A stretch of DNA of 64,000 nt, from assembly GCA_030431455.1 (NCBI GenBank), contig JAUIJE010000011.1, positions 248,001-312,000 on the forward strand. The letters run 5' to 3'. Below the pieces are notes generated by a model. That model did no database searches. It was not told where the DNA came from and saw nothing but the letters and a program-made list of their open reading frames with translations. The stretch's first letter is position 1; each line of letters opens with the position of its first letter. This stretch comes from a bacterium (GTDB lineage: Bacteria > Myxococcota > UBA727 > JAUIJE01). Below are positions 1 to 64,000 of this stretch, piece after piece. Both the position numbers and the translations under genes were made by a program.

Positions 1-257
1 CGTTGACCGAGTCGCTGCGCCAAGAGCTGCACGCCGCCGACGCCCCCATCCGCGTGACCAGCATCAGCCCGGCGTTCGTCGAGACCGAGTTCGCGGCCAA
101 GTACCACCGAAGCGAGGCCGCGGCCGAGGACACCTACGGGCAATACCGGGTGCTCAGCGCCGCCGACGTGGCCGAGGCGGTGTTGTACGCGGTGGGCCAA
201 CACCCCGACGTGCAGGTGCACGATCTTTTGCTGCGGCCGCGCCGCCAGGCGAGCTGA
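1..257 (+). CDS. Short-chain dehydrogenase/reductase, C-terminal part
   Basis: Only the last 85 or so codons are present. The frame is open from the window edge, so the first TTG is an internal codon and the true start lies outside. The piece SISPAFVETEF matches the segment after the YxxxK helix of classical SDRs, where a Pro-Gly-like turn and a Thr hold the nicotinamide; the catalytic tetrad would be upstream. The substrate cannot be inferred. Its TGA shares one base with the ATG of the next gene (TGATG), so the two are probably translationally coupled. Family call is fairly safe, function open. Confidence 0.7.
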   Translation, partial: LTESLRQELHAADAPIRVTSISPAFVETEFAAKYHRSEAAAEDTYGQYRVLSAADVAEAVLYAVGQHPDVQVHDLLLRPRRQAS

Positions 258-1213
258 TGGGGGTCGAGGTCGTCCCCCTGCAAGACCAAGCCGCGGGGCT
301 CGACGCCGTGTTGGTGTTCGACGACGGGGGACAGCCGGTGTGCGCGGGCGGGACGCGCACCCATGCGTACGCGCACGCCGCGGCCGCGCTCGACGACGCG
401 CGGGCGCTGGCCCGGGCCATGCGGCTCAAAAACGCCCTCGCCGGGCTCCCCGTGGGCGGGGCCAAAATCGTGGTGCGGACCCCGGCCCCGTCGACGCGGG
501 CGGCGGCGTTCGGGGCCCTGGGCCAAAAGCTGGCCCCCTTCGCCGGGCGCCTGCACACCGCGGGCGACCTGGGCACCACCCCCGCCGACCTGCGCGCCAT
601 GCAACAACATTTCGAAGCGGTGCATGTCGACGACGACGGGTCGCTGGCCCGCGCGGTGGGCGAGACGGTGTGGCGCTGTGCGGTGGCCGCGCTCGACGGC
701 CACGCGCCCGGTTCGGTGGCGGTGCAGGGGGCGGGCGACATCGGCGGCGCGGTGTTGGCGCGGTTCGTCCGCGCGGGGGCCGCGGGGCACGTCTGTGACC
801 TCGACGAGAGCCGGGCGCGCGAGGTGGCCCGGGCGGCGGGGGGCCACGCCCTGGACGGCGCCGGTTTCTACCCCGCCCCCGTCGACGTGCTCAGCCCGTG
901 CGCGCGCGGGGGCTTGCTCGACGACGCGCGGGCGCGGGTGGTGCGGGCCCGGGCGGTGGTGGGCGGGGCCAACAACATGCTGTCCCACCCCGCGGTGGCC
1001 CGGGCCCTGGTCGACCGGGGGGTGCGGGTGGTGCCCGACCCGCTGTCCTCGTCGGGGGCGGTGATCGTGGGCGCTTGCCGGCACGTGCTCGACGGGGTCG
1101 ACCCCGCGCCCCATTTTGCGCGGGTCGCCGACCTCGCGGCCCAGGCGGTGTCCGGGCTGCAAAGGGGACGCACCCTCGACGAGGTCCTCGCCGCGTTGCT
1201 CGCCGGCGCCTGA
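257..1213 (+). CDS. Glu/Leu/Phe/Val-type amino-acid dehydrogenase
   Basis: Predicted NAD(P)-dependent oxidative deaminase of an amino acid, 318 aa (family usually 340-420, so compact). The N-terminal substrate domain has the family block KNALAGLPVGGAK near residues 57-70, holding both conserved lysines. The Rossmann domain begins with GAGDIGG near residue 157, and the acidic CDLDE at the end of the second strand suggests NAD over NADP. PCARGGLLDD and VGGANNML match the later leucine/phenylalanine dehydrogenase blocks (usually PCALGxxLN and xGSANNQL). The start overlaps the upstream SDR stop. Closest to leucine/valine/phenylalanine dehydrogenases; the exact substrate is undecided. It converges with the next gene with only 7 nt between stops. 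Confidence 0.8.
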   Translation: MGVEVVPLQDQAAGLDAVLVFDDGGQPVCAGGTRTHAYAHAAAALDDARALARAMRLKNALAGLPVGGAKIVVRTPAPSTRAAAFGALGQKLAPFAGRLHTAGDLGTTPADLRAMQQHFEAVHVDDDGSLARAVGETVWRCAVAALDGHAPGSVAVQGAGDIGGAVLARFVRAGAAGHVCDLDESRAREVARAAGGHALDGAGFYPAPVDVLSPCARGGLLDDARARVVRARAVVGGANNMLSHPAVARALVDRGVRVVPDPLSSSGAVIVGACRHVLDGVDPAPHFARVADLAAQAVSGLQRGRTLDEVLAALLAGA

Positions 1214-1220
1214 CCGGGCG

Positions 1221-2231
1221 CTACCAGGTCAGGCAGATTTTGCCGAAGTGCCCGCCGCGTTTCATCAGCCCGAGGGCGTCCTGGACCTCGTCGACGGGAT
1301 GGTGCGCGCTGACCTGGGGCACGATCTGGTGCGCCTCGATCAGTTGGCACATTTGGGCAAAGCCACGGCGGTGCCCGACGAACACCCCCTGCACGCACAC
1401 TTGTTTCATCAACGCCTGGGTGAGGTTGGGCTGGCTGTCGCCCCCCGCGAGCACCCCGATGAGCGAGACCCGCCCCGATGGGCGCACCGCGGAGAGGGAC
1501 AGGTTGATGGTCCCGGCCCCGCCCACCTCGACGACGTGGTCGACGCCCACCCCGTCGGTCATGTCCCGGGCGATCTTGTCCCACCGCGCCTCGGCCTTGT
1601 AGTTGATGGTCTCATCGGCGCCGAGGGCGCGGGCCCGTTCGAGTTTTTCGTCCGCGCTGGAGGTGACGATCACCCGTGCGCCCAATGCTTTGGCAAAGGC
1701 GAGGGCGAACATCGACACCCCGCCGGTGCCGAGACACAGCACGGTCTGGCCCGGCCCGACGTCCCCGAGCACCGCGAGCGCGGAGTAGGCGGTCAACGCC
1801 GCGCAGGGCAAGGTCGCGGCCTGGGCGTCGTCGAGGTGCGCGGGCGGCACAAACACCCCGTGCTGGTCGAGCACCGCCTCCTCTTGCAGCATGCCCGGGA
1901 GCGGGCCCCCCAACGTGTGGCGTTGGTGATCTTTGTTGAAGTCGCCGTCGAGCCACCCCTGGGCAAAGAGCCCCACCACCCGATCGCCCACCTGTCGTTC
2001 GGTGACGCCAGGGCCGACCTCGACGATTTCACCCGCCCCATCGGACAGCGGCACCAAGGGCAGCGGCTGCCGCGGGTTGTACTGTCCTTCGATCATCATC
2101 AGGTCGCGGTAGTTCAGGCTGTTGGCGCGCATGCGCACCCGGACCTGGCCCGCGCCCAAAGGCGCGCGTTCGACGGTGCGGGCGCGCACCTGGGCGATGC
2201 CGAATTTCCCAGTAATTTCAAATGCTTTCAT
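1221..2231 (-). CDS. Zinc-type MDR alcohol dehydrogenase / quinone oxidoreductase
   Basis: Medium-chain dehydrogenase/reductase, 336 aa, typical family length. The N-terminal GroES-like half contains SLNYRDLMMI and PLVPLSDGAGEIVEVG, blocks shared with NADPH:quinone reductase-like alcohol dehydrogenases. The Rossmann half has GTGGVSMFALAFAKALGA near residues 165-182 and ADETINYK further on. The structural and catalytic zinc cysteines of classical ADH are not obvious, so a zinc-free quinone/enone reductase is possible. The start is supported by GGAGGG 8-13 nt upstream. Cytoplasmic; substrate unknown. It diverges from the hypothetical gene at 2309. Confidence 0.8.
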   Translation of the reverse strand: MKAFEITGKFGIAQVRARTVERAPLGAGQVRVRMRANSLNYRDLMMIEGQYNPRQPLPLVPLSDGAGEIVEVGPGVTERQVGDRVVGLFAQGWLDGDFNKDHQRHTLGGPLPGMLQEEAVLDQHGVFVPPAHLDDAQAATLPCAALTAYSALAVLGDVGPGQTVLCLGTGGVSMFALAFAKALGARVIVTSSADEKLERARALGADETINYKAEARWDKIARDMTDGVGVDHVVEVGGAGTINLSLSAVRPSGRVSLIGVLAGGDSQPNLTQALMKQVCVQGVFVGHRRGFAQMCQLIEAHQIVPQVSAHHPVDEVQDALGLMKRGGHFGKICLTW

Positions 2232-2308
2232 CGTTCGGTGCCCTCCGCCGCTTGTCGCGGCCCCCGCGCGTGCCCACGCTTTTTACACCTCTGCACACAA
2301 GGACGACC

Positions 2309-2779
2309 ATGCCAACCGCCCCTCCCGACCACCGCCTTCGCGACCTGCGCCGCGTGCGCAACATCGCCGGCCTGGCCGCCGCGGTGGAGACATTGAAGCT
2401 TCTGCCCGGCATCGACGCCGCGGTCCTCGCGGTGGAGTGGGTGGCGCTGAAGAACGCCCTGCCGATGGCACTCGCGGTGCTCGACGACGTGCGGGAGAAG
2501 CGGTTTTCGTTCCGTCGGCTGTTCACCGTCGGGGCCACCGAAAATTGGATCGCGCTGACCACCCGCGCGTTTGGCGGCGCGGGCGCGGCCGCGGCCTTGA
2601 CCGCGGACATCGCCACCGACGGAGGGACATTGGTGTTGCCCGCGCCGTTTGATGGATTCGACGTGCCCGCGATGGCGGCGGACGCGGTCATCGCCGGCTT
2701 GGCCCACCGTGCCATTCGCCGCCTCGAGGAAGAAAAGACCCACGAAATCACATCCCTACCCGAGCCCACGGCGGCCTGA
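2309..2779 (+). CDS. Hypothetical helical protein
   Basis: A 156-aa protein that I do not recognise. The start at MPTAPPDHRL is chosen because AAGGACG lies just before it; an in-frame start 29 codons upstream would overlap the divergent gene. It is Ala/Val/Leu rich with moderately hydrophobic helices (residues ~20-50 and ~105-130) but no clear signal peptide or catalytic motif, and it ends in a charged helix containing RRLEEEKTHE. Codon use is like the neighbours, which supports coding. It stands alone between a divergent oxidoreductase and the citrate synthase promoter. Confidence 0.55.
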   Translation: MPTAPPDHRLRDLRRVRNIAGLAAAVETLKLLPGIDAAVLAVEWVALKNALPMALAVLDDVREKRFSFRRLFTVGATENWIALTTRAFGGAGAAAALTADIATDGGTLVLPAPFDGFDVPAMAADAVIAGLAHRAIRRLEEEKTHEITSLPEPTAA

Positions 2780-2822
2780 GCCCGTCGACCACGGGGTGTG
2801 TTCGGGTCGGTCGATCGGCCGA

Positions 2823-2855
2823 GGCCCTTGCCAAGTGGCCAGAACTAGGTAGGTT
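2823..2855 (+). promoter_or_regulatory. Putative promoter of citrate synthase
   Basis: TTGCCA at 2828-2833 and TAGGTT at 2850-2855 with a 16-bp spacer make a sigma-70-like promoter in the gap before gltA. Transcription would begin near 2862, so the hairpin at 2869-2889 would sit at the very start of the mRNA. The -35 is embedded in GGCCCTTGC, a string seen at two other gene fronts in this window. Confidence 0.35.
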
Positions 2856-2868
2856 TTCGCGGTGTGAT

Positions 2869-2889
2869 CCCCCGACCCTCGGGGGTTTT
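2869..2889 (+). terminator. Terminator-like hairpin in the gltA leader
   Basis: CCCCCGA (2869-2875), loop CCC, TCGGGGG (2879-2885), then TTTT: a 7-bp GC stem with a short U run. It could end the hypothetical gene that stops at 2779, but it lies only about 18 nt before the citrate synthase start and downstream of the only promoter-like sequence seen, so it may instead act as an attenuator. Confidence 0.5.
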
Positions 2890-2906
2890 GTCTTGGGAGG
2901 TGAATG

Positions 2907-4181
2907 ATGGCGAACGCAAAACTCGAGTTGAATGGCACGACCACCGAGCTGCCGGTGATGACCGGCACCGAGGGCGAGGTCGGCATCGACATCGGCAAGT
3001 TCCGCAAGGACACCGGGGCCATCATGCTCGACCCCGGCTTCGGCAACACCGGTTCGTGCACCAGCGCGGTCACCTTCATCGACGGCGAGGCCGGCATCCT
3101 GCGGTACCGCGGCTACAACATCGAGGACATCGCCGAGGAGGCGCGGTTCCCCGAGGTCTGTTACCTGCTGATCAACGGCCAGCTGCCCACCAAAGACCAG
3201 CTCGAGCAGTTCCGCGAGGACCTCACCTACCACTCGCTGATCCACGAAGACATGAAGAAGTTCTTCGAGGGCTTCCCCCCGACCGCGCACCCGATGGCGA
3301 TTCTCTCGTCGATGGTGTGTTCGCTCTCCACATATTACCCCGAGGGGCGTGACGGCGAGGACGTCGAGCTCAACATCGTGCGCTTGCTGGCCAAGGCCAA
3401 GACCATCGCCGCGTTCGCGTACAAAAAGTCCATCGGCCAGCCGTTCATCTACCCGCGCAACGAGCTCTCCTACGCGGCGAACTTCGTGAACATGATGTTC
3501 GCGGTCCCGGCCGAGCCCTACGAGGTCAACCCCGTCCTCGAGTCGGCGCTCAACAAGCTCCTCATCCTCCACGCCGACCACGAGCAGAACTGCTCGACGT
3601 CGACGGTGCGGGTGGTGGGCAGCTCCCAAGCCAACTTGTTCGCGTCGATCGCCGCGGGCATCTGCGCCCTCTGGGGCCCGCTGCACGGCGGGGCCAACCA
3701 GAAGGTCATCGAGATGCTGGAGCTCATCAAGAACGACGGCAACGACTACAAAAAGTACGTCGCGCTGGCCAAGGACAAAGACAGCGACTTCCGCCTGATG
3801 GGCTTTGGGCACCGGGTCTACAAGAACTTCGATCCCCGGGCGCGCATCCTCAAAAAAGCCTGCGACGAAGTGCTCGCCGAGCTGGGGGTCAAAGACCCGC
3901 TCCTCGACGTGGCCAAGTCCCTCGAGGAGGTGGCGCTGTCGGATTCCTACTTCAAGGACCGCAACCTCTACCCCAACGTCGATTTCTACTCGGGCATCAT
4001 CTACCGGGCGATGGGCATCCCCACCAACATGTTCACGGTGATGTTCGCCCTCGGCCGCTTGCCCGGCTGGATCGCGCACTGGAAAGAGATGCGCGACGAT
4101 CCCGCGATGCGCATCTCGCGTCCGCGCCAGATCTACACCGGCGAGACCGTGCGTGAGTTCGTGGACATCAACAAGCGCTGA
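2907..4181 (+). CDS. gltA: Citrate synthase
   Basis: Condenses acetyl-CoA and oxaloacetate to citrate, first step of the TCA cycle; cytoplasmic. 424 aa, the length of hexameric type II bacterial enzymes. The catalytic residues are visible: His in PLHGGANQ (about residue 260), His in GFGHRVYK (about 302) and Asp in NVDFYSG (about 358). The N-terminal beta domain typical of type II enzymes is present. ATG occurs twice in a row at 2904 and 2907; the second is chosen because it has the better spacing (6 nt) from GGGAGG at 2895-2900. Transcribed alone: promoter at 2823-2855 and terminator at 4202-4225. Confidence 0.97.
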   Translation: MANAKLELNGTTTELPVMTGTEGEVGIDIGKFRKDTGAIMLDPGFGNTGSCTSAVTFIDGEAGILRYRGYNIEDIAEEARFPEVCYLLINGQLPTKDQLEQFREDLTYHSLIHEDMKKFFEGFPPTAHPMAILSSMVCSLSTYYPEGRDGEDVELNIVRLLAKAKTIAAFAYKKSIGQPFIYPRNELSYAANFVNMMFAVPAEPYEVNPVLESALNKLLILHADHEQNCSTSTVRVVGSSQANLFASIAAGICALWGPLHGGANQKVIEMLELIKNDGNDYKKYVALAKDKDSDFRLMGFGHRVYKNFDPRARILKKACDEVLAELGVKDPLLDVAKSLEEVALSDSYFKDRNLYPNVDFYSGIIYRAMGIPTNMFTVMFALGRLPGWIAHWKEMRDDPAMRISRPRQIYTGETVREFVDINKR

Positions 4182-4201
4182 CCCGTCGCGGTCTGGCAAA
4201 G

Positions 4202-4225
4202 AAGGGGCCCCAGGGCCCCTTTTTT
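4202..4225 (+). terminator. Intrinsic terminator after gltA
   Basis: AAGGGGCC (4202-4209) pairs with GGCCCCTT (4214-4221) around a 4-nt loop and is followed by more T residues. Located 20 nt after the citrate synthase stop, so it ends that transcript. Confidence 0.85.
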
Positions 4226-4283
4226 CGTGGGCCGGGTGCAGCGGGCGCGGGCCTGCGGCACACTCTGTCCAGGAGGCACGCAC

Positions 4284-5156
4284 ATGACGCGGTGGTTTGG
4301 CACGTGGGGGATGGTGTTGGCGTTGGCGCTCGGCGCGTCCATGGGCGGCTGTCCCACGACGACGCCCGGCGACGGTGATGGCGACGGTGATGGCGACGGG
4401 TCGCCGGACGGCGGCGGGGAGGAGCCGGCGGACGGCGGAGCCGTCGACGCCGCTTCCTCTGGCGACGGGGACGGAGATGGCGACGGGGATGGAGATGGTG
4501 ACGGCGACGGTGATGGGGACGGGCCGGACGGCGGCGTGGAAGAACCGGCCGACGGCGGAGCCGTCGACGCGGCTTCTTCCGGCGACCGTGGATGCCAAGG
4601 CCCGATGGACTGCAATTCCGAACAAGCCTGCGTGACCCTCCCCGCGGGCGACCCGAACGCCATCGGGTACTGTGTCGACATCTGGATCGTGCCCTTCCGC
4701 AACGAATGCACCACCCCCGGCGAGTACGCGTGCTGCGCGGACGCGGACTGTGGTGCAGGAGGATTGTGCGTGGACTACGCCTACGACTACTGTGGCGGTC
4801 CCGCGCCGCCGCTGGACAACAAATGCCTGGTCCCTGCGTGCGGCCCCGACGGGCCCGGTTGCGGCGCGGGCCAGACCTGCGTGCCCGCGGGCGCGTTCGG
4901 CAACAGCGTGGCCACGTGCATTGACATGGGGTGCAGCAACGACGGGGACTGCGACGCCGCGCCGGGGGGCGCGTGTTGGGCGGTGCCGTACATCACCACC
5001 TGCGGCACCGAGGTCGGCGGGTTCCAGTGCCGCTACCCGTCTGACCAGTGCGTCACCGGCGAAGACTGTCCGGACACCATCGAGCCCCAGGTGTGCGTGT
5101 GGAACGGCACCGAGATGGCGATGACCTGCGCGGAGCTGTTGCCCCCGCCCCCGTGA
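4284..5156 (+). CDS. Cysteine-rich Gly-Asp lipoprotein
   Basis: 290-aa predicted surface lipoprotein of unknown function. The signal peptide ends in a lipobox-like MGGC with Cys23. Next come two Gly-Asp runs (DNA 4371-4400 and 4461-4523), each followed by a copy of the module ADGGAVDAASSGD, then a region of about 180 residues with some 20 cysteines in a loose CxxDxDC / GxxCVD pattern, as in secreted Cys-rich modules of this group. The start at 4284 is set by AGGAGG at 4271-4276. The same module recurs in the lipoprotein at 16071-17555, showing recent exchange between paralogues. Probably disulphide-rich and extracellular. Confidence 0.8.
   Translation: MTRWFGTWGMVLALALGASMGGCPTTTPGDGDGDGDGDGSPDGGGEEPADGGAVDAASSGDGDGDGDGDGDGDGDGDGDGPDGGVEEPADGGAVDAASSGDRGCQGPMDCNSEQACVTLPAGDPNAIGYCVDIWIVPFRNECTTPGEYACCADADCGAGGLCVDYAYDYCGGPAPPLDNKCLVPACGPDGPGCGAGQTCVPAGAFGNSVATCIDMGCSNDGDCDAAPGGACWAVPYITTCGTEVGGFQCRYPSDQCVTGEDCPDTIEPQVCVWNGTEMAMTCAELLPPPP
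4371..4400 (+). repeat. Gly-Asp coding hexamer tract, first of two
   Basis: Imperfect GAYGGN-GAYGGN hexamers encoding GDGDGD directly after the lipidated Cys. A second tract at 4461-4523 follows in the same gene. Confidence 0.9.
4461..4523 (+). repeat. Gly-Asp coding hexamer tract, second of two
   Basis: About ten GD dipeptides coded by mixed GAC/GAT and GGC/GGT/GGG/GGA codons, so the peptide is conserved more strictly than the DNA. The flanks at 4431-4466 and 4551-4587 are near-identical copies of each other. Confidence 0.9.
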
Positions 5157-5177
5157 CGGCCACGTCGTCGTCGAACA

Positions 5178-5561
5178 TCAGCCGCGCGCGAGGGCGGCTT
5201 CGATCACGTCGCGTCGATAGCTGTCCGGCCCGTACCGGCCGAGGATGGTGGGGCTCGACAGCCGCGCCATGGGGTCCCCGAGCAGAAACGGGCCGTGGTT
5301 GCCCACCCGCAGGACGTAGTCCCCGTCGGGTTTGATCACTTCGATCTCGTCGCCCACCGCGGTGAGGTCGCCGAACAACACCTCGGCCACCTTCAGGCGC
5401 ACCTTCTGTTTGGCCAGCTCGCCGGGCACATCCGCGGCCCCGTCCTCCCCCTTGGGCAACGGGGCTTGTTTCCACTTTTCCAGGATGTGCGTCACCTCGC
5501 CGATGACCACGCAGCGCACGTCGGGCATGACCTCGTCGATGGGATCGGGGGGAATGGCCAT
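5178..5561 (-). CDS. Small hypothetical protein following the calpain gene
   Basis: 127 aa, not recognised. ATG at 5561 is chosen over the adjacent TTG because GAGAGG lies 5 nt upstream of the TTG-ATG pair. A beta-rich protein without a signal peptide; the centre (VRLKVAEVLFGD, then a DEIEVIKPDG-like turn) looks like a small OB- or SH3-like barrel, but that is only an impression. It starts 9 nt after the calpain stop on the same strand, so the two are one operon; it could be an inhibitor, chaperone or partner of the peptidase. No evidence decides between these. Confidence 0.6.
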   Translation of the reverse strand: MAIPPDPIDEVMPDVRCVVIGEVTHILEKWKQAPLPKGEDGAADVPGELAKQKVRLKVAEVLFGDLTAVGDEIEVIKPDGDYVLRVGNHGPFLLGDPMARLSSPTILGRYGPDSYRRDVIEAALARG

Positions 5562-5570
5562 CAATACCTC

Positions 5571-7295
5571 TCAGGCAGGGCAGACCGCGAGGTTGCCATA
5601 CAGCTCGACGAACTTGTCCAGCTCCAACCGGAAAAACCCGTCGTTCTGCCCGTCGTTGCCGGCTTCACTTTGGCCCCAGGGGTTGCGGAGCTTGACGTAC
5701 CGGACGCCCGCCTCCTCCTCGACCCCGAGCACCGAATACGAGTGGTTCGCGTACACCCCGGTATTTGTGTACAGCTCCGCGCGGTCCTTGCCGTGGGTGC
5801 CTGCGCAGGCCGGCCAGCCCTTTTCCGCGGCCTCGGCGATGCGCCGGTACACCAGGTCTTTGCTCGACGGACTGATGAACTGGTAGTCGTAGGACTTGCC
5901 GGTCACCGCCTCGAGCACCTTGCCGGCCACGCCCCCCTCGCCGATGGTCTCGTAGCTGCCTTTCCACTTGGCGAAGGCTTTTTCGATCAGCGGGAACCAA
6001 AGCTCCATCTTGTCCGGTTTGTTGCTGCCGTTGCGGGCCACGCCGTAGATCGGGCCGCCCCAGGACCGGGTGTAGAGGTCGGCGTCGATGAGGATCTCGA
6101 CCTCGTCGGTGGCGCCCGACCAGCTCACATTCTGGAATGTCACTGTGTAGGTGCCGTCCTCGTTGTCGCGGATCATGTTCTCGATGATGCCCGGGTCGGT
6201 GTACGCCACCGCGGCCATCGCCGAGGGGAAGTAGCAGTTGCCGATGGCGCCTTGGCGCACGTCCGAGGCCGACGGTCCGTCGACGAACAGCGGGCCGGTG
6301 TAGCGCACCTTCTCGTAGCGGTTGGTGCCGTCCGGCTTGAGGTGGCGTTTTTGGGCCGCGGGGTCTTCGACGTCGACGCCCACCGGACCATTGTCGCCGC
6401 CGGGCACTTTGAGCACGCCGGCCACGTTGGCGAACGAGAGGTTCCAGTGGCCGTCGCTCACCGCGACCTTGAACTCGTCCCCCGCGCGTCCCCGGAGCGC
6501 AAAGCCGTCGGGCAGGGCGCCTTCGTCGGTGGCGACAAACTCGAACCGCTCGCCGGTCCGGGCGTTGGTGATGCGGACGGTGGCCCCGGGCTCGGTCAGG
6601 GGCCGGGCGGTGTTTTGGGTGACCTCGATGCCGCCGCCCGATTGGGCCACGAGGTCGAGGCGCTCGAGGTTGATCTGGGCTTCGCGGGTGTCCTCGGGGG
6701 ACAGGCCGGTGGCGCGGATGGTGACCCAGTCGGACACGGTGCCGTCGGCCTTGCGGGTGCGGAGCCGGACGATGTCGCCCTCTTTGACGTCGGGGAGGGT
6801 CCCGGCGAACTTCCCGAACTGGTCGGCGCGGGCGATCTCGGTGGTGTTGTCGAGGTGAAGCCGGGCGAGGGGGGCGGCGCTGAGGTTGATGGCCTCGATG
6901 ACGTCACCGGCCTCGGCGCGGCCCACGAACCCGTTGCGTTGGTCCGCGGTGAGCTCCAGCGGGCCCTGGTCCTCGTCGAGGGGGGCGCGGCCGACCAGGG
7001 CCTCAAGGAAGTTCTTCGCCGACGCGGTCATGGAAAACCCGCTCTCGTCGAGGATGCGCTCGAGATCGCCGCGCTCGGCCGAGTCCATGCCTTCGCGCAC
7101 AAGCTCGAGTTGCTCGTGGCGGGTGATGCCCGGCGCGCTGAGCTTTTCGCGCATCTCGTTTTCGTTGCGCCAGAAGTCGGAGAAGTCGCCCACCGCGGCC
7201 AGGATGTCGATCAGGTTGGCATCGTCGATCCGGGGGGCCTCGGCCCGCTCGAGCTTGTCGGTAAGTGCCCGAATTTGTTTATCTTTAATCAACAT
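5571..7295 (-). CDS. Calpain-family (C2) cysteine peptidase
   Basis: 574-aa protein with a C-terminal papain-fold calpain domain. The triad is visible: Cys in QGAIGNCYFPSA (about residue 355; calpains read QGxxGDCW), His in GVYANHSYSV (about 518) and Asn in RNPWG (about 537). About 340 N-terminal residues are not peptidase: a helical part, then beta-rich segments resembling tandem Ig-like or C2-like modules. No signal peptide is visible, so it is cytoplasmic or exported by another route. The start at MLIKDKQ (7295) is preferred over one 9 codons earlier because a GGGGG stretch precedes it. Calpains are mainly eukaryotic and patchy in bacteria; here all three catalytic residues are kept, so activity is likely. 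Confidence 0.85.
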   Translation of the reverse strand: MLIKDKQIRALTDKLERAEAPRIDDANLIDILAAVGDFSDFWRNENEMREKLSAPGITRHEQLELVREGMDSAERGDLERILDESGFSMTASAKNFLEALVGRAPLDEDQGPLELTADQRNGFVGRAEAGDVIEAINLSAAPLARLHLDNTTEIARADQFGKFAGTLPDVKEGDIVRLRTRKADGTVSDWVTIRATGLSPEDTREAQINLERLDLVAQSGGGIEVTQNTARPLTEPGATVRITNARTGERFEFVATDEGALPDGFALRGRAGDEFKVAVSDGHWNLSFANVAGVLKVPGGDNGPVGVDVEDPAAQKRHLKPDGTNRYEKVRYTGPLFVDGPSASDVRQGAIGNCYFPSAMAAVAYTDPGIIENMIRDNEDGTYTVTFQNVSWSGATDEVEILIDADLYTRSWGGPIYGVARNGSNKPDKMELWFPLIEKAFAKWKGSYETIGEGGVAGKVLEAVTGKSYDYQFISPSSKDLVYRRIAEAAEKGWPACAGTHGKDRAELYTNTGVYANHSYSVLGVEEEAGVRYVKLRNPWGQSEAGNDGQNDGFFRLELDKFVELYGNLAVCPA

Positions 7296-7395
7296 AGAAC
7301 CCCCACACGCGGTACGCTCCATCTAGCAGGCCCGGGCCGCTTTTGGCGCCCGGACACCCACCCGTCCGGGGGCCCCAGGGCGCTAAGCTCCGCCC

Positions 7396-7806
7396 ATGAC
7401 CCCGGACGAACTCGAAGCGCACATCCTCGCCCTGCCCGGCATCGAAAGCGAACCCAGCCACGGCTTCCGCATGTACTACCACGGGCCAGGCCGCCAGCTC
7501 CCGTTCGCGACCATCGCCCCCGACGACAACGAGCACGACGCGTTCTGCTTTGGTCGGCCCGGCGTGTACCGTTTCAACCTCGGCCTCGGGGCCGTGGCCT
7601 ACCGCGCGCTGCTCGGCGCGATGCCGTCGGTCAGCCACGACGGGGTGGTCCAGACCAACGCGGATTTCCACGCCCTCGACGAGATCTTGCCCCACCCCCA
7701 CTACGGCCACATGGGGTGGATCTGCATCTACAACCCGTCCGCGGCCACGTTCACGTCGGTCCTGGAGCCGCTGCTGCGCGCGGCCCACGCCCGCGCCGCG
7801 GCCTGA
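7396..7806 (+). CDS. DUF6194-family protein
   Basis: 136-aa soluble protein. The blocks QLPFATIAPDDNEHDAF, RPGVYRFNLGLG and LPHPHYGHMGWICIYNPS fit, as far as I recall, the DUF6194 family, whose function is unknown. No signal peptide or metal motif stands out beyond the conserved HPHYGHMGW. It starts about 100 nt from the divergent calpain gene and has no strong Shine-Dalgarno, so it may be translated from a short leader. Family assignment is by memory of the pattern. Confidence 0.7.
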   Translation: MTPDELEAHILALPGIESEPSHGFRMYYHGPGRQLPFATIAPDDNEHDAFCFGRPGVYRFNLGLGAVAYRALLGAMPSVSHDGVVQTNADFHALDEILPHPHYGHMGWICIYNPSAATFTSVLEPLLRAAHARAAA

Positions 7807-7978
7807 TCTGCCCGGCCCCCGGGGGATCGGGCCCGCGGCCGCCCCGCGTAGAGGGGGGCATGCCGCACCGCGCCCCGACGACCGCCCCCGCCCCGCGCAC
7901 AAAAACGACGCGGGCGTCCGCCCCCTGATCTGCCCCTTGCGCCACCCGGGCCGGTGGCGCCGGCAAGCCGCGGCCGCG

Positions 7979-8155
7979 GTGGCGCACTTTCTCATCCAGG
8001 AGAGCCGGGCCCTCGTGGGGCATGACCCCGGGGTGGTCTGGCTGGACCTTTTGTACCGGGGGCGGCTCGATCGCGCCGACGGGCCGCACTGGCCCGCGGA
8101 CGTATTCTTGGCCTGCTATTCACAGTTGTTCCCCACCTCGGTGGTCAACGACTGA
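7979..8155 (+). CDS. Possible small protein, 58 aa
   Basis: GTG-initiated frame in the 366-nt gap between the DUF6194 gene and pilT. Third codon positions are almost all G or C and the peptide (HFLIQESRALVGHDPGV, later PADVFLACYSQLFPTS) has a plausible amphipathic composition, unlike the Arg/Pro-rich products of antisense frames here. No clear ribosome site; the frame stays open upstream without a good start. The rest of the gap (7807-7978) holds only GC-rich sequence and a repeated CTGATCTGCCC (7804 and 7925). It may be a remnant of a larger gene. Confidence 0.3.
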   Translation: MAHFLIQESRALVGHDPGVVWLDLLYRGRLDRADGPHWPADVFLACYSQLFPTSVVND

Positions 8156-8172
8156 GCCGGGGCCGGCGCGGG

Positions 8173-9828
8173 TCAATCCAGGTTGATCTGGTTGCGGCGG
8201 CACGTGTTCTTGAAGTCGTTCTTGTCGACGGCTTTGGCCAATGCTTCTTCTTTGGTCACGGTGCCGGCCTTGATCAGCTGCACCAAAGCATCGTTGAGCG
8301 TGACCATGCCCATCGACTTGCCGGTCTGCATGATCGAGGGCAGCTGAAAGGTCTTGCCCTCGCGAATGATGTTGGACACCGACGGGGTGACCACGAGGAT
8401 TTCCAGCCCGGCCACGCGGCCTCCGCCGTTCTTCTTGAGCAGGGTCTGGGCCACCACCCCGCGCAGGGATTCGGACAGCATGGTGCGAATTTGGGCCTGC
8501 CGGTCAGCGGGGAACTGGTCGATGATGCGGTCCACCGTCGACGGGGCGGTGTTGGTGTGCAGCGTGCCGAACACCAAGTGGCCGGTCTCGGCGGTCTCGA
8601 TGGCGATGGCCACGGTCTCGAGGTCACGCATCTCGCCCACGAGCACGATGTCCGGGTCCTCGCGGAGGGCGGCCCGGAGGGCGTTTTTGAAGGAGTCGGT
8701 GTGGGTGCGAAGCTCGCGCTGGTTGATGACGCAGCTCTTGTCCTCGTGCACAAACTCGATGGGGTCTTCGATGGTGATGATGTGTGAGGATTGGGTGCGG
8801 TTGATGTAGTCGATCATCGCCGCCAGGGTGGTGGACTTGCCTGACCCGGTGGGGCCGGTGACGACGACGAGGCCCTTGTTGAGGTTGCACATGTCGAGGA
8901 CCGCCTTGGGCAGGTTGAGGTCCTCAGCGCTGAGAATCTTCGACGGGATCTGGCGGAAGATCCCGCCCACCCCGCGGCGGTCGCGGAAGATGTTGCAACG
9001 AAACCGTGCCAAGCCGGGGATCTCGTACGCGAAGTCGACGTCGTTGGCGGCGTAGAACTCGCGGCGGTACTCGACCGGGGTGATGCCGAACAGCAGGTGC
9101 TCGGCTTGGCCCGGATTGAGCGGGCTGTTGTCCCCCAGGCGGACGAGGTCACCGTCCCGGCGGATGATCACGGGCTTGTCCGAGCAGACGTAGAGGTCAG
9201 AGCCCCCGCGCTCGACGAGCTGGCGGAAGTAGGTGTCGATGGGCGCGTTGTCGCCCGGGGTCACGTAGGGGATGTCCGGCCGGCTGGGGTTGACCGTGGT
9301 GGGGGCCGCGGCCGCGGGGGCGGGGGTGTTCGCCACCGGCGGGGGTGGGGCCCCGCCGCCGCCGAGCTGGCCGGCGTCGAGCGCGGCTTGTTCGATCTTG
9401 TCCATCGCGTCCTGGCGGCTCACCACCTGGATGGCCTTGATCTCGTCGGGGATCTCGGTCGCGCCGGTCTGGGGCAGGCCGGGGCTGTCGAAGCCCTCGC
9501 CGGGGTCTTCCTCGACGGGGTCGGTGTCGGCGGCCGGGCGCACCACGATGCGCAGCTCGTTGACCGCGCGGTGGACCTCGACCGCCACCGTCCCGTCGGG
9601 GGCGCGGTAGGTGAACTCGTGTTTGCCCGGCTTGTTGATGTCCCCGAGCATCGAGGCCGGGGCCATCTCGGACAGGATGGACTCCACCTGGTTGAGCGGC
9701 ATGGGCGCGGCGGTGATCGGGCGCCGCGCCCCCCCCGCGACGAGCATGACCTTGTGGCCAGAGCCGAGCCCGATGGCGTCGGCGCCGAACTCGAAAAGGT
9801 GACGGACCAGAGGATCAATGCGCGCCAT
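8173..9828 (-). CDS. pilT: Type IV pilus retraction ATPase PilT with N-terminal extension
   Basis: AAA+ secretion ATPase that disassembles the pilus for twitching motility; cytoplasmic hexamer at the inner membrane. Walker A GPTGSGKSTT (about residue 325), Asp box IEDPIEFVHEDK, Walker B DIVLVGEMRD and His box GHLVFGTLHTNTA are intact. At 551 aa it is about 190 residues longer than usual PilT (~345-370). The extension has a ~100-residue domain resembling a degenerate copy of PilT's own N-terminal PAS-like domain (DPLVRHLFEFGADAIGL against DTYFRQLVERGGSDLYV), then a Pro/Ala-rich linker. It is the last gene of an operon with the two genes upstream; no other pilus genes are in the window. Confidence 0.92.
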   Translation of the reverse strand: MARIDPLVRHLFEFGADAIGLGSGHKVMLVAGGARRPITAAPMPLNQVESILSEMAPASMLGDINKPGKHEFTYRAPDGTVAVEVHRAVNELRIVVRPAADTDPVEEDPGEGFDSPGLPQTGATEIPDEIKAIQVVSRQDAMDKIEQAALDAGQLGGGGAPPPPVANTPAPAAAAPTTVNPSRPDIPYVTPGDNAPIDTYFRQLVERGGSDLYVCSDKPVIIRRDGDLVRLGDNSPLNPGQAEHLLFGITPVEYRREFYAANDVDFAYEIPGLARFRCNIFRDRRGVGGIFRQIPSKILSAEDLNLPKAVLDMCNLNKGLVVVTGPTGSGKSTTLAAMIDYINRTQSSHIITIEDPIEFVHEDKSCVINQRELRTHTDSFKNALRAALREDPDIVLVGEMRDLETVAIAIETAETGHLVFGTLHTNTAPSTVDRIIDQFPADRQAQIRTMLSESLRGVVAQTLLKKNGGGRVAGLEILVVTPSVSNIIREGKTFQLPSIMQTGKSMGMVTLNDALVQLIKAGTVTKEEALAKAVDKNDFKNTCRRNQINLD

Positions 9829-9837
9829 GTGTGCGTC

Positions 9838-10374
9838 CTACTCGCGGGGGCCTTCGTCGGGGACGATCTCGATCGTGGCCACGCGGTTCAAGTGCACGAT
9901 GTGCGCTTTTTCCTCGTCGCGGAGCGAGATGACCTCCGACGCGTCCTGGTTCAAGAAATCGATCACCCGCTGCGCACCATGTGGCTGCAGGTACACGATG
10001 GTGCCGGTCAGCTCCGCGCCCGAATCGAGCTGAAGCCGAAGGTTCTTTTTGGTGGCCGAGTCACCGGCCAGGTCCTCGGTGGACAGCGACTCCATCGAGA
10101 ACTCCGTGTCCGCGTCGACGGTGAGGCCGAGCACGTTGCGGCCGTTGACCATCACGAACCGGCCATCCGCCCGCTCGAACGCGATGAACCGCTTGCGCCG
10201 CAACAGATCGCTGGGCCGCTCGGGGCCGGCGTAGCTTTCGCCCACCTCGGCGAGGAAGACATACCCGTCCTGCGGTTCGACCCCGGCCACGAACAACCGG
10301 GCCGCGGTCTTGCGCTTGGGGATCTGAAACTCTTCGCCGGTGCGCGGCAGGTCGAACGGCTGCTCCTCGCTCAC
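9838..10374 (-). CDS. Hypothetical protein in the pilT operon
   Basis: 178 aa, not recognised. The start is GTG at 10374, overlapping the stop of the YceI gene (GTGA), and the stop lies 9 nt before pilT, so all three are co-translated. Soluble, acidic, beta-rich, with no signal peptide or transmembrane segment. Residues ~45-105 (KRFIAFERADGRFVMVNGRNV and after) and the ending AHIVHLNRVATIEIVPDE look like RNA- or ligand-binding beta sheets; the LNRVATIEI ending recalls Sm-like or Hfq-like strands, but that is weak. A role linked to PilT is suggested only by position. Confidence 0.65.
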   Translation of the reverse strand: MSEEQPFDLPRTGEEFQIPKRKTAARLFVAGVEPQDGYVFLAEVGESYAGPERPSDLLRRKRFIAFERADGRFVMVNGRNVLGLTVDADTEFSMESLSTEDLAGDSATKKNLRLQLDSGAELTGTIVYLQPHGAQRVIDFLNQDASEVISLRDEEKAHIVHLNRVATIEIVPDEGPRE

Positions 10375-11090
10375 CGGGGCACCACGATGTGAAGCTTGAG
10401 CAGCACCTGATCGCGGATGAGGTCATCGGGTTTGCCCGGGTACACGATGCCCCAGTCCTTGCGGTTGATGGAAAACTCCGACGAGACCTCGATCTGCTTG
10501 TCCGAGAACGTCGCCTTGGCCGGGAACGAGACCTTCTTGGTCACGCCCCGCATTGTGAGATGCCCGTTGATCACATGGGTCACGCCCGCGTCGCCGCCTT
10601 CTTCGATCGACGTCGAGTAGAACGTCGCGGTGGGGTACTGCGCGACCTGGAAAAAATCGCCCGTCTGCAGGTGCTTGGTCAACTTGTCCGCGTCGGTGGT
10701 CACGCTGCCCATGTCGATGTCCACCGACACCGCCTGCGGCAGCTTGCCGTCTTTGAGCGCCAGCTTTCCACTGAATTTCTCAAACTTGCCTTCGTGGCTG
10801 CCGGTGACCTTGCTCCCGACGAAGCCCACGCTCGATCCCGTGTCGGGACCGAAGGTCTTGCCCGCGGCCAGGGCCTGCTTGTCCTCGGCGGACGCGAGGT
10901 CCGCAGCAGATTTTGTCGCCGCCGCGTCGCCGGCGGGGGCGGCCTTGTCCCCGGTCGGGGCCTTGTCGGTGGCGTTCTCGGCGACGTCCTCGACCGCGGC
11001 CTTGGCTTTGCCCTCCGTCGGGTCCTTGCACGCGGTGCCCGCCACCGCCACCGCCAACACCATGCCCCCGGTCCACATCAGATTGCGCAT
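10371..11090 (-). CDS. YceI-family lipoprotein
   Basis: 239 aa. Signal peptide with lipobox-like GTAC (Cys21), an Ala/Lys/Asp-rich linker of about 60 residues, then a YceI-like lipocalin barrel (about residues 85-239). Diagnostic blocks: VGFVGSKVTGSHEGKFEKF, the DIDMGSVTTD strand, HLQTGDFFQVAQYPTATFYS and GHLTMRGVTKKVSFPA. The family binds isoprenoid-like lipids in the periplasm. ATG at 11090 is chosen because of the GGGGGT upstream and the clean signal peptide. First gene of the operon leading to pilT; its stop is embedded in the next start (GTGA). Confidence 0.9.
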   Translation of the reverse strand: MRNLMWTGGMVLAVAVAGTACKDPTEGKAKAAVEDVAENATDKAPTGDKAAPAGDAAATKSAADLASAEDKQALAAGKTFGPDTGSSVGFVGSKVTGSHEGKFEKFSGKLALKDGKLPQAVSVDIDMGSVTTDADKLTKHLQTGDFFQVAQYPTATFYSTSIEEGGDAGVTHVINGHLTMRGVTKKVSFPAKATFSDKQIEVSSEFSINRKDWGIVYPGKPDDLIRDQVLLKLHIVVPR

Positions 11091-11202
11091 CGCTACCCCC
11101 TTGTTGCGCGCCGTGCGCGATGGGCGCCTGGTAGTCAGTCGCACCAGCCCCCGCAACCCGGCATCGTTGGTTCTCCGGGCCGCGGCTGAGGTAGCATCGG
11201 CC

Positions 11203-12510
11203 ATGGTCTTTCGCCTCAAAAACAAGGTCTACGCCAACCTCTCCCACGCCGGCAAGCCGCTGCTGCTGCGCACCTTCGACGACGACTCCGCCGGGAGTGT
11301 CGACGACGTGCACCGGGACCTGCTCACCCAAGTGGCCCAGGGCATCGCCCCCGACGAAGCCGCCGACACCGAGGGCGGGCGCGCCCTGGTCGAACTCGGC
11401 ATCGCCAAGCCGGGCCTCGACCCCGTCGACCCGCACGCGCGCAAACAGCTCGTGGCCGTCGGCGCGTCCGAGGACTGGAAGATCCGGGGCCTCCCCGAGG
11501 CCGAGCTCCTCGAAGACCTGGTGGAGATGCACGCCCGTCGCAAGATGTTCGCGCCGATCTACGGCCAGACCTCGTGCCTGCCCCAAAGCGCCATCGCCCG
11601 CCTGCACACCATCCGCACCCACGTGCCCCAGGGCGCGCGCATCGCCCTCATCGGCGACGACGACCTGCTCGCGATTCCGCTGTTTCGGTACGGCTACCGC
11701 GTCACCGTGTTCGACATCGACGACGACCTGTTGCGCTTCGAGGGCGTGCTCGCCCAAGAACAAGGCGCCGACATCGAGCTCGTCCACCAGAACCTGCTCG
11801 CCCCCCTCCCGGACAACATCGCCGGCCAGTTCGACGCGGCGTTCACCGATCCCATCTCCCACCAGAACTGCCTCACCGTCTTTTTGGGCCGGGCGTTCGC
11901 GGTGACCAAGCCGGGCGGGCACGTCTTTTGCGCCTGCTATCCACAGTCTCGTTGGATCTTCCACGAGGTGTATTCAACGCTGCCCGGTCGCATCCTCGAC
12001 ATTCACGAAATCATGACCAGCTACTACGGCCACGCGTTCTCCGAGGTCGACTACCAATCCGATCTCATCGTCATCGGGCGCGAAGAGGGCGCGTTGCCCA
12101 TCGCGCCCGACGCCCCCATGCCCGACATCGACGTGACCTACGAAGAGCTCCCCTGGCCGATGGTGGGCTTTATCCAAGGTCGCTCCGGCCGACTGTCCCT
12201 CAACCGGTTGACCGCCGATGACTTGGCCGGGGCCTGGGTCTCCGCCGGCCACCAGGTCGCCCAGGTGGGGGGCGTGGACGCGGGGGACGCGATGTCCGCC
12301 CGCCTGCTCGACGAGCGCGACCGCGCGGTGGTGTTTCGCACCGACCGCAAACGCAAGACCACCCACGCGGTGATGTACCCCTCTCCCGAGGAGATCCGGC
12401 CCGAGGCCATGGCCCTCGACATGCTCTTGAAGAGCCGGTGGGGCTACACCCGCCCGGTGTTCGCCCATGAATTTTTTGGGGAGCGCTGGACCGGTCTGCC
12501 CGAGCCCTAG
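11203..12510 (+). CDS. Branched-polyamine synthase-like (BpsA-type) Rossmann enzyme
   Basis: 435 aa. The N-terminal ~110 residues hold a helical domain; residues ~140-280 form a class I methyltransferase/aminopropyltransferase fold with IALIGDDDLLAIPLFRYG, VTVFDIDDDLLRF and FDAAFTDPISHQNC. The GDDD-LL and FTDP pattern is that of N4-bis(aminopropyl)spermidine synthase, which adds aminopropyl groups from decarboxylated AdoMet to make branched polyamines. About 120 C-terminal residues are unassigned. No signal peptide, so cytoplasmic. No good Shine-Dalgarno before the ATG. A divergent relative lies on the other strand at 13158-14294. Confidence 0.7.
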   Translation: MVFRLKNKVYANLSHAGKPLLLRTFDDDSAGSVDDVHRDLLTQVAQGIAPDEAADTEGGRALVELGIAKPGLDPVDPHARKQLVAVGASEDWKIRGLPEAELLEDLVEMHARRKMFAPIYGQTSCLPQSAIARLHTIRTHVPQGARIALIGDDDLLAIPLFRYGYRVTVFDIDDDLLRFEGVLAQEQGADIELVHQNLLAPLPDNIAGQFDAAFTDPISHQNCLTVFLGRAFAVTKPGGHVFCACYPQSRWIFHEVYSTLPGRILDIHEIMTSYYGHAFSEVDYQSDLIVIGREEGALPIAPDAPMPDIDVTYEELPWPMVGFIQGRSGRLSLNRLTADDLAGAWVSAGHQVAQVGGVDAGDAMSARLLDERDRAVVFRTDRKRKTTHAVMYPSPEEIRPEAMALDMLLKSRWGYTRPVFAHEFFGERWTGLPEP

Positions 12511-12513
12511 CGT

Positions 12514-12534
12514 GCATCTCAAAATCATAGATGC
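12514..12534 (+). terminator. Hairpin after the BpsA-like gene
   Basis: GCATCT (12514-12519) and AGATGC (12529-12534) flank a 9-nt AT-rich loop just after the stop at 12510. There is no T run, so it may be a weak or factor-assisted terminator, or an mRNA 3' stabiliser. Confidence 0.35.
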
Positions 12535-12555
12535 GTGCGCTCGCCACGGCCACGA

Positions 12556-12589
12556 CGAGCGCCCGATCGGGCGTCTCGTCGCTGGACAC
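12556..12589 (-). repeat. Dispersed 34-nt hairpin repeat, copy 1
   Basis: Lies at the stop codon of the GNAT gene on the minus strand. It folds as GACGAG-A-CGCCCG / CGGGCG-CTCGTC. A copy at 52825-52858 differs at one base out of 34 and also follows a minus-strand stop codon. It acts as a terminator or is a REP-like element. Confidence 0.75.
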
Positions 12590-13161
12590 TAGGCCATCAC
12601 GTAAGGCGTCTCGGGAATCTTCAGCTTGGTGCCCAATTCGTCGCGAACGCGTTGCCACTGGGCTTTGTCCATCTCGATGTACACCCCCTCGAGCACGCGC
12701 CCATCGGACATGCGCCGGGTGCCGTCGCCGATGACGGGAATGCGCATCGCCTTGATCATGCCCTGGCTGGCGCCGTTGCTGGCGTCGACCCAGGCATGAA
12801 AACGCGCGACCTTTTCGCCGAGCAGCCAATCGTCGAACAAGCACCACAACGCCTGCAGTGACAATCCCTGGCCCCGCACCGAGGGGTCGGTGATGGCGAT
12901 GTCGACCTCGGCGGTGTCGGTGATTTTGCGGCCGTCGCCCTCGAGGATGATCACCCCCACCACCCGGTCGTCGTCGGTGGTGTGGATGTAGCAGCCGCCC
13001 CAGTGTTTCATCGCCAGGGCGAGCCGGTAGCCGGTGTCCATGCGGGGGGCGGCCACGAAGTCGAAGTTGCGCCAGACATCGTCGACGCTCATGAGGTCGA
13101 CGAGCTCCTGCAGGTTGGTGGGCCGAATGGCGCGAAGGTAGACGCGGCGGGGTTCGGTCAT
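12589..13161 (-). CDS. GNAT-family N-acetyltransferase
   Basis: 190 aa. Acetyl-CoA-dependent acyltransferase fold: VVGVIILEGDGRK is the beta4 region, AEVDIAITDPSVRGQGLS carries the motif A loop (usual form Q/RxxGxG/A; here RGQGLS), and ARFHAWVDASNGASQGMIKA is the motif B region. Substrate unknown. Its ATG overlaps the stop of the upstream Rossmann-enzyme gene (ATGA), so the two are coupled; an acetylase beside a polyamine-synthase-like enzyme could modify polyamines, which is only a guess. Followed directly by the 34-nt hairpin repeat. Confidence 0.85.
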   Translation of the reverse strand: MTEPRRVYLRAIRPTNLQELVDLMSVDDVWRNFDFVAAPRMDTGYRLALAMKHWGGCYIHTTDDDRVVGVIILEGDGRKITDTAEVDIAITDPSVRGQGLSLQALWCLFDDWLLGEKVARFHAWVDASNGASQGMIKAMRIPVIGDGTRRMSDGRVLEGVYIEMDKAQWQRVRDELGTKLKIPETPYVMA

Positions 13162-14294
13162 GGCACGAGTCCCTGCTCCGGGGGTTTGGTGGGGTCGACG
13201 AAGCGGTGCCGGGTCGGGCCGTGGGCCCGGACGAGATTCGCCAATGCTTGTGCAGGGCCCGGGGACCAGTGGGTGAAGGCGAGGGTGACCACCCGGTGCT
13301 GGTTGTCCGCGGCCAAGAGCGCGTCACCGAAATGCGGGGAGGCGAGGTGCCGGCGCAACAGATGGTCGTCGGTGAAGGCGGCGGGGGTGGCCCCGGGGTC
13401 GAGGTCCGCGCACCACGCGGCAAGGGCGGCGTCGAGGGCGGCGGCGGTGACGTCCCCGTCGAAGCCGCGGATCTGTTCGCCCCACGCGATGCGCAGCGCG
13501 GAGGGTTCTTCTTTGCGGGCCTCGGCGTCGTCGAGCGCGCGGTCGGTGCGGGGGGCGAACGCGGCGGCCTGCGGGGCCATCTCCCACAGGTCCCAGAACA
13601 CGTCCGGCACCTCGAGGCTGGGGGTGAGGCGCGGCACCACGTCGTTGTGCAGGCCCTTGGGCTCGAGCCCCCAGGCGTCGAGGTCGAAGCGCAGCGCGAA
13701 CCCCTCTTGGCGGTGGGCGAGCACAAACAGCCGGCCGTACTCGGGCGTGCACAGCTGCGCCAAGCGCTGCAAGGGCGCGGTGTGGGCCGCGGCGAGGGCC
13801 ACGCTGTCGACGAGCACCGCGTCGAAGCGCCCGATCCAGTCCGCGGGGAGCGCGGCGGAGGCGGCGCCGGGGTGAATGGTGAGCAGCGGCTCGAGCCCCA
13901 CCACGTGCCGGGGGTCGGCCGCACACACGGTGACGTCGAGGTCGCGGGCGGCCAGGGCCGCGCCCACGAGCTCGAGCCGGCCCACGACGAGGACGCGCCG
14001 GGCCCCGGTCTCGGCCACGATGTCGGACGCGGCCCAGGCCCCCTCGGGCAACACCGCCAAGGGGTGCCGCCCATCGAAGGTCAGTTGGGCCGCCACCAGG
14101 CGCCGGAGGGTGTCCAGGGCCGCGGCGTCGCGCCCCCAGGCCCAGCGCAACGGGCGGCCGAGCCGCGCCAAATGAGATTGCATCTCGTCGTCGTAGGGGG
14201 CGATGGCGTCCGGGGCCGGGTGGGCGCGCCCGGCGACATCGAACCCCACCAGCGGGCGGTCTTGGGACAAGAGCACGGATCGGACGTCGGCCAT
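13158..14294 (-). CDS. Divergent Rossmann enzyme related to the BpsA-like gene
   Basis: 378 aa. Residues ~85-215 form a methyltransferase-like fold: GARRVLVVGRLELVGAALAA, LDVTVCAADP and FDAVLVDSVALA occupy the places of GARIALIGDDDLLAIPLFR, YRVTVFDIDD and FDAAFTDPIS in the 11203-12510 protein, so the two look like distant paralogues. The GDDD and FTDP signatures are lost here (GRLE and VDS), suggesting altered or no aminopropyltransferase activity. Start 14294 (MADVRSVLL) is taken; another ATG lies 12 nt upstream. Coupled by ATGA overlap to the GNAT gene. Confidence 0.6.
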   Translation of the reverse strand: MADVRSVLLSQDRPLVGFDVAGRAHPAPDAIAPYDDEMQSHLARLGRPLRWAWGRDAAALDTLRRLVAAQLTFDGRHPLAVLPEGAWAASDIVAETGARRVLVVGRLELVGAALAARDLDVTVCAADPRHVVGLEPLLTIHPGAASAALPADWIGRFDAVLVDSVALAAAHTAPLQRLAQLCTPEYGRLFVLAHRQEGFALRFDLDAWGLEPKGLHNDVVPRLTPSLEVPDVFWDLWEMAPQAAAFAPRTDRALDDAEARKEEPSALRIAWGEQIRGFDGDVTAAALDAALAAWCADLDPGATPAAFTDDHLLRRHLASPHFGDALLAADNQHRVVTLAFTHWSPGPAQALANLVRAHGPTRHRFVDPTKPPEQGLVP

Positions 14295-14346
14295 GGCCCG
14301 GACCATACCGCAGGCCGTGGGCAGGGGGGGCGTGATGTCCGCGGGG

Positions 14347-15999
14347 TCAGGGCACAGGTTCGTCCGGGCCGCAGCTGTCGACATACGCGTCGCCGTCGAG
14401 GTCGCGCCCGGGGTCGCTGGCCGCCGCCGCCGCGTGGCCCCGGCACGGGCTGTTGAGCGACAGGTGCAGGCCGCGGAACGTGCCGGGCATAAACTGCGGG
14501 TCGGCCGCGAGCACCCCGGTGCCCCCGTTGGCGCCCCCCTCGATGACGCTGTCGGCGAGCATGCACCCCGAACTCAACGGCTGGTCGGTGCTGGCCGCGC
14601 CGAAGGCCAACGCCGCGCGCTCGACCAGGATGGCGCCCGAGTCGCAACGGAGGGCGTGGGCTTCCGAGCCGCCGTCCTGGTTGTCGTTGTTCCAAAACCC
14701 CACGTTGCGGACAATGACATTGCCAGAGCCGCCCTTTTGAAAGTCGAGCGTGGGGTCGTTGCTGCTGTTGTCAAAAAAGGACACCCCCGCGATGTCCACG
14801 TCGAGGGTGTCGAGCGCCACGCCGTCGGTGTCGTGCACCATCGAACGCCACAGGCGGAGCGCGCCGTCGTTGGACACGTCGATGGCGAGCCCGTCACCCC
14901 GCGCGGGGCCGAACTCGACGTGGTCGAACGTGCCGCGGCTGTTGGTGCCCTCGATGTGCACGATGTCGCGCGCGTTGAAGCCCGGACCGGTGCGCAACCG
15001 CATGCCCACCACGGAGACGTTCGCGCCTTGGGTGATGTCGAGCACCTCGCAGGGGCCATCGCAGCTGTTCTGTCCCGCGCTGATCGCGTAGCGGGCCGGC
15101 GCGCGGGCATCGCCCACCAGCAGCACCCGCAACGACGACGAAAACTCAATGCCCCGGCCCTCGGGGTTGTCGTTGGTGTCGCCATAGGGGGCCCCGTCCG
15201 AGGGGGCGAAGAACACCCAATGGGGGATGCCGACCGGGAGGTTGGCGACGTCGCCGAGGGTGGGCAGTTCGCTGCTGGGGAACTGGTGATACCCCATCCC
15301 CACCGTCGACGCGCACACCGAGGGCTCGCCTTGGCAGTACACATCCGGGGCCGCTTGGCACTGTATGCAGGTGTCCGGTTCGCTGTACGCCCCGAGGTCG
15401 CCGACGTCACAGTCCTCGCCGGCCTCCACCAACCCATTGCCGCAGGCCGGGGCCTCGCACAGGCACAGCCGGGACGGCCCGTCGGTGTCGTCGCAGCCGA
15501 TCACTTGGGCCGGGGCACAGTCGCCCACCGCCTGGTGGGCGTAGGCGGTGCGGCACCGCAGGCCCGCGGCGAGACAAGACGCGTCACAGCTTGTCTCCAA
15601 ACCCTCGAACCCTGCCAGGCATTGCCCGGGGCCACTGACGTCGGGGCACACCGTGGCGCCCGCCGATGACAGGGACACCAAGACACACGCGTCGCCATCG
15701 CCATCGCCGTCGCCGTCGCCGTCGCCGTCCCCATCCCCATCCCCATCCCCATCCCCATCCCCATCCCCATCACCATCACCATCACCATCGCCATCACCAT
15801 CACCATCACCATCGCCGTCACCATCCCCGTCGCCGTCCCCGTCGCCGTCCCCGTCACCATCTCCATCGCCGTCGCCGTCGCCGTCGCCGTCACCATCGCC
15901 CACGCCGGCGTCAGGGCCGGCGTCCACGGCCAGAAAGAACGAGCAGCCGCTGCCGAGCAGCACACCCACCATCAACACGATTCTGGACAAAGAGCGCAT
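14347..15999 (-). CDS. Gly-Asp lipoprotein with parallel beta-helix domain
   Basis: 550-aa surface lipoprotein. Signal peptide ends LLGSGC (Cys19); then about 35 GD dipeptides (DNA 15691-15900); then a Cys-rich segment with CGNGLVEAGEDCDVG, the DUF4215-type motif common in secreted proteins of Myxococcota; then about 280 residues resembling right-handed beta-helix rungs (VSVVGMRLRTG, HVEFGPARGDGL, VIVRNVGFWNNDNQDGG). The end DPGRDLDGDAYVDSCGPD resembles the closing tag often found after such helices. Beta-helices bind or cleave polysaccharides; no catalytic residues are evident. ATG at 15999, with GGTGCGGCG as a weak ribosome site. Confidence 0.8.
   Translation of the reverse strand: MRSLSRIVLMVGVLLGSGCSFFLAVDAGPDAGVGDGDGDGDGDGDGDGDGDGDGDGDGDGDGDGDGDGDGDGDGDGDGDGDGDGDGDGDGDGDGDGDGDGDGDACVLVSLSSAGATVCPDVSGPGQCLAGFEGLETSCDASCLAAGLRCRTAYAHQAVGDCAPAQVIGCDDTDGPSRLCLCEAPACGNGLVEAGEDCDVGDLGAYSEPDTCIQCQAAPDVYCQGEPSVCASTVGMGYHQFPSSELPTLGDVANLPVGIPHWVFFAPSDGAPYGDTNDNPEGRGIEFSSSLRVLLVGDARAPARYAISAGQNSCDGPCEVLDITQGANVSVVGMRLRTGPGFNARDIVHIEGTNSRGTFDHVEFGPARGDGLAIDVSNDGALRLWRSMVHDTDGVALDTLDVDIAGVSFFDNSSNDPTLDFQKGGSGNVIVRNVGFWNNDNQDGGSEAHALRCDSGAILVERAALAFGAASTDQPLSSGCMLADSVIEGGANGGTGVLAADPQFMPGTFRGLHLSLNSPCRGHAAAAASDPGRDLDGDAYVDSCGPDEPVP
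15691..15900 (-). repeat. Long Gly-Asp hexamer microsatellite, ~210 bp
   Basis: The second-longest of the tracts. Hexamers GATGGN and GACGGN alternate in blocks (for example runs of CCATCC at 15731-15770 on the plus strand), as expected from repeated slippage and block duplication. Length changes in units of 6 bp would keep the frame. Confidence 0.95.
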
Positions 16000-16070
16000 C
16001 CGCCGCACCCCGTAGAGTGTCCCATCCGCCGCGGCCGCGCTCAACGACGTCGCGGGGTGGGGCACCAGCC

Positions 16071-17555
16071 TCACGGCTTGTTCTGTACCTCGCCGAGGGA
16101 GACGGCCCCATTCCGCTCCGCCGCCACCCGCAACGCATCCCACCGCGCGGGCAGGGCGCCATCGCGCAGGCGCGGCTCGTCCATGGCCCCGGCAAAGTAG
16201 TACCCCGTTCCGTTGTAATTCGTCGCGAAGCGCAACGGGGAGTTGCCCGACGAGGCCCCGGTCTGGGGGACCGTCATCGACGTGCCGATCAGCGCGCCAT
16301 CGAAGAACAGCCGGATGTTGTGCGCGGTGCTGCGGTCATAGGTCGCGGTGAGCAAATGCCATTGGTTGTCCGCGTAGGGGGTGTTGACCGTCACGTGCAC
16401 AAACGGGGGGTTGTTGCACCCGTTGGGATCCTGGATCAACGCCGCCCGCACGCCGCCGTCGAACAGTGCCAAGGTCAGGCCCCGGCACGCGTCCTCTTTG
16501 TGCAAGAGGTAGCGCGTCCCGTTGGCGACGGTGCTGGTGCGAAACCACACCGACCAGGTCTTGGTGTCGCCCAGCGCGACGTCCAGGGTTTGGTCGGTCC
16601 CGGACAGGAGGTTGTCGTTCACCCCGTCGAAGGCGATCGCGCGCCCGACCACGCCGCCGGTGTCCTCGTCCCCGTCGAAGTTGGTGTCCTGGCCCGCGAT
16701 GTTTGTGATCTGGCCGGCCACGTCGGGGTAGTCACCGTTTCCCCCCGGCTCGTCAAAGTGCCAGGCCGCGAGGTGGTCGTTCCACACCGCCGCGGGGTTG
16801 TTGACCAGCGCGCTGCCGTCGAAATACAGCCACCACCCCGGCGCGGGGTCGGCGCCATCGAGGTCCGTGCGCACCCACACCACCGCGCCGTCCCCGTCGA
16901 CGGATCGCTCCTCGAGGGGGCACAGCGTGCCGTCGAGGGTGTAGGCGACCATGCCCTGCCCGACGAAGCCGTACGCCGGATGCGCCACCGGAATCGTCAC
17001 CGCCAACGGGAACGCGGTGAGGCTGGTGCCCTGCAAGGCGGTGGGGTCGAGCGCCACCCGCACCCGCTGGTTCATGCCGTCGGCGTGCCAAGGCGCGACG
17101 CCCGCGTCGAGGCCCGCGTCGAGGCCCGCGTCGGGAGGCGGCAGGCCCGCATCCACCATCACGATCACCCCCGCGTCCCCGTCGCCTGAAGACGCGGCGT
17201 CGACGGCTCCGCCGTCCATCGGTCCTGAAACGCCGCCATCCCCGTCGCCGTCCCCGTCCCCATCTCCGTCGCCTGAAGACGCGGCGTCGACCGCTCCGCC
17301 GTCCGACGGTCCTGAAAAGCCGCCGTCGGGCGTCCCGTCACCGTCTCCGTCTCCGTCACCGTCACCGTCACCGTCACCGTCACCGTCACCGTCACCGTCA
17401 CCGTCACCGTCACCGTCGCCGTCCCCGTCGCCCCCGGCATCGGGCACGCCGGTGCCGTCGGTGCCGAGCAGAAAAAACGAGCAACCAGACGTGCACAGCA
17501 GCGTGCCGGCCCACAGGCCGAACAGCGCGCGAACCAAGACCGAGGGGTACGCCAT
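16071..17555 (-). CDS. Gly-Asp lipoprotein with DUF2341 and LamG-like domains
   Basis: 494-aa lipoprotein. Signal peptide ends CTSGC, then GD runs interleaved with two copies of DGGAVDAASSGDGD, a short DAGLDAGLDAG repeat, a DUF2341-like domain (about residues 180-270: RVALDPTALQGTSL to GWWLYFDGSAL) and a concanavalin/LamG-like sandwich (about 290-480: WSVWFRTSTVANGTRYLL, NQWHLLTATYDRS, RLFFDGALIG, FAGAMDEPRL). Typical of surface adhesins or carbohydrate binders. ATG at 17555; the ribosome site is poor. 71 nt separate it from the lipoprotein at 15999, so they may be co-transcribed. Confidence 0.82.
   Translation of the reverse strand: MAYPSVLVRALFGLWAGTLLCTSGCSFFLLGTDGTGVPDAGGDGDGDGDGDGDGDGDGDGDGDGDGDGDGDGDGTPDGGFSGPSDGGAVDAASSGDGDGDGDGDGDGGVSGPMDGGAVDAASSGDGDAGVIVMVDAGLPPPDAGLDAGLDAGVAPWHADGMNQRVRVALDPTALQGTSLTAFPLAVTIPVAHPAYGFVGQGMVAYTLDGTLCPLEERSVDGDGAVVWVRTDLDGADPAPGWWLYFDGSALVNNPAAVWNDHLAAWHFDEPGGNGDYPDVAGQITNIAGQDTNFDGDEDTGGVVGRAIAFDGVNDNLLSGTDQTLDVALGDTKTWSVWFRTSTVANGTRYLLHKEDACRGLTLALFDGGVRAALIQDPNGCNNPPFVHVTVNTPYADNQWHLLTATYDRSTAHNIRLFFDGALIGTSMTVPQTGASSGNSPLRFATNYNGTGYYFAGAMDEPRLRDGALPARWDALRVAAERNGAVSLGEVQNKP
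17335..17431 (-). repeat. Gly-Asp hexamer microsatellite
   Basis: Contains about ten nearly perfect CCGTCA hexamers in a row, the most homogeneous tract in the window, hence the best candidate for recent slippage. A shorter tract sits at 17236-17272, and 40-bp homologous flanks at about 17182-17222 and 17274-17313 encode DGGAVDAASSGD. Confidence 0.95.
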
Positions 17556-17587
17556 GGGGTCAGAATGCCACTGATCTGACCGCGGGT

Positions 17588-18769
17588 TCAATCGTGCGCG
17601 CGGGCGCCGCGGAGGGTGTCCACCGCCTCGGTGAGCCCGTCCACGGTCAGCGGGAACATGTCGAACACGCGCCGCACCATCGTCACCGACTCCGCGGCCC
17701 AGATGCGCTCGGGCTCCGGGTTGAGCCACACCGACTTCGGGCACTTGCGTTTGAGCTTCTGCAGCCACTGCAGCCCGGTGGTGCGGTTCTGCTGTCCATA
17801 ATAAATCGCGCCCCCGACGTGGGTGAGCTCGTAGGGGCTCATCCAGGCGTCACCGACGAACACGAGGTTCCACTTTTCGTCGAGGCGCTTGAGCACGTCT
17901 TCGGTGGCTTCGCCCACACCGCGCGAGATGTCGGTGTAGAGGGTCTCGTAGGGGCAGTTGTGAAACGTGAACGCCTCGAACGCCTGGAAGTGACTGGCCC
18001 GGTGGGCGGCGGAGAAGAGCCGCTCGGACAAATCCGCGTGGGGGTCCATGGACCCGCCCACGTCGACGAGCAGCATGAGCTTGATGCGGTTTTTGCGCGG
18101 GGGGTTGAACACGAGTTCGATCTCGCCCCCCTGCCGGGCGCTCTCGTCCACGGTCTCGTCGATGTCGAGCTCGCTCGCCACCCCGCGTTTGGTGAGCTTG
18201 CGCAACCGGCGCAACGCCACGCTGATTTGGCGCGTGTCGAGGATGCGGTCGGTGCGCAGATTCTTGAACCGCCGGTCCTCGGCCACCTGAATGGCACTGC
18301 GTCCGCCCCCGCCGCCCCCCACGCGCACCCCGGTGGGGTGGGTGCCGCCGTGGCCGAAGGGGCTCGTGCCCCCGGTGCCGATCCAGCGGTTGCCCCCGTC
18401 GTGGCGTTCGTTCTGTTCGTCGAGCCGCTCTTCAAACATGCGCTTGAGCTCGTCGAGGTCGAGGGCCTCCAGCGCGGCCCGGTCTTCGTCGCTGAGCAGC
18501 GGGGGGAGCACGGGATTTTGCAGCCATTGCATCAGCTCGTCGTCGAGGGCGAAGAACCCTTCGACCCCTTTGAAGTACGAGGCAAAGGCCGCGTCGAACC
18601 GGTCAAAGTCCCCCTCGCGGTGCACGATCACCGCCCGGGACAGGGCATAAAACGCCCCGAGCTGGCTCCGGGCGTGGCCCTTGGCCAGGGCCTCGACGAG
18701 GGTGAGCCATTCGTTCACCCCGACGTTCAGGCCGCGTTCGCGCAGGGCGTACAAAAAGCCGAGGAACAC
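17588..18769 (-). CDS. VWA-domain CoxE-like protein
   Basis: 393 aa. N-terminal helical part, a Gly-rich segment (PTGVRVGGGGGGRSA) and a C-terminal von Willebrand A domain with MIDAS motif DVGGSM (usually DxSxS; the first Ser is Gly here) and a following threonine/aspartate site in FVGDAWMSPYEL. CoxE-like VWA proteins work with MoxR ATPases to load metals or remodel enzyme complexes. It starts with GTG at 18769, 13 nt after the MoxR gene stop, and is clearly its partner. Cytoplasmic; client unknown, no dehydrogenase gene nearby. Confidence 0.88.
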   Translation of the reverse strand: MFLGFLYALRERGLNVGVNEWLTLVEALAKGHARSQLGAFYALSRAVIVHREGDFDRFDAAFASYFKGVEGFFALDDELMQWLQNPVLPPLLSDEDRAALEALDLDELKRMFEERLDEQNERHDGGNRWIGTGGTSPFGHGGTHPTGVRVGGGGGGRSAIQVAEDRRFKNLRTDRILDTRQISVALRRLRKLTKRGVASELDIDETVDESARQGGEIELVFNPPRKNRIKLMLLVDVGGSMDPHADLSERLFSAAHRASHFQAFEAFTFHNCPYETLYTDISRGVGEATEDVLKRLDEKWNLVFVGDAWMSPYELTHVGGAIYYGQQNRTTGLQWLQKLKRKCPKSVWLNPEPERIWAAESVTMVRRVFDMFPLTVDGLTEAVDTLRGARAHD

Positions 18770-18782
18770 CGCTGGCCATCCC

Positions 18783-19613
18783 CTAATAGCGCCCGAGCCG
18801 CCGGCGCGGCTGGGTCAAAGCTTCGATGTCGTTTTCGCGTTTGAGCAACAGCCCGAGGAACGGAATCGCCTCTTCGATGTCCTTCGCGGACAGGCCCCCG
18901 AGGCGCAGGGCCGCGATCCAATCGATGAGCTCACTGGTGCTCGGCCGTTTGCGAATCTCGGGAATCTCGCGCAGCTTGTAAAAGCGCAGCATCGCCTGCT
19001 GCAGGAGTCTGTCCTCGACGTCGGGCTGGTGCACCTTGACGATGCGGCCCATCAGCTCCTCGTCGGGGAACGCGATGTAATGAAACACGCAGCGCCGCAA
19101 AAACGCGTCGGGCAGTTCCTTTTCATTGTTGGAGGTGATGATCACCACCGGGCGTTCTTTGGCCGTCACCGTCTCCCCGGTCTCGGGGATGTGAAAGCTC
19201 ATCCGGTCGAGCTCGTGCAACAAGTCGTTGGGGAACTCCATGTCCGCCTTGTCGATCTCGTCGATGAGCAACACCACCCGCTTGTCCGCGGAGAACGCGC
19301 GCCCGAGGGCACCGAGCTTGATGTAGTGGGCAATGTCTTTGACATCGCCTTCGCCAAAGCGCGCGTCGTTGAGCCGCTGAATCGTGTCGTAGTGGTAAAG
19401 CCCGTCCTGGGCCTTGGTCGTCGACTTGACGTGCCAGGTCAGGAGCTCTTGGCCGAGGGCCTCGGCCACCGCTTCGGCGAGCACGGTCTTGCCCGTGCCC
19501 GGCTCGCCTTTGATGAGCAGCGGCTTTTGCAAGGCCACCGCGACGTCGACCGCGGCGGTGAGCTCGGGCGAGGCCAAATATTGTTCGGTGCCGGTGAACG
19601 AAGCTTGGGTCAT
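18783..19613 (-). CDS. MoxR-family AAA+ ATPase
   Basis: 276 aa. Walker A GEPGTGKT (about residue 34), Walker B VVLLIDEIDKAD, sensor 1 ITSNNEKELPDAFLRRC and the arginine-finger region are intact. MoxR ATPases act as chaperones with VWA proteins, and the next gene is such a partner. ATG at 19613 with GGACA upstream; an in-frame start 36 codons earlier has no signal for it. Two-gene operon, 13-nt spacing. Confidence 0.92.
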   Translation of the reverse strand: MTQASFTGTEQYLASPELTAAVDVAVALQKPLLIKGEPGTGKTVLAEAVAEALGQELLTWHVKSTTKAQDGLYHYDTIQRLNDARFGEGDVKDIAHYIKLGALGRAFSADKRVVLLIDEIDKADMEFPNDLLHELDRMSFHIPETGETVTAKERPVVIITSNNEKELPDAFLRRCVFHYIAFPDEELMGRIVKVHQPDVEDRLLQQAMLRFYKLREIPEIRKRPSTSELIDWIAALRLGGLSAKDIEEAIPFLGLLLKRENDIEALTQPRRRLGRY

Positions 19614-19657
19614 GATTGTCCTTGTACCAATTTGCGCGTCAGGCCTCCCGGCCTGGC

Positions 19658-20653
19658 TCAGAACCCGTCGAAGAACACCGTGGCCCCGGTGCGCACGCCC
19701 CAGGCGCCGAGGTTCGGCCACATCTCGGAGCTCACCGTGAGGTCGAGCCGCAAAAACGAGCCCACGTCGTACGCGCCCCCGCCGTGGGCGGCGATGTTGC
19801 CCATCAGGTCGAGGTCGAGCTCGCCTGAGCCGGCCCCGAAAAAGGACATGCCCGCCCCCACGTACACCGACGCGGCCATCGCCCCGCCGAACGCGAAGCG
19901 CTCGGTCAGCCCGTCATAGGTGAACAGCGCGTTGCCGGTCAGGGTCAGGCGCTCGGCCAGCGTCTTCTGCACGTTGGTCTGCGCGATCAGACCCGAGTGC
20001 CGCAGCTCGAGGGTGTCCAGGGGCAACCCGAAGCGCACCCCCACCGCGGCCGCCGGCCAAAAGCCGCCCTCCTCGAGGAGCTTGACCCGGCCCCCCACCG
20101 ACAGGTGCGAGACCCGGGCGCGCACCTGGCCGCCCTCGTCGGTGTCCACGGTGTAGACCAAATCGCCGGTGGCCTCGGCCACATCGAACACCCCGAAACG
20201 CAGCCGCAGCTGGGGCGCGTCGACCTGCGCGGCTTGCAATAACAATGTCGCGTCCGGCGTCGACGAGAGCGCCAACGCAAAATGGAACAAGCCCGCCCCC
20301 GAGGGCAACACGTTCGCGCTGTCCGCGGGGCCGGGACTGTCCGAGTAGCCGCCGGCGGTGGCCGAGACCGGCGCGCTCTGGAGCATGCCCACAAACGAGC
20401 CGAACGTGTCGTCGTCGGCCGCGGGCTCGGCGGGCGCGGCGGGCCCGGGCGCCGCCGCCACCGGGGCCGGGGCGTGCACGGGCGCAGGTTGCGACGCGGG
20501 CCCTTCGTGGGGCGCAGGTTGCGACGCGGGCCCTTCGCGGGGCGCAGGTTGCGACGCGGGCCCTTCGCGGGGCGCGGGCTGCGAGGCCTGGGCCCACCCC
20601 GGGGCGGACGCGAGGGCGAACAAGGTGCACAGAGACAAAACCAAACAGCGCAT
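19658..20653 (-). CDS. Outer-membrane beta-barrel-like protein with ASQPAPREGP repeat
   Basis: 331 aa. Sec signal peptide ending near GWAQA, then a decapeptide repeat ASQPAPREGP (three full copies plus part) from a 30-bp minisatellite, a Pro/Ala linker, and ~250 residues of amphipathic strands (LRFGVFDVAEATGDLVY, RLTLTGNALFTYDG, GGAMAASVYVGAGMSFFG) ending in Phe (VFFDGF), the classic barrel signal. Probably an outer-membrane barrel with a Pro-rich periplasmic spacer that may cross peptidoglycan. The family is not recognised. Divergent from the membrane-protein operon at 20777. Confidence 0.75.
   Translation of the reverse strand: MRCLVLSLCTLFALASAPGWAQASQPAPREGPASQPAPREGPASQPAPHEGPASQPAPVHAPAPVAAAPGPAAPAEPAADDDTFGSFVGMLQSAPVSATAGGYSDSPGPADSANVLPSGAGLFHFALALSSTPDATLLLQAAQVDAPQLRLRFGVFDVAEATGDLVYTVDTDEGGQVRARVSHLSVGGRVKLLEEGGFWPAAAVGVRFGLPLDTLELRHSGLIAQTNVQKTLAERLTLTGNALFTYDGLTERFAFGGAMAASVYVGAGMSFFGAGSGELDLDLMGNIAAHGGGAYDVGSFLRLDLTVSSEMWPNLGAWGVRTGATVFFDGF
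20481..20590 (-). repeat. 30-bp minisatellite encoding ASQPAPREGP
   Basis: Units at 20481-20510, 20511-20540 and 20541-20570 are identical except for one base (position 20508, T for C, giving His for Arg), followed by a diverged partial unit to 20590. Near-identity implies recent expansion; changes in copy number keep the frame. Confidence 0.95.
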
Positions 20654-20776
20654 GCCGCGCTTGTGGCCTCTGCAGGCGCGGCTGTCGAGCGGTGCGGCGG
20701 ACCTTTTCGGGCCGCGCCATGGATTTTGCTTGGACCCCGCGGACCGGTTCGTTAACTCCCGCGCGGGGAGGGGTTC

Positions 20777-21247
20777 ATGATCTACAGCGCGTTTTTGTTT
20801 TTGCACTCCATTGTGCGGTGGGTGGCCGTCATCGCCGCGGTCCACGCGATCTTCCGGGCGTGGCAAGGCCACAGCCAGCAAAAACCGGTCGAGCAGGTGC
20901 ACCGCACGGGCAACATCGTGTTTGTGGCCAGCATGCACCTCAACTTCCTGGTCGGGCTCATTTTGTACGTGGCGCTCTCGCCGATCACCAAGGCCGCGTT
21001 TTCCGACATGGGCGCGGCGATGAAGGAGTCCGCGATCCGGTTCTTCGTCGTCGAGCATCCCTTCGGCATGATCATCGCGTTGGTGCTCGCCACAATCGGC
21101 AGCGCCCGGGCCAAACGCGCGGACACCGACCAGAAAACGCACAAGACCGCGCTCCTATTTTTCGGCTTGTCGTTTGTGGTCTTGATGTTGAGCATTCCCT
21201 GGCCCTTCTATCCCGCGGGCCGCGCGCTCTTCTCGTTGCCGTTCTAG
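20777..21247 (+). CDS. Four-helix membrane protein of a cytochrome b561-like family
   Basis: 156 aa with four predicted membrane helices. LFLHSIVRWVAVIAAVHA, SMHLNFLVGLILYVALSP, EHPFGMIIALVLATIGSA and the ending SIPWPFYPAGRALFS match a small-membrane-protein family I know mainly from Bacteroidetes, where it is annotated loosely as cytochrome b-like. Histidines at the start of helices 1-3 (LHS, MHL, EHP) could ligate haem b, but this is unproven. GGGGAGGGG lies just before the ATG. First of three membrane-protein genes in a row ending at 22215. Confidence 0.75.
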   Translation: MIYSAFLFLHSIVRWVAVIAAVHAIFRAWQGHSQQKPVEQVHRTGNIVFVASMHLNFLVGLILYVALSPITKAAFSDMGAAMKESAIRFFVVEHPFGMIIALVLATIGSARAKRADTDQKTHKTALLFFGLSFVVLMLSIPWPFYPAGRALFSLPF

Positions 21248-21325
21248 GCCGCGACCCGGGGCCGCCGCCCCGCTGACTTGCGTTTTGGGCAGCGGCCGGG
21301 AAAGGATGCGCCGGGGAGGACAGCG

Positions 21326-21757
21326 ATGGCTCTTGCGCGCGAAGACCGTGAAAAGCGGGCGCGGCAGTACCTTTGGGTGCTGTGCGGCTTGGTGTTCATC
21401 GCCGCGTGTACGGCCACGGGCACGTACGCCTACCCGACGACGCTCGCCGCGATCCAGCGCGAGATGGTCATCGTGCACGACGCGTCGGGCGACATCGCCA
21501 TCGTCGTGTCGCTGCTGTACCTGATCAACCACCTCGCCCGCACCTGGCGGATGAAGAAGGCCAAGGTCTCGCGCTACACCGGGATCGCGGTCGTCGTGCT
21601 GTGGTGCGTCACCGCGCTCACCGGCTTGTACGGCCACTTCTGGGACCTCACCGACGGGTCGGTCCTTTGGCTGTTGCACTTCGTCACGTCGGTCGCGATC
21701 ATCATCGGCGTCTGTTTTCACGGATTGTGGGCCTACCGCCCGCGCAAGCGAACCTAG
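21326..21757 (+). CDS. Small membrane protein with conserved-looking histidines
   Basis: 143 aa with about four membrane helices: WVLCGLVFIAACTATGTYA, ASGDIAIVVSLLYLINHLA, a third near YTGIAVVVLWCVTALTGLYG and LHFVTSVAIIIGVCFHGLW. Histidines lie at helix ends (IVHDASG, INHLART, YGHFWD, LLHFVTS, CFHGLW), a layout like two-haem b-type cytochromes of the DUF4405/b561 kind. Start at 21326 because GGGGAGGA sits 5 nt upstream; an earlier in-frame ATG has none. Second gene of the three-gene operon. Confidence 0.7.
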   Translation: MALAREDREKRARQYLWVLCGLVFIAACTATGTYAYPTTLAAIQREMVIVHDASGDIAIVVSLLYLINHLARTWRMKKAKVSRYTGIAVVVLWCVTALTGLYGHFWDLTDGSVLWLLHFVTSVAIIIGVCFHGLWAYRPRKRT

Positions 21758-21765
21758 GGGGACCC

Positions 21766-22215
21766 ATGGAAGCCGTCGAACCTGCATCCATTCCGTTCTT
21801 TTCGATGTTCAGCGCCGGCTCCGAGGTGCTCGTCACCCTCAGCGTGCTGTACTGCATCATCAGCAACCTGCGGGGCAAGCCGCTCCCGGTGATCTTGATG
21901 GGTTGCACCATCGCGTTCGAGATCTGCGTCAACGTCGTCTACATGACCATTCGGGCGTCAGAGGCGGACAAGAGCGTCGAGCTTTCCACCGGGATGAAGA
22001 TCTTCTTCGCCCTCCACGGCACCCTGTCCCTGGTCATGATCCTCGGGCTCGCGGTGCTCTACGTCTTGAGCGTCATCGACATCAAGGACGGCCGCGAGAC
22101 CTGGTTTCGGCGGCACGCGACGTTTTCTTGGTTCATGCTGTTTGTGTGGATGCTGTCGGTGGGCTCGGGCGAGGTGATCTTCTTCATGCGCTACGGCGGC
22201 GTGCTGTTCGGGTAG
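21766..22215 (+). CDS. Small membrane protein, possibly DUF420/CtaM-like
   Basis: 149 aa, four helices: SEVLVTLSVLYCIISNL, LPVILMGCTIAFEICVNVVY, ALHGTLSLVMILGLAVLYVL and ATFSWFMLFVWMLSVGSG. The pattern of a His-bearing third helix and RRHATFSW before the fourth recalls DUF420 (CtaM) proteins that help haem-copper oxidase assembly; similarity is by eye and moderate. It starts 9 nt after the previous stop with AGGGGG upstream. Third gene of the operon; what follows is a Fur-controlled lipoprotein cluster. Confidence 0.65.
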   Translation: MEAVEPASIPFFSMFSAGSEVLVTLSVLYCIISNLRGKPLPVILMGCTIAFEICVNVVYMTIRASEADKSVELSTGMKIFFALHGTLSLVMILGLAVLYVLSVIDIKDGRETWFRRHATFSWFMLFVWMLSVGSGEVIFFMRYGGVLFG

Positions 22216-22252
22216 CGCTCCACCAGAGCCGCCTGGGGAGGGGGCTTTTGGT

Positions 22253-22271
22253 GAAATTGACAATCATTATC
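22253..22271 (+). promoter_or_regulatory. Fur box in front of the HmuY lipoprotein cluster
   Basis: GAAATTGACAATCATTATC matches the 19-bp Fur consensus GATAATGATAATCATTATC at 16 of 19 positions. It ends 20 nt before the ATG of the first lipoprotein gene and lies in an AT-rich island in a GC-rich genome. Implies iron repression of 22292-24974, perhaps also 25065-26468. Confidence 0.8.
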
Positions 22272-22291
22272 GATTTGGGGAGAATTTCGTC

Positions 22292-23464
22292 ATGACACGA
22301 CGGCTTGTGTTTTGTTCGTCTGTGCTCGCGCTCGGCGTGTGCCTGGGCTGCCCGAGCGGAACCGACACCCCCGAGCCGGAGGGCGAGACCGACCACGGCC
22401 CCATCGACTTCACCGCGTTCGGCCAGGACCGGCACGCGGTGGGCGGCGACTGGTACGCCTACAACGAGGCCGCCGGCCACGTGCTCACGCCCTTCGAGCA
22501 GGCGTACATCATCCGCGACGACCGCGTGGACGACCCGTCGGCGTTCGCGGCGGTGTCCCTCAGCTCGTACTACGACCCCGACACCGCCGAGTCCGGGGTG
22601 TTCACGTTTTCGTACGCGGTCTGGGACGGGGCCGATTGGGGGGCGCCCACCGAGGTCGCGACCCCCAACATCAAGTCCGACGGCCCGTACTGCATCGACC
22701 TGTTCGCCGGGGCCGAGCGGGATTGCGGCACCGACGACAGCTGGCAAATGCAATTGCGCATCTACCGGTTCTTCGTGCAGACCGGCCCCCTGGTCGTCGC
22801 CCGTCCCGGCCTCTTTTTGAACCAGGTGGACGACGGGACCGGCGACCCCGTGGTGTACGCCGCGACCTACGAGACCACGTTGGGGCTGTCCGATCTGCCC
22901 GACCCCACCGGCCTGGACGACTTGGCGACCTTGACCCCCGCCGACTTCGACGACCCGACCTTCGACTACGCGCGGTTCGCCGCCGACCTGCCCACCGCCG
23001 GCCGGGTGCTGGGCACACGCTTCGCGGGGCCGGGCTTCACCGCCCTCGATGACGTGTTCTTTGTGCAAGACGGGCTCGAGCGGTTCGTGACCATGCAGAT
23101 CGCCCCCGCGTCCGATGGCGACCCCAGCGCGGGCATCGATGTGACCTACACCATCCGCACCCTCGACGCGGGGGAAAAGACCATCCCCACCGACGAGGTC
23201 GAGGCCGAGACCGTCACCGTGCCGATGCCCGACCCCGGCGAGGTTCAATACGTGTCGTTCGCCACCGCCGACCTCGAGGTCGAAGCCAGCGCCATGGCCG
23301 CGGCCCGCCCGCCCAATGTCCCCCCCACCGAGAACACCTGGTCGTTTGCCCTCGAATGGGACGGGCCCGATCCCTCGATTCGGCTCTCCTCCGCGGCCGC
23401 GCTCTACAACGCAACCTTCGAGGACAACGCCACCGGCCTCGACGCCCTGCCGCCCACCGACTGA
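22292..23464 (+). CDS. Fur-controlled lipoprotein of unknown family
   Basis: 390 aa. Signal peptide ends CLGC (lipobox LGC, near residue 20). The mature part is beta-rich and acidic with no motif I recognise; RIYRFFVQTGPLVVARPG and VTMQIAPASDGDP are typical stretches. It is the first gene behind the Fur box (16/19 match), with GGGGAGAA just upstream, and precedes the HmuY gene by 31 nt. By position it should be an iron-limitation surface protein, possibly the partner that HmuY family members usually have. No TonB receptor gene is nearby. Confidence 0.75.
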   Translation: MTRRLVFCSSVLALGVCLGCPSGTDTPEPEGETDHGPIDFTAFGQDRHAVGGDWYAYNEAAGHVLTPFEQAYIIRDDRVDDPSAFAAVSLSSYYDPDTAESGVFTFSYAVWDGADWGAPTEVATPNIKSDGPYCIDLFAGAERDCGTDDSWQMQLRIYRFFVQTGPLVVARPGLFLNQVDDGTGDPVVYAATYETTLGLSDLPDPTGLDDLATLTPADFDDPTFDYARFAADLPTAGRVLGTRFAGPGFTALDDVFFVQDGLERFVTMQIAPASDGDPSAGIDVTYTIRTLDAGEKTIPTDEVEAETVTVPMPDPGEVQYVSFATADLEVEASAMAAARPPNVPPTENTWSFALEWDGPDPSIRLSSAAALYNATFEDNATGLDALPPTD

Positions 23465-23495
23465 CATGCCCTGACCCCTGCGCCTGGATGTTCGT

Positions 23496-24974
23496 ATGAC
23501 CCGCTCTGTGACCCGCTATGCCCTGTTCTGTCCGTTGTTGGCCTCCGCCGTGCTCGCCGGCTGCCCCGACGACACCGGCGGGAGCGACGCCGGCACCGAG
23601 CCCGAGCCGAGCGCGACGTGCGATGAGCCCACCGATGTGGCTTGCGTGGACGAGCTCACCGACGCCCTGAGCTTGTCCACCGGCACGCTCAACTCCGGCA
23701 CCATCACCAACACGTTTGGGTTCTCGGCGGTGAAGAGCGAGGTGGACGCGACCTCCGGCGGCATCACCGCCGATCCCCGCGAGTCCTACCTGTACGCGAA
23801 GTTCACCGACGATGGCCTCGAGGTCGTGGACCTCGACGACGCCGCGGCGTTGACCTCCATGGACTGGGACATCGCCTTTCACCGCTACATCGTTCGGCTC
23901 AACGGAGGCTCCAACGGGCCGAGCTGCGTGGCCGCGGCCAAGGTGAGCGGGGCGTTCTCCGACGTCGACGCCGCCCCCGCTTCGGGGGCCTTCGACCTCG
24001 ACGAGCAGTTCAAGGACAGCTGCGCGTTCCGCGCCGACTCCGAGGCCGGCGACCCCGTCAACGAGCGGGACTACGGCAACGTGTTGCGCGAGTACTACGA
24101 GTACACCGGGTGCTTGGCCATGAGCGGGCAGGTGTTCGTGATCCGGCTGCAGGACGGGCGCACGCTGAAGTGGGTGATGACCCACTACTACGACGAAACG
24201 GCCCAATCAGACTGCAACGCGGGGAGCGGGGCCGCGGGCAGCGGGGCCGGCCACTTGGTGATGCAGTGGGCGTTCCTCGACGAGGTCGCGGGTGATGGCG
24301 ACGGGGACGGGGACGGCGACGGGGACGGCGACGGGGACGGCGACGGCGACTGGGTCTACGACGGGCCGATCTTGGCCCACACCCAAAACGGCGATGGCTC
24401 GACGACCACCCGGGTGTACGCCTTTCCCACCGACCCGGTGTATTTCGCCTTCGGCAACCCCTTCCCGGTCGAGCCGGCCACCCCCGAAGACTCCACCGAA
24501 TGGGACCTGAAGTTCACCAGCTTCGACATCCTCGGCAACGGGGGCGCGGGGGGCATGGGCAACGTGGCCATCGCGGTCGAGGACACCCTCACGTTTGATG
24601 ACATCCAAGAGGTGGGCGAGGGCCGGACCTTCCTGCAGGCGGAGCCCGACGGCGACGGGGACAGCTTCCCCGACTCGGTGATGTCCGATCAATTCCCCTG
24701 GTACGACTACGATGCCGGCAGTCACATTCTGTACCCCAACGGCACGGTGTACATCGTGCGGGCGGCCAGCGGGCTCTATTACAAGGCCGAGGTCATCGAC
24801 TTCTATCTGGACGACGACACCGAGAAGAACCACTTCCCCACCGTGCGCTGGCAGGAGATCGCGGGACCGGACACCGGGGGGACCGACGCCGGGCCCCCCG
24901 CGGATGGCGGAAATGGCAATGATGACGCGGGGTTGGGCGGGTCCGATGGCGGGGTGGGTGACGCTGGGACCTGA
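23496..24974 (+). CDS. Double-domain HmuY-like haem-binding lipoprotein
   Basis: 492 aa. Lipobox LAGC, then two HmuY-like domains split by a Gly-Asp linker (residues ~266-285). Domain 1 (~45-262) has YLYAKFTDDGLEVVDLDD and WDIAFHRYIVRLNGGSNGP; domain 2 (~286-460) has PVYFAFGNPFPVEPA and WDLKFTSFDILGNGGAGG, and ends LYYKAEVIDFYLDD. The W-D-hydrophobic-x-F pattern followed by an Asn-Gly-Gly turn is the mark of HmuY, the haemophore-like lipoprotein of Porphyromonas, which takes haem from host proteins. The tail is Gly/Asp/Ala rich. HmuY proteins normally have one domain, so this is a fused pair. Iron control via the upstream Fur box is likely. Confidence 0.82.
   Translation: MTRSVTRYALFCPLLASAVLAGCPDDTGGSDAGTEPEPSATCDEPTDVACVDELTDALSLSTGTLNSGTITNTFGFSAVKSEVDATSGGITADPRESYLYAKFTDDGLEVVDLDDAAALTSMDWDIAFHRYIVRLNGGSNGPSCVAAAKVSGAFSDVDAAPASGAFDLDEQFKDSCAFRADSEAGDPVNERDYGNVLREYYEYTGCLAMSGQVFVIRLQDGRTLKWVMTHYYDETAQSDCNAGSGAAGSGAGHLVMQWAFLDEVAGDGDGDGDGDGDGDGDGDGDWVYDGPILAHTQNGDGSTTTRVYAFPTDPVYFAFGNPFPVEPATPEDSTEWDLKFTSFDILGNGGAGGMGNVAIAVEDTLTFDDIQEVGEGRTFLQAEPDGDGDSFPDSVMSDQFPWYDYDAGSHILYPNGTVYIVRAASGLYYKAEVIDFYLDDDTEKNHFPTVRWQEIAGPDTGGTDAGPPADGGNGNDDAGLGGSDGGVGDAGT
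24291..24350 (+). repeat. Gly-Asp linker tract between two HmuY domains
   Basis: Ten or so GD dipeptides from GACGGC/GACGGG hexamers. Unlike the other tracts, it lies between two folded domains and not after the lipidated Cys, showing the tract is used as a general spacer. Confidence 0.9.
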
Positions 24975-25064
24975 CCGCTTTACAGTTTTCTCACCAGCTT
25001 TCTGTGGGGGCTCGCGCGGCGGGCCTTCGAGTTTGACGACGCTGACACCGAATCGAGGTTCATG

Positions 25065-26468
<1,404 letters not shown>

Positions 26469-26490
26469 CCACGCGCTTTGGTAGCAAGAA

Positions 26491-26521
26491 AAATGCGCCC
26501 CTCCGGGGGCGCGTTTTTTTT
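26491..26521. terminator. Bidirectional terminator
   Basis: GCGCCCC, loop, GGGGCGC flanked by an A run on one side and eight T residues on the other, so it works in both directions. It separates the kelch lipoprotein (plus) from the cytochrome operon (minus) that ends at 26541. Confidence 0.92.
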
Positions 26522-26540
26522 GCTTGGGGGGGGGCGGCCC

Positions 26541-27359
26541 TCACCCCCCGGCGCGGTCATTGTCGCCGCCGGGCAGGGCCCCCCGCAGGGTCTTGGCCTG
26601 GGCCGGGGAAAAGCCCGGGGCGCAGCCTTCGGCCCGGCCGTGGCCGGGCGGGGCGCGGGCGGGGTTCATGACCAGGTCCGGGCCGGGCACGTGCTCCAAT
26701 GTATAGGCATGGCCAAACTCGTGGGTGGCGATGTCGTCCCCCCCGGGGAACACCCGGACAAACGAGACCGGGGCCTGGCCCTCGCCCCCGATGCGCGCGA
26801 GCAGGTCACACCGCTCGTCGCCGTCCAGGGCGCGGTCGCAGCCCACCGCCGAGAGGGTGAGCCCATCGATGTCGGGCAGCGACCGGGCGAGCTTGGCGTC
26901 GCCGGCCACGACCTTGTGCAACAGCACCAGCACCCAGTCGGCCTCGTCCCGGTCTACGAAGTGGCGCCGGGCCCCGTCGAGGGCGCGCAGGGCTTCGTCG
27001 TCGGGGGCGTTTTGCACCGCGGGCTGTTCGGGCACGCGCCAGGCCGGGCCGGAAAAGCGCAGGGCCACGCCCACCCGGGCGAGGTCCGACGCGAGCCGGC
27101 GCAGCACCGTCTCGGCCATCGACCGGTCCACGGTCTGGCCCACCCGGAGCACGGTGCGCACCACCACCGGCGCGGCGTCGGCCAGGGGGGGCAGGCAGGG
27201 GGGGGGCGTGGTGAGCCGGGCCGCGGCGAGCCCTTGCAGCGCTTGGGGCGAAAACAGCGGCGTACGCTTTTCGGCCTCGTCGCGGCACGCGGCCCAGGGC
27301 AGGGCCGCGCCCAGGGTCAGGGCGAGGAGGCCCGCAGACCGCGCCCGGGCCCGCATCAT
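26541..27359 (-). CDS. Metzincin-like zinc protease lipoprotein
   Basis: 272 aa. Lipoprotein signal peptide ending PWAAC. Near residue 213 the zinc motif HEFGHAYTLEH has the three His and the Glu of HExxHxxGxxH with Thr in place of the usual Gly; the Met-turn LVMNPA follows about 8 residues later, as in matrixins. A C-terminal FSPAQAKTLR helix also fits matrixin-like enzymes. A surface or periplasmic protease. It overlaps the pentahaem cytochrome gene by 4 nt (ATGA), so the two are made together; it is the last gene of a five-gene operon. Confidence 0.72.
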   Translation of the reverse strand: MMRARARSAGLLALTLGAALPWAACRDEAEKRTPLFSPQALQGLAAARLTTPPPCLPPLADAAPVVVRTVLRVGQTVDRSMAETVLRRLASDLARVGVALRFSGPAWRVPEQPAVQNAPDDEALRALDGARRHFVDRDEADWVLVLLHKVVAGDAKLARSLPDIDGLTLSAVGCDRALDGDERCDLLARIGGEGQAPVSFVRVFPGGDDIATHEFGHAYTLEHVPGPDLVMNPARAPPGHGRAEGCAPGFSPAQAKTLRGALPGGDNDRAGG

Positions 27360-28795
27360 GGGGCGGCGGTGACCAGGACCTCGGTCTCGGCCGAGGCGAG
27401 CTCGTGCACCACCAGCTCGTCGAGGTACTCGTCGAGGGCGAGGGCGCGCAGCAGGTAGGGCGGGTGGCTGCGGAACAGCACCCGGACCGAAATCGTGACA
27501 AGCCCGGGGGCGGCCTCGGCGGTGGGGATGAACAACGTGCTGGTGCGTTCGTACAGCGGCGAGAGGCTCGTGCTCTGGTGTTCGGTCGCGTCCCAGGGGA
27601 ACAGCACCGGGGTGCCGAGCAGGTCGATGAGCCGCGAGGAGTAGCTCACGAGGTCGTTGTCCCCGTACTTGTCGAGCTCGCTCCAGAAGTCGCGCAGGTC
27701 ACCGTTGGCGTCGAGGGTGCCGGTCTCGAACAGCACCTGGCCGGTGTCGTCGGTGGCGATGACCTCCAGCCACATTTGGCGGATGAAGGTGGTGCCGGTG
27801 GGGAGGTTGTGGGCGTCGATTTCGTTCTTGACGGTGGCGAACAGGTCGATGACCGTGCCTTGGCTGACGGTGTCTGCGGTCTGGAGCGAGAGGCTGCAGA
27901 CGTCGGTGAGCAGCGCTTCGACCCGGGCCCGGTGCGCGGCCTTGTCGTCGGGGGTGGCGAAAAAGTTGTCGCCCAGGGGGGTGTCGACCCCGATGAAGCT
28001 GTGGTCGCGCAGGCCAGTGCGCGCGGGTTGGTCCTTGGCCGCGGGCCCGTCGTAGGTGGGCATGTGACAATCCAAGCACCGCCCTCCGTCGAGGCCACGG
28101 GGGGATTCTTTGAACTCCGCGTAGGGCCGCTCCAAGGTCAGGCCCGAGACCTCGATCACGTCGTGGCAGCTGCCGCAGAAGGGGGCGGTGCCGAGCAGGT
28201 CGGTCTCGACGCTGGCGTGGAACTCGCTCGGGTAGGGGTCGGCGAGGGGGCCGCGCATGGGGCTGTATTGTTCGAGCTGGTGCCCGGCGTTGTAGGGCCG
28301 CACCACCTCGGTGACCTTGTGGCAGGCCTCGCAGGTGACCCCGTCGAGGGCCACCGGCCCGAGGTTGTCGAACGAGAAGTTGTCCACCACCTCGCCCCCC
28401 CGGGTGCCGATGGTGGAGTGACATTGGGTGCAGAACTGGTCCTGGGCCCCCGCGAACGCCACTTGCCGCTCGTGGACCAGGGCGCGGAACACCGGGTCCA
28501 CCATCGCGTAGGCGTGGGTCGAGTGCCGCCACTGCGCGTGCTGCTCGACGTGGCAGTTGCCGCAGGTCTCGGCGGGGGTGAAGTTGGACAACAGGACGGT
28601 GGGCTCTTCGGGGGTGGAGAGCGGGTCGTGAAAATCGTCCGGGGCCGGCTCGGGCTCGGCGCTGGGTTCGGGCTCGGCCACCGGCTCGGGCTCGGCGGGG
28701 CCGGTGCCGGTGGGGCAGCCCGCGAACCAGGTCGCGGACAGCCCCGCCCACAATGCCCCTGCACGGGCCCAGGTCAGCCGGCGCGGCGCGCGCAC
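27356..28795 (-). CDS. Pentahaem c-type cytochrome lipoprotein
   Basis: 479 aa with five CxxCH haem sites: CGNCH, CTQCH, CEACH, CGSCH and CLDCH, all in the first ~270 residues, in the style of cytochrome c554/multihaem proteins. Lipobox FAGC, then a Pro/Glu-rich spacer (EPEPVAEPEPSAEPEP). The last ~200 residues form a beta domain starting near HNLPTGTTF, a pattern also seen in c554-like cytochromes. It starts with GTG one base after the stop of the DUF1111 gene. Expected to move electrons at the outer face of the envelope; donor and acceptor unknown. Confidence 0.88.
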   Translation of the reverse strand: MRAPRRLTWARAGALWAGLSATWFAGCPTGTGPAEPEPVAEPEPSAEPEPAPDDFHDPLSTPEEPTVLLSNFTPAETCGNCHVEQHAQWRHSTHAYAMVDPVFRALVHERQVAFAGAQDQFCTQCHSTIGTRGGEVVDNFSFDNLGPVALDGVTCEACHKVTEVVRPYNAGHQLEQYSPMRGPLADPYPSEFHASVETDLLGTAPFCGSCHDVIEVSGLTLERPYAEFKESPRGLDGGRCLDCHMPTYDGPAAKDQPARTGLRDHSFIGVDTPLGDNFFATPDDKAAHRARVEALLTDVCSLSLQTADTVSQGTVIDLFATVKNEIDAHNLPTGTTFIRQMWLEVIATDDTGQVLFETGTLDANGDLRDFWSELDKYGDNDLVSYSSRLIDLLGTPVLFPWDATEHQSTSLSPLYERTSTLFIPTAEAAPGLVTISVRVLFRSHPPYLLRALALDEYLDELVVHELASAETEVLVTAAP

Positions 28796-28796
28796 G

Positions 28797-31205
28797 TCAG
28801 AGTGTGGACAGGAACATGAGCAGGTCGTCCTGCTCGCCCGCGCTCAGGTTGTCGTAGGCGTCGCGGCTGGCCGCGGCTTCCCCGGCGTGCATCTCGATGG
28901 CCTCGGCGATGGTGTCCGCGGCGCCGTTGTGCATGTAGGGCGCGGTCTGGGACAGGCCCCACAACGGTGCCGTCCGGAACTCGCGCATGCCCGCGGCGCT
29001 GTCCTCGATGCCGTACATCGTGTCGGGCAGCGTCTCGTGCAGCAACAGGTCGCTGTACAGCGGCACCGGGCCGGTGGCCCCGTCGAGCGACGGGATGTGG
29101 CAGGCCGCGCACTGCACGGTCTCGAACAACGCTTCGCCCCGGGCGGCGGCGTCGGCGTCCTCGGGGGTCTGGCGCGGCGGGGGCCCGAGCAGCTCGAGGT
29201 AGCTCAACAGGGTGTTGGCCTCGTCGAGGGTCATCTCGGGGTCGGGGATCTCATCGTTGTCGTTGATCGCCCCGAAGGTCAGCCCCTCTTGCGCGGGCAG
29301 GGTCATGCCCAGCTCGGCCATCACCGCGTCCCGCACGAACTCGGCGATGCTCGGGACTTGGGCTTTCCACCCGAACCGACCGAGCCGGCCCCCGTCGAGG
29401 ATCGCGGCCCGTCCCGAGATGCCGTCGGGGGTCACGAGGTCTTCGGGGTCCGCGTTGGCGATGATCACGTCGTCGGCGATGGCGTCGATGAGACCGAGGC
29501 CGAACAGGTGCGGGGTGTTGCGGTGTTCGAACACTTTGGCGTCGGCCACCGGTTGGTTGGCGCTGCCGTGCACCCGCGTGACCTTGTGCAGGATGGTCCC
29601 CACCTGCGGGGGCACGAACTCGTCGTTGCCGTTGATGATGCCGTGTCGCATCACGTTCACCCCGCGCGGGCCCGAGCCCCCGATGGTGGGCTCGAAGTGA
29701 CAGGCGCGGCAGCTGTCGCCGTTGAAACGCGGCGCGCCCACCCCCTCGGCGAAGGTGAACTCGCGGTCGAACATGCGCGCGCCCTCGAGGAACGCGGCCT
29801 GCTCTTCGTCGTCGAGGTCGCGCATCGGGCCGCCGTACTCCCCCGCGGCCGGCGGGGTGTAATCGCTGTGCAGCAGGCCGGGGCTGAACTGGTCAGCGCC
29901 GCCGAGGGACATCAAAAAGGTGTACAGCTGCTGCTTCTTGTCCTCGGACAACGCCGCGTACCGGTCGCGCGCGGCTTTGCCTTCGCCGTCGTGCATCAGG
30001 ATCGCTTCCTCGACGGTGGAGGCGCGCCCGTCGTGCAGGTACGGCCCCACCGCGGCCAGGCCCCACAGCGGCTGGGTGCGGAACTCGCTGGCGGTGGCTT
30101 CGCCCTGGTCGAGCCCGTCGGCCAGGCTCTCGCCCATGTCGTGCAGCAACAGGTCCGAGTACACCGGCAGCGGGCCACGCGGCCCGGTCAGGCGCGGCAC
30201 GTGGCACGCGTTGCACCCGATGGCGTCGAACGTCTGTTGGCCGGGCCGGGTCTCGTCGTTGACCAGCTGCACCGGCGGGGCCGCGAGCAACATCGCAAAG
30301 CTCACGAGGTCGAACAGATCGTTGGGCACCAATTCGGGGTCAGGCACGCCGTCGTCGTCGGTGAGCGGCGCGGCCGGGGCCGCGGCTTGGGCGAACTTTT
30401 GCAGCGTGGCCGCGAGGGCGCGCTGCCCCGTGCGCAGGGGCTGGCCCTCGCCGTCGTCGACGTCGCCGCCCCCGGAGCTGTCCACGGGCAGGGCCGCGCG
30501 TTGCGCTTCGGTGAGCGGGTCGGTGGTCACCCCCATGTGGTTGAACACCGGGCCGCGGATGAACCCTTCGATGGACACGGTCTGCGACTTGCGGCCAAAC
30601 CGCCCCACGAACCCTTGGTCGTAGTTGGGCCGGCCGGAGATGCCATCGCCGTCCGCGTCGTCGGGGTCGGCGTTGGCGAGGATGGCTTCGTTGGACAGCT
30701 CGGCGAGCAGGCCGACCCCGAAAAAGGGAATGGGGTTGCGCTGGGCCACGGTGTTGATGTTCTCGGCCACCGCGGGGCGGGCGGGGACTTCGCCGCTGCT
30801 GTCATACGCGTACATGCGGACCACGCCCCCGGCGCGCCCCGCCGACTCGGTGGGGAAAAACGCGCCGGACTCCGCGCGGAAGCCGCCGAGGAAGAAGTTG
30901 CGGTACAGGCCGGCCGACCCGCCGAGCACCGGCTTTTCATGGCAGCTGGCGCAGAAGGTCACGTTGAACGCGGGGCCGAGGCCCTCGGCGAGGCTGAAGC
31001 GGTGCAGCGCCACCTCTTGGCCGTGCTCAAAAATCTCGCGTTGCTCGTCGGTGGCGTAGGGCACGATCTCGCCCAGCGGGGCCATCACGTTCTCGGCGAT
31101 GGGGCCGTGGTCGAGCACCGGTTCTTGCACCGGGCAGGCGTCCTCGCACGCCATGACCATCACCAGGGCTCCCGCCCCCAACATGCGCATGGATTTGGTG
31201 TTCAT
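28797..31205 (-). CDS. Tandem DUF1111 di-haem oxidoreductase-like protein
   Basis: 802 aa, exported (lipoprotein-like signal ending VMAC). Two similar halves, each with two CxxCH: FCASCHEKP and GCNACHVPRL in the first, SCRACHFEPT and QCAACHIPSL in the second. Shared blocks include IANADPEDLVTPDGISGR-type segments, GRFGRKSQ/GRFGWKAQ, LLLHDMGESLADGL/LLLHETLPDTMYG and EFRTQPLWGL/EFRTAPLWGL. DUF1111 proteins are related to MauG/cytochrome c peroxidase. A single copy is usually 400-500 aa, so this is an internal duplication. ATGA overlap with the propeller gene upstream. Confidence 0.88.
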   Translation of the reverse strand: MNTKSMRMLGAGALVMVMACEDACPVQEPVLDHGPIAENVMAPLGEIVPYATDEQREIFEHGQEVALHRFSLAEGLGPAFNVTFCASCHEKPVLGGSAGLYRNFFLGGFRAESGAFFPTESAGRAGGVVRMYAYDSSGEVPARPAVAENINTVAQRNPIPFFGVGLLAELSNEAILANADPDDADGDGISGRPNYDQGFVGRFGRKSQTVSIEGFIRGPVFNHMGVTTDPLTEAQRAALPVDSSGGGDVDDGEGQPLRTGQRALAATLQKFAQAAAPAAPLTDDDGVPDPELVPNDLFDLVSFAMLLAAPPVQLVNDETRPGQQTFDAIGCNACHVPRLTGPRGPLPVYSDLLLHDMGESLADGLDQGEATASEFRTQPLWGLAAVGPYLHDGRASTVEEAILMHDGEGKAARDRYAALSEDKKQQLYTFLMSLGGADQFSPGLLHSDYTPPAAGEYGGPMRDLDDEEQAAFLEGARMFDREFTFAEGVGAPRFNGDSCRACHFEPTIGGSGPRGVNVMRHGIINGNDEFVPPQVGTILHKVTRVHGSANQPVADAKVFEHRNTPHLFGLGLIDAIADDVIIANADPEDLVTPDGISGRAAILDGGRLGRFGWKAQVPSIAEFVRDAVMAELGMTLPAQEGLTFGAINDNDEIPDPEMTLDEANTLLSYLELLGPPPRQTPEDADAAARGEALFETVQCAACHIPSLDGATGPVPLYSDLLLHETLPDTMYGIEDSAAGMREFRTAPLWGLSQTAPYMHNGAADTIAEAIEMHAGEAAASRDAYDNLSAGEQDDLLMFLSTL

Positions 31206-32263
31206 CGTTCCTCCCGCACCAGGGCCACGCCCCGGTGATTGGCGGGGTAAAAGCTACCCCCCACCGCGTACACGCGGCCTTCTCCGTCTCCCCACATCGC
31301 GTGGATGTCGAACATGGTTCCCCCGTCTTCGTAGGAAATCTCCTCGGCCGCGACATCAAATGTGCCCACGATCCCGAACGTTCCCCCGATGTGGGCATAG
31401 CCGTCCTGGTCCATGTACGAGGCGTTGAGCCCGCTGACCCCGGACGGGGCGATGGTGGTCCAGGTGCTGCCGTCGTAGTGCGCGATGCGCGCGTTGCCGC
31501 GGCCGCCCACGGCGACAATGTTGGATTCGCTTGTGCCCCACAGGGACACAAAGTCGTCGTCGGCTTCGCCCCCGGCATCGAGCCAAATCCAGTCGTCGCC
31601 CTGCTTTTCGAGGATGACGCCATATTGGCCGACCGCGAACACCTTGTCGCCGATGCCCCAGACCTTGAACAGCGCGTGGGCGCCAGGCGGATTCTGCTCG
31701 GCCGGGATCACAACCGGGGTGATGGTCGAGCCGTCCCAATGCAACAGCACCGGGTCGCCGGCGTCGACGTCACCGCCCACGATCCACACGTCGTCGGTCG
31801 CCGCCCCCCACACCCCCCACAGGTCGAGGTCGGTGCCGCTGTCGATCTCTTCCCACCCGTTCGCGGTCTTGTGCACGATGCCGCCGCCCACGCCCACCGC
31901 GTACACGTCGTCCGGCCCGAAGCCGTAGGCCCAGACCAGCAGCCCCACGTCGGGGATGCCGCTGAGCTTTTCCCAGTCGCTCCCGTCGTAGTGGTGCACC
32001 GTGCCCTGGCTGTCGTCGCCCCCCACGATGAAGACGTCGTCGGGGCCGGTGCCCCACACCCCGGACAACGAGAGGTTCTCGTTGAGGTCGAGGGTCTCGC
32101 TCCACACCGCGTCGCCGTCGCCGTCACCGTCGCCATCGCCGTCTCCGTCGCCCCCGGGCTGCCCCGGGCAGGCACAGAGCGCGAGCGCCGACGACAACAC
32201 CGCACAGGGGAACACAAAGCGGGAGGCTCTCGATCCGATCACAGCACGCTCCTGGGCCTTCAT
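31202..32263 (-). CDS. Gly-Asp beta-propeller lipoprotein
   Basis: 353 aa. Signal peptide ends LCACPG, then about seven GD dipeptides, then repeated blades with a W-G-x(4)-D-V-x-x-V/I-G motif: GVWGTGPDDVFIVGG, YGFGPDDVYAVGVGG, GVWGAATDDVWIVGG, KVWGIGDKVFAVGQYG and SLWGTSESNIVAVGG. This repeat is common in secreted proteins of Myxococcota. The ATG at 32263 overlaps the upstream stop (ATGA), which decides the start. Second gene of the cytochrome operon; may scaffold the redox partners at the surface. Confidence 0.82.
   Translation of the reverse strand: MKAQERAVIGSRASRFVFPCAVLSSALALCACPGQPGGDGDGDGDGDGDGDAVWSETLDLNENLSLSGVWGTGPDDVFIVGGDDSQGTVHHYDGSDWEKLSGIPDVGLLVWAYGFGPDDVYAVGVGGGIVHKTANGWEEIDSGTDLDLWGVWGAATDDVWIVGGDVDAGDPVLLHWDGSTITPVVIPAEQNPPGAHALFKVWGIGDKVFAVGQYGVILEKQGDDWIWLDAGGEADDDFVSLWGTSESNIVAVGGRGNARIAHYDGSTWTTIAPSGVSGLNASYMDQDGYAHIGGTFGIVGTFDVAAEEISYEDGGTMFDIHAMWGDGEGRVYAVGGSFYPANHRGVALVREER
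32110..32151 (-). repeat. Gly-Asp hexamer tract
   Basis: Seven GD dipeptides after the lipidated Cys of the propeller lipoprotein; mixed GACGGN/GATGGC hexamers. Confidence 0.9.
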
Positions 32264-32940
32264 TGGTCCCACCACGACGGCTGCACAAAGTCGCCGACTT
32301 CGATCTCGAGCTCGGTGGTGGTCGAGACCCCGACCCCGCCCGCGGGGGTGATGGTCTCTCGCACGTCGACCATCTCGCCGTCGAGGTCGTCGAGGCTGAG
32401 CCCGATCTTGTAGAGGATGGACATCTCCGGCACGTGCAGCGAGCCATCGTCGAGGCAGTCGCGCGGGAACATGCCATAGGATTGGTCGGTCACCAGCACG
32501 CGGCAGGTGTCTTCAAAACAGCCGAGGCCGGTGTTGCACCCACCGTCGATGCAATCGCCGCCCACGGCGCCGGGGGCGCCCGTCCCGGTGGGGCGCAGGA
32601 AGATCTCGGTCAACAGCGAGGCGAAATCGGTCTCCTCCGAGAAGCCGAGGATGCGCACGTTGATGCGGGTGCCGATGCCCCCCTGGGGGCGAATCCAGCT
32701 GCGCAGCTTCTCGCCGGGGGCGAACGCTTCGAAGTCGAGGCCGGACTTGCCCACCTCGATGCCTTCGCCCGCGGCCGCGCCGTCACAGGAGACCGGCCCG
32801 GCGTCTTCTCCGTCTCCGTCCCCGTCGCCGTCGCCCAAGGTGCCGCTGTCGCCGTTGCCGGCGTCCCCGCTGCAGGCCAGCACCGCCCCAACAAAGGGCA
32901 GGCACGCCGCCAACAACGTCGCCGAGGCCCAACTCCGCAT
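32260..32940 (-). CDS. Gly-Asp lipoprotein heading the cytochrome operon
   Basis: 226 aa, family not recognised. Lipobox VLAC, short Gly-Asp tract (DNA 32809-32835), then a beta-rich domain with two cysteine pairs (GGDCIDGGCNTGLGCFEDTC) and conserved-looking RSWIRPQGGIGTRINVRI. ATG at 32940 preceded by GGAGGATGT, the best ribosome site of this operon. First gene of five in a row: this lipoprotein, propeller lipoprotein, DUF1111 protein, pentahaem cytochrome, protease; the neighbours overlap or nearly abut. No recognised regulator site upstream. Confidence 0.75.
   Translation of the reverse strand: MRSWASATLLAACLPFVGAVLACSGDAGNGDSGTLGDGDGDGDGEDAGPVSCDGAAAGEGIEVGKSGLDFEAFAPGEKLRSWIRPQGGIGTRINVRILGFSEETDFASLLTEIFLRPTGTGAPGAVGGDCIDGGCNTGLGCFEDTCRVLVTDQSYGMFPRDCLDDGSLHVPEMSILYKIGLSLDDLDGEMVDVRETITPAGGVGVSTTTELEIEVGDFVQPSWWDQ
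32809..32836 (-). repeat. Short Gly-Asp tract
   Basis: Four to five GD dipeptides, the shortest of the lipoprotein linkers. Confidence 0.8.
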
Positions 32941-33049
32941 GACATCCTCCACACCATTTCTGTGTGGAAGTGTACCCAACTTGTTTTTGCCGTGCCTGGA
33001 CAACGGGAGCATTTTTCAGGGGTTGGCGCCCCTGTTCCCGGGTCCGCGC

Positions 33050-33973
33050 TCAGCGTGCGGACTTGCGCAGCCAGCGCACCTGGCCGTCCAGATCCACAAA
33101 CGCCACCCCGGCCAACAAGCGCACCCCGGCGCCCACCGCGCCGATGTGCACCACGCCGTAGTCGCCGAGCGGCTGGAGCTTTTTGCCCAGGGCCCGCGCG
33201 GTCCCGTCGCCGCCCACGCAGAACAGCGCTTCACCGACGGGCACCACCAAGCGCTCGCACCCGGTGCGCACCGCGCTGTCGCCAACAAACGCGTGCTGGC
33301 GGATCGACAACCGGCGCCGCACGACCTCGCCCCCGCGGCCCTCGGTCAGGGCCAGGAGCTTGTCGCCTTGCACCTGCCAGCCGAGCAACCGGCCTTCGAC
33401 CGCGGGCGCTTGGTACCACTCGCCCCGCGCGGGGTCGAACACGTGGCTGACCGCCAACGGGCCCCAGCCGTGATCGCCCCCGCCGACGACGAGCAGGCCT
33501 TGGTGCATCACCGCGCGGCCCGCGGTGCGCGGGCTCGGCAACGCCGGCCAGGCGGTCACCGCCCCGTCGACAAGCGACACGCTCTCGACGGTGTCGAGCG
33601 CCCCCGTCCCGGCTTCGCCGCCCAGCACAAAGAGCTGGTCGTCAAAAACCACCACCGCGGGGTGCGCCCGCGGGGTGAGCTCGTCGGTGAGCACGCGGGT
33701 CTGGCCGGTGAGCGCGTCGAACACGTGCACGGTGCCGGCGTGGCCGTCGGGGCCTTCGCCCCCGACGATCAACAGGCGCGCGCCGTCCCGCGCGAGCGCG
33801 GCCCCGCGGTGCGGCCCCGCGCTGATCACGTCATCGTGCAGGCGGCCCGGACCACGGCTCTCGGTCGACCACGCGGGCTGGGCGAGGGCGAGCGCGACCA
33901 CAAAAATGGCGAACGAAAGAAACCCCTGCGCTGTCTCGGATTCCGAGACAAAACGCCAGTTGTTCCCAAACAT
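33050..33973 (-). CDS. Exported kelch-type beta-propeller protein
   Basis: 307 aa. N-terminal hydrophobic segment FLSFAIFVVALALAQPAWS is a Sec signal peptide or anchor; no lipobox Cys. Kelch strands follow: LLIVGGEGPDGH, LFVLGGEAGTGA, LLVVGGGDHGWG, each with a paired W/P strand such as AWPALPSPR. Start 33973 is chosen over an in-frame one 31 codons upstream because GAGG lies 9 nt before it and the signal peptide then starts properly. Function unknown. Divergent from the methyltransferase at 34188. Confidence 0.75.
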   Translation of the reverse strand: MFGNNWRFVSESETAQGFLSFAIFVVALALAQPAWSTESRGPGRLHDDVISAGPHRGAALARDGARLLIVGGEGPDGHAGTVHVFDALTGQTRVLTDELTPRAHPAVVVFDDQLFVLGGEAGTGALDTVESVSLVDGAVTAWPALPSPRTAGRAVMHQGLLVVGGGDHGWGPLAVSHVFDPARGEWYQAPAVEGRLLGWQVQGDKLLALTEGRGGEVVRRRLSIRQHAFVGDSAVRTGCERLVVPVGEALFCVGGDGTARALGKKLQPLGDYGVVHIGAVGAGVRLLAGVAFVDLDGQVRWLRKSAR

Positions 33974-34187
33974 GACTAAACCTCGGCGGCCCCGAAATTG
34001 ATCGCCTTTCCGTCGGCGTGGGCGCGCGTTGATCTCTGTGTAGCACAATGTAGGACACGTGATCAACCCTCAGATTTCGTTGCCCAATTCGGGGCTTTGC
34101 CATTGACGCGGCACCTGCGTTGCCCGATGCAACGGGCCGATTTTGCGATTCCTTTCTTGAGGGCCCACCGGCCCGGGAGGCGGCGAC
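33974..34187. promoter_or_regulatory. Divergent promoter region with a dyad
   Basis: 214 nt between divergent genes, AT-richer than average. GTTGATC (34028-34034) and GATCAAC (34061-34067) are perfect inverted arms 26 nt apart, with inner GTGT and ACAC arms, so a dimeric regulator could bind here. GGGAGG 8 nt before 34188 serves the methyltransferase gene. Confidence 0.3.
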
Positions 34188-35117
34188 ATGGACAAGACCG
34201 CGGCCAGCGACAACGAAAAAACTTCCGACGCCTCCACCAGCAGCCAGCGCAAGCGGTCCAGCAAAGACCGCAAAAAGAGCAAGAAGGACAAAAAGGCCAA
34301 ACGCGCACCGGCCAAGAAGCGGCCCACCCTCGCCGACGAGGCGGACAAATACGACCTCTACCAGCAGTCGGTGCAGTGTCCCGAGGCCGAGGTCAAGCTG
34401 CTGCGCAAGCTCTACAAGAAGACCCGGGGCAAGAAGGCCCGCGTGTTGCGCGAAGACTTCGGCGGCACCTACGCGGTGAGCTGCGAGTGGGTCAAGGGCG
34501 ACAAGGACCGCGAAGCCTGGGCCATCGACCTCGACCCCGAGCCCATCGCCTGGGGCACGGCCAACAACCTCACCGAGCTCAAAGACCACCAAAAACAGCG
34601 CGTCCACGTCGTCGAGGGCAACGTGCTCGACACCGCCACCCCCAAGGCGGACATCGTGGCCGCGATGAACTTCTCCTATTTCATTTTTAAGACCCGCGAC
34701 GAGCTGCGCGACTACTTCAAAGCCACCCTCGACAACCTCGCCGACGACGGCATCTTGGCCTGCGACATGTTCGGCGGGCACGAGGTGTACGAGGACGACC
34801 GCGAGGAAGAGACCCCGCACAACGGGTTCACGTACATCTGGGATCAACACAAGTTCAACCCCGTGACCCACGACTATCTCTTCCACATTCACTTCGCGTT
34901 CCCCGACGGGAGCCAGTTGAAAAAGGCGTTCTCGTACCCGTGGCGGATGTGGAGCATCCCCGAGGTGCGCGAGTTGATGCTCGAGGCGGGCTACAGCCGC
35001 ACCGACGTCTACTGGGAGCAGTCGGACGAGGACGGCGACGGCAACGGGAAGTACAAAAAACAAGAAGACGGCGACGCCGACCCCGCGTGGCTCGCGTACA
35101 TCGTCGGGGTGAAGTGA
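34188..35117 (+). CDS. Class I SAM-dependent methyltransferase with basic N-terminal tail
   Basis: 309 aa. The first ~45 residues are Ser/Lys rich (QRKRSSKDRKKSKKDKKAKR), a disordered tail that could bind nucleic acid or be exposed on the ribosome. Then a methyltransferase fold: VLREDFGGTYAVSCEWV (motif I region, unusual for having no GxGxG), AWAIDLDPEPIAWG (motif II) and ADIVAAMNFSYFIF (motif IV region). The domain is a known annotated group whose substrate I cannot name. Codon use is normal. Converges on the MarR gene across a short GC hairpin. Confidence 0.8.
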   Translation: MDKTAASDNEKTSDASTSSQRKRSSKDRKKSKKDKKAKRAPAKKRPTLADEADKYDLYQQSVQCPEAEVKLLRKLYKKTRGKKARVLREDFGGTYAVSCEWVKGDKDREAWAIDLDPEPIAWGTANNLTELKDHQKQRVHVVEGNVLDTATPKADIVAAMNFSYFIFKTRDELRDYFKATLDNLADDGILACDMFGGHEVYEDDREEETPHNGFTYIWDQHKFNPVTHDYLFHIHFAFPDGSQLKKAFSYPWRMWSIPEVRELMLEAGYSRTDVYWEQSDEDGDGNGKYKKQEDGDADPAWLAYIVGVK

Positions 35118-35121
35118 CCGC

Positions 35122-35135
35122 GCCCCGGTCGGGGC
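35122..35135. terminator. GC hairpin between convergent genes
   Basis: GCCCC-GGTC-GGGGC without a T run, in the 19-nt gap between the methyltransferase stop and the MarR stop. Weak or factor-assisted terminator at best. Confidence 0.3.
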
Positions 35136-35136
35136 C

Positions 35137-35613
35137 TCAGCCGCCGCCGCCGTGATCCATCGCGCGCAGCGCGTCGTCGGCGGTGCGCACGGTCTCGAGC
35201 AGGGTCTTGGTCTGGGGCACGTCGAGGTGGGCGAACGCGGTGTCGAGCATCGTGGTCACCACCTTCAAAAAGTCCGGCAGCCGTTGATGCACTTTTTCGG
35301 TCGGGGCCAGCAGGAGGGCGCGGCCGTCCTGGGGGTGCGGGGTGCGGCTGATCCACCCGTTTTTGTGCAGAGCGAGCACGAACCGGTGCACTGTCACCGC
35401 CGACAGCGACAACCGATCCGCGACCTCCCGGGCGGTGAGGGGGCGGCCGGCTTCGATCAACAGCAGCAACACGTTGGCCTGGGCCGGGGTGACGTCGTCG
35501 AGGCCCTGCTCGGCGAACAGCCGGCCCATGGTGTCCTCGATGCCCCGCAGCAGCCGGCCGAGCGACATGTACACGGCGGTCTGGGTGCGGCGGACGTCGA
35601 TGTCAACGGTCAT
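35137..35613 (-). CDS. MarR-family transcriptional regulator
   Basis: 158 aa, one winged helix per chain. Helix-turn-helix around residues 55-85 (TAREVADRLSLSAVTVHRFV), wing SRTPHPQDGRALLLAPT with the conserved DxR of MarR proteins, and dimerisation helices at both ends. Start at 35613 (ATG) rather than the GTG two codons earlier. Ligand unknown; the nitroreductase upstream at 35757-36326 on the same strand is a plausible target, as MarR regulators often control redox enzymes. Confidence 0.88.
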   Translation of the reverse strand: MTVDIDVRRTQTAVYMSLGRLLRGIEDTMGRLFAEQGLDDVTPAQANVLLLLIEAGRPLTAREVADRLSLSAVTVHRFVLALHKNGWISRTPHPQDGRALLLAPTEKVHQRLPDFLKVVTTMLDTAFAHLDVPQTKTLLETVRTADDALRAMDHGGGG

Positions 35614-35756
35614 GACCACGCGCTAGCAGCCTGGCGGGCAGAACAAAACGACGCCCGCGCGGGGCCGGCGTCGACCACGGGGATTGCGCGGCCGGCCTTT
35701 TGGTGGGCTCCGCCCGGGCCCGGGCCCACCGGGGCGTGCCCGGCACCGACCCCGAC

Positions 35757-36326
35757 TCAGGGGAGGTGTTCGGTGACCTCGTCGAGCGGCCGCCGCTTGC
35801 TCGTGGGCACCTCATCGGGAAACCCGATCTTGATGAACCCCACGATCTCCAATGCCTTTGCGTCGATGCCCAGGATCTCATAGGTCTTCGCGTGGCGGGT
35901 CACGCCCCCCGTCGACCACTGGGCGCCGACCCCGTCCGCCCACAACGACAACACGAGGTTGTGAATCGCGCAGCTCACCGCTGCGTAATCTTCTTTTTCC
36001 ATGAACGCGTCATCGGGGTTTTTGACCTGGGCCACCACCACCAACCCCGGCAGGTCGGTGATTTTGCGCCGCTGTTTGTCGATGATCGCGGGCAGGTCGG
36101 CGGGATCGGCGTCGCGGGCCTTTTGGCGGGCCACGATCTCGGCCGCCTCCCCCAAGGCGGTCCGGGTCTTGGCCCCGGCCACATAAAACCGCCAGGGCTC
36201 GGTCAGCCGGTGGTTGGGCGCCCAGCGAGCGGCCTCCAGCGCGCGCTGGAGCACGTCGTCGGGCACCGCCTGGTCGCGGTAGCGGAACACCGTCCGGCGG
36301 GACAACAGAGCCTCGTGAACATCCAT
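35757..36326 (-). CDS. Nitroreductase-family FMN protein
   Basis: 189 aa. SRRTVFRYRDQAVP (FMN phosphate region), AARWAPNHRLTEPWRFYV (the family's APS/N-WRF block), and the C-terminal IVGFIKIGFPDEVP block are all present. Reduces nitro compounds, quinones or flavins with NAD(P)H; substrate open. ATG at 36326 with GGTGG upstream. Divergent from the Grx-Nfu fusion with 64 nt between starts. Confidence 0.9.
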   Translation of the reverse strand: MDVHEALLSRRTVFRYRDQAVPDDVLQRALEAARWAPNHRLTEPWRFYVAGAKTRTALGEAAEIVARQKARDADPADLPAIIDKQRRKITDLPGLVVVAQVKNPDDAFMEKEDYAAVSCAIHNLVLSLWADGVGAQWSTGGVTRHAKTYEILGIDAKALEIVGFIKIGFPDEVPTSKRRPLDEVTEHLP

Positions 36327-36390
36327 GGGCACCACCTTTTTTCCCCCGTTCGAGTCGCTATAACGCATGCGACCCGCAAGGAGCGAGCGC

Positions 36391-37641
36391 ATGGCCCCCC
36401 TGGACGACAACACCCGCACCCAAATCGACACCCTCGTGCATGGCCACCCGGTGGTGCTCTTCATGAAGGGGACCCGGGCCGCGCCCCAGTGCGGTTTTTC
36501 CGCCCAGGTGGTGGGCATCCTCGACGAGCTGCTCGACAGCTACGTCACCGTCAACGTGCTCGCCGACGACGCGCTCCGGGAGAACATCAAGACCTACGCC
36601 GACTGGCCCACCATCCCCCAGCTCTACGTCGGGGGGGCGTTTGTGGGCGGGTCCGACATCGTGGCCCAGATGCACCAGTCCGGCGAGCTGTCCTCGACGC
36701 TGCAAGCGGCGGGGGTCGAGGTGCTCGCGCCCCCCGAGACGCCCACGGTGACGTTCACGGTGCGGGCCCAGGACGCGGTGATGGCCTCCCGGGCCAGCGA
36801 CGAGCCCGAGACCCTGCGCATGACCATCAGCCGCGACCTCGACCACGGGCTGGCGTTCGAGCCGCCCGCGGAAGGGGACTTCGTGCTCGACATCGGGCCG
36901 TTCCAGTTGTTGATCGATCGGCAGTCGGCGCGCCGGGCCCAAGGCGTCACCGTCGACTTCGTGACCACCGACGAGCGCCAAGGCTTTAAGATCGACAACC
37001 CCGCCGAAAAACCTCCCGCACAAAGCGAGCCCATCGTGTCCACCGACGAGATCCCCGCGCCCTCCATCGACGTCACCGCCGAAGCCCGCGCGCAGTTCGT
37101 GCAAGCGCTGGCCGAGGAGGACGGCGACGGGCCGTTCGGCATCCGGGTCAAAGCCCGCCGCATGGGGGCCACCCGCGCGGAGTACGAACTCGACGTGGTC
37201 GATGCGCAGGACAAGCCCGCGGGGGCGTTTGTCCTCGACAAAGACGGATTTTCGCTGTGGGTGGATCGGTTCTCGGCCTTGGTCATCGACGGGGCCACCA
37301 TCGATTTTGTGAACACCGAGTTCGGGGCCGGCTTCAAGTTCGTCAACGACAAGCTCAAAGCCGGCTGGACCGACCCGCGGGCCGAGCAGTTCGAGAAGTT
37401 GCTCGACGAAGAGATCAACCCCGGCATCGCCGCGCACGGGGGCACGGTGCAGCTGCTCGACCTGCGCGGCGACACCGCGTACGTGTTGATGGGCGGCGGG
37501 TGCCAAGGCTGCGGCATGGCCGGCGTGACCCTGGAGCAAGGCATCAAAGAGCGCGTGGCCCAGGTGTTGCCGAGCATCACCCGCTTGGTCGACACCACCG
37601 ACCACGCGGCCGGGACCAACCCGTACTACGGGTCGGTTTGA
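36391..37641 (+). CDS. Monothiol glutaredoxin / two A-type-like / Nfu fusion protein
   Basis: 416 aa with four Fe-S carrier modules. (1) Grx4-type monothiol glutaredoxin, residues 1-~98: [14 protein letters not shown] with the CGFS site at Cys34, then [16 protein letters not shown]. (2) Residues ~112-212, A-type (HesB/IscA-like) beta fold without the three cysteines. (3) Residues ~228-328, a second cysteine-free A-type fold ([30 protein letters not shown]). (4) Residues ~333-410, Nfu domain with CQGC (about Cys371 and Cys374). NfuA of E. coli has one degenerate A-type domain plus Nfu; this protein adds a second one and a glutaredoxin. AAGGAG before 36391 sets the start. Likely a [4Fe-4S]/[2Fe-2S] carrier fed by the SUF system at 40971-47172. 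Confidence 0.9.
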
Positions 37642-37734
37642 CGCAAACCCTTGATATTAAACGTAAATCTGGCGTGACCGGGCCGGGCAGAACGCCCGAT
37701 GGCCGAACCCGCCCGCGCCGGGGAAAATGACCCC

Positions 37735-38859
37735 ATGACCCGTTGGTGGTTGTTCTTGGGCCTGTTGTGGAGCCTCGGGGGATGCACCCTGGTGGTCGGT
37801 TTCAACAATGCCAATGGGTCCGGCGACGGTGACGGCGACGGCGACGGCGACGGTGACGGCGACGGCGATGGCGACGGCGATGGTGACGGCGACGGCGACG
37901 GCGATGGTGACGGTGACGGCGACGGCGATGGGGACGGCGATGGCGATGGCGACGGCGACGGCGATGGGGATGGGGACGGCGATGGGGATGGGGACGGCGA
38001 TGGGGATGGGGATGGGGACGGCGATGGCGACGGGGACGGCGACGTCGCCGCGGTGTGCGCGCGGTTCAACGCCGACACCGCGGACTTGAGCGAAGGCACC
38101 TGGGGGGGGGACGTCGACACCTGCGCGGGGGCGGACATGGACGCGGCCTGGCGCGATCGGGCGCTCGCCCAGGTCAACCTGTACCGCTGGCTCGCCGGCC
38201 TGCCCGCGCTCGCCACCGACGAGGTGCGCAACCAACAGGCCCAAGCCTGCGCGCTGTTGCAAGACGCGGTGGGGCAAGCGGGGGGCGGGCTGACCCACGC
38301 GCCCACGCCCGACGCCCCCTGCTACTCCGACGACGCTTTGGCCGGGGCGGCCAACTCCAACGTCGCCAGCACCCCCGCGGTGGACGCGGTGCGCCTGTAC
38401 ATGCTCGATCCGGGGGTGGGCAACAGCACCAGCCTCGGCCACCGCCGCTGGATTTTGTCCAACGGCATTGGGCCCACGGGTTTTGGCTCCACCGACGACT
38501 ACTCCTGCATGTGGACCCTCAACGGCACCGCCAACGCCGGGGTGGCGTGGACCGCGTGGCCGACCCCCGGGGTGTTCCCCCGCGCCGCCGGCGCCGCCTA
38601 CGGGAGCACCATGGACGAGACCGGGTGGTCGGTGCACAGCGACACCGTGGACTTGGCGGGGCGCAGCGTCACCGTGACCGAGGGCGGCCAGAGCCTGGCG
38701 GTGGCGGTGCGCGACCTCGACCCCGGGTTCGGCAGCGCGAACGCCCTGGCGTTCAACCCCGTGGGCTGGGCCGCCGAGGTGGGCAAGACCTACCATGTCG
38801 AGGTCGAGGGCACGGTGATCGCGTACGACGTGCGCGTGGTCGACTGCAGCGACCTCTGA
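37735..38859 (+). CDS. Gly-Asp lipoprotein with CAP (SCP) domain
   Basis: 374 aa. Lipobox LGGC, then ~37 GD dipeptides (DNA 37822-38043), the longest tract in the window, then a CAP-superfamily domain: [17 protein letters not shown] (helix 1), [20 protein letters not shown] and [10 protein letters not shown] (a CAP signature region). A possible catalytic His/Glu set is not clear. CAP proteins outside eukaryotes are often proteases, lipid binders or adhesins. Start by GGGGAAAA before ATG 37735. Gene sits 93 nt behind the Grx-Nfu gene. Confidence 0.85.
37822..38043 (+). repeat. Longest Gly-Asp hexamer tract, ~220 bp
   Basis: Mixed GACGGC, GATGGC, GATGGG and GACGGT hexamers in blocks. The codon mosaic argues for block duplication and drift more than simple slippage of one hexamer. 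Confidence 0.95.
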
Positions 38860-39079
38860 GCCGTGCACGCGCGAGCGCATCGAGATGCGGCCGCGGCGCT
38901 TTCAGCACCCTTTCAGCCAAACGACACCAGAGCACATGTACGTTGTTTTCAACACGACGGCAGAGAGATCATTTTCTTGTCGGTGTGTGTCTCCCTCTGC
39001 GGCGCTGTCCGTCTTTTAGGGCGTTCGACGGGCAGCGTCGCATTTTTGAGGGACCCCCCATCTCGCTGCATCTTCACGC
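38860..39079. other. 220-nt intergenic region
   Basis: Between two convergent lipoprotein genes (CAP, plus; YfbK-type, minus). AT-richer than its surroundings with no clear hairpin terminator, no coding frame of normal codon use and no repeat that I can see. Confidence 0.5.
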
Positions 39080-40837
39080 TCAGCGTCGCTGGGCGAGTCG
39101 TTCGTTGTGTTGGGCCTTCTGCACCACGGCCACAAACTCTTTCCGCTCCGCGGCAAACCGCGTCCCGGTGGCGGCCTGGGCCAGGTCGGCGGCCCGGCGG
39201 AGGGCGCCGGCGGGGGTGTAGGGCGAGCCGCGCAGGTATTCGGCCGCCAACGCCACCGCGCCGGCGAAGCGGGTGTCCTCGTCGAGGTCCGCGAACCGCG
39301 CCTTCACGTCGCCGCGGACGAAGGGGTGTTCGCGCTCGGTGGCGCGTTGGCCGCGCGGCTTTTTGTGCCGCACCCGCACGGTGGCGACGGTGGCGTCGGC
39401 GGACGCACCCGGCTTCAGCGTCATCTCGTACAGCGCGGTCACGGTGTGTCCGGCGCCGATCTCACCCGCGTCCTTCTTGTCGTTGCGGAAGTCGGCGTCG
39501 GCGAGGTCGCGGTTTTCGTAGCCGATGAGCCGGTAGTCGGCGACCACCGCGGGGTCGAAGTCCACCTGGATCTTGACGTCTTGGGCGATGACCTCGAGGT
39601 TTTGCACCAAGTCGGTGCCGAACACCCGGCGGGCGGTGCTCTCGCTGTCAATGTAACTGTAGTTGCCATTGCCCGCGTCCGCGAGCTGCTCCATCAGGTG
39701 GTCGTTGTAGTTGCCGTGGCCAAACCCCACCGTGGACAAGGTCACGCCCTCGGACACATAGCCTTTGACCGCCTCGAGAATCTGTTGGTGGCTGGTGCGC
39801 CCGATGTTGGCGTCTCCGTCGGAGAGCACCACCACCCGGCTGTGCACTTTATCCGAGAGGTGTTTGCCCGCGTTGCGGAAGGCGAGGGTCATGCCCGAGT
39901 CCATGTTGGTGCCGCCGCTGCTTTTCATGTTGTCGATGGCGGCGAAGATGGTGCGCTTGTCCGCGGCCGAGGTGGAGGGCAGGACCTCGCCGGTGGCGCC
40001 GGCGTAGGTCACGATGGCGATGCGGTCGTCGTCGCGGAGGTTCTTGACCAGCTCCTTCATCGCGCGTTTGGCCAGAGGGAGCTTGTTGGCGTCCGACATC
40101 GAGCCGGACACGTCGACGAGGAACGTGAGATGCACCGCCTTGCGCTCGTCCCGGTCCAGCCGCCGGCCCTGGACGCCCACGCGGAAGAGGTGCTTTTTCC
40201 CGTCGAGGGGCGAGGGGGCGGCGGCGGTGTGTACGGTGAAGGGGGCGCGGTCGTCATCGGCATAGGAATAGTGAAAAGCGTTGACCCACTCTTCGACCCG
40301 GACCGCGGCGGGGGACGGGAGCTGGCCGCGCTCGAGAATGCTCTTGCTGTAGTGATAGCTGCCGGTGTCGACATCGATGGCAAACGTGGAGAGCCGATCG
40401 TCGGCGGTCTTGACCACCGGGTTGACGCCCGCGCTCTGGAACGTGCCGCCGGTGACACCGGGCGCGGGGGTGCGCTCTCGCTTGGCGCTCGCGGTGTTGA
40501 ACACCGCGGCCACACCGTCGCCGTCTTCGCCGCGCAACGCGAGGATGCCGCTGTGGGCGGCGGGATCTTGGGCGGGCGGGCCGCGGCGGCCCCCTGCGGC
40601 CTTCTTGGGCCGGGCGGCCGAGCGGCTGCCGCTCTTGTCTTTCTCCAGGGCCCCCGCGCGTCCGCGGGGGGTTTTGTCGGGGCTGTCCACCGCCTCGGGG
40701 GGGGGCGGCTCTTGCATCAGCTCTTGCCCCGGGGCGGCCTCGTCGGCGCTGGCCACGGCGGTGGCGGCGTCGTTGCCGCAGGCCGCCAAGGCGGACAAGA
40801 TCCCGAAAACAATGAGGTTTTTCCCGATTTTGCGCAT
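39080..40837 (-). CDS. YfbK-type VWA lipoprotein
   Basis: 585 aa. Lipobox LAAC (Cys20), a Pro/Lys-rich linker, then the YfbK order: N-terminal VWF-A-associated domain (STFAIDVDTGSYHYSKSIL, PAAVRVEEWVNAFHYSY), von Willebrand A domain with intact MIDAS FLVDVSGSMS and DGDANIG, and a C-terminal DUF3520-like domain (VAADYRL-type strands, ending AEYLRGS). Proteins of this type are often beside metallo-dependent ligands or FG-GAP proteins. AGGAGCACGGG precedes the ATG. About 130 nt separate it from the suf operon downstream on the same strand; whether it belongs to that unit is uncertain. Confidence 0.9.
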   Translation of the reverse strand: MRKIGKNLIVFGILSALAACGNDAATAVASADEAAPGQELMQEPPPPEAVDSPDKTPRGRAGALEKDKSGSRSAARPKKAAGGRRGPPAQDPAAHSGILALRGEDGDGVAAVFNTASAKRERTPAPGVTGGTFQSAGVNPVVKTADDRLSTFAIDVDTGSYHYSKSILERGQLPSPAAVRVEEWVNAFHYSYADDDRAPFTVHTAAAPSPLDGKKHLFRVGVQGRRLDRDERKAVHLTFLVDVSGSMSDANKLPLAKRAMKELVKNLRDDDRIAIVTYAGATGEVLPSTSAADKRTIFAAIDNMKSSGGTNMDSGMTLAFRNAGKHLSDKVHSRVVVLSDGDANIGRTSHQQILEAVKGYVSEGVTLSTVGFGHGNYNDHLMEQLADAGNGNYSYIDSESTARRVFGTDLVQNLEVIAQDVKIQVDFDPAVVADYRLIGYENRDLADADFRNDKKDAGEIGAGHTVTALYEMTLKPGASADATVATVRVRHKKPRGQRATEREHPFVRGDVKARFADLDEDTRFAGAVALAAEYLRGSPYTPAGALRRAADLAQAATGTRFAAERKEFVAVVQKAQHNERLAQRR

Positions 40838-40970
40838 CCCGTGCTCCTTTGCTGGTGCAGAGGAGAACGGGACCGGGCGGGAAAAGTTCTTCCCGTCCGG
40901 GGGCGATTCGGGTCCCGCCGCGAGACCGGGCGCACGGCGTGTTTGATCTTGGAGATGCGCCGGGTGCGCC

Positions 40971-41366
40971 CTAGATCGAAAAGGACTCGCCGCAGCTGCA
41001 GCTGGATTTGGCGTGAGGGTTTTTCACCAGGAAGCCCGACCGGCCGAGGGCCAAGTCCGCGTCCAGTATCATTCCGCCGAGCACGGTGAGCGACTTGGGG
41101 TCGACGATGACGCGCACCCCGTGCTGGGCGAACACCTTGTCCCGCTCGGTGGGGCCCGCTTCGATGGAGAAATGGTAGGACAGGCCCGAACAGCCCCCGC
41201 CTTTGACCCCGATGCGCAACACGCCGTCTGGTTGTGCTTCCTCTGCAGCTTTTTTGCGCAGGTGGTCGGCGGCCGCTTCGGTGATGAACACGCTGTCGGC
41301 CTCGACGTGCACCGGTCCCGCGGCCGCGGGGTCTTTTTTCTTCCGGGAAATGCCGATGAGACTCAT
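40971..41366 (-). CDS. sufA: A-type Fe-S carrier (SufA/ErpA/IscA)
   Basis: 131 aa with the three conserved cysteines: GGGCSGLSY and SSCSCGESF. Carries Fe-S clusters from the SufBCD scaffold to target apoproteins. Residues 1-25 are a variable Lys/Ala-rich lead. It has its own GAGGACACGAC ribosome site and follows sufT by 51 nt, so it may have a separate translation rate. Last gene of the suf operon. Confidence 0.88.
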   Translation of the reverse strand: MSLIGISRKKKDPAAAGPVHVEADSVFITEAAADHLRKKAAEEAQPDGVLRIGVKGGGCSGLSYHFSIEAGPTERDKVFAQHGVRVIVDPKSLTVLGGMILDADLALGRSGFLVKNPHAKSSCSCGESFSI

Positions 41367-41417
41367 GTCGTGTCCTCGTGCCGTGCCGGACGCGTCGTGC
41401 CCAGCGTCTTGGTCATT

Positions 41418-41831
41418 CTACAGATTGAGCTCGAGCAGCGCTTCTTCGGTCATCATCCCGCGGTTCCACGGGGGGGACCAGGTGACCTCGACCTCGGCGT
41501 CGGTCACGCCCTCGGCGGCCGCGGCACGCTTCTTCACGTCTTCGGGCAACGATTGCGCCACCGGGCAGTTCGGCGCGGTGAGGGTCATGGTGACCTTCAC
41601 CCGGTGTTCGTCGTCGACGTGCACGCCGTAGATGAGCCCGAGCTCAAAGATGTTCACCGGGATCTCCGGGTCGTAAATCCCGCACAACGCCTCGACCACC
41701 GCCTTTTCGATGCGGCCTTTGTCGGTGCTCTCGTCGGGCGCGTAGTCGTACGGCCGGGGCTCATCGCCGTGGCGCAACGTGGGCATCTGCGGCTTTGGCG
41801 CCTTTTCGTTCATCACGCTCAAACGGGTCAT
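41418..41831 (-). CDS. sufT: SufT-like DUF59/MIP18-family Fe-S maturation protein
   Basis: 137 aa. DPEIPVNIFELGLIYGV is the DUF59/MIP18 signature, followed by MTLTAPNCPVAQSLP with the family's Cys. SufT is an accessory factor for cluster maturation. ATG at 41831 overlaps the sufS stop (ATGA), which decides the start against two other in-frame Met codons. Residues 1-~40 are a poorly conserved lead rich in Lys, Pro and Asp. Confidence 0.88.
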   Translation of the reverse strand: MTRLSVMNEKAPKPQMPTLRHGDEPRPYDYAPDESTDKGRIEKAVVEALCGIYDPEIPVNIFELGLIYGVHVDDEHRVKVTMTLTAPNCPVAQSLPEDVKKRAAAAEGVTDAEVEVTWSPPWNRGMMTEEALLELNL

Positions 41832-43084
41832 GCCAGCATCTCCACGCACAGATCGAGCGCGGCTTTGAGCGCGTCGACCTCGGCCAAGGTGTTGGTGAAC
41901 GAGAACGACGCGCGGGTCGTGCCCGAGATGCCGTACCGCTCCATGATCGGCTCGGCACAGTGATGACCGGTGCGCACCGCGATGCCTTGTTTGTCGAGGA
42001 GCGTGCCGATGTCCATCGGATGCAGATTCATTCCGTCCTGGTCGATGACAAAACTCACCGCTCCGGCCCGCGCCTTCGGGGTCCCGATGAGCCGAAGCCC
42101 GCGCACCTCTGCCAGCCGCTTGACCGCGTACGCGACGACCTCGTGCTCGTGGGCCATGGCTTTGTCGAAATCGAGCTGCTGCAGATAATCGACCGCGGCC
42201 CCGAGCCCGATGCCGCCCGCGATGTGGGGCGTGCCCGCCTCGAACCGGCTCGGCGGCGCCGCGTAGGTCGTGCCCGCGAAGCTCACCTTTTCGATCATGT
42301 CGCCGCCGCCTTGCCAGGGGGGCATGGCCTCAAGCCGCGACCGCTTGCCATAGAGCACGCCGATGCCGGTGGGGCCGCACATCTTGTGGCCTGAGAAGGC
42401 ATAGAAGTCCACGTCGAGGTCCTGCACGTCGACGCGCAGGTGCGGCACCGCTTGGGCGCCGTCGAGCAACACCGCCGCGGGGCACGCTTGGCGCACGGTG
42501 CGGATGATGTCTTTGACCGGGTGCACGCTGCCGAGGGCGTTCGACACGTGGCCGAGGGCGACGATCTTGGTGCGGGCATCGAGCAGGCTGGGCAACAAGT
42601 CGAGGCGCAAATCGCCGGCCTCGTCGACGTCGAGCACGCGGAGCTCCGCGCCCTGTTCGAGGGCGAGCATCTGCCAGGGCACGATGTTCGAGTGGTGTTC
42701 GACCACGCTGACCACGATGTTGTCGCCCGCCTGCACGACTTGGCGACCATGGGTCTGGGCCACGAGGTTGATCGCCTCGGTGGTGCCGCGCACAAACACG
42801 ATCTCGGATTCGCGGGCCGCACCAATGAAACTGCGCAGTTTTCCGCGGGCCGCTTCGTAGGCGGTGGTGGCCCGTTGCGACAGCGTGTGCACCCCGCGGT
42901 GGATGTTGGACCGGTCGTGGCGGTAGGCCTGGTCCAGCGCGTCGACCACGAAGGTCGGGGTTTGGCTCGAGGCCGCGTGGTCGAGGAACACCAGGTCCCG
43001 GCCGTGCACCTTTTGGGACAAGGCGGGGAAGTCCTGGCGGACCCGGGCCACGTCGAACGCGGTCTTTTGCGCGGGCACGGTCAT
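41828..43084 (-). CDS. sufS: SufS cysteine desulfurase
   Basis: 418 aa, group II PLP-dependent desulfurase that supplies sulfur for Fe-S assembly. PLP lysine in FSGHKMCGPTG (about residue 230), active-site Cys in GHHCAEPIM (about 369), FLDHAASSQTP near the N terminus. No SufE/SufU gene lies next to it, so the sulfur-transfer partner must be elsewhere. ATGA overlap with sufD upstream. Confidence 0.95.
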   Translation of the reverse strand: MTVPAQKTAFDVARVRQDFPALSQKVHGRDLVFLDHAASSQTPTFVVDALDQAYRHDRSNIHRGVHTLSQRATTAYEAARGKLRSFIGAARESEIVFVRGTTEAINLVAQTHGRQVVQAGDNIVVSVVEHHSNIVPWQMLALEQGAELRVLDVDEAGDLRLDLLPSLLDARTKIVALGHVSNALGSVHPVKDIIRTVRQACPAAVLLDGAQAVPHLRVDVQDLDVDFYAFSGHKMCGPTGIGVLYGKRSRLEAMPPWQGGGDMIEKVSFAGTTYAAPPSRFEAGTPHIAGGIGLGAAVDYLQQLDFDKAMAHEHEVVAYAVKRLAEVRGLRLIGTPKARAGAVSFVIDQDGMNLHPMDIGTLLDKQGIAVRTGHHCAEPIMERYGISGTTRASFSFTNTLAEVDALKAALDLCVEMLA

Positions 43085-44373
43085 GCCGTCACCTCGTCGA
43101 GCATGGCCGCGAGCCGCGCGTCGATGAGGGGGTGGATAAACGCGTCCAGGGCCTCGTCCCCGATGTGTTCGAGCACGTCCTGCGCGAACGCAATCGTGAG
43201 CAGCCGGCGGGCGGTGGGTTCATCGAGGCCCCGGCTGCGCAGGTAGAACACGGGCTCGTCATCGAGCTGGCCCACGGTGGCCCCGTGGCTGGCTTTGACG
43301 TCGTCCGCGTAAATCTCGAGCTCGGGCTTGGTGTCGATTTCCGCGTCACGGCTGAGCAAGAGATTGTGATTGGCCTGGGCGGTGTCGCTCTTTTGCGCGT
43401 GCTCGCGGAAGATGACCTTGCCGTTGAACACCCCGTGCGACTTGCCGCCGAGGATGCTCTTCACCATTTGCCGGGACGTGCAGTGGGGCACCCGGTGGTC
43501 GAACGCGCTGTGCACATCCTGGTGGCTCTGGCCGTGGCCGAGCAGCAGCCCATGGTACTGGACCTCGGCTTGTTCGCCCCCGAGCCGGGCCTCGACGAAG
43601 GACCGGGCGTAGCCGGCCCCGAGGTGCAGGGCCACGAGGCTGTACTGGGCCGCGGCGTCGAGGTCGGCGCACACCGTGTGCACGAGCTGGGTGGTGTCCG
43701 ACAGGCGTTGCCACAGATGGTGCGCGAGCTGGGCCCCGGCCCCGAGCGCGACGTGCACGGCGGCGTTGGCAAAGGTCTGGTCGTGGCTCGCGCTCACGTG
43801 CTGTTCGACCAATGTGACCTGCGCGCCTTGGTCGACGGCGCAGAGCACAAAGGGCGAACTCAGCGCGGCCGCGTCGCGGGCGTCGCTGATGTGCAGCACG
43901 TGCACCGGCGCCTCTTGCGACGCGGTCACGTGCAGCACCAGGCCCTGATCAAACAGCGCGCGGTTCAGCCCCAAAAACGCATCGGAGCGAGCGCTCTCCG
44001 ACGAGGACAGGGCCTGTTCGATCACCGGGCGTAAGGTCGCGTCGGCCTCGGCCACGCTGGTCACAGAAAGACCGGCCGCATCGAGCCCGCGGCTTTTTCC
44101 GCGGTCGAGCCGCCCGTTGACAAGCACCAGCTCGACTCCCGCGGCATCGAGGCGCGCACCCTGCAGCAAGGTCTCGTCGGCGCCCGGCGACGGAGCGGGC
44201 ACAAACGTGCCCTCGCGCCAGGCCTTGGGATCGGAATAGCGCCAGTCCTCGTCCTTTTTCGTGGGCAGGCCGGTCGCTTTGACCTGGTCGAGCGCGGCTT
44301 GTTGCAGCGCGCCGAGCCAGGGGGCGGCAGCTTTGTGCGGGGACAGTTCGGTGAGGGTCGCGGCCTTGTGCAT
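43081..44373 (-). CDS. sufD: SufD Fe-S scaffold protein
   Basis: 430 aa. Beta-helix SufBD core: HGLLLGHGQSHQDVHSAFDHRVPHCTSRQ, HGVFNGKVIFREHAQKSDTAQ and CTSRQMVK are typical SufBD blocks (here given in pieces), and the ending FYLRSRGLDEPTARRLL is the SufD helix. Pairs with SufB and SufC as SufBC2D. 9 nt separate it from sufC upstream. Confidence 0.93.
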   Translation of the reverse strand: MHKAATLTELSPHKAAAPWLGALQQAALDQVKATGLPTKKDEDWRYSDPKAWREGTFVPAPSPGADETLLQGARLDAAGVELVLVNGRLDRGKSRGLDAAGLSVTSVAEADATLRPVIEQALSSSESARSDAFLGLNRALFDQGLVLHVTASQEAPVHVLHISDARDAAALSSPFVLCAVDQGAQVTLVEQHVSASHDQTFANAAVHVALGAGAQLAHHLWQRLSDTTQLVHTVCADLDAAAQYSLVALHLGAGYARSFVEARLGGEQAEVQYHGLLLGHGQSHQDVHSAFDHRVPHCTSRQMVKSILGGKSHGVFNGKVIFREHAQKSDTAQANHNLLLSRDAEIDTKPELEIYADDVKASHGATVGQLDDEPVFYLRSRGLDEPTARRLLTIAFAQDVLEHIGDEALDAFIHPLIDARLAAMLDEVTA

Positions 44374-44382
44374 GTCGTGTCC

Positions 44383-45129
<747 letters not shown>

Positions 45130-45187
45130 GACAATGCCTCTGAACAAACGCCCCAGGGTCGCGGGGCGGTAGAACAAAAAATCGGGC

Positions 45188-46626
<1,439 letters not shown>

Positions 46627-46630
<4 letters not shown>

Positions 46631-47172
46631 GACACACCTTCTTCAAGGGACACAGCGTCGGAAGACACCGGATGGGAATGTTGGGCCGCGGCGGTGAGCG
46701 TCGCCTCGCGTACGATTTTGGGCGCGTCGTGGCGTTGCGTGTCGCACGCGGCGCACGCGGACGGCCCGTCGTGGGTGAGGGCGCAGCCTTGGCAGCTGTC
46801 GAGGTAGGCGAGGGCGCCTTGCAGTTCGCGTTCGAGCGATTGCAGCCGCTCGAGTTTGCCCCGCACGTCGTCGAGGGTGGTGGCGAAGCGGCCGCGCAGA
46901 TGGGCCATCACCGTCTTGGGCACGTCGTGTTCGGCCGCGACCTGGATGAAGTCGCAGACCTCGGCGAGGGAAAAGCCGAGCTCCTGCAGCGAGGAGATGA
47001 ACTGCACGCGTTCGAGCGCGGTCTGATCGTAGAGGCGGAAGTTGCCCGCGCTGCGTTCGCTCGGGGTGAGCAAACCCATCTCCTCGTACAGCCGCAGCGC
47101 CCGGCTGGTCTTGCCGGTGAGGCGGGCGAGGTCGCCGATTTTGAGGCCGGACAGTTCGGCGGATTGGGTCAT
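46627..47172 (-). CDS. MerR-family regulator heading the suf operon
   Basis: 181 aa. N-terminal winged [43 protein letters not shown] (positions ~8-48), then the long coiled coil and a C-terminal Cys cluster [20 protein letters not shown], i.e. CxxC, then CxxC, 13 residues apart, like the cluster-binding tail of SoxR (CxxCxC) but differently spaced. First gene of the suf operon in place of the usual Rrf2-type IscR/SufR. Fe-S or metal sensing for suf control is a reasonable inference. Start at 47172 has GGAG at the right distance; an upstream ATG at 47223 is rejected because its codons are AT-rich. Confidence 0.82.
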
Positions 47173-47199
47173 GGGAAGCTCCGGGGCTCCGACAACTTT

Positions 47200-47217
47200 A
47201 ACCTTCACGTAAGGGTT
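47200..47217 (-). promoter_or_regulatory. Dyad operator in front of the merR-suf operon
   Basis: AACCTTCACGTAAGGGTT on the plus strand: arms AACCTT and AAGG(G)TT around CACGT. MerR-family operators have arms of this ACCTT-AAGGT kind, so autoregulation of the operon is likely. It lies 28-45 nt upstream of the 47172 start. Confidence 0.55.
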
Positions 47218-47220
47218 AGA

Positions 47221-47249
47221 CATGTAGGTGAGCGATCCCGAGGCGTCAA
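47221..47249 (-). promoter_or_regulatory. Putative promoter of the merR-suf operon
   Basis: On the minus strand, TTGACG (47249-47244), 17-bp spacer, TACATG (47226-47221). The start of transcription would fall near 47213, inside the dyad. The -10 is weak; an alternative with the dyad as the spacer is possible. Confidence 0.35.
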
Positions 47250-47587
47250 AAGAAAAAATGGTAAATAAAATTGGATAGATAGGTGGGAGGGCCGCAACTC
47301 GTCGGCCGGGATTCCGGATGTAGAGAAAGACGCGTCCAACAACTTCAAGCGGCAGGCAATGCGGCACGGCGGGGGTACACCCGGCGAGGCGGCGGGGGTG
47401 GCCGGGTCCGGCCCACCCACAGTGGGTGGGCCTGCGTTCAAAAACCAAAGAGTACCCACGCGCTCGAAGACCGAGGCTGTCTCGGCCTGAGCTCCACCCG
47501 GGGGGTGGCCCGGCGTCCGATTTTGCCCGCCCCAGCGCGCGTGCGCCTTCGGCGGGTACAGTGCCGGCCGAAACGGGAGGGGGCGCG
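47224..47587. other. 364-nt divergent intergenic region
   Basis: Separates the merR-suf operon (minus) from the glycosyltransferase gene (plus). The first 60 nt are AT-rich and hold the suf promoter. The rest is GC-rich with several dyads: a perfect 23-bp palindrome (47410-47432), CCGAG-CTCGG (47479-47493), and a CCACCC-GGGTGG pair near 47500. No convincing gene. Confidence 0.6.
47410..47432. repeat. Perfect 23-bp palindrome
   Basis: GGCCCACCCAC and GTGGGTGGGCC flank a single A. Lies 156 nt before the glycosyltransferase start; operator or hairpin. Confidence 0.6.
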
Positions 47588-48820
47588 GTGAAGTTTGTGC
47601 TGTCGGCGATCGGGTCGCGGGGGGACGTGCACCCCATGCTCGCGCTGGCCAAGGGGCTGCGCGCCGCCGGGCACCAAGTGACATTGGTGGCGGCCCCGAC
47701 CTTCGCCGAACGCGCCGCGCAAGAAGACGTGCCCTTCGTGGGCGCGGGCCGGGACATCCAAGGCTGGATCAACGAGCAGCTCAAGAAGGGGCTCGGCACG
47801 GTCAAAGTGTTCCGCGCGTTCACCGAGGTGTGGCGCGACGACCTCGCCGCCACCGTCGACGTGCTCGCCGACGTCATCGGCCGGGACACCGACCACGTGG
47901 TGTGCGCGGGGGCGGACGCGGCCGGGCCGCAGGTGGCGCTGGCGCGCGGCTGTGCCAGCAGCTTTGTGTTCTACGCGCCGCTGCTGTTCCCCTCGCGGGA
48001 GTACCCGCCGATGTTCATTCCCTGGGAGGGGCTGCCCCAACCCCTCAACGTGGGGTTGTGGCACCTGTCCGACGTGTTGTTGCGTCGGCTCTGGCTGCCT
48101 TTGATCAACCCGCACCGGGTGCGCCTCGGTGCCCCCCCCGCGCGCGCGGTGTTCGAGGTGTTGCCCGAGCGGGGCCTGTTCGCGTTCGATGAGCGGCTCT
48201 ACGGCACCGCCAGCGACCTCGACGAGGTGTTGGCCAAAAACCCGCACATGACGCGTCCCGACCGCGTGGGCGCGCTCGTGCTCGACAACGCGGTGGAGGA
48301 CATCGACCCCGCGCTGGTCGCGTTCCTCGACGCGGGGCCCGCGCCCATCTACGTCGGGTTTGGCTCGATGGCGGACGTGACCCCGGCGCGCACCCTGGCC
48401 ATGCTCGAGCACATCGCGGCGCGGACCGGGTGGCGTTTTGTGCTCGCCCAAGGCTGGAGCGAGAAAACTGTGCACAGCGATCGCGACGACGTGTTCGTCA
48501 TCGAAGGCGCCCCCCACGAACGGCTCTTTCCTCGCTGTGCGGCGGTGGTGCACCACGGGGGCGCAGGCACGACCCACGCCGCGTTGTTCGCGGGCAAGCC
48601 GATGGTGATCGTGGCCCACGGCGTGGACCAGGGTTTTTGGGGGCGCCGGGTCCACACCCTGGGCATCGGGGGGCCGCCGCTCAAAAAGAACAAGCTGCGT
48701 GCACAGGCATTGGAAAAGAGCCTGCGCGTCGCCCTCGCCTGTGCCGACGAGGCGGCCCGGGTGGGCGGACCCCCGGCGCAATCGGGCGTGGCCCGGGCGG
48801 TCGAGGTCTTGACGCGCTAA
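47588..48820 (+). CDS. GT1-family glycosyltransferase (MGT/sterol glucosyltransferase-like)
   Basis: 410 aa, GT-B fold. LSAIGSRGDVHPMLALAKGL opens the acceptor domain; the donor domain has PIYVGFGSMADVTP and the nucleotide-sugar motif VVHHGGAGTTHAAL (about residue 320). Closest in pattern to sterol 3-glucosyltransferases and antibiotic macrolide glycosyltransferases. The acceptor is unknown; a lipid is plausible. GTG start at 47588 is supported by GGGAGG 8 nt upstream. Stop overlaps the convergent SDR stop by 4 nt. Confidence 0.88.
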   Translation: MKFVLSAIGSRGDVHPMLALAKGLRAAGHQVTLVAAPTFAERAAQEDVPFVGAGRDIQGWINEQLKKGLGTVKVFRAFTEVWRDDLAATVDVLADVIGRDTDHVVCAGADAAGPQVALARGCASSFVFYAPLLFPSREYPPMFIPWEGLPQPLNVGLWHLSDVLLRRLWLPLINPHRVRLGAPPARAVFEVLPERGLFAFDERLYGTASDLDEVLAKNPHMTRPDRVGALVLDNAVEDIDPALVAFLDAGPAPIYVGFGSMADVTPARTLAMLEHIAARTGWRFVLAQGWSEKTVHSDRDDVFVIEGAPHERLFPRCAAVVHHGGAGTTHAALFAGKPMVIVAHGVDQGFWGRRVHTLGIGGPPLKKNKLRAQALEKSLRVALACADEAARVGGPPAQSGVARAVEVLTR

Positions 48821-49689
48821 ATCGCGTCAGGGGCGAGACCGAGCAGCTCGCACGAGAGGTCCCAGAGCTTTCTCTGCATGTCCTCGTCGAGGGCTTGGCG
48901 CGCGGGTTCGCGCTGCTCGAAGCGATGGAAATACTTGCCAGACACATTGGCGAGCTCCGGGTCGGTGACCAGCCGCACCAAAGGCGCGGCCCCGTCCTCG
49001 GGGCTGACGGAGAACAGCCGCACCGCGGCGCGGATGATGCGCGGGATTTCGCGGCCGAGGTCGGTCTTGACCACCCCGGGGTGCACCGCGTTGGCGGTCA
49101 CGCCCTTGTCGGCGAGGCGGGCGGCGAGCTCGCGCACGAACAGCACGTTGGCGAGCTTGGACTGACAATACGCGGCCCGGCCGCTGAACGACTTTTCGAG
49201 CTGAAGGTCATCGAGGTGGATCGCGCCCCGGGTGTGCACCGCCGACGAGACGGACACGATGCGCGCCGGCGCGCCCGCCACCAAGCGATCGACGAGCAGG
49301 TGGGTGAGCAGAAACGGCGCGAGGTGGTTGACCGCGATTGTGGTCTCGAAGCCGTCCACGGTCTCGCGCCTCGTGGTCGGCCAGGCCCCGGCGTTGTGCA
49401 CCAGCGCGTAGAGCGACTCCTCCTTGGCCCCGATCTCTTCGGCCGCGACGCGCACCTGGCCCATGTCCGCCAAGTCTGCGCCCACCACCAGACACTCGGG
49501 GTTGTGGGTCAGGCGGAACCACTCGTCCTTGAGTGCACTGGCGCGCTCGGCATCCCGCACCACGCAGTAGACCTTGGCCCCCCGGGCGAGCAGGTCATGG
49601 GTCAGCGCAGACCCGATGCCCCGGGTGGCGCCGGTGACGACGATGGTCTTGCCTTCCAGGTCGTGGGGGGGAGCGGTCTCGTCTGCCAT
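48817..49689 (-). CDS. Short-chain dehydrogenase/reductase
   Basis: 290 aa. TGATRGIG (about residues 19-26), NAG (LVHNAGAW), SSAVHT with the catalytic Ser region and YCQSKLA with Tyr and Lys: intact SDR, resembling retinol dehydrogenase/WWOX-like and light-dependent protochlorophyllide reductase-like members. NAD(P)-dependent oxidation or reduction of an alcohol or ketone; a lipid substrate is likely, given neighbouring acyltransferase and glycosyltransferase genes, but not shown. Confidence 0.9.
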   Translation of the reverse strand: MADETAPPHDLEGKTIVVTGATRGIGSALTHDLLARGAKVYCVVRDAERASALKDEWFRLTHNPECLVVGADLADMGQVRVAAEEIGAKEESLYALVHNAGAWPTTRRETVDGFETTIAVNHLAPFLLTHLLVDRLVAGAPARIVSVSSAVHTRGAIHLDDLQLEKSFSGRAAYCQSKLANVLFVRELAARLADKGVTANAVHPGVVKTDLGREIPRIIRAAVRLFSVSPEDGAAPLVRLVTDPELANVSGKYFHRFEQREPARQALDEDMQRKLWDLSCELLGLAPDAI

Positions 49690-49879
49690 GGGGGCCCACC
49701 ATACTGCCCCCGGCGGCCCGGCGAAAAGCCAGAGGGTGTGTACAAAGCGCCTCGGTGTGCCAGTCTTGCCGCTTCTTTCGGTGTGAGGTCGGTGTTTGGA
49801 TCAGTCGACACCCCCTGAAAAACAAACGGCAAATCCGTTGGCACGCCCTGCGCATTCTTCTTCGCACGAAGGAGAACGC

Positions 49880-51307
49880 GTGAAGGTTGTCGACACCACC
49901 GGACTGGTCAAAACCGCAGACGTCACCCGCATGACGCGCCGCGAAAAGGCGAAGGTGCGCCGGGCCCGGGCGGGCGAGGTGTACGAGGAGCCGCGGGCCA
50001 ACCCGGTGCTCATGTGGATCACGCGCTTTTTGATCCATCACCTCGGCTTCTCCGGCATGCCACTGCTCGCGCCGTTGTTCCGGTGGCTCGACATCTTTCC
50101 CTGGTTCCGCGGCGTTCGCATGCGCGGCATCGATTTCCCCGCCGACCACTTGGCGCGGGCGAGAGCGGCGGCGAGCAAGGACACCGCCGCGTTCATCGCC
50201 CCCAACCACCCCGAGTTCTTCACCGATTTTCTCATGGGCCACGCGGTGGGGAGCATGATCAGCCGGAAGCTCGCGTTTTGGGTGGGCTTTGACCTCGTCA
50301 ACGGACCGCTGCGCATCATCTGGCTGCGCCACAATCTCATCGCCAACGCCCCCGGGGGAGGCGGCAAACGCTATTCCCGAAAGGCCGCCTTGCGCGGCGA
50401 TGGGGTCTTTATCCATCCCGAAGGTGACGTGGGCTGGACCGGGCACACCGTGCAGAAGGTGTTCGCCGGGGTGGCGCATTTGCCGCTGACCTGCTTTGAC
50501 GACGAGCGCTACGACGGCCGAGATGTGTTCATCGTGCCCTTGGCCTACCGGTACCGCTTCTGTGAAGACCCGTCCCGGGGCCTGCGGCGGGAGATGGACC
50601 TCATCGAGGCGCGGCTGTCTCTGCCCCCCACCACCGGGGACGTGGGCGAGCGCTTCTTCGCGCTGCAACGACATTTGTTGGCGCGGCAGGCCGCGGCCCA
50701 CGATGTGGACTTGCCGCCTGTGACCGACGAGAACTTCTTCGACCTGCAGGATCGGTTCTTCACCGCCCTCCAAGAGGGGCTGGAGGAAGACCTGGGGCTG
50801 GAGTCGCGCGGTCACCCCGCGGACCGCATCGTGGCCATCGAGCAGCGGCTGCGGGTGGTGAGGCGCACCGCGGAAAATGGCGAACAGCGGTACCGCGCGG
50901 GCAACCGCCGCTTTCAGGAAATGCGCCGGGCCTACCATTTCTCCCGTCGCTGCTACGGCACCGACGAACTCACCCTCGAGCAGGTGGCGGAGAGCCTCAA
51001 GCGCATCCGGCAGGACCTGTTCACCGGGCGGTTCTGGGATTGGCTGCGGGCGATGATGCCGTTCCCGGTCGCCGACCGGGTGGCCCACGTGCGGACCCTC
51101 GCGCCCATCCTCGTCAACGACTACCGACACCTTCCCCTCGAGGAGGCCGAGGAGAAGCTGGTGGCGCGGTACCGTCGTGAGCTGCAAGCCGGCCTCGACG
51201 AGCTCACCGCGGAGCTCGCCGGGGACACCCCCACCGTGCCCAATCCCTTCGCGGTGGCGGTGGCCCCGGCGAAGGTGGCGAAGGTGGCGTCGGCGGCGTC
51301 GGCCTGA
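49880..51307 (+). CDS. PlsC-like glycerolipid acyltransferase
   Basis: 475 aa. The motif APNHPEFFTDFL is the NHx4D acyltransferase motif I; FIHPEGDVGWTGHTVQ is the EGT/EGx motif III region and VPLAYRYRF fits motif IV. The C-terminal ~250 residues are helical and not of the family core. GTG at 49880 is chosen because AAGGAG lies 5 nt upstream and the preceding 28 codons have poor codon use. Long for PlsC (usually 240-270 aa), so it belongs to a longer subfamily with an unassigned tail. Membrane-associated; acyl donor unknown. Confidence 0.8.
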   Translation: MKVVDTTGLVKTADVTRMTRREKAKVRRARAGEVYEEPRANPVLMWITRFLIHHLGFSGMPLLAPLFRWLDIFPWFRGVRMRGIDFPADHLARARAAASKDTAAFIAPNHPEFFTDFLMGHAVGSMISRKLAFWVGFDLVNGPLRIIWLRHNLIANAPGGGGKRYSRKAALRGDGVFIHPEGDVGWTGHTVQKVFAGVAHLPLTCFDDERYDGRDVFIVPLAYRYRFCEDPSRGLRREMDLIEARLSLPPTTGDVGERFFALQRHLLARQAAAHDVDLPPVTDENFFDLQDRFFTALQEGLEEDLGLESRGHPADRIVAIEQRLRVVRRTAENGEQRYRAGNRRFQEMRRAYHFSRRCYGTDELTLEQVAESLKRIRQDLFTGRFWDWLRAMMPFPVADRVAHVRTLAPILVNDYRHLPLEEAEEKLVARYRRELQAGLDELTAELAGDTPTVPNPFAVAVAPAKVAKVASAASA

Positions 51308-51310
51308 GGG

Positions 51311-51688
51311 TCACCACCACGGCTCGACATGGTACTGCATCGCCCCGAGGATGTTGCCCTCGGGGTCCTCGAAGAAGATGAGGTCGCCGACCCCGTGGAT
51401 GGTGGCCTTGTCCATCACGATGGTGCCGCCGTGCTCGACGACGGCCGCGGCCACCGCGTCGACGTCCTCCACCGCCAGGGTGCACTCCAACCCATTGAGG
51501 TTCTTGCCCCCGAGGGCGCGCCGCTTCTGCAGCGCGCCCTGCACCGTCTGGTTGTCCTGCCCGACATGAAAAAACTCCGGCGGCCCCCACGGCTCAAACG
51601 TCCAGCCAAACACCTCACCGTAGAAGCGTTGGGCGCGCGCGGGGTCATCGGCGTTGAGGGCGAAGTGAACGATCGGGGCTTTGGGCAT
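51311..51688 (-). CDS. VOC-superfamily (glyoxalase-like) protein
   Basis: 126 aa, two betaalphabetabetabeta modules. FALNADDPARAQRFYGEVFGWTFE is the first module start; VEHGGTIVMDKATIHGVGDLIFFEDPEGNILGA gives the second with FFEDPEGN. Metal ligands His (first strand), Gln/Glu can be assigned. Resembles the lyase/bleomycin-resistance-like group; substrate unknown. GGACC before the ATG. Divergent from the AraC gene. Confidence 0.9.
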   Translation of the reverse strand: MPKAPIVHFALNADDPARAQRFYGEVFGWTFEPWGPPEFFHVGQDNQTVQGALQKRRALGGKNLNGLECTLAVEDVDAVAAAVVEHGGTIVMDKATIHGVGDLIFFEDPEGNILGAMQYHVEPWW

Positions 51689-51724
51689 CGGGTCCTCCGG
51701 TGGTTGAGAAGAGCGGCCACCGTA

Positions 51725-51757
51725 GGCCCTTGCCGGGTGTCGTGCTTTCGACGTAAT
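51725..51757 (+). promoter_or_regulatory. Possible leaderless promoter of the AraC gene
   Basis: TTGCCG at 51730-51735, within GGCCCTTGC, a 16-bp spacer, then CGTAAT at 51752-51757. Transcription would begin at about the ATG (51766), and no Shine-Dalgarno is present, which fits a leaderless mRNA. Confidence 0.3.
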
Positions 51758-51770
51758 GACAATCAATGTC
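51752..51770 (+). promoter_or_regulatory. Weak Fur-box-like site between the VOC and AraC genes
   Basis: CGTAATGACAATCAATGTC matches the Fur consensus at 14 of 19 positions and shares TGACAATCA with the 22253 site. It covers the start codon of the AraC gene. Suggestive only. Confidence 0.3.
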
Positions 51771-52569
51771 GCAAAAACGACAGCCTGGCCGGGCGCCCGA
51801 CCCGGAAGCGCGTACCTTGGTGCGGACCTACGGCGTGGTGCACCCGGCGGGCCTGCACCTGCCGCGGCGGACGTTCGACTGGGGGCAGCTCTGCCATTGC
51901 GTGCGGGGGGTGATGAGCGTGCACACCGCGGCCGGGGTGTTCGTGGCCCCGCCGCACCGCGCGGTGTTTGTCCCCGCCGGGACCGAACACCGGGTGGAGA
52001 TGACCGGGGTGGTCGACGTGCGCACGGTCTATTTCGCGCCGTCCCTGTCCCCCCAACTGTGGCAAGCCACGCGGGCGGTGGCGGTCACGCCCCTGCTGCG
52101 CGAACTCATCGTGTACACCACGGGCCACGGCCTGTTGCGCAAGGACCGCCCGGCCGAGCGGCGGCTTGCCTGGACATTGCTCGACCAGATGACCGCCCTG
52201 CCTTCGGCGCCGCTGTCTTTGCCCCAGCCGCGCGATGCCCGGGCGGTGAAGGCGGCGGCCCTGTTGCTCAGCGATGCCGAGCCGGATCTCGACCTCGACC
52301 AGGTCGCGCGCCGGGCGGGGGCCAGCCGGCGCACCCTGGAGCGGCACTTTGTCGACGAGACCGGGCTCACGCTGGGGCGGTGGCGTCTGCGGGTGCGCCT
52401 GCTGCGCGCGCTGCAGCTCTTGGGCGAACACCGCCCGGTGTCGGAGGTCGCGCTGCTCGTCGGGTACGAGACCCCGAGCGCGTTTGTGGCCGCGTTCAAG
52501 CGGGAGCTGGGCGAGACTCCAGGGCGGTACTACGGCGCGTCCGCGGGCGGTCGGGCCCGCTCTCCATAG
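51766..52569 (+). CDS. AraC-family transcriptional regulator
   Basis: 267 aa. N-terminal cupin-like sensor (residues ~20-110: FDWGQLCHCVRGVMSVHTAAG, VFVPAGTEHRVEM), C-terminal pair of HTH: LDLDQVARRAGASRRTLERHF and the SEVALLVGYETPSAFVAAFK recognition block, then ETPGRYY. Cupin-AraC regulators bind small metabolites. The ATG at 51766 is preceded by no ribosome site; a leaderless start or a downstream GTG is possible. The target is probably the divergent VOC gene. Confidence 0.9.
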   Translation: MSQKRQPGRAPDPEARTLVRTYGVVHPAGLHLPRRTFDWGQLCHCVRGVMSVHTAAGVFVAPPHRAVFVPAGTEHRVEMTGVVDVRTVYFAPSLSPQLWQATRAVAVTPLLRELIVYTTGHGLLRKDRPAERRLAWTLLDQMTALPSAPLSLPQPRDARAVKAAALLLSDAEPDLDLDQVARRAGASRRTLERHFVDETGLTLGRWRLRVRLLRALQLLGEHRPVSEVALLVGYETPSAFVAAFKRELGETPGRYYGASAGGRARSP

Positions 52570-52862
52570 ATTCGATGTCGGCGGTCACAACGGTGTGCTT
52601 GTCTCCTGCCCGGCAACTGCGACGAGGTTTTTCGACGCACGCGAGCGTGATCGCCCGAACGCTCATCGAAGACCACCAGTCACCTCTGCCGGAGCCGAGG
52701 CTGCGGAGCGCGGCGGTGGTCGCTGATGACCACCCATTGCTTTTGCAGGAGGTGTCGTGGTCCGACAAGGCGCGGGATCAGCTCGGGATCGACGGTGGAT
52801 ATGCCCTGGGCCGGTCGATGCCCGCGAGCGCCCGTTCGGGCGTCTCGTCGCTGGACACCAGC
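52570..52862. other. Intergenic region with possible gene remnant
   Basis: 293 nt. A frame near 52710-52745 reads VVADDHPLLLQEV, the opening phrase of LuxR-type response regulators, but it lacks the rest; possibly a decayed regulator. The end of the region (52825-52858) is copy 2 of the dispersed 34-nt hairpin repeat. Confidence 0.35.
52825..52858 (-). repeat. Dispersed 34-nt hairpin repeat, copy 2
   Basis: 33 of 34 bases equal the copy at 12556-12589; the differing base is in the loop centre (A against T). It begins 4 nt after the stop of the site-2-protease gene, folding as GCGAG-A-CGCCCG / CGGGCG-CTCGC. Confidence 0.75.
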
Positions 52863-54185
52863 TCAGGCGTCGGCCTCGTCGGCGGCCGCGCGGCCCGGTT
52901 GGTCGGCGCCGGCCGCCGCGCGCCAGGTCTCGGCCAAGCTCGCGTAGTGGGCGGCCTTGTCCGCGTCGTGATCAAACGCGGCCGCTTTGTGCGCGACCTC
53001 GGCCAGGGCCGGGTCCTGGACCCCCGCCGCGAGGCGGGCCTCGGCCAAGTCCAGGGCCTTGTAGGCGAAGCCGTCGATGAGCAGCCGCTCGGCCGCGGCG
53101 GTGTATAGCGCTTCGTCCCCGGGGCCGGCCTGCTCCGCAAACAGGGCGGTGGCCGCACCCGCGGGCTCACTGCGCAGGGCCGCGAACAAGGCGGCCCGGC
53201 GCGCGGCGGGGTGCAGCTCGCCCACCGGGCGGTCCAGGGACGAAAACCGTGCATAGGCATCGGCGGGGTCGTCGCCGTAGGCATCGATGCCCATGTCGAG
53301 CAAACTGTCGTCGCCCTCTTCGATGTCGGTGCGGCCGGCGGCGATCTTGCGGGCCTCGTCGAGTTTGCCCCGGGTCAGGGCGGCCCAGGCCATGAGCTCG
53401 ACCGCGGCGTTCTTCACCGGCTCGGATTTGGCCCGCTCCATCACACGGAACACGGTGTTGGCCACCTCGTCGACGTCTCCCTCGCCCAGGCGCTCGAGGG
53501 CGTCTTGCAGCGGCTCGACCAGGCGCTCGTCGTCGAGCATTTCGCCGTGGTTGCGCAGCAGCCGGAAGGCCTGGACCCCGAGGGCACCAAACAAGAAGGC
53601 GGCGAAGAACATGCGCGCGTACAGCGCACCGGCCACCACCACCACCGCGGTGGCCACCGTGATCACCGCGGCCGGGCGCGTGCCTTTGCCTCTGGTGAAC
53701 TTCTCGAACACCGACCTCACCACATGGCCACCGTCGAGCGGCAGCATGGGCAAGAGGTTGAGCACACCCCAGCCAATGTTGACGAAAAGCGCGTTGCGCA
53801 ACACCGCCCGCCCCACCTCCCCGAGGTCGGTGGGCAGGGCCAAGGCCAACCCCCACAATAGGCCCCCGAGGGCGAAGCCAAACGCCGGTCCCGCGAGGCT
53901 GATGACGATGCTCTGTCCCGGGCGCACGCGGAGACTGCTCACGTCTTGGGTCATGCCCCCCATCTCGTACAGCGCGATTTGGGGCTCACCGCCGTAGCCG
54001 GCGATGGCCACCGCGTGACCGATCTCGTGCCACAGCACACTCACGAACACGGTGACGATGAACACAGCCCACACCACCAATGAATCTGCATCGGGCGCGG
54101 TCCGCGGCCAGCCGAGCAGGGCCGCGACCACAAAGTGGCCGGGTCGCACGGTGATGGGAAAGCGGAACAGGGTAAAGCGGAGCAT
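52863..54185 (-). CDS. Site-2-protease-like M50 zinc peptidase with helical tail
   Basis: 440 aa. Zinc motif VLWHEIGHAVA (about residue 55) and the second zinc-ligand block NLLPMLPLDGGHV (about 150) define M50 intramembrane proteases. About five membrane helices in the first ~225 residues, then ~210 residues of TPR-like alpha-helical repeats, probably cytoplasmic, which could recognise the substrate. Substrate unknown (anti-sigma factors are the usual targets). ATG at 54185 shares one base with the NDH-2 stop (TGATG), so translation is coupled. Confidence 0.85.
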   Translation of the reverse strand: MLRFTLFRFPITVRPGHFVVAALLGWPRTAPDADSLVVWAVFIVTVFVSVLWHEIGHAVAIAGYGGEPQIALYEMGGMTQDVSSLRVRPGQSIVISLAGPAFGFALGGLLWGLALALPTDLGEVGRAVLRNALFVNIGWGVLNLLPMLPLDGGHVVRSVFEKFTRGKGTRPAAVITVATAVVVVAGALYARMFFAAFLFGALGVQAFRLLRNHGEMLDDERLVEPLQDALERLGEGDVDEVANTVFRVMERAKSEPVKNAAVELMAWAALTRGKLDEARKIAAGRTDIEEGDDSLLDMGIDAYGDDPADAYARFSSLDRPVGELHPAARRAALFAALRSEPAGAATALFAEQAGPGDEALYTAAAERLLIDGFAYKALDLAEARLAAGVQDPALAEVAHKAAAFDHDADKAAHYASLAETWRAAAGADQPGRAAADEADA

Positions 54186-55498
54186 CAAGTGGTCTCGCGG
54201 GCTGCGGTGCCCTCTGTAGACTTGGGCACCGGGGCGCGCGGGTCAACCACGCCGCCGCCCGCGTCGACGACCACCCGGGCCGAGCGCTGGTAGGTGACAT
54301 AGGAGTAAGCCCACTCGAACACCACCACCGCCCGGTTGCGAAAGCCCACCAGGTAGATCAGGTGCACGAACAACCAACCGAGCCACGCCAGGGTGCCGGT
54401 GAGGTTGAGCCCCGCCACGCGGCCCACCGCTTTCTTGCGGCCGATGGTGGCGAGGGTGCCTTTGTCGAGATACCGAAACGGACGCTTCTTCTCGCCCGCG
54501 ACCTGGCGGCGGATGTTGTCCGCGGCGTGGCGTCCCATCTGCAACGCGGCCGGCGCCACCCCGGGGACGGGGGCCCCGTCTTGTTCGAAGTGGGCGAGGT
54601 CGCCGCATACATAGACATTGTCGTGATCGTTGGCCTCGAGGGTGGGGCGGACATTGACCCGGCCGGCGCGATCGGTGGAGCCGAGGTCCCGGCCCAAGGG
54701 CGAGGCTTGGTTGCCCGCAGCCCAGAGCACGGTGCGGGCGTCGATGCGTTCGCCGTCGATGTCGACCCCCCGGGCATCGACCGCGGTGACCTTGGTGTCG
54801 AGCAGGACCTCGACCCCGAGGCGCTGGAGCTGGGACACGGCGTCGTCGCTGAGCCGCTCCACCATCGCGGGCAGCACCCGGGGGCCGCCCTCGACGAGGA
54901 TGACCTCGGCCGAGCCGGGACTGAACCGGCGAAAGTCGCGGGTCAGGGTCTTGCGGGCGATCTCGGCGATGGCCCCCGCGAGCTCGACCCCGGTGGGTCC
55001 CGCCCCGACGACCACGAACCGCAGCCAGGGGGCGGCTTCGGGCCCGCCCCCCAGACGCTCGGCCTCTTCAAACGCCGAGATGATGCGGTACCGCACATTG
55101 AAGGCGTCCTCGAGGGTCTTGAGGCCGGGGGCGTGCTGTTCCCACTCGTCGTGGCCGAAGTACGTGTGGCGCGCTCCGGTGGCGACGATGAGGTGGTCGT
55201 AGGGTTGGCGCCCGCTCTTTTTGAAGTGGACCTCCCGGGCCCCGGGGTCGATGCGGGTGGCCTCGTCGAGGAGAACGGTGGCGTTCTTTTGGCGGCGGAG
55301 CACCCGGCGGATGGGGCTGGCCACGTCGGGGGCGGCGAGGGCAGCGGTGGCCACCTGGTAAAGCAACGGCTGGAACAGGTGGTGGTTGGTGCGGTCGTAG
55401 ACCACGACGTCCACGGGGGCGCGGGCCAGGCGCTGGGCCGCGAACAACCCGGCGAACCCACCGCCGAGGATCATCACCCGGGGACGCGCGCCGCTCAT
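54185..55498 (-). CDS. ndh: Type II NADH dehydrogenase
   Basis: 437 aa FAD enzyme transferring electrons from NADH to quinone without pumping protons. FAD motif ILGGGFAGLFAAQRLA at the N terminus, NAD motif VVGAGPTGVELAGAIAE (about residue 165), YVCGDLAHF for the FAD C-terminal part, and a C-terminal membrane-binding helix (LAWLGWLFVHLIYLVGF) as in NDH-2. Operon with the M50 protease downstream and the hydrolase-OsmC gene upstream (ATGA overlap). Likely monotopic on the inner membrane. Confidence 0.93.
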   Translation of the reverse strand: MSGARPRVMILGGGFAGLFAAQRLARAPVDVVVYDRTNHHLFQPLLYQVATAALAAPDVASPIRRVLRRQKNATVLLDEATRIDPGAREVHFKKSGRQPYDHLIVATGARHTYFGHDEWEQHAPGLKTLEDAFNVRYRIISAFEEAERLGGGPEAAPWLRFVVVGAGPTGVELAGAIAEIARKTLTRDFRRFSPGSAEVILVEGGPRVLPAMVERLSDDAVSQLQRLGVEVLLDTKVTAVDARGVDIDGERIDARTVLWAAGNQASPLGRDLGSTDRAGRVNVRPTLEANDHDNVYVCGDLAHFEQDGAPVPGVAPAALQMGRHAADNIRRQVAGEKKRPFRYLDKGTLATIGRKKAVGRVAGLNLTGTLAWLGWLFVHLIYLVGFRNRAVVVFEWAYSYVTYQRSARVVVDAGGGVVDPRAPVPKSTEGTAARETT

Positions 55499-56739
55499 GG
55501 GTGACCTGGGGCCGGGCCGTCGCCGAGCACGGTCTTGACCTCATTTTTGCGGTGAAGGGTTTGGTGCACGGGGCACTTGTCGGCGATCTCGAGCAGACGT
55601 TGGCGTTGTTCGTCGTCGAGGTCGCCGGTGATGTGCACCACCCGGTCGATGCGGTCGACTTTGCCCTGGGTCTCGTCGCAGGTCGCGCAATCGGTGGCGT
55701 GGATCTTCTTGTGGGTGAGGGACACGTCGACGTGCTCGAGCGGCCACCGCTTGCGGTCGGCGTACATGCGAAGAGTCATCGACGTGCACGCCCCCAGCGC
55801 GGCCAGCAGCAACTGGTAGGGCGAAGGGCCGCTGTCCTGCCCCCCAACGTGCCGGGGCTCGTCGGCGGACAAGGGGTGGCCCCCGGCGCTGATGTCCTGG
55901 CCGTAGGGGGTGCGGTGGTTGTCGTGGACCACCACCGGGGCCTCGTGGTCGGGGGCGGCGGTGTCGTCGGGCGCGGCGTCTTCGAGGACGCGGCGCACCC
56001 GGGCGCAGATCATGTCCGCCACGAGCTCGGCGTCGCGCTCGTCGGTCAGGAGGTGATCGGCGGCGGGGGGCAGGGTGATGAGGCTCGCGTCGTGGGGCGC
56101 CCAGCGCTGCAGCTGTTCGGCGTGGGCGAAGGGCACGGTCTCGTCGCCGGGGGCGTGAAACAAAAGCAGCGGACGGCCCAGGGCGGCGACGCGGTCTTGT
56201 TGGGGTTGACCGCTGATGTCGTCGAGGAACTTCTTGGTCACGGTGAACGTGCGGCCCGCGATCTCCACCGGGGCGCTCCCGGTGTCGGCGATTTGGTCGA
56301 GCTTGTCGTCGAACAGGTGCCGCACGTGGGCCGGGTCCGCGGGGGCGCCGATGGTGCACACCAGCTTCACCGAGGGCAGGCCGTGGGCGGCCGCGAGCAC
56401 GGCCGCGCCGCCGAAGGAGTGGCCCACGAGCACCGCCGGGGCCCGGTACCGGGCCGCCAACGCCTCGGCCGCGAGCAGCACGTCCTCGACGTTGGACGAA
56501 AAGTCAGCGTTTGCGAAGTCGCCCTCGCTCCCGCCGAGCCCGGTGAAGTCGAACCGCAGGGTGGCGATGCCGTGGCGGGTGAGGGCCCGGGTCACCCGCC
56601 GCGCGGCGGTGGTCTGCATCGAGCAGGTGAAACAGTGCGCGAACACACAGGTGGCCACGATGGGCCCGTCGGGCAGCTCGACGCGGGCGTGGAGGGCATC
56701 GTCGTGGGACCCGGTGAATTCGAAACGTTCGCTTGGCAT
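55495..56739 (-). CDS. Alpha/beta hydrolase fused to OsmC-like domain
   Basis: 414 aa. Residues 1-~250 alpha/beta hydrolase: oxyanion/elbow [13 protein letters not shown] (nucleophile Ser about 115), Asp in [10 protein letters not shown], His in PAADHLLTD. Residues ~275-414 OsmC-like: [20 protein letters not shown] and [12 protein letters not shown] hold the two redox cysteines for peroxide reduction. The fused pair is an established architecture. AGGAGCGATC before ATG 56739. First gene of the three-gene operon with ndh and the M50 protease; suggests organic-peroxide or lipid detoxification linked to respiration. Confidence 0.9.
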
Positions 56740-56827
56740 GATCGCTCCTCGGCCTGTTCTTCGCGGTCGCACTTGGGTTATCTCAATCGAAGGCGCCGCG
56801 TGCAGCCTCTTTCAGCGACGGGGAGCG

Positions 56828-57826
56828 ATGAGCGGGGGACTGTCCGAGTTTTTGCGCGTGCGCCAGGCGCGTCGGGTGCCGACCGCGGTCGAGCCGACGT
56901 TCACCTACGCGCTCGGCCACCTCACGGTCAAGGTGCGCGAGAGCCAATACCCCGGACTGAACCAAGCCCGCACCGCGATGTGGGCGCCCTTCATCAACCC
57001 CACCGGCCGACGGTGGGTGTTGCACGGGCAGGCCCAGCCGACGGCCATGGGGCTGTTCATCAGTTCGCAGCGGGTCCCGGTGTGGGGGGGCAAGGTCAGC
57101 GCGACGTCGGCGTTTGACGAGCTGCTGACCCGGGCCCGGGCGCACGCGGGGTTGTTGCGGGCGCTCGAGGGGTTGGACGGCCGGGTGTTTGGCGCGGTCC
57201 TCGACGACGAGGGGCCGGCGGGGCCGGGCTACGGGCGGGATGTGGACCTCGCGGTGGCCGCGTCCGACGATTCGTACGACGACATCGAGGGGCTGCGGCA
57301 CCTCGAGCAGTGTTTGCAGGCGATGGTCGAGGTCGCGGTGGGCCAGGAGGTGTTCGGCGATGGCCGGCCGTTGCTCAACCGGTTGGTGGGCGCGCTCAAC
57401 GATCGCACGAGTTTTTTTGGCACCGACTTCGGGGCCGGGCACGGGGGCCTGGTCACCACCGCCAATGTGCCTGAGTGGCCGGGGGCGGTCGCGCGCCTGT
57501 GGGCGGCGGGCCCAGACCTCCCGGCCAACTTTTGCCGTCTCCAACTCGAGGCCCCGGTCCCGCCCTTGGCGGTGCGGCGCCGGGGCGCCCTGGAGCGCCT
57601 GGTGCGGTTTTTGGTCGTGCCCCGGCGGGCGTTCTCCCATCCGCTGCTCGACCGGTTGCGCGAGTCGGTGGCCGGGGAGGTGGTGTTCAGCGAGGACGAG
57701 GGCCAGACCTGCCTGCGGGTGGGGCGGTTGGCGTTGGCGGACATGGTCGATGCCGCGGACCTTTCGCTGCGGTTTTGGCACCAGCTGCTCAAGGAGCGGC
57801 TCGACGACGCGGGGCGGTCTGACTAG
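56828..57826 (+). CDS. Hypothetical protein, 332 aa
   Basis: Not recognised. No signal peptide or membrane helix. Residues ~15-60 contain PTAVEPTFTYALGHLTVKV and a Trp-rich bit (AMWAPFINPTGRRWVLHG); the middle has a charged helix RHLEQCLQAMVEVAVGQE; the last third is helical with FLVVPRRAFSHPLLDRL. Start at 56828 with GGGGAG 4 nt upstream. Codon use is typical, and the opposite strand shows no competing gene, so coding is likely. Divergent from the hydrolase-OsmC gene and convergent with the photolyase. Confidence 0.65.
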   Translation: MSGGLSEFLRVRQARRVPTAVEPTFTYALGHLTVKVRESQYPGLNQARTAMWAPFINPTGRRWVLHGQAQPTAMGLFISSQRVPVWGGKVSATSAFDELLTRARAHAGLLRALEGLDGRVFGAVLDDEGPAGPGYGRDVDLAVAASDDSYDDIEGLRHLEQCLQAMVEVAVGQEVFGDGRPLLNRLVGALNDRTSFFGTDFGAGHGGLVTTANVPEWPGAVARLWAAGPDLPANFCRLQLEAPVPPLAVRRRGALERLVRFLVVPRRAFSHPLLDRLRESVAGEVVFSEDEGQTCLRVGRLALADMVDAADLSLRFWHQLLKERLDDAGRSD

Positions 57827-57833
57827 TGCGCAT

Positions 57834-59327
57834 CTAAAGCAGCGCGGCTTGGCCCCCGGCCCCATGTTCCTGCAGGTAGCGGTCGAGCTTGAGCTTTCTG
57901 CGGGTGCTGTCCGAGGTCATGTAGCGCAACTTGCCGAACACCTCGCGCTCGGGGCCCCAGGCGCGGTCGAACCGGCCCAAGGTCCAGAAAATGCCACTGT
58001 AGGAGTTGGGGTCACGGCCATCGAGGGCGTACTTGTTGTTGAGCTCGATCATCACCGCGAGGGCGTCCTCGGGGGTGCGGGTCCAGTGGTAGATCTTTTT
58101 GCCCCAGAGCATGCGGAGGTAGTTCTGCATGCGGCCGGTATCCACCAATTCACGTTGGGCCGCGTTCCACAGGTCGTCGTGGGTGGCCGCGGCTTCGAAC
58201 TCCGCGAGGGTGTAGACGTGGGGGCGGCGGTCGTCCCGGTGTTGGTGCATGGTCTTTTGGGCCCACTCCGGCAGCGAAGAGAGCTGGTCGTAGTCGTCCG
58301 GCCGGTGGTGGCAGAACACGTGGCCGATCTCGCGCCAGGTCACGATCTCGTCGACGAAGGCCTCGGCGGTTTGGCTCATGCCCCACCACCCGTGCCGGGC
58401 CCCGTTGGCTTTGGGCGCGGCCTTGTCCGGTGACCACGATTCGCGCTCGAACAGGTCGCGCATCACCTCGTGGACGGACACGTGTCCAAAGTGCAGGTAG
58501 GGGCTCAACCCGCTGGCCGCGTCCCGGTCGGGGTGGTTGCGGTCGTCGCCGTAGGCGGCGAGGCGGCGGGTGACGAAGCTGTCGAGCACGGCCCGGGCGG
58601 TGCCTTCACCCCCCGACACCGGGGCCCGGGTCACGTGGTGGTCGATGGCGAGGTCCGAGAGGTCCCGGTCCCGGGCCAGCCGGCGCTGATCGGCGGCGGG
58701 CCAGCGCTGTTGCACCGCGTCGGGGATGCGGGCGGGGGGCAGGTCGACCCCGTCGAGGGGCACCGGCCGGGGGAAGCGCCGCAGGTGGGGGGCCACGGTC
58801 TTTTGCACGTGGCGCCGGAACGACGCCGCGGTGGTGAACACCCGATCCGACGCGGACAGGGGAAGGATGCCCAGGCTGTCCACCGCCACCAGGGGCACGT
58901 CGAGGAGGGCCGCGGCGCGGGCCTGCATCCGGGGGAGGAAGAAGCACGGGTAGAGGTCGGTGACGACGAGGGCGGCGTCCTGGGCCAGGGCGGCCAACAG
59001 GCCTTTGCCCGCCCCGGCCTGGGGTTCGACATAGGGGTGGTAGGCCACGGGGGTGTCCGCGAATGCATCTGCATTGTCGTGCATGCCGTCGATGACAAAG
59101 TGGTGCAGCCGGTCGGAGGCCCACCGGTAACCGATGCGCAGGGGCTCGAGCACGATGAGGGGCAGGCCGAGCTCGCCGGCCCGGGCCAACGCATGCTGCA
59201 GCCCGAAGTTGTGCCGGGTGCGGCGGGCGGCCACCATCCAGTACAGGACGTGGCGCGGCGACGAGGGGGCGGGGCGCTGGTTGAGGGGGTGGAGGCGATC
59301 GGCGGGGGCGGGCGGAGGCGGCTTCAT
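57834..59327 (-). CDS. phrB: Class II CPD photolyase
   Basis: 497 aa, FAD light-dependent repair of cyclobutane dimers. N-terminal Rossmann part begins VLYWMVAARRTRHNF; the FAD domain has SGLSPYLHFGHVS, NYLRMLWGKKIYHW and the class II ending GRDPNSYSGIFWTLGRFDRA with MTSDSTRRK. Class II enzymes are found in eukaryotes and scattered bacteria. 5 nt behind the REC-EAL gene, with GAGGGG as ribosome site, so probably co-expressed with it. Confidence 0.93.
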   Translation of the reverse strand: MKPPPPAPADRLHPLNQRPAPSSPRHVLYWMVAARRTRHNFGLQHALARAGELGLPLIVLEPLRIGYRWASDRLHHFVIDGMHDNADAFADTPVAYHPYVEPQAGAGKGLLAALAQDAALVVTDLYPCFFLPRMQARAAALLDVPLVAVDSLGILPLSASDRVFTTAASFRRHVQKTVAPHLRRFPRPVPLDGVDLPPARIPDAVQQRWPAADQRRLARDRDLSDLAIDHHVTRAPVSGGEGTARAVLDSFVTRRLAAYGDDRNHPDRDAASGLSPYLHFGHVSVHEVMRDLFERESWSPDKAAPKANGARHGWWGMSQTAEAFVDEIVTWREIGHVFCHHRPDDYDQLSSLPEWAQKTMHQHRDDRRPHVYTLAEFEAAATHDDLWNAAQRELVDTGRMQNYLRMLWGKKIYHWTRTPEDALAVMIELNNKYALDGRDPNSYSGIFWTLGRFDRAWGPEREVFGKLRYMTSDSTRRKLKLDRYLQEHGAGGQAALL

Positions 59328-59332
59328 GCCCC

Positions 59333-60511
59333 TCAGATGCCGCTTTGGCCCCGCCGGTCACAGGGGGCGCAGGGGGCGAGCCCGCCGATGAAGTAGCCCT
59401 GGACCGCGTCGCATCCGGCGTCCGCGAGCAGGGCGCGCTGGGACGCGGACTCGACCCCCTCGGCGATGACGAGCACCCCGAGCTCGTGCGCCTGCCGGCA
59501 CAGGGTGCTGACCAACGCGGCGCGGGCGGGGTCGCGCTCGATGCCGCGGGTGATGTGGAGGTCGACTTTGATCCACTCGGGGGCGAGGGCGGCGAAGGCG
59601 TTGAGGCTGGAAAAGCCCGCGCCCACGTCGTCGAGACACAGCCGGTAGCCGAGGGCCCGAAGTTCGGCCACGGTCTGGTCGAGGTGCGGCACCGCGGCGA
59701 GCGCGGCGCAGTCGGCGAACTCCAGGACCACGTGGCGCGCGTGCCGGGTCAGGGGCGCGGCGGGGTCTAGGAGGGTGAGGTCCTCGAGGTCCTGGGGGGT
59801 TTGGTTGACGAACCAGAGGTGCGCGGGATCGGTGTCGTGCAGACGCGCCGCCACCTCCTCGCGCAAGGTGCGGCCCACTGCGGACAAGGCGCCGAGGGCG
59901 GCGGCCTCCTGCAGCAGGGGCACGGGCTGGTCGAACGGGGCGTGGTCGGTGCGCATGAACAGCTCGTGGCCGAGCAGGGCGTCGTCGGCGCAGGTCACGA
60001 TCGGCTGCTGATGCAGGGACATTGTATTGAGCGCGGCCAGCAGGCGGGCCCGCCGGGCGTGGGTCCGCCCCAAGGTCTGAGATCCGGCGGGGGTGGGGGG
60101 CACGAGCCGGGCGGCGTCGACCCGGGTCTTGGCCAAGGCCCCATGCCGGGCCGCGACGGTGACCGCGTCGACGAGCTCGCGGGGGCGAAACGGCTCGACG
60201 AGGTAAATCAAGGCCCCGCCGCGGCGGGCCTGCTCCGAGGTGTCCGCGTCGGGGAGCCCGGTGTAGACGACCACCGGCAGATCGGGGCGTGACCGCTTGA
60301 GCTCCTCGAGCAGCTCGAGCCCGCTCATGCGCGGGAGGGTGACGTCGGTGACCACCACCTCGAACGGGCGGTGGGCGAGGTGATCGAGGGCGGCCGCCCC
60401 ATCGGGGGCGACGGTGACGCCAAAGCCGCCGCGCTCGAGCACCCGGCGCAGGCTGCGCAGCATGCGCTCATCGTCGTCGACCAGCAGGACCCCCGGGGAG
60501 AGCATGGGCAT
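59333..60511 (-). CDS. Response regulator with EAL c-di-GMP phosphodiesterase domain
   Basis: 392 aa. Receiver domain (residues ~6-120): VDDDE acidic pocket, phospho-Asp in VVTDVTLPR (Asp56), VVYTG; but the conserved Lys before the Pro is Glu (LVEPFRP), so phosphorylation control may be altered. EAL domain (~155-385): GHELFMR, FVNQTP, LEFAD, LDDVGAGFSSL, IKVDLHI, IAEGVES and QGYFIGG retain the expected metal- and substrate-binding residues, so hydrolysis of c-di-GMP is likely. Starts with ATG 60511 and no ribosome site; TACCCT precedes it, leaderless start possible. Confidence 0.88.
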   Translation of the reverse strand: MPMLSPGVLLVDDDERMLRSLRRVLERGGFGVTVAPDGAAALDHLAHRPFEVVVTDVTLPRMSGLELLEELKRSRPDLPVVVYTGLPDADTSEQARRGGALIYLVEPFRPRELVDAVTVAARHGALAKTRVDAARLVPPTPAGSQTLGRTHARRARLLAALNTMSLHQQPIVTCADDALLGHELFMRTDHAPFDQPVPLLQEAAALGALSAVGRTLREEVAARLHDTDPAHLWFVNQTPQDLEDLTLLDPAAPLTRHARHVVLEFADCAALAAVPHLDQTVAELRALGYRLCLDDVGAGFSSLNAFAALAPEWIKVDLHITRGIERDPARAALVSTLCRQAHELGVLVIAEGVESASQRALLADAGCDAVQGYFIGGLAPCAPCDRRGQSGI

Positions 60512-60594
60512 AGGAGCAGGGTATCCGATTTTTTCTCGGCTTTCTGCTTTTGAGTCACAATTCCGCCCGGGCGCGAAGCCTGCTACCGGGCCGC

Positions 60595-61494
60595 ATGTCC
60601 AAGGACGCCCGCGCGACCGGGCTGTTGATGCTCGTCGGGGCGGCGGTGCTGTTCTCGATGATGACCGCGCTGGTCAAGCTCGCGGGGGTCCGGTTGCCGA
60701 GCACCCTGATGGTGTTGGCCCGGACCCTGATCATCGGCGGGGCGGCCCTGGTGTGGTTGCTGCTCAAGGGCATTGGCCCCCTGGGGACCCACCGCCGGTT
60801 GTTGTTCGCCCGGGGGGTCCTCGGCACGGTGGGGTTGTTCGCCTATTTCTACTCGGTGACGCGTTTGCCCCTGGCCGAGGCGACCACGATCCACTTCTTG
60901 AACCCGATGTTCACCGCGGTGTTCGCGGCCGCCACCATCCGGGAGCGGATCGATGCCCGCCTCGGGGTGGGGCTGGTCGTCGCGCTCGCCGGGGTGGTGT
61001 GCGTGGCGCGGCCCCCGGTGTTGTTCGGCGGGGCCGGCATCGATGTGCCCGGCTTGCTGTTCGGGCTGTTGGCCGCGGTGTCGGCCGCCTCGGCCTACGT
61101 CGTCGTGCGCGCGCTCGGGGGGCGCGAGCACCCGATGGTGATCGTGTTCTGGTTCGCGATGGTGTCCTTGGTGCCGGCGGCGTGGGCCGCGTCGAGCGCG
61201 GGGGTCATGCCCCACGGTCACGAGTGGGGGTTGCTCGCCGGCGTCGGGGTGATCACCCTCGGCGCGCAAATCCTGCTCACCGCGGGCTTGGCCCGGGTCC
61301 CCGCGGGGCAGGCCACCGCGGTGGGGTACATCCAGCTGCCGCTTGCGGCGGGGTTCGGCCTGGTCTTGTTCGACGACCGGCCCGGGTGGCTCACGGTGGT
61401 GGGCGCGGGGTTGGTGCTGTCGGGCACCGGCTTGGCGGTGCTGCGCCGGTCGGGGCGATCACATCTTGCGCGCGGATCGGACCGTGAGGTATGA
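60595..61494 (+). CDS. EamA/DMT-family transporter
   Basis: 299 aa, ten membrane helices in two EamA repeats (residues ~10-135 and ~150-290). Typical elements: FSMMTALVKLAG, YSVTRLPLAEATTIHFLNPMF (EamA helix 4 pattern), PAGQATAVGYIQLPLAAGFG in the second repeat. Exports or imports metabolites such as amino acids or nucleotides; substrate unknown. ATG 60595 without a good Shine-Dalgarno. Divergent from the REC-EAL gene by 83 nt. Confidence 0.9.
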   Translation: MSKDARATGLLMLVGAAVLFSMMTALVKLAGVRLPSTLMVLARTLIIGGAALVWLLLKGIGPLGTHRRLLFARGVLGTVGLFAYFYSVTRLPLAEATTIHFLNPMFTAVFAAATIRERIDARLGVGLVVALAGVVCVARPPVLFGGAGIDVPGLLFGLLAAVSAASAYVVVRALGGREHPMVIVFWFAMVSLVPAAWAASSAGVMPHGHEWGLLAGVGVITLGAQILLTAGLARVPAGQATAVGYIQLPLAAGFGLVLFDDRPGWLTVVGAGLVLSGTGLAVLRRSGRSHLARGSDREV

Positions 61495-61528
61495 ACAGAT
61501 GTTCAGTGACCCGCACCCGGAGATCGCG

Positions 61529-61969
61529 ATGAGCCAAAATCCACTGCCCGCCGGTCTGGAGCTGTTGCTCGAGACGTACACCCAATCGTTGTCCGATGTC
61601 TCGTTTCCCGACGTGGATGCCGCCATTTTGCAGCGCCAGGTCGATGCCCTGCACCAGATGCACGAGCGCGCCCGGGCCCTCGAAGCCGAGCTCGCGGACC
61701 TGACCCGCGACCTGCGCGCCGAGGAGCAAGCGGCCACGGTGTTGTTCGGTCGCGCCCTCGACTACGCCAAGGTGTTCGCCGCGGACAAGCCGGAGCTGCA
61801 GGCGACGCTGTCCCAGGTCAAGCTGCCGAAGGTGCCCAAGGCCCCCAAGCTCGACAAAGCCGCGGGGCCCAAGCCCAAAAAGGCAAAGGTCGTGCGCGCC
61901 GACAAGCGCAAAGCCCCGCCCGCGCCCCCCGACGACGACAAGGCGGGGGACGAGCGCGCCGCGGCCTGA
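61529..61969 (+). CDS. Small coiled-coil protein with Lys-Pro tail
   Basis: 146 aa, not recognised. Residues ~35-80 form a heptad helix (LHQMHERARALEAELADLTR); residues ~95-125 are an LPKVPKAPKLDKAAGPKPKK tail, then Lys/Arg and an acidic end. KxPK tails occur in histone H1-like and AlgP-like DNA-binding proteins, so nucleoid binding is a guess. The ATG at 61529 has GGAG 7 nt upstream; an earlier in-frame ATG at 61499 has none. 34 nt behind the transporter, probably one transcript. Confidence 0.6.
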   Translation: MSQNPLPAGLELLLETYTQSLSDVSFPDVDAAILQRQVDALHQMHERARALEAELADLTRDLRAEEQAATVLFGRALDYAKVFAADKPELQATLSQVKLPKVPKAPKLDKAAGPKPKKAKVVRADKRKAPPAPPDDDKAGDERAAA

Positions 61970-61993
61970 GCCCGGCGCGACGTGTCGGTGAAG

Positions 61994-62002
61994 GGCCCTT
62001 GC
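61994..62002 (+). promoter_or_regulatory. GGCCCTTGC motif before the Rieske oxygenase gene
   Basis: Same nine bases as at 2823 and 51725, with the TTG 33 nt from the ATG, as in the AraC case (34 nt). No Shine-Dalgarno before 62034, so a -35-like role with a leaderless mRNA is possible; the -10 (around 62022) is not AT-rich. Confidence 0.2.
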
Positions 62003-62033
62003 GGCCAGGACAGACAGACGTCACCCTGACCGC

Positions 62034-63098
62034 ATGAACCGCGCCCTGCCTCAGTTGCCCACCGAGCGCACGAGCTTCGTGCGCGTCACCGACGACTGGT
62101 ACGTGGTGTGCCGCAGCGACGAGCTCAAGCAAAAGCCGCTGTCGGTCACGCTCTTCGACCAACCGCTCGTCGTGTTTCGGTCCAAGACGGGGGTCGCCTG
62201 TCTGCTCGACCGGTGCCCCCACCGCAACGTGCCGTTGTCGGAGGGCAAGGTGAAGGCTGGGCGCATCGAGTGCCCGTACCACGGCTGGCAGTTCGACCGC
62301 ACCGGCGAGTGCAGGTTCATTCCGTGTCTGGACGGCACCGCCGAGGCCAAGGCGCGGCGGGCGCCGTCGTTCGCGGCCCAAGAGCGCGACGGTTACATCT
62401 GGGTCTACGCCGAGGCCGACGCAGAGCCCACCCGGGAGCCGTTTGTGTTCCCGTTTCTCGACGATGACCGCTACGTCAAGGTGCGCAGCCAGATCGACAT
62501 GGAGGGCACCATCCACGCGGTGGCGGAGAACGCCCTCGACGTGCCCCACACCGCGTTTCTGCACGGCGGGTTGTTCCGCCAGTCCTCGCGGCGCCACCCC
62601 ATCGACGTCGTCATCCGCCGCAAAGGCGATCACGCCGAGGCCGAGTACATCGGCGAGCCCGCGCCCACCGGGTTGCTCGGTCGCGTGCTCGCCCCCGGGG
62701 GCGGCGTGGTCACGCACTACGATCGGTTCTTTTTGCCGTCGGTGACCCAGGTCGAGTACGCCCTGGGCGACGACACCCACTTGGTCACCACCGCGGTGCT
62801 GACGCCGCTGTCCGAGCGCAAGACCCGGGTGTTCGGCATGTCCGCGCTGCGCACCCCCTTGCGGCGGGCGCAGAAGGTGTTGGCCAAAGTGATCAAACCC
62901 TTCGCGCTCTACGTGCTCAAGCAGGACGCGGACATCCTCAAGATGCAGTCCGACGCGGTGCAGAGCTTCGGCGGCGAGTCATTGATCTCCACCGACGCCG
63001 ACGTGCTCGGGCCGCACATTTTCCGCCTGCTGAAGAACGCCGAAGCGGACAAGCGCAGCGGCGAGCAACCGGAAAAACGCATCCGGATGTTTGTCTGA
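62034..63098 (+). CDS. Rieske non-haem iron oxygenase (PaO/VanA-like)
   Basis: 354 aa. Rieske [2Fe-2S] motif CPHRN and CPYHGWQF (Cys-x-His about residue 61 and Cys-x2-His about 79). Catalytic iron in ENALDVPHTAFLHGG (His, His, plus Asp). No TM helix beyond a possible one near the C terminus. Resembles pheophorbide a oxygenase/vanillate demethylase-type monooxygenases; substrate undecided. Needs a reductase and ferredoxin encoded elsewhere, and Fe-S clusters from the suf system. Confidence 0.88.
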   Translation: MNRALPQLPTERTSFVRVTDDWYVVCRSDELKQKPLSVTLFDQPLVVFRSKTGVACLLDRCPHRNVPLSEGKVKAGRIECPYHGWQFDRTGECRFIPCLDGTAEAKARRAPSFAAQERDGYIWVYAEADAEPTREPFVFPFLDDDRYVKVRSQIDMEGTIHAVAENALDVPHTAFLHGGLFRQSSRRHPIDVVIRRKGDHAEAEYIGEPAPTGLLGRVLAPGGGVVTHYDRFFLPSVTQVEYALGDDTHLVTTAVLTPLSERKTRVFGMSALRTPLRRAQKVLAKVIKPFALYVLKQDADILKMQSDAVQSFGGESLISTDADVLGPHIFRLLKNAEADKRSGEQPEKRIRMFV

Positions 63099-63106
63099 CC
63101 GAGGGG

Positions 63107-63319
63107 CTACCAACCGCCTTCGTCTTTGTTCTCGTCGGCGGCTTCGTCCGCTTCGGCCGCGCGTTGCTCGACCATCTCTTGGGTTTTCTTTTCGATCGCG
63201 TCGACGACCTTCTTCGGTTGCGACCCGATCTCTTCGGTGACTTCTTGGCGTTTCTTCTCGCAGCCGGTGGTGGCCACCACCGCGGGGAGCAACAGGGCGA
63301 TCAACAAGACGCAGCGCAT
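63107..63319 (-). CDS. Small lipoprotein, 70 aa
   Basis: Signal peptide RCVLLIALLLPAVVATTGC with Cys20, then a charged coiled coil (KKRQEVTEEIGSQPKKVVDA) and an acidic tail rich in Glu/Asp/Lys. Family unknown. GGAGAGAACC gives a strong ribosome site. It follows the selenoprotein gene by 43 nt on the same strand, so the two may form an operon. Confidence 0.75.
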   Translation of the reverse strand: MRCVLLIALLLPAVVATTGCEKKRQEVTEEIGSQPKKVVDAIEKKTQEMVEQRAAEADEAADENKDEGGW

Positions 63320-63362
63320 GGTTCTCTCCAGTCCCCGCGATCGTACGCGAGGGTTTGGGCCC

Positions 63363-64000
63363 CTAGGGCTTGTGGTCACGAACAGCATCGAGGATCTCGG
63401 CGCCGGTGAGGTTGTCGTTGCCCGCGGGGGTCCCGTGGTCGGTGACGAACAAAATCTCCATGTCCGACCGCCGCACGATCATGTCGAACCCCCGGCCGGT
63501 GGCAAACGGGGCCTCGTCGAACACCCCCGCCACCGGCTCGGTCTCGGCGTCGCCCACGCACAAGCCCGCATCGCTGCCCCGGCCGGCCACGAACGTGAGA
63601 CAGGTGTCCGCCGTCCCCGGCTGGGCGTTCTGGTCTTGTTCGAGCACCCAAATCAGCTGGGCTCCTTCGGCGAGAATCTCTTCTTCCACTTCCGCCACCG
63701 AACCGGTGTGCGTCCGGCACGCGCTTCACCACGCGGGGATGGAGACGAACAGCAGCAGGTCGAACGGGCTCCACGCCCGGTTGGCGTCCTCGTCGCAGTA
63801 GGCGCGCAGAAGGTCGAGCTCACCGTCGGGACCGGCCGCGGTTTGGACCGACGGCCAGGCGTAAGGGGGCAACGCTTCGCCGAGGGCCATGGCCCCGTTG
63901 TGCGCCGGGTATTCACAGTTGCCCAAGGTGGGGGGCTCGGGATCGAACCCCCCTGCGGTGCCGCACGCGATCGCGGGCAGCACCAGGAGACCGGCCAGGC
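63363..64000 (-). CDS. Putative thioredoxin-like selenoprotein lipoprotein, N terminus outside window
   Basis: At least 211 codons. The visible N terminus has LAGLLVLPAIAC, a lipoprotein signal end. The frame is interrupted by TGA at 63728-63726 exactly in the thioredoxin-type active-site position: SIPAW-U-SACRTHTG, i.e. UxxC in place of CxxC, then EEEILAEGAQLIWVLEQD as in the thioredoxin fold. The same frame stays open with normal codon use for 257 nt before and over 360 nt after the TGA. A hairpin with a GUU loop lies 23 nt after it (see SECIS feature). Sec in such sites gives a strong redox centre. The alternative is a pseudogene with a single nonsense change, less likely given the motif position. 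Confidence 0.8.
63693..63712 (-). promoter_or_regulatory. Putative bacterial SECIS element
   Basis: On the mRNA (minus strand), after the UGA: CGC-A-CACCG-GUU-CGGUG-GCG, an 8-bp stem with one bulged A. The apical loop starts 23 nt after the UGA and with G, inside the usual bacterial range (about 16-37 nt). It is part of the coding sequence, as bacterial SECIS elements are. Confidence 0.6.

Follow-up and report, generated by a model that had tools for sequence, protein, structure and literature searches.

A probable selenoprotein gene in a Myxococcota bacterium, with selenocysteine in a thioredoxin-like UxxC site behind a secretion leader

Thioredoxin-like selenoproteins with a UxxC active site are a well-populated kind, going by two reviews (PMC13188914, PMC9312934). 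The same reviews describe Prx-like thiol:disulfide oxidoreductase selenoproteins (PF00578, UxxC), which have selenocysteine (Sec) at the first active-site position and a bacterial SECIS within the coding region, and one of them also lists Redoxin family protein selenoproteins with a UxxC site (PF08534; PMC13188914). The words "lipoprotein" and "Myxococc/myxo" are absent from both reviews, and no papers on selenoproteins in myxobacteria were found in the open-access literature. Here we analyze a UxxC gene from a member of the Myxococcota. A preliminary description of the locus regarded a lipidated, envelope-located UxxC protein of this kind as little described, which does not hold for UxxC thioredoxin-like selenoproteins in general, as the accessible part of the 2026 catalogue makes clear (PMC13188914). 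The novel part is a small subfamily, without an NCBIfam model and below Pfam cut-offs, which was not recognisable by family name among the families given in that part of the catalogue.

The gene lies at the end of a 64,000-nucleotide stretch of contig JAUIJE010000011.1 (positions 248,001 to 312,000; hereafter the window). It occupies window positions 63363-64019 on the minus strand, with the start ATG 19 nt past the window end (L015:1520, equal to window 64019) on a contig that runs 2.85 kb beyond the window. The frame of 218 codons reads LAGLLVLPAIACG...SIPAW*SACRTHTG...RDHKP* (asterisks mark stop codons) to a TAG stop at 63363-63365. Its one interruption is a single TGA at 63728-63726, the codon of residue 98. 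The features of the locus, followed by two further genes of the same genome, are:

63363..64000, minus strand, on to the ATG at 64019: selenoprotein coding sequence, 218 codons including Sec98, conserved across the TGA in loci L019 and L022
63966..64000, minus strand: predicted signal peptide MLAAPSRLAGLLVLPAIA, first codons outside the window; homologues also have short hydrophobic leaders
63963..63965, minus strand: Cys19, candidate lipidated cysteine in a marginal lipobox (PAIA-C); Cys kept in the three Sec homologues
63915..63917, minus strand: Cys35, conserved in the whole family (invariant, 16/16), probably pairing with Cys75
63795..63797, minus strand: Cys75, conserved in the whole family (invariant, 16/16)
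63726..63728, minus strand: in-frame TGA, Sec98, in PAW-U-SAC; TGA in all three close homologues (alignment column 158), Cys in 13/13 distant ones
63717..63719, minus strand: Cys101, resolving Cys of the UxxC motif (invariant, 16/16)
63693..63712, minus strand: SECIS-type hairpin (3 bp, 1-nt 5' bulge, 5 bp, GUU loop), topology common to the three Sec homologues
63600..63602, minus strand: Cys140, in the Sec subfamily only; Ala in 13/13 Cys homologues
63558..63560, minus strand: Cys154, in the Sec subfamily only; Arg or Ile in Cys homologues
63489..63494, minus strand: Arg176-Gly177 in place of x-Pro at the thioredoxin cis-Pro position; RG in 3/3 Sec forms, Pro in 13/13 Cys forms
63107..63319, minus strand: next gene downstream, a short lysine/glutamate-rich putative lipoprotein (MRCVLLIALLLPAVVATTGCEKK...), read from sequence
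G000:C8:224789-225157 (L087:1110): probable selenoprotein gene, Sec peroxiredoxin with TPGUT site
G000:C7:61299-61673 (L088:1111): probable selenoprotein gene, AhpC/TSA-type with HWUPAC site

On either side of the TGA the codon usage resembles that of coding sequence (mean log-odds per codon 0.48 and 0.59 bits), and GC3 is 0.87 on one side and 0.85 on the other. Among 154 TGAs of the extended window that are flanked on each side by a long open frame, only six score above 0.1 on both sides, and the three that outscore the selenoprotein TGA resemble gene-to-gene junctions. The claims of the preliminary description that one continuous frame is split by the TGA at PAW-U-SAC, and that the same frame and the same codons continue beyond it, were borne out by these values, coordinates included. 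The downstream lysine/glutamate-rich gene is separate from the selenoprotein itself, and co-transcription of the two is possible. Elsewhere in the window, a long ORF ends at a TGA that is followed directly, in the same frame, by another putative lipoprotein gene carrying a (GD)n tract (24972 onwards, plus strand); the arrangement resembles an ordinary gene junction. An ORF at 55495-56772 on the minus strand fuses an alpha/beta hydrolase to an OsmC-like domain, as read from its sequence.

Homologues were sought with a tblastn-like search that reads through stops. The closest relatives were a paralogue in the genome of the window, here G000 (G000:C21:4881-5417, 47% identity), and a homologue from another family (G040:C44:1530-2096, 52% identity). 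Each contains exactly one internal stop, a TGA, and all three TGAs share one alignment column within the motif I-P-A-W-U-[SP]-A-C. The preliminary description had named homologues that all end at this TGA as an outcome that would count against a selenoprotein; we found instead that protein similarity runs past the TGA to the C-terminus in both copies. In distant homologues from the same phylum there is no internal stop, and Cys occupies the TGA column in 13/13 of those aligned (W-C-x-x-C), which supports the earlier claim of a thioredoxin-like site with Sec at a CxxC position. The residues C35, C75, W97, C/U98 and C101 are invariant in all 16 aligned sequences (3 Sec, 13 Cys). The alignment that had been suggested as a check places the finding far above chance: three homologues share the TGA, and the other 13 have Cys instead.

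In our phylogenetic tree the Sec proteins formed a single clade with support of 100/100, and Sec and Cys versions coexist in two genomes, G000 and G040. No further Sec members were found in a search of 195 genomes of the phylum, and the only match in a GTDB contig search was the G040 record, present in that collection as JAUHYN010000338.1 from an unclassified MAG. Scans of viral contigs and plasmids recovered no relatives. The homologues have no conserved neighbourhood, and no partner is hinted at by the neighbours. The paralogue (G000:C21:4881-5498; L019:1459-2316, minus strand) has a U-P-A-C site and, separating its lipobox from the domain, a very long (Gly-Asp)n spacer of about 30 repeats. 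Among the Cys-type relatives, at least three form a tandem cluster in genome G002 (G002:C45:118221-123583; WCPNCP, WCGYCP); this genome has selB and tRNA-Sec, and its SelD is Cys-type.

The preliminary description had asked for selA, selB, selC and selD in the genome, and all four were found on the contig of the gene itself. Scores against NCBIfam models were 512 bits for selA (cut-off 268), 293 for selB (cut-off 242) and 377 for selD (cut-off 125). The selD gene lies at C12:238.6-239.6 kb and selA with selB at 239.7-243.0 kb, which puts these three genes 5-9 kb to the left of the window. The tRNA-Sec (selC), with a TCA anticodon, lies at C12:207384-207477. The distance from the selenoprotein gene to these machinery genes is 69-105 kb, and tRNA-Sec, selD-selA-selB and the selenoprotein gene all fall inside about 105 kb (G000:C12:207384-312019). 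While selB was identified by TIGR00475, the SelB winged-helix family PF09106 had no match in the genome, and the C-terminal part of selB seems too diverged for that model. The selD gene is itself of Sec type, with a TGA at the catalytic position (SGGGUAAKIG), and so is selD in G040 and in G046. In the window's genome selD points away from the adjacent selA-selB (G000:C12:238577-239614; L016:5578-6615, minus strand), and standard annotation would place its start too late. In G040 (75% complete, 1480 contigs) no selB and no tRNA-Sec were found, only the Sec-type selD. Two AhpC/TSA genes of the window's genome are also interrupted by TGA at the active site, at TPGUT and HWUPAC, and at least five proteins of the organism appear to contain Sec.

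Just 3' of the TGA, the stem of the SECIS-type hairpin begins at the 14th nt and its GUU loop at the 23rd (spacing 22 nt). The preliminary description had the position (63693-63712) and the loop right, but the start it gave, 23 nt after the TGA, is that of the loop and not of the stem. All three Sec homologues have a hairpin of identical topology, and the HWUPAC gene has it as well, again behind its TGA. Across the three homologues an outer C-G pair of the stem becomes G-C, a change in both partners, and one A-U becomes G-U; one pair is broken in G040. The compensatory pair, in an alignment of three sequences, was not significant against shuffles (158/500), and slid partners pair far worse than the hairpin's own partners. 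Published constraints for bacterial SECIS elements are a loop of 3-9 nt, a stem of 4-16 bp, a G among the first two loop nucleotides, a distance of 16-37 nt from the UGA and MFE <= -7.5 (PMC13188914). The hairpin agrees with them (3-nt loop, GUU; 5-bp upper stem; 22 nt; -11.5 kcal/mol, z -1.7), as the preliminary description had expected, but this is weaker support than it was presented as. In a control, a script modelled on these constraints accepted 294 of the window's 1254 TGA triplets (23%), so that the hairpin by itself is weak evidence. The script also turns down several genes that are probably true members (the paralogue, the G040 homologue and the TPGUT gene). A stricter test, designed after the first hairpins had been seen, passed 2/1254 window TGAs, and the TGA of the otherwise different HWUPAC gene passed it as well; both tests are rough. 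An Rfam search of the window gave no match.

Given conservation of the codon and the presence of the machinery, decoding of the UGA as Sec is well supported, and we put the probability that this is an authentic selenoprotein gene, with UGA read as Sec98 in a secreted, probably lipidated thioredoxin-like UxxC oxidoreductase, at roughly 0.9. Under the standard code the frame would end at the TGA, and a GTG at 63698 could open a 111-aa ORF, so that the locus would be a (pseudo)gene in decay or would encode two short proteins. However, in three homologues at 44-50% identity the frame is preserved along with its TGA, the sole disruption falls at the active-site Cys column with coding signal on both sides of it, and decay would not strike the same codon in paralogue and homologue; a genuine stop is therefore highly improbable. 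Still less credible is a sequencing or assembly error at 63726-63728 hiding TGC or TGT, an outcome that the preliminary description had also raised against itself. All distant homologues do have Cys at that codon, but the same TGA stands at three independent loci in two genomes, the G040 copy being found independently in the GTDB record JAUHYN010000338.1, and the organism has a full Sec system. General decoding of TGA as Trp or Gly (codes 4 and 25), or non-specific read-through, would also account for an open TGA-containing frame. We regard it as negligible: long ORFs of the window end at TGA, tRNA-Sec with a TCA anticodon and SelB are present, and each in-domain TGA found sits at a catalytic Cys position, with TGA in just 2/24 AhpC/TSA and 0/17 thioredoxin-domain matches of the genome.

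Against Pfam, the Sec forms stayed below threshold, the window protein with both PF00578 (AhpC-TSA, 13.8 bits, cut-off 26) and PF08534 (Redoxin, 13.3 bits, cut-off 26.6), and one Cys homologue passes PF00578 with 28.5 bits. No NCBIfam model matches the window protein, and the paralogue gives only low-complexity matches. Sequence comparison with the PDB yielded nothing significant (best match a peroxiredoxin, E 0.11). Structures predicted from a single sequence and from two had low confidence (pLDDT 33 and 37), so that the fold rests on sequence; the low-confidence model places a strand (82-88) and then a helix (92-103) around U98, as a thioredoxin fold would give. The thioredoxin-fold motif W-[CU]-x-x-C is present and the cis-Pro is absent, with Gly (after Arg) in 3/3 Sec forms. 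In all likelihood, the protein is a thioredoxin-like UxxC oxidoreductase with selenium in its active site.

It resembles the Prx-like PF00578 selenoproteins in its UxxC motif, thioredoxin-type fold by sequence, position of Sec and SECIS within the coding region (PMC13188914, PMC9312934). From these it differs in its secretion/lipoprotein leader, the family-wide Cys35/Cys75 pair, the extra Cys pair, the missing cis-Pro proline and the sub-threshold score. The Redoxin family protein selenoproteins (PMC13188914) are likewise UxxC proteins of redoxin-like type, but the window protein stays below the threshold of that family. Sec peroxiredoxins (TxxU), such as the TPGUT protein at G000:C8:224789, are also thioredoxin-fold selenoenzymes of this genome with Arg at or near the cis-Pro position; however, they have Sec as the peroxidatic residue of TxxU and lack the UxxC pair, whereas the window protein has Sec first in UxxC. 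The Cys-type thioredoxin-like proteins (G000:C8, G001-G004, G006, G010, G040) share the domain with C35, C75, W97, C/U98 and C101, and several also have a low-complexity N-terminal spacer. They differ in having WCxxC in place of WUxxC, x-Pro in place of Arg-Gly, and Ala and Arg/Ile in place of Cys140 and Cys154.

The N-terminal leader suggests that the window protein is probably secreted. Cys19 is preceded by LVLPAIA, a marginal lipobox with Pro at -4 and Ala at -3. Better lipoboxes occur in the Sec homologues, LGVAAC in the paralogue (followed by the long (GD)n spacer) and LLGFAC in G040. The protein is thus likely to be lipidated at Cys19 and anchored in the membrane; the earlier claim of a lipoprotein is favored by the hydrophobic leader and the two better lipoboxes, but its own PAIA-C site is marginal.

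Three differences from the Cys homologues (13/13) are fixed in the Sec clade: Cys140 stands in place of Ala, Cys154 in place of Arg/Ile, and Arg176-Gly177 in place of x-Pro. Peroxiredoxins carry Arg in place of the cis-Pro, which brings down the pKa of their peroxidatic Cys (PMC2757866), and the cis-Pro loop is reported to be necessary for efficient thiol-disulfide exchange (PMC13269488). Pro at this position is frequent and not universal across the thioredoxin fold class (PMC2757866). From the first two of these observations comes the proposal that the same selenoprotein reduces peroxide or another small molecule and does not act in protein thiol-disulfide exchange, with Sec98/Cys101 beside Arg176 and Cys140/Cys154 as an extra relay. 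The exchange of Pro for Arg-Gly with the gain of two Cys, and AhpC-TSA as the nearest Pfam family, point the same way. However, UxxC is kept, unlike the TxxC/TxxU of peroxiredoxins, and it is Gly177 that aligns to the Pro column, with Arg176 one residue off. The structure predictions are unreliable, and the alignment of profiles with the Prx-type selenoproteins of this genome is confined to the U/C-x-x-C region. With three sequences from one clade, shared ancestry and function are inseparable. We consider this proposal tentative, and somewhat doubtful on balance. A bolder version, that a family of thioredoxin-like envelope lipoproteins was remodelled once, with Cys98 becoming Sec as the cis-Pro was lost to Arg-Gly and Cys140/Cys154 were gained, to give a membrane-anchored enzyme that depends on Sec, reduces peroxides or lipid hydroperoxides and has kept UxxC beside a peroxiredoxin-like Arg, seems unlikely. 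If true, the remodelled family would represent a selenium-driven transition between thioredoxin and peroxiredoxin chemistry.

In the selenoprotein reading that we prefer, SelB, guided by the hairpin just 3' of the UGA, would deliver Sec-tRNA(Sec), giving one 218-residue protein and not two fragments. With its signal peptide, the product would be a thioredoxin-like oxidoreductase of the cell envelope. The selenolate of Sec98 may attack an oxidised substrate, and Cys101 would resolve the selenenyl-sulfide. Re-reduction could come from some envelope thiol system, perhaps via the Cys140/Cys154 pair. Standard-code annotation would split this gene in two. Read through, it offers a natural comparison, with Sec and Cys versions of one protein in the same two genomes and a fixed set of residues differing near the active site. 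This Sec/Cys pair allows a direct test of the changes needed when a thioredoxin-like protein takes up selenium.
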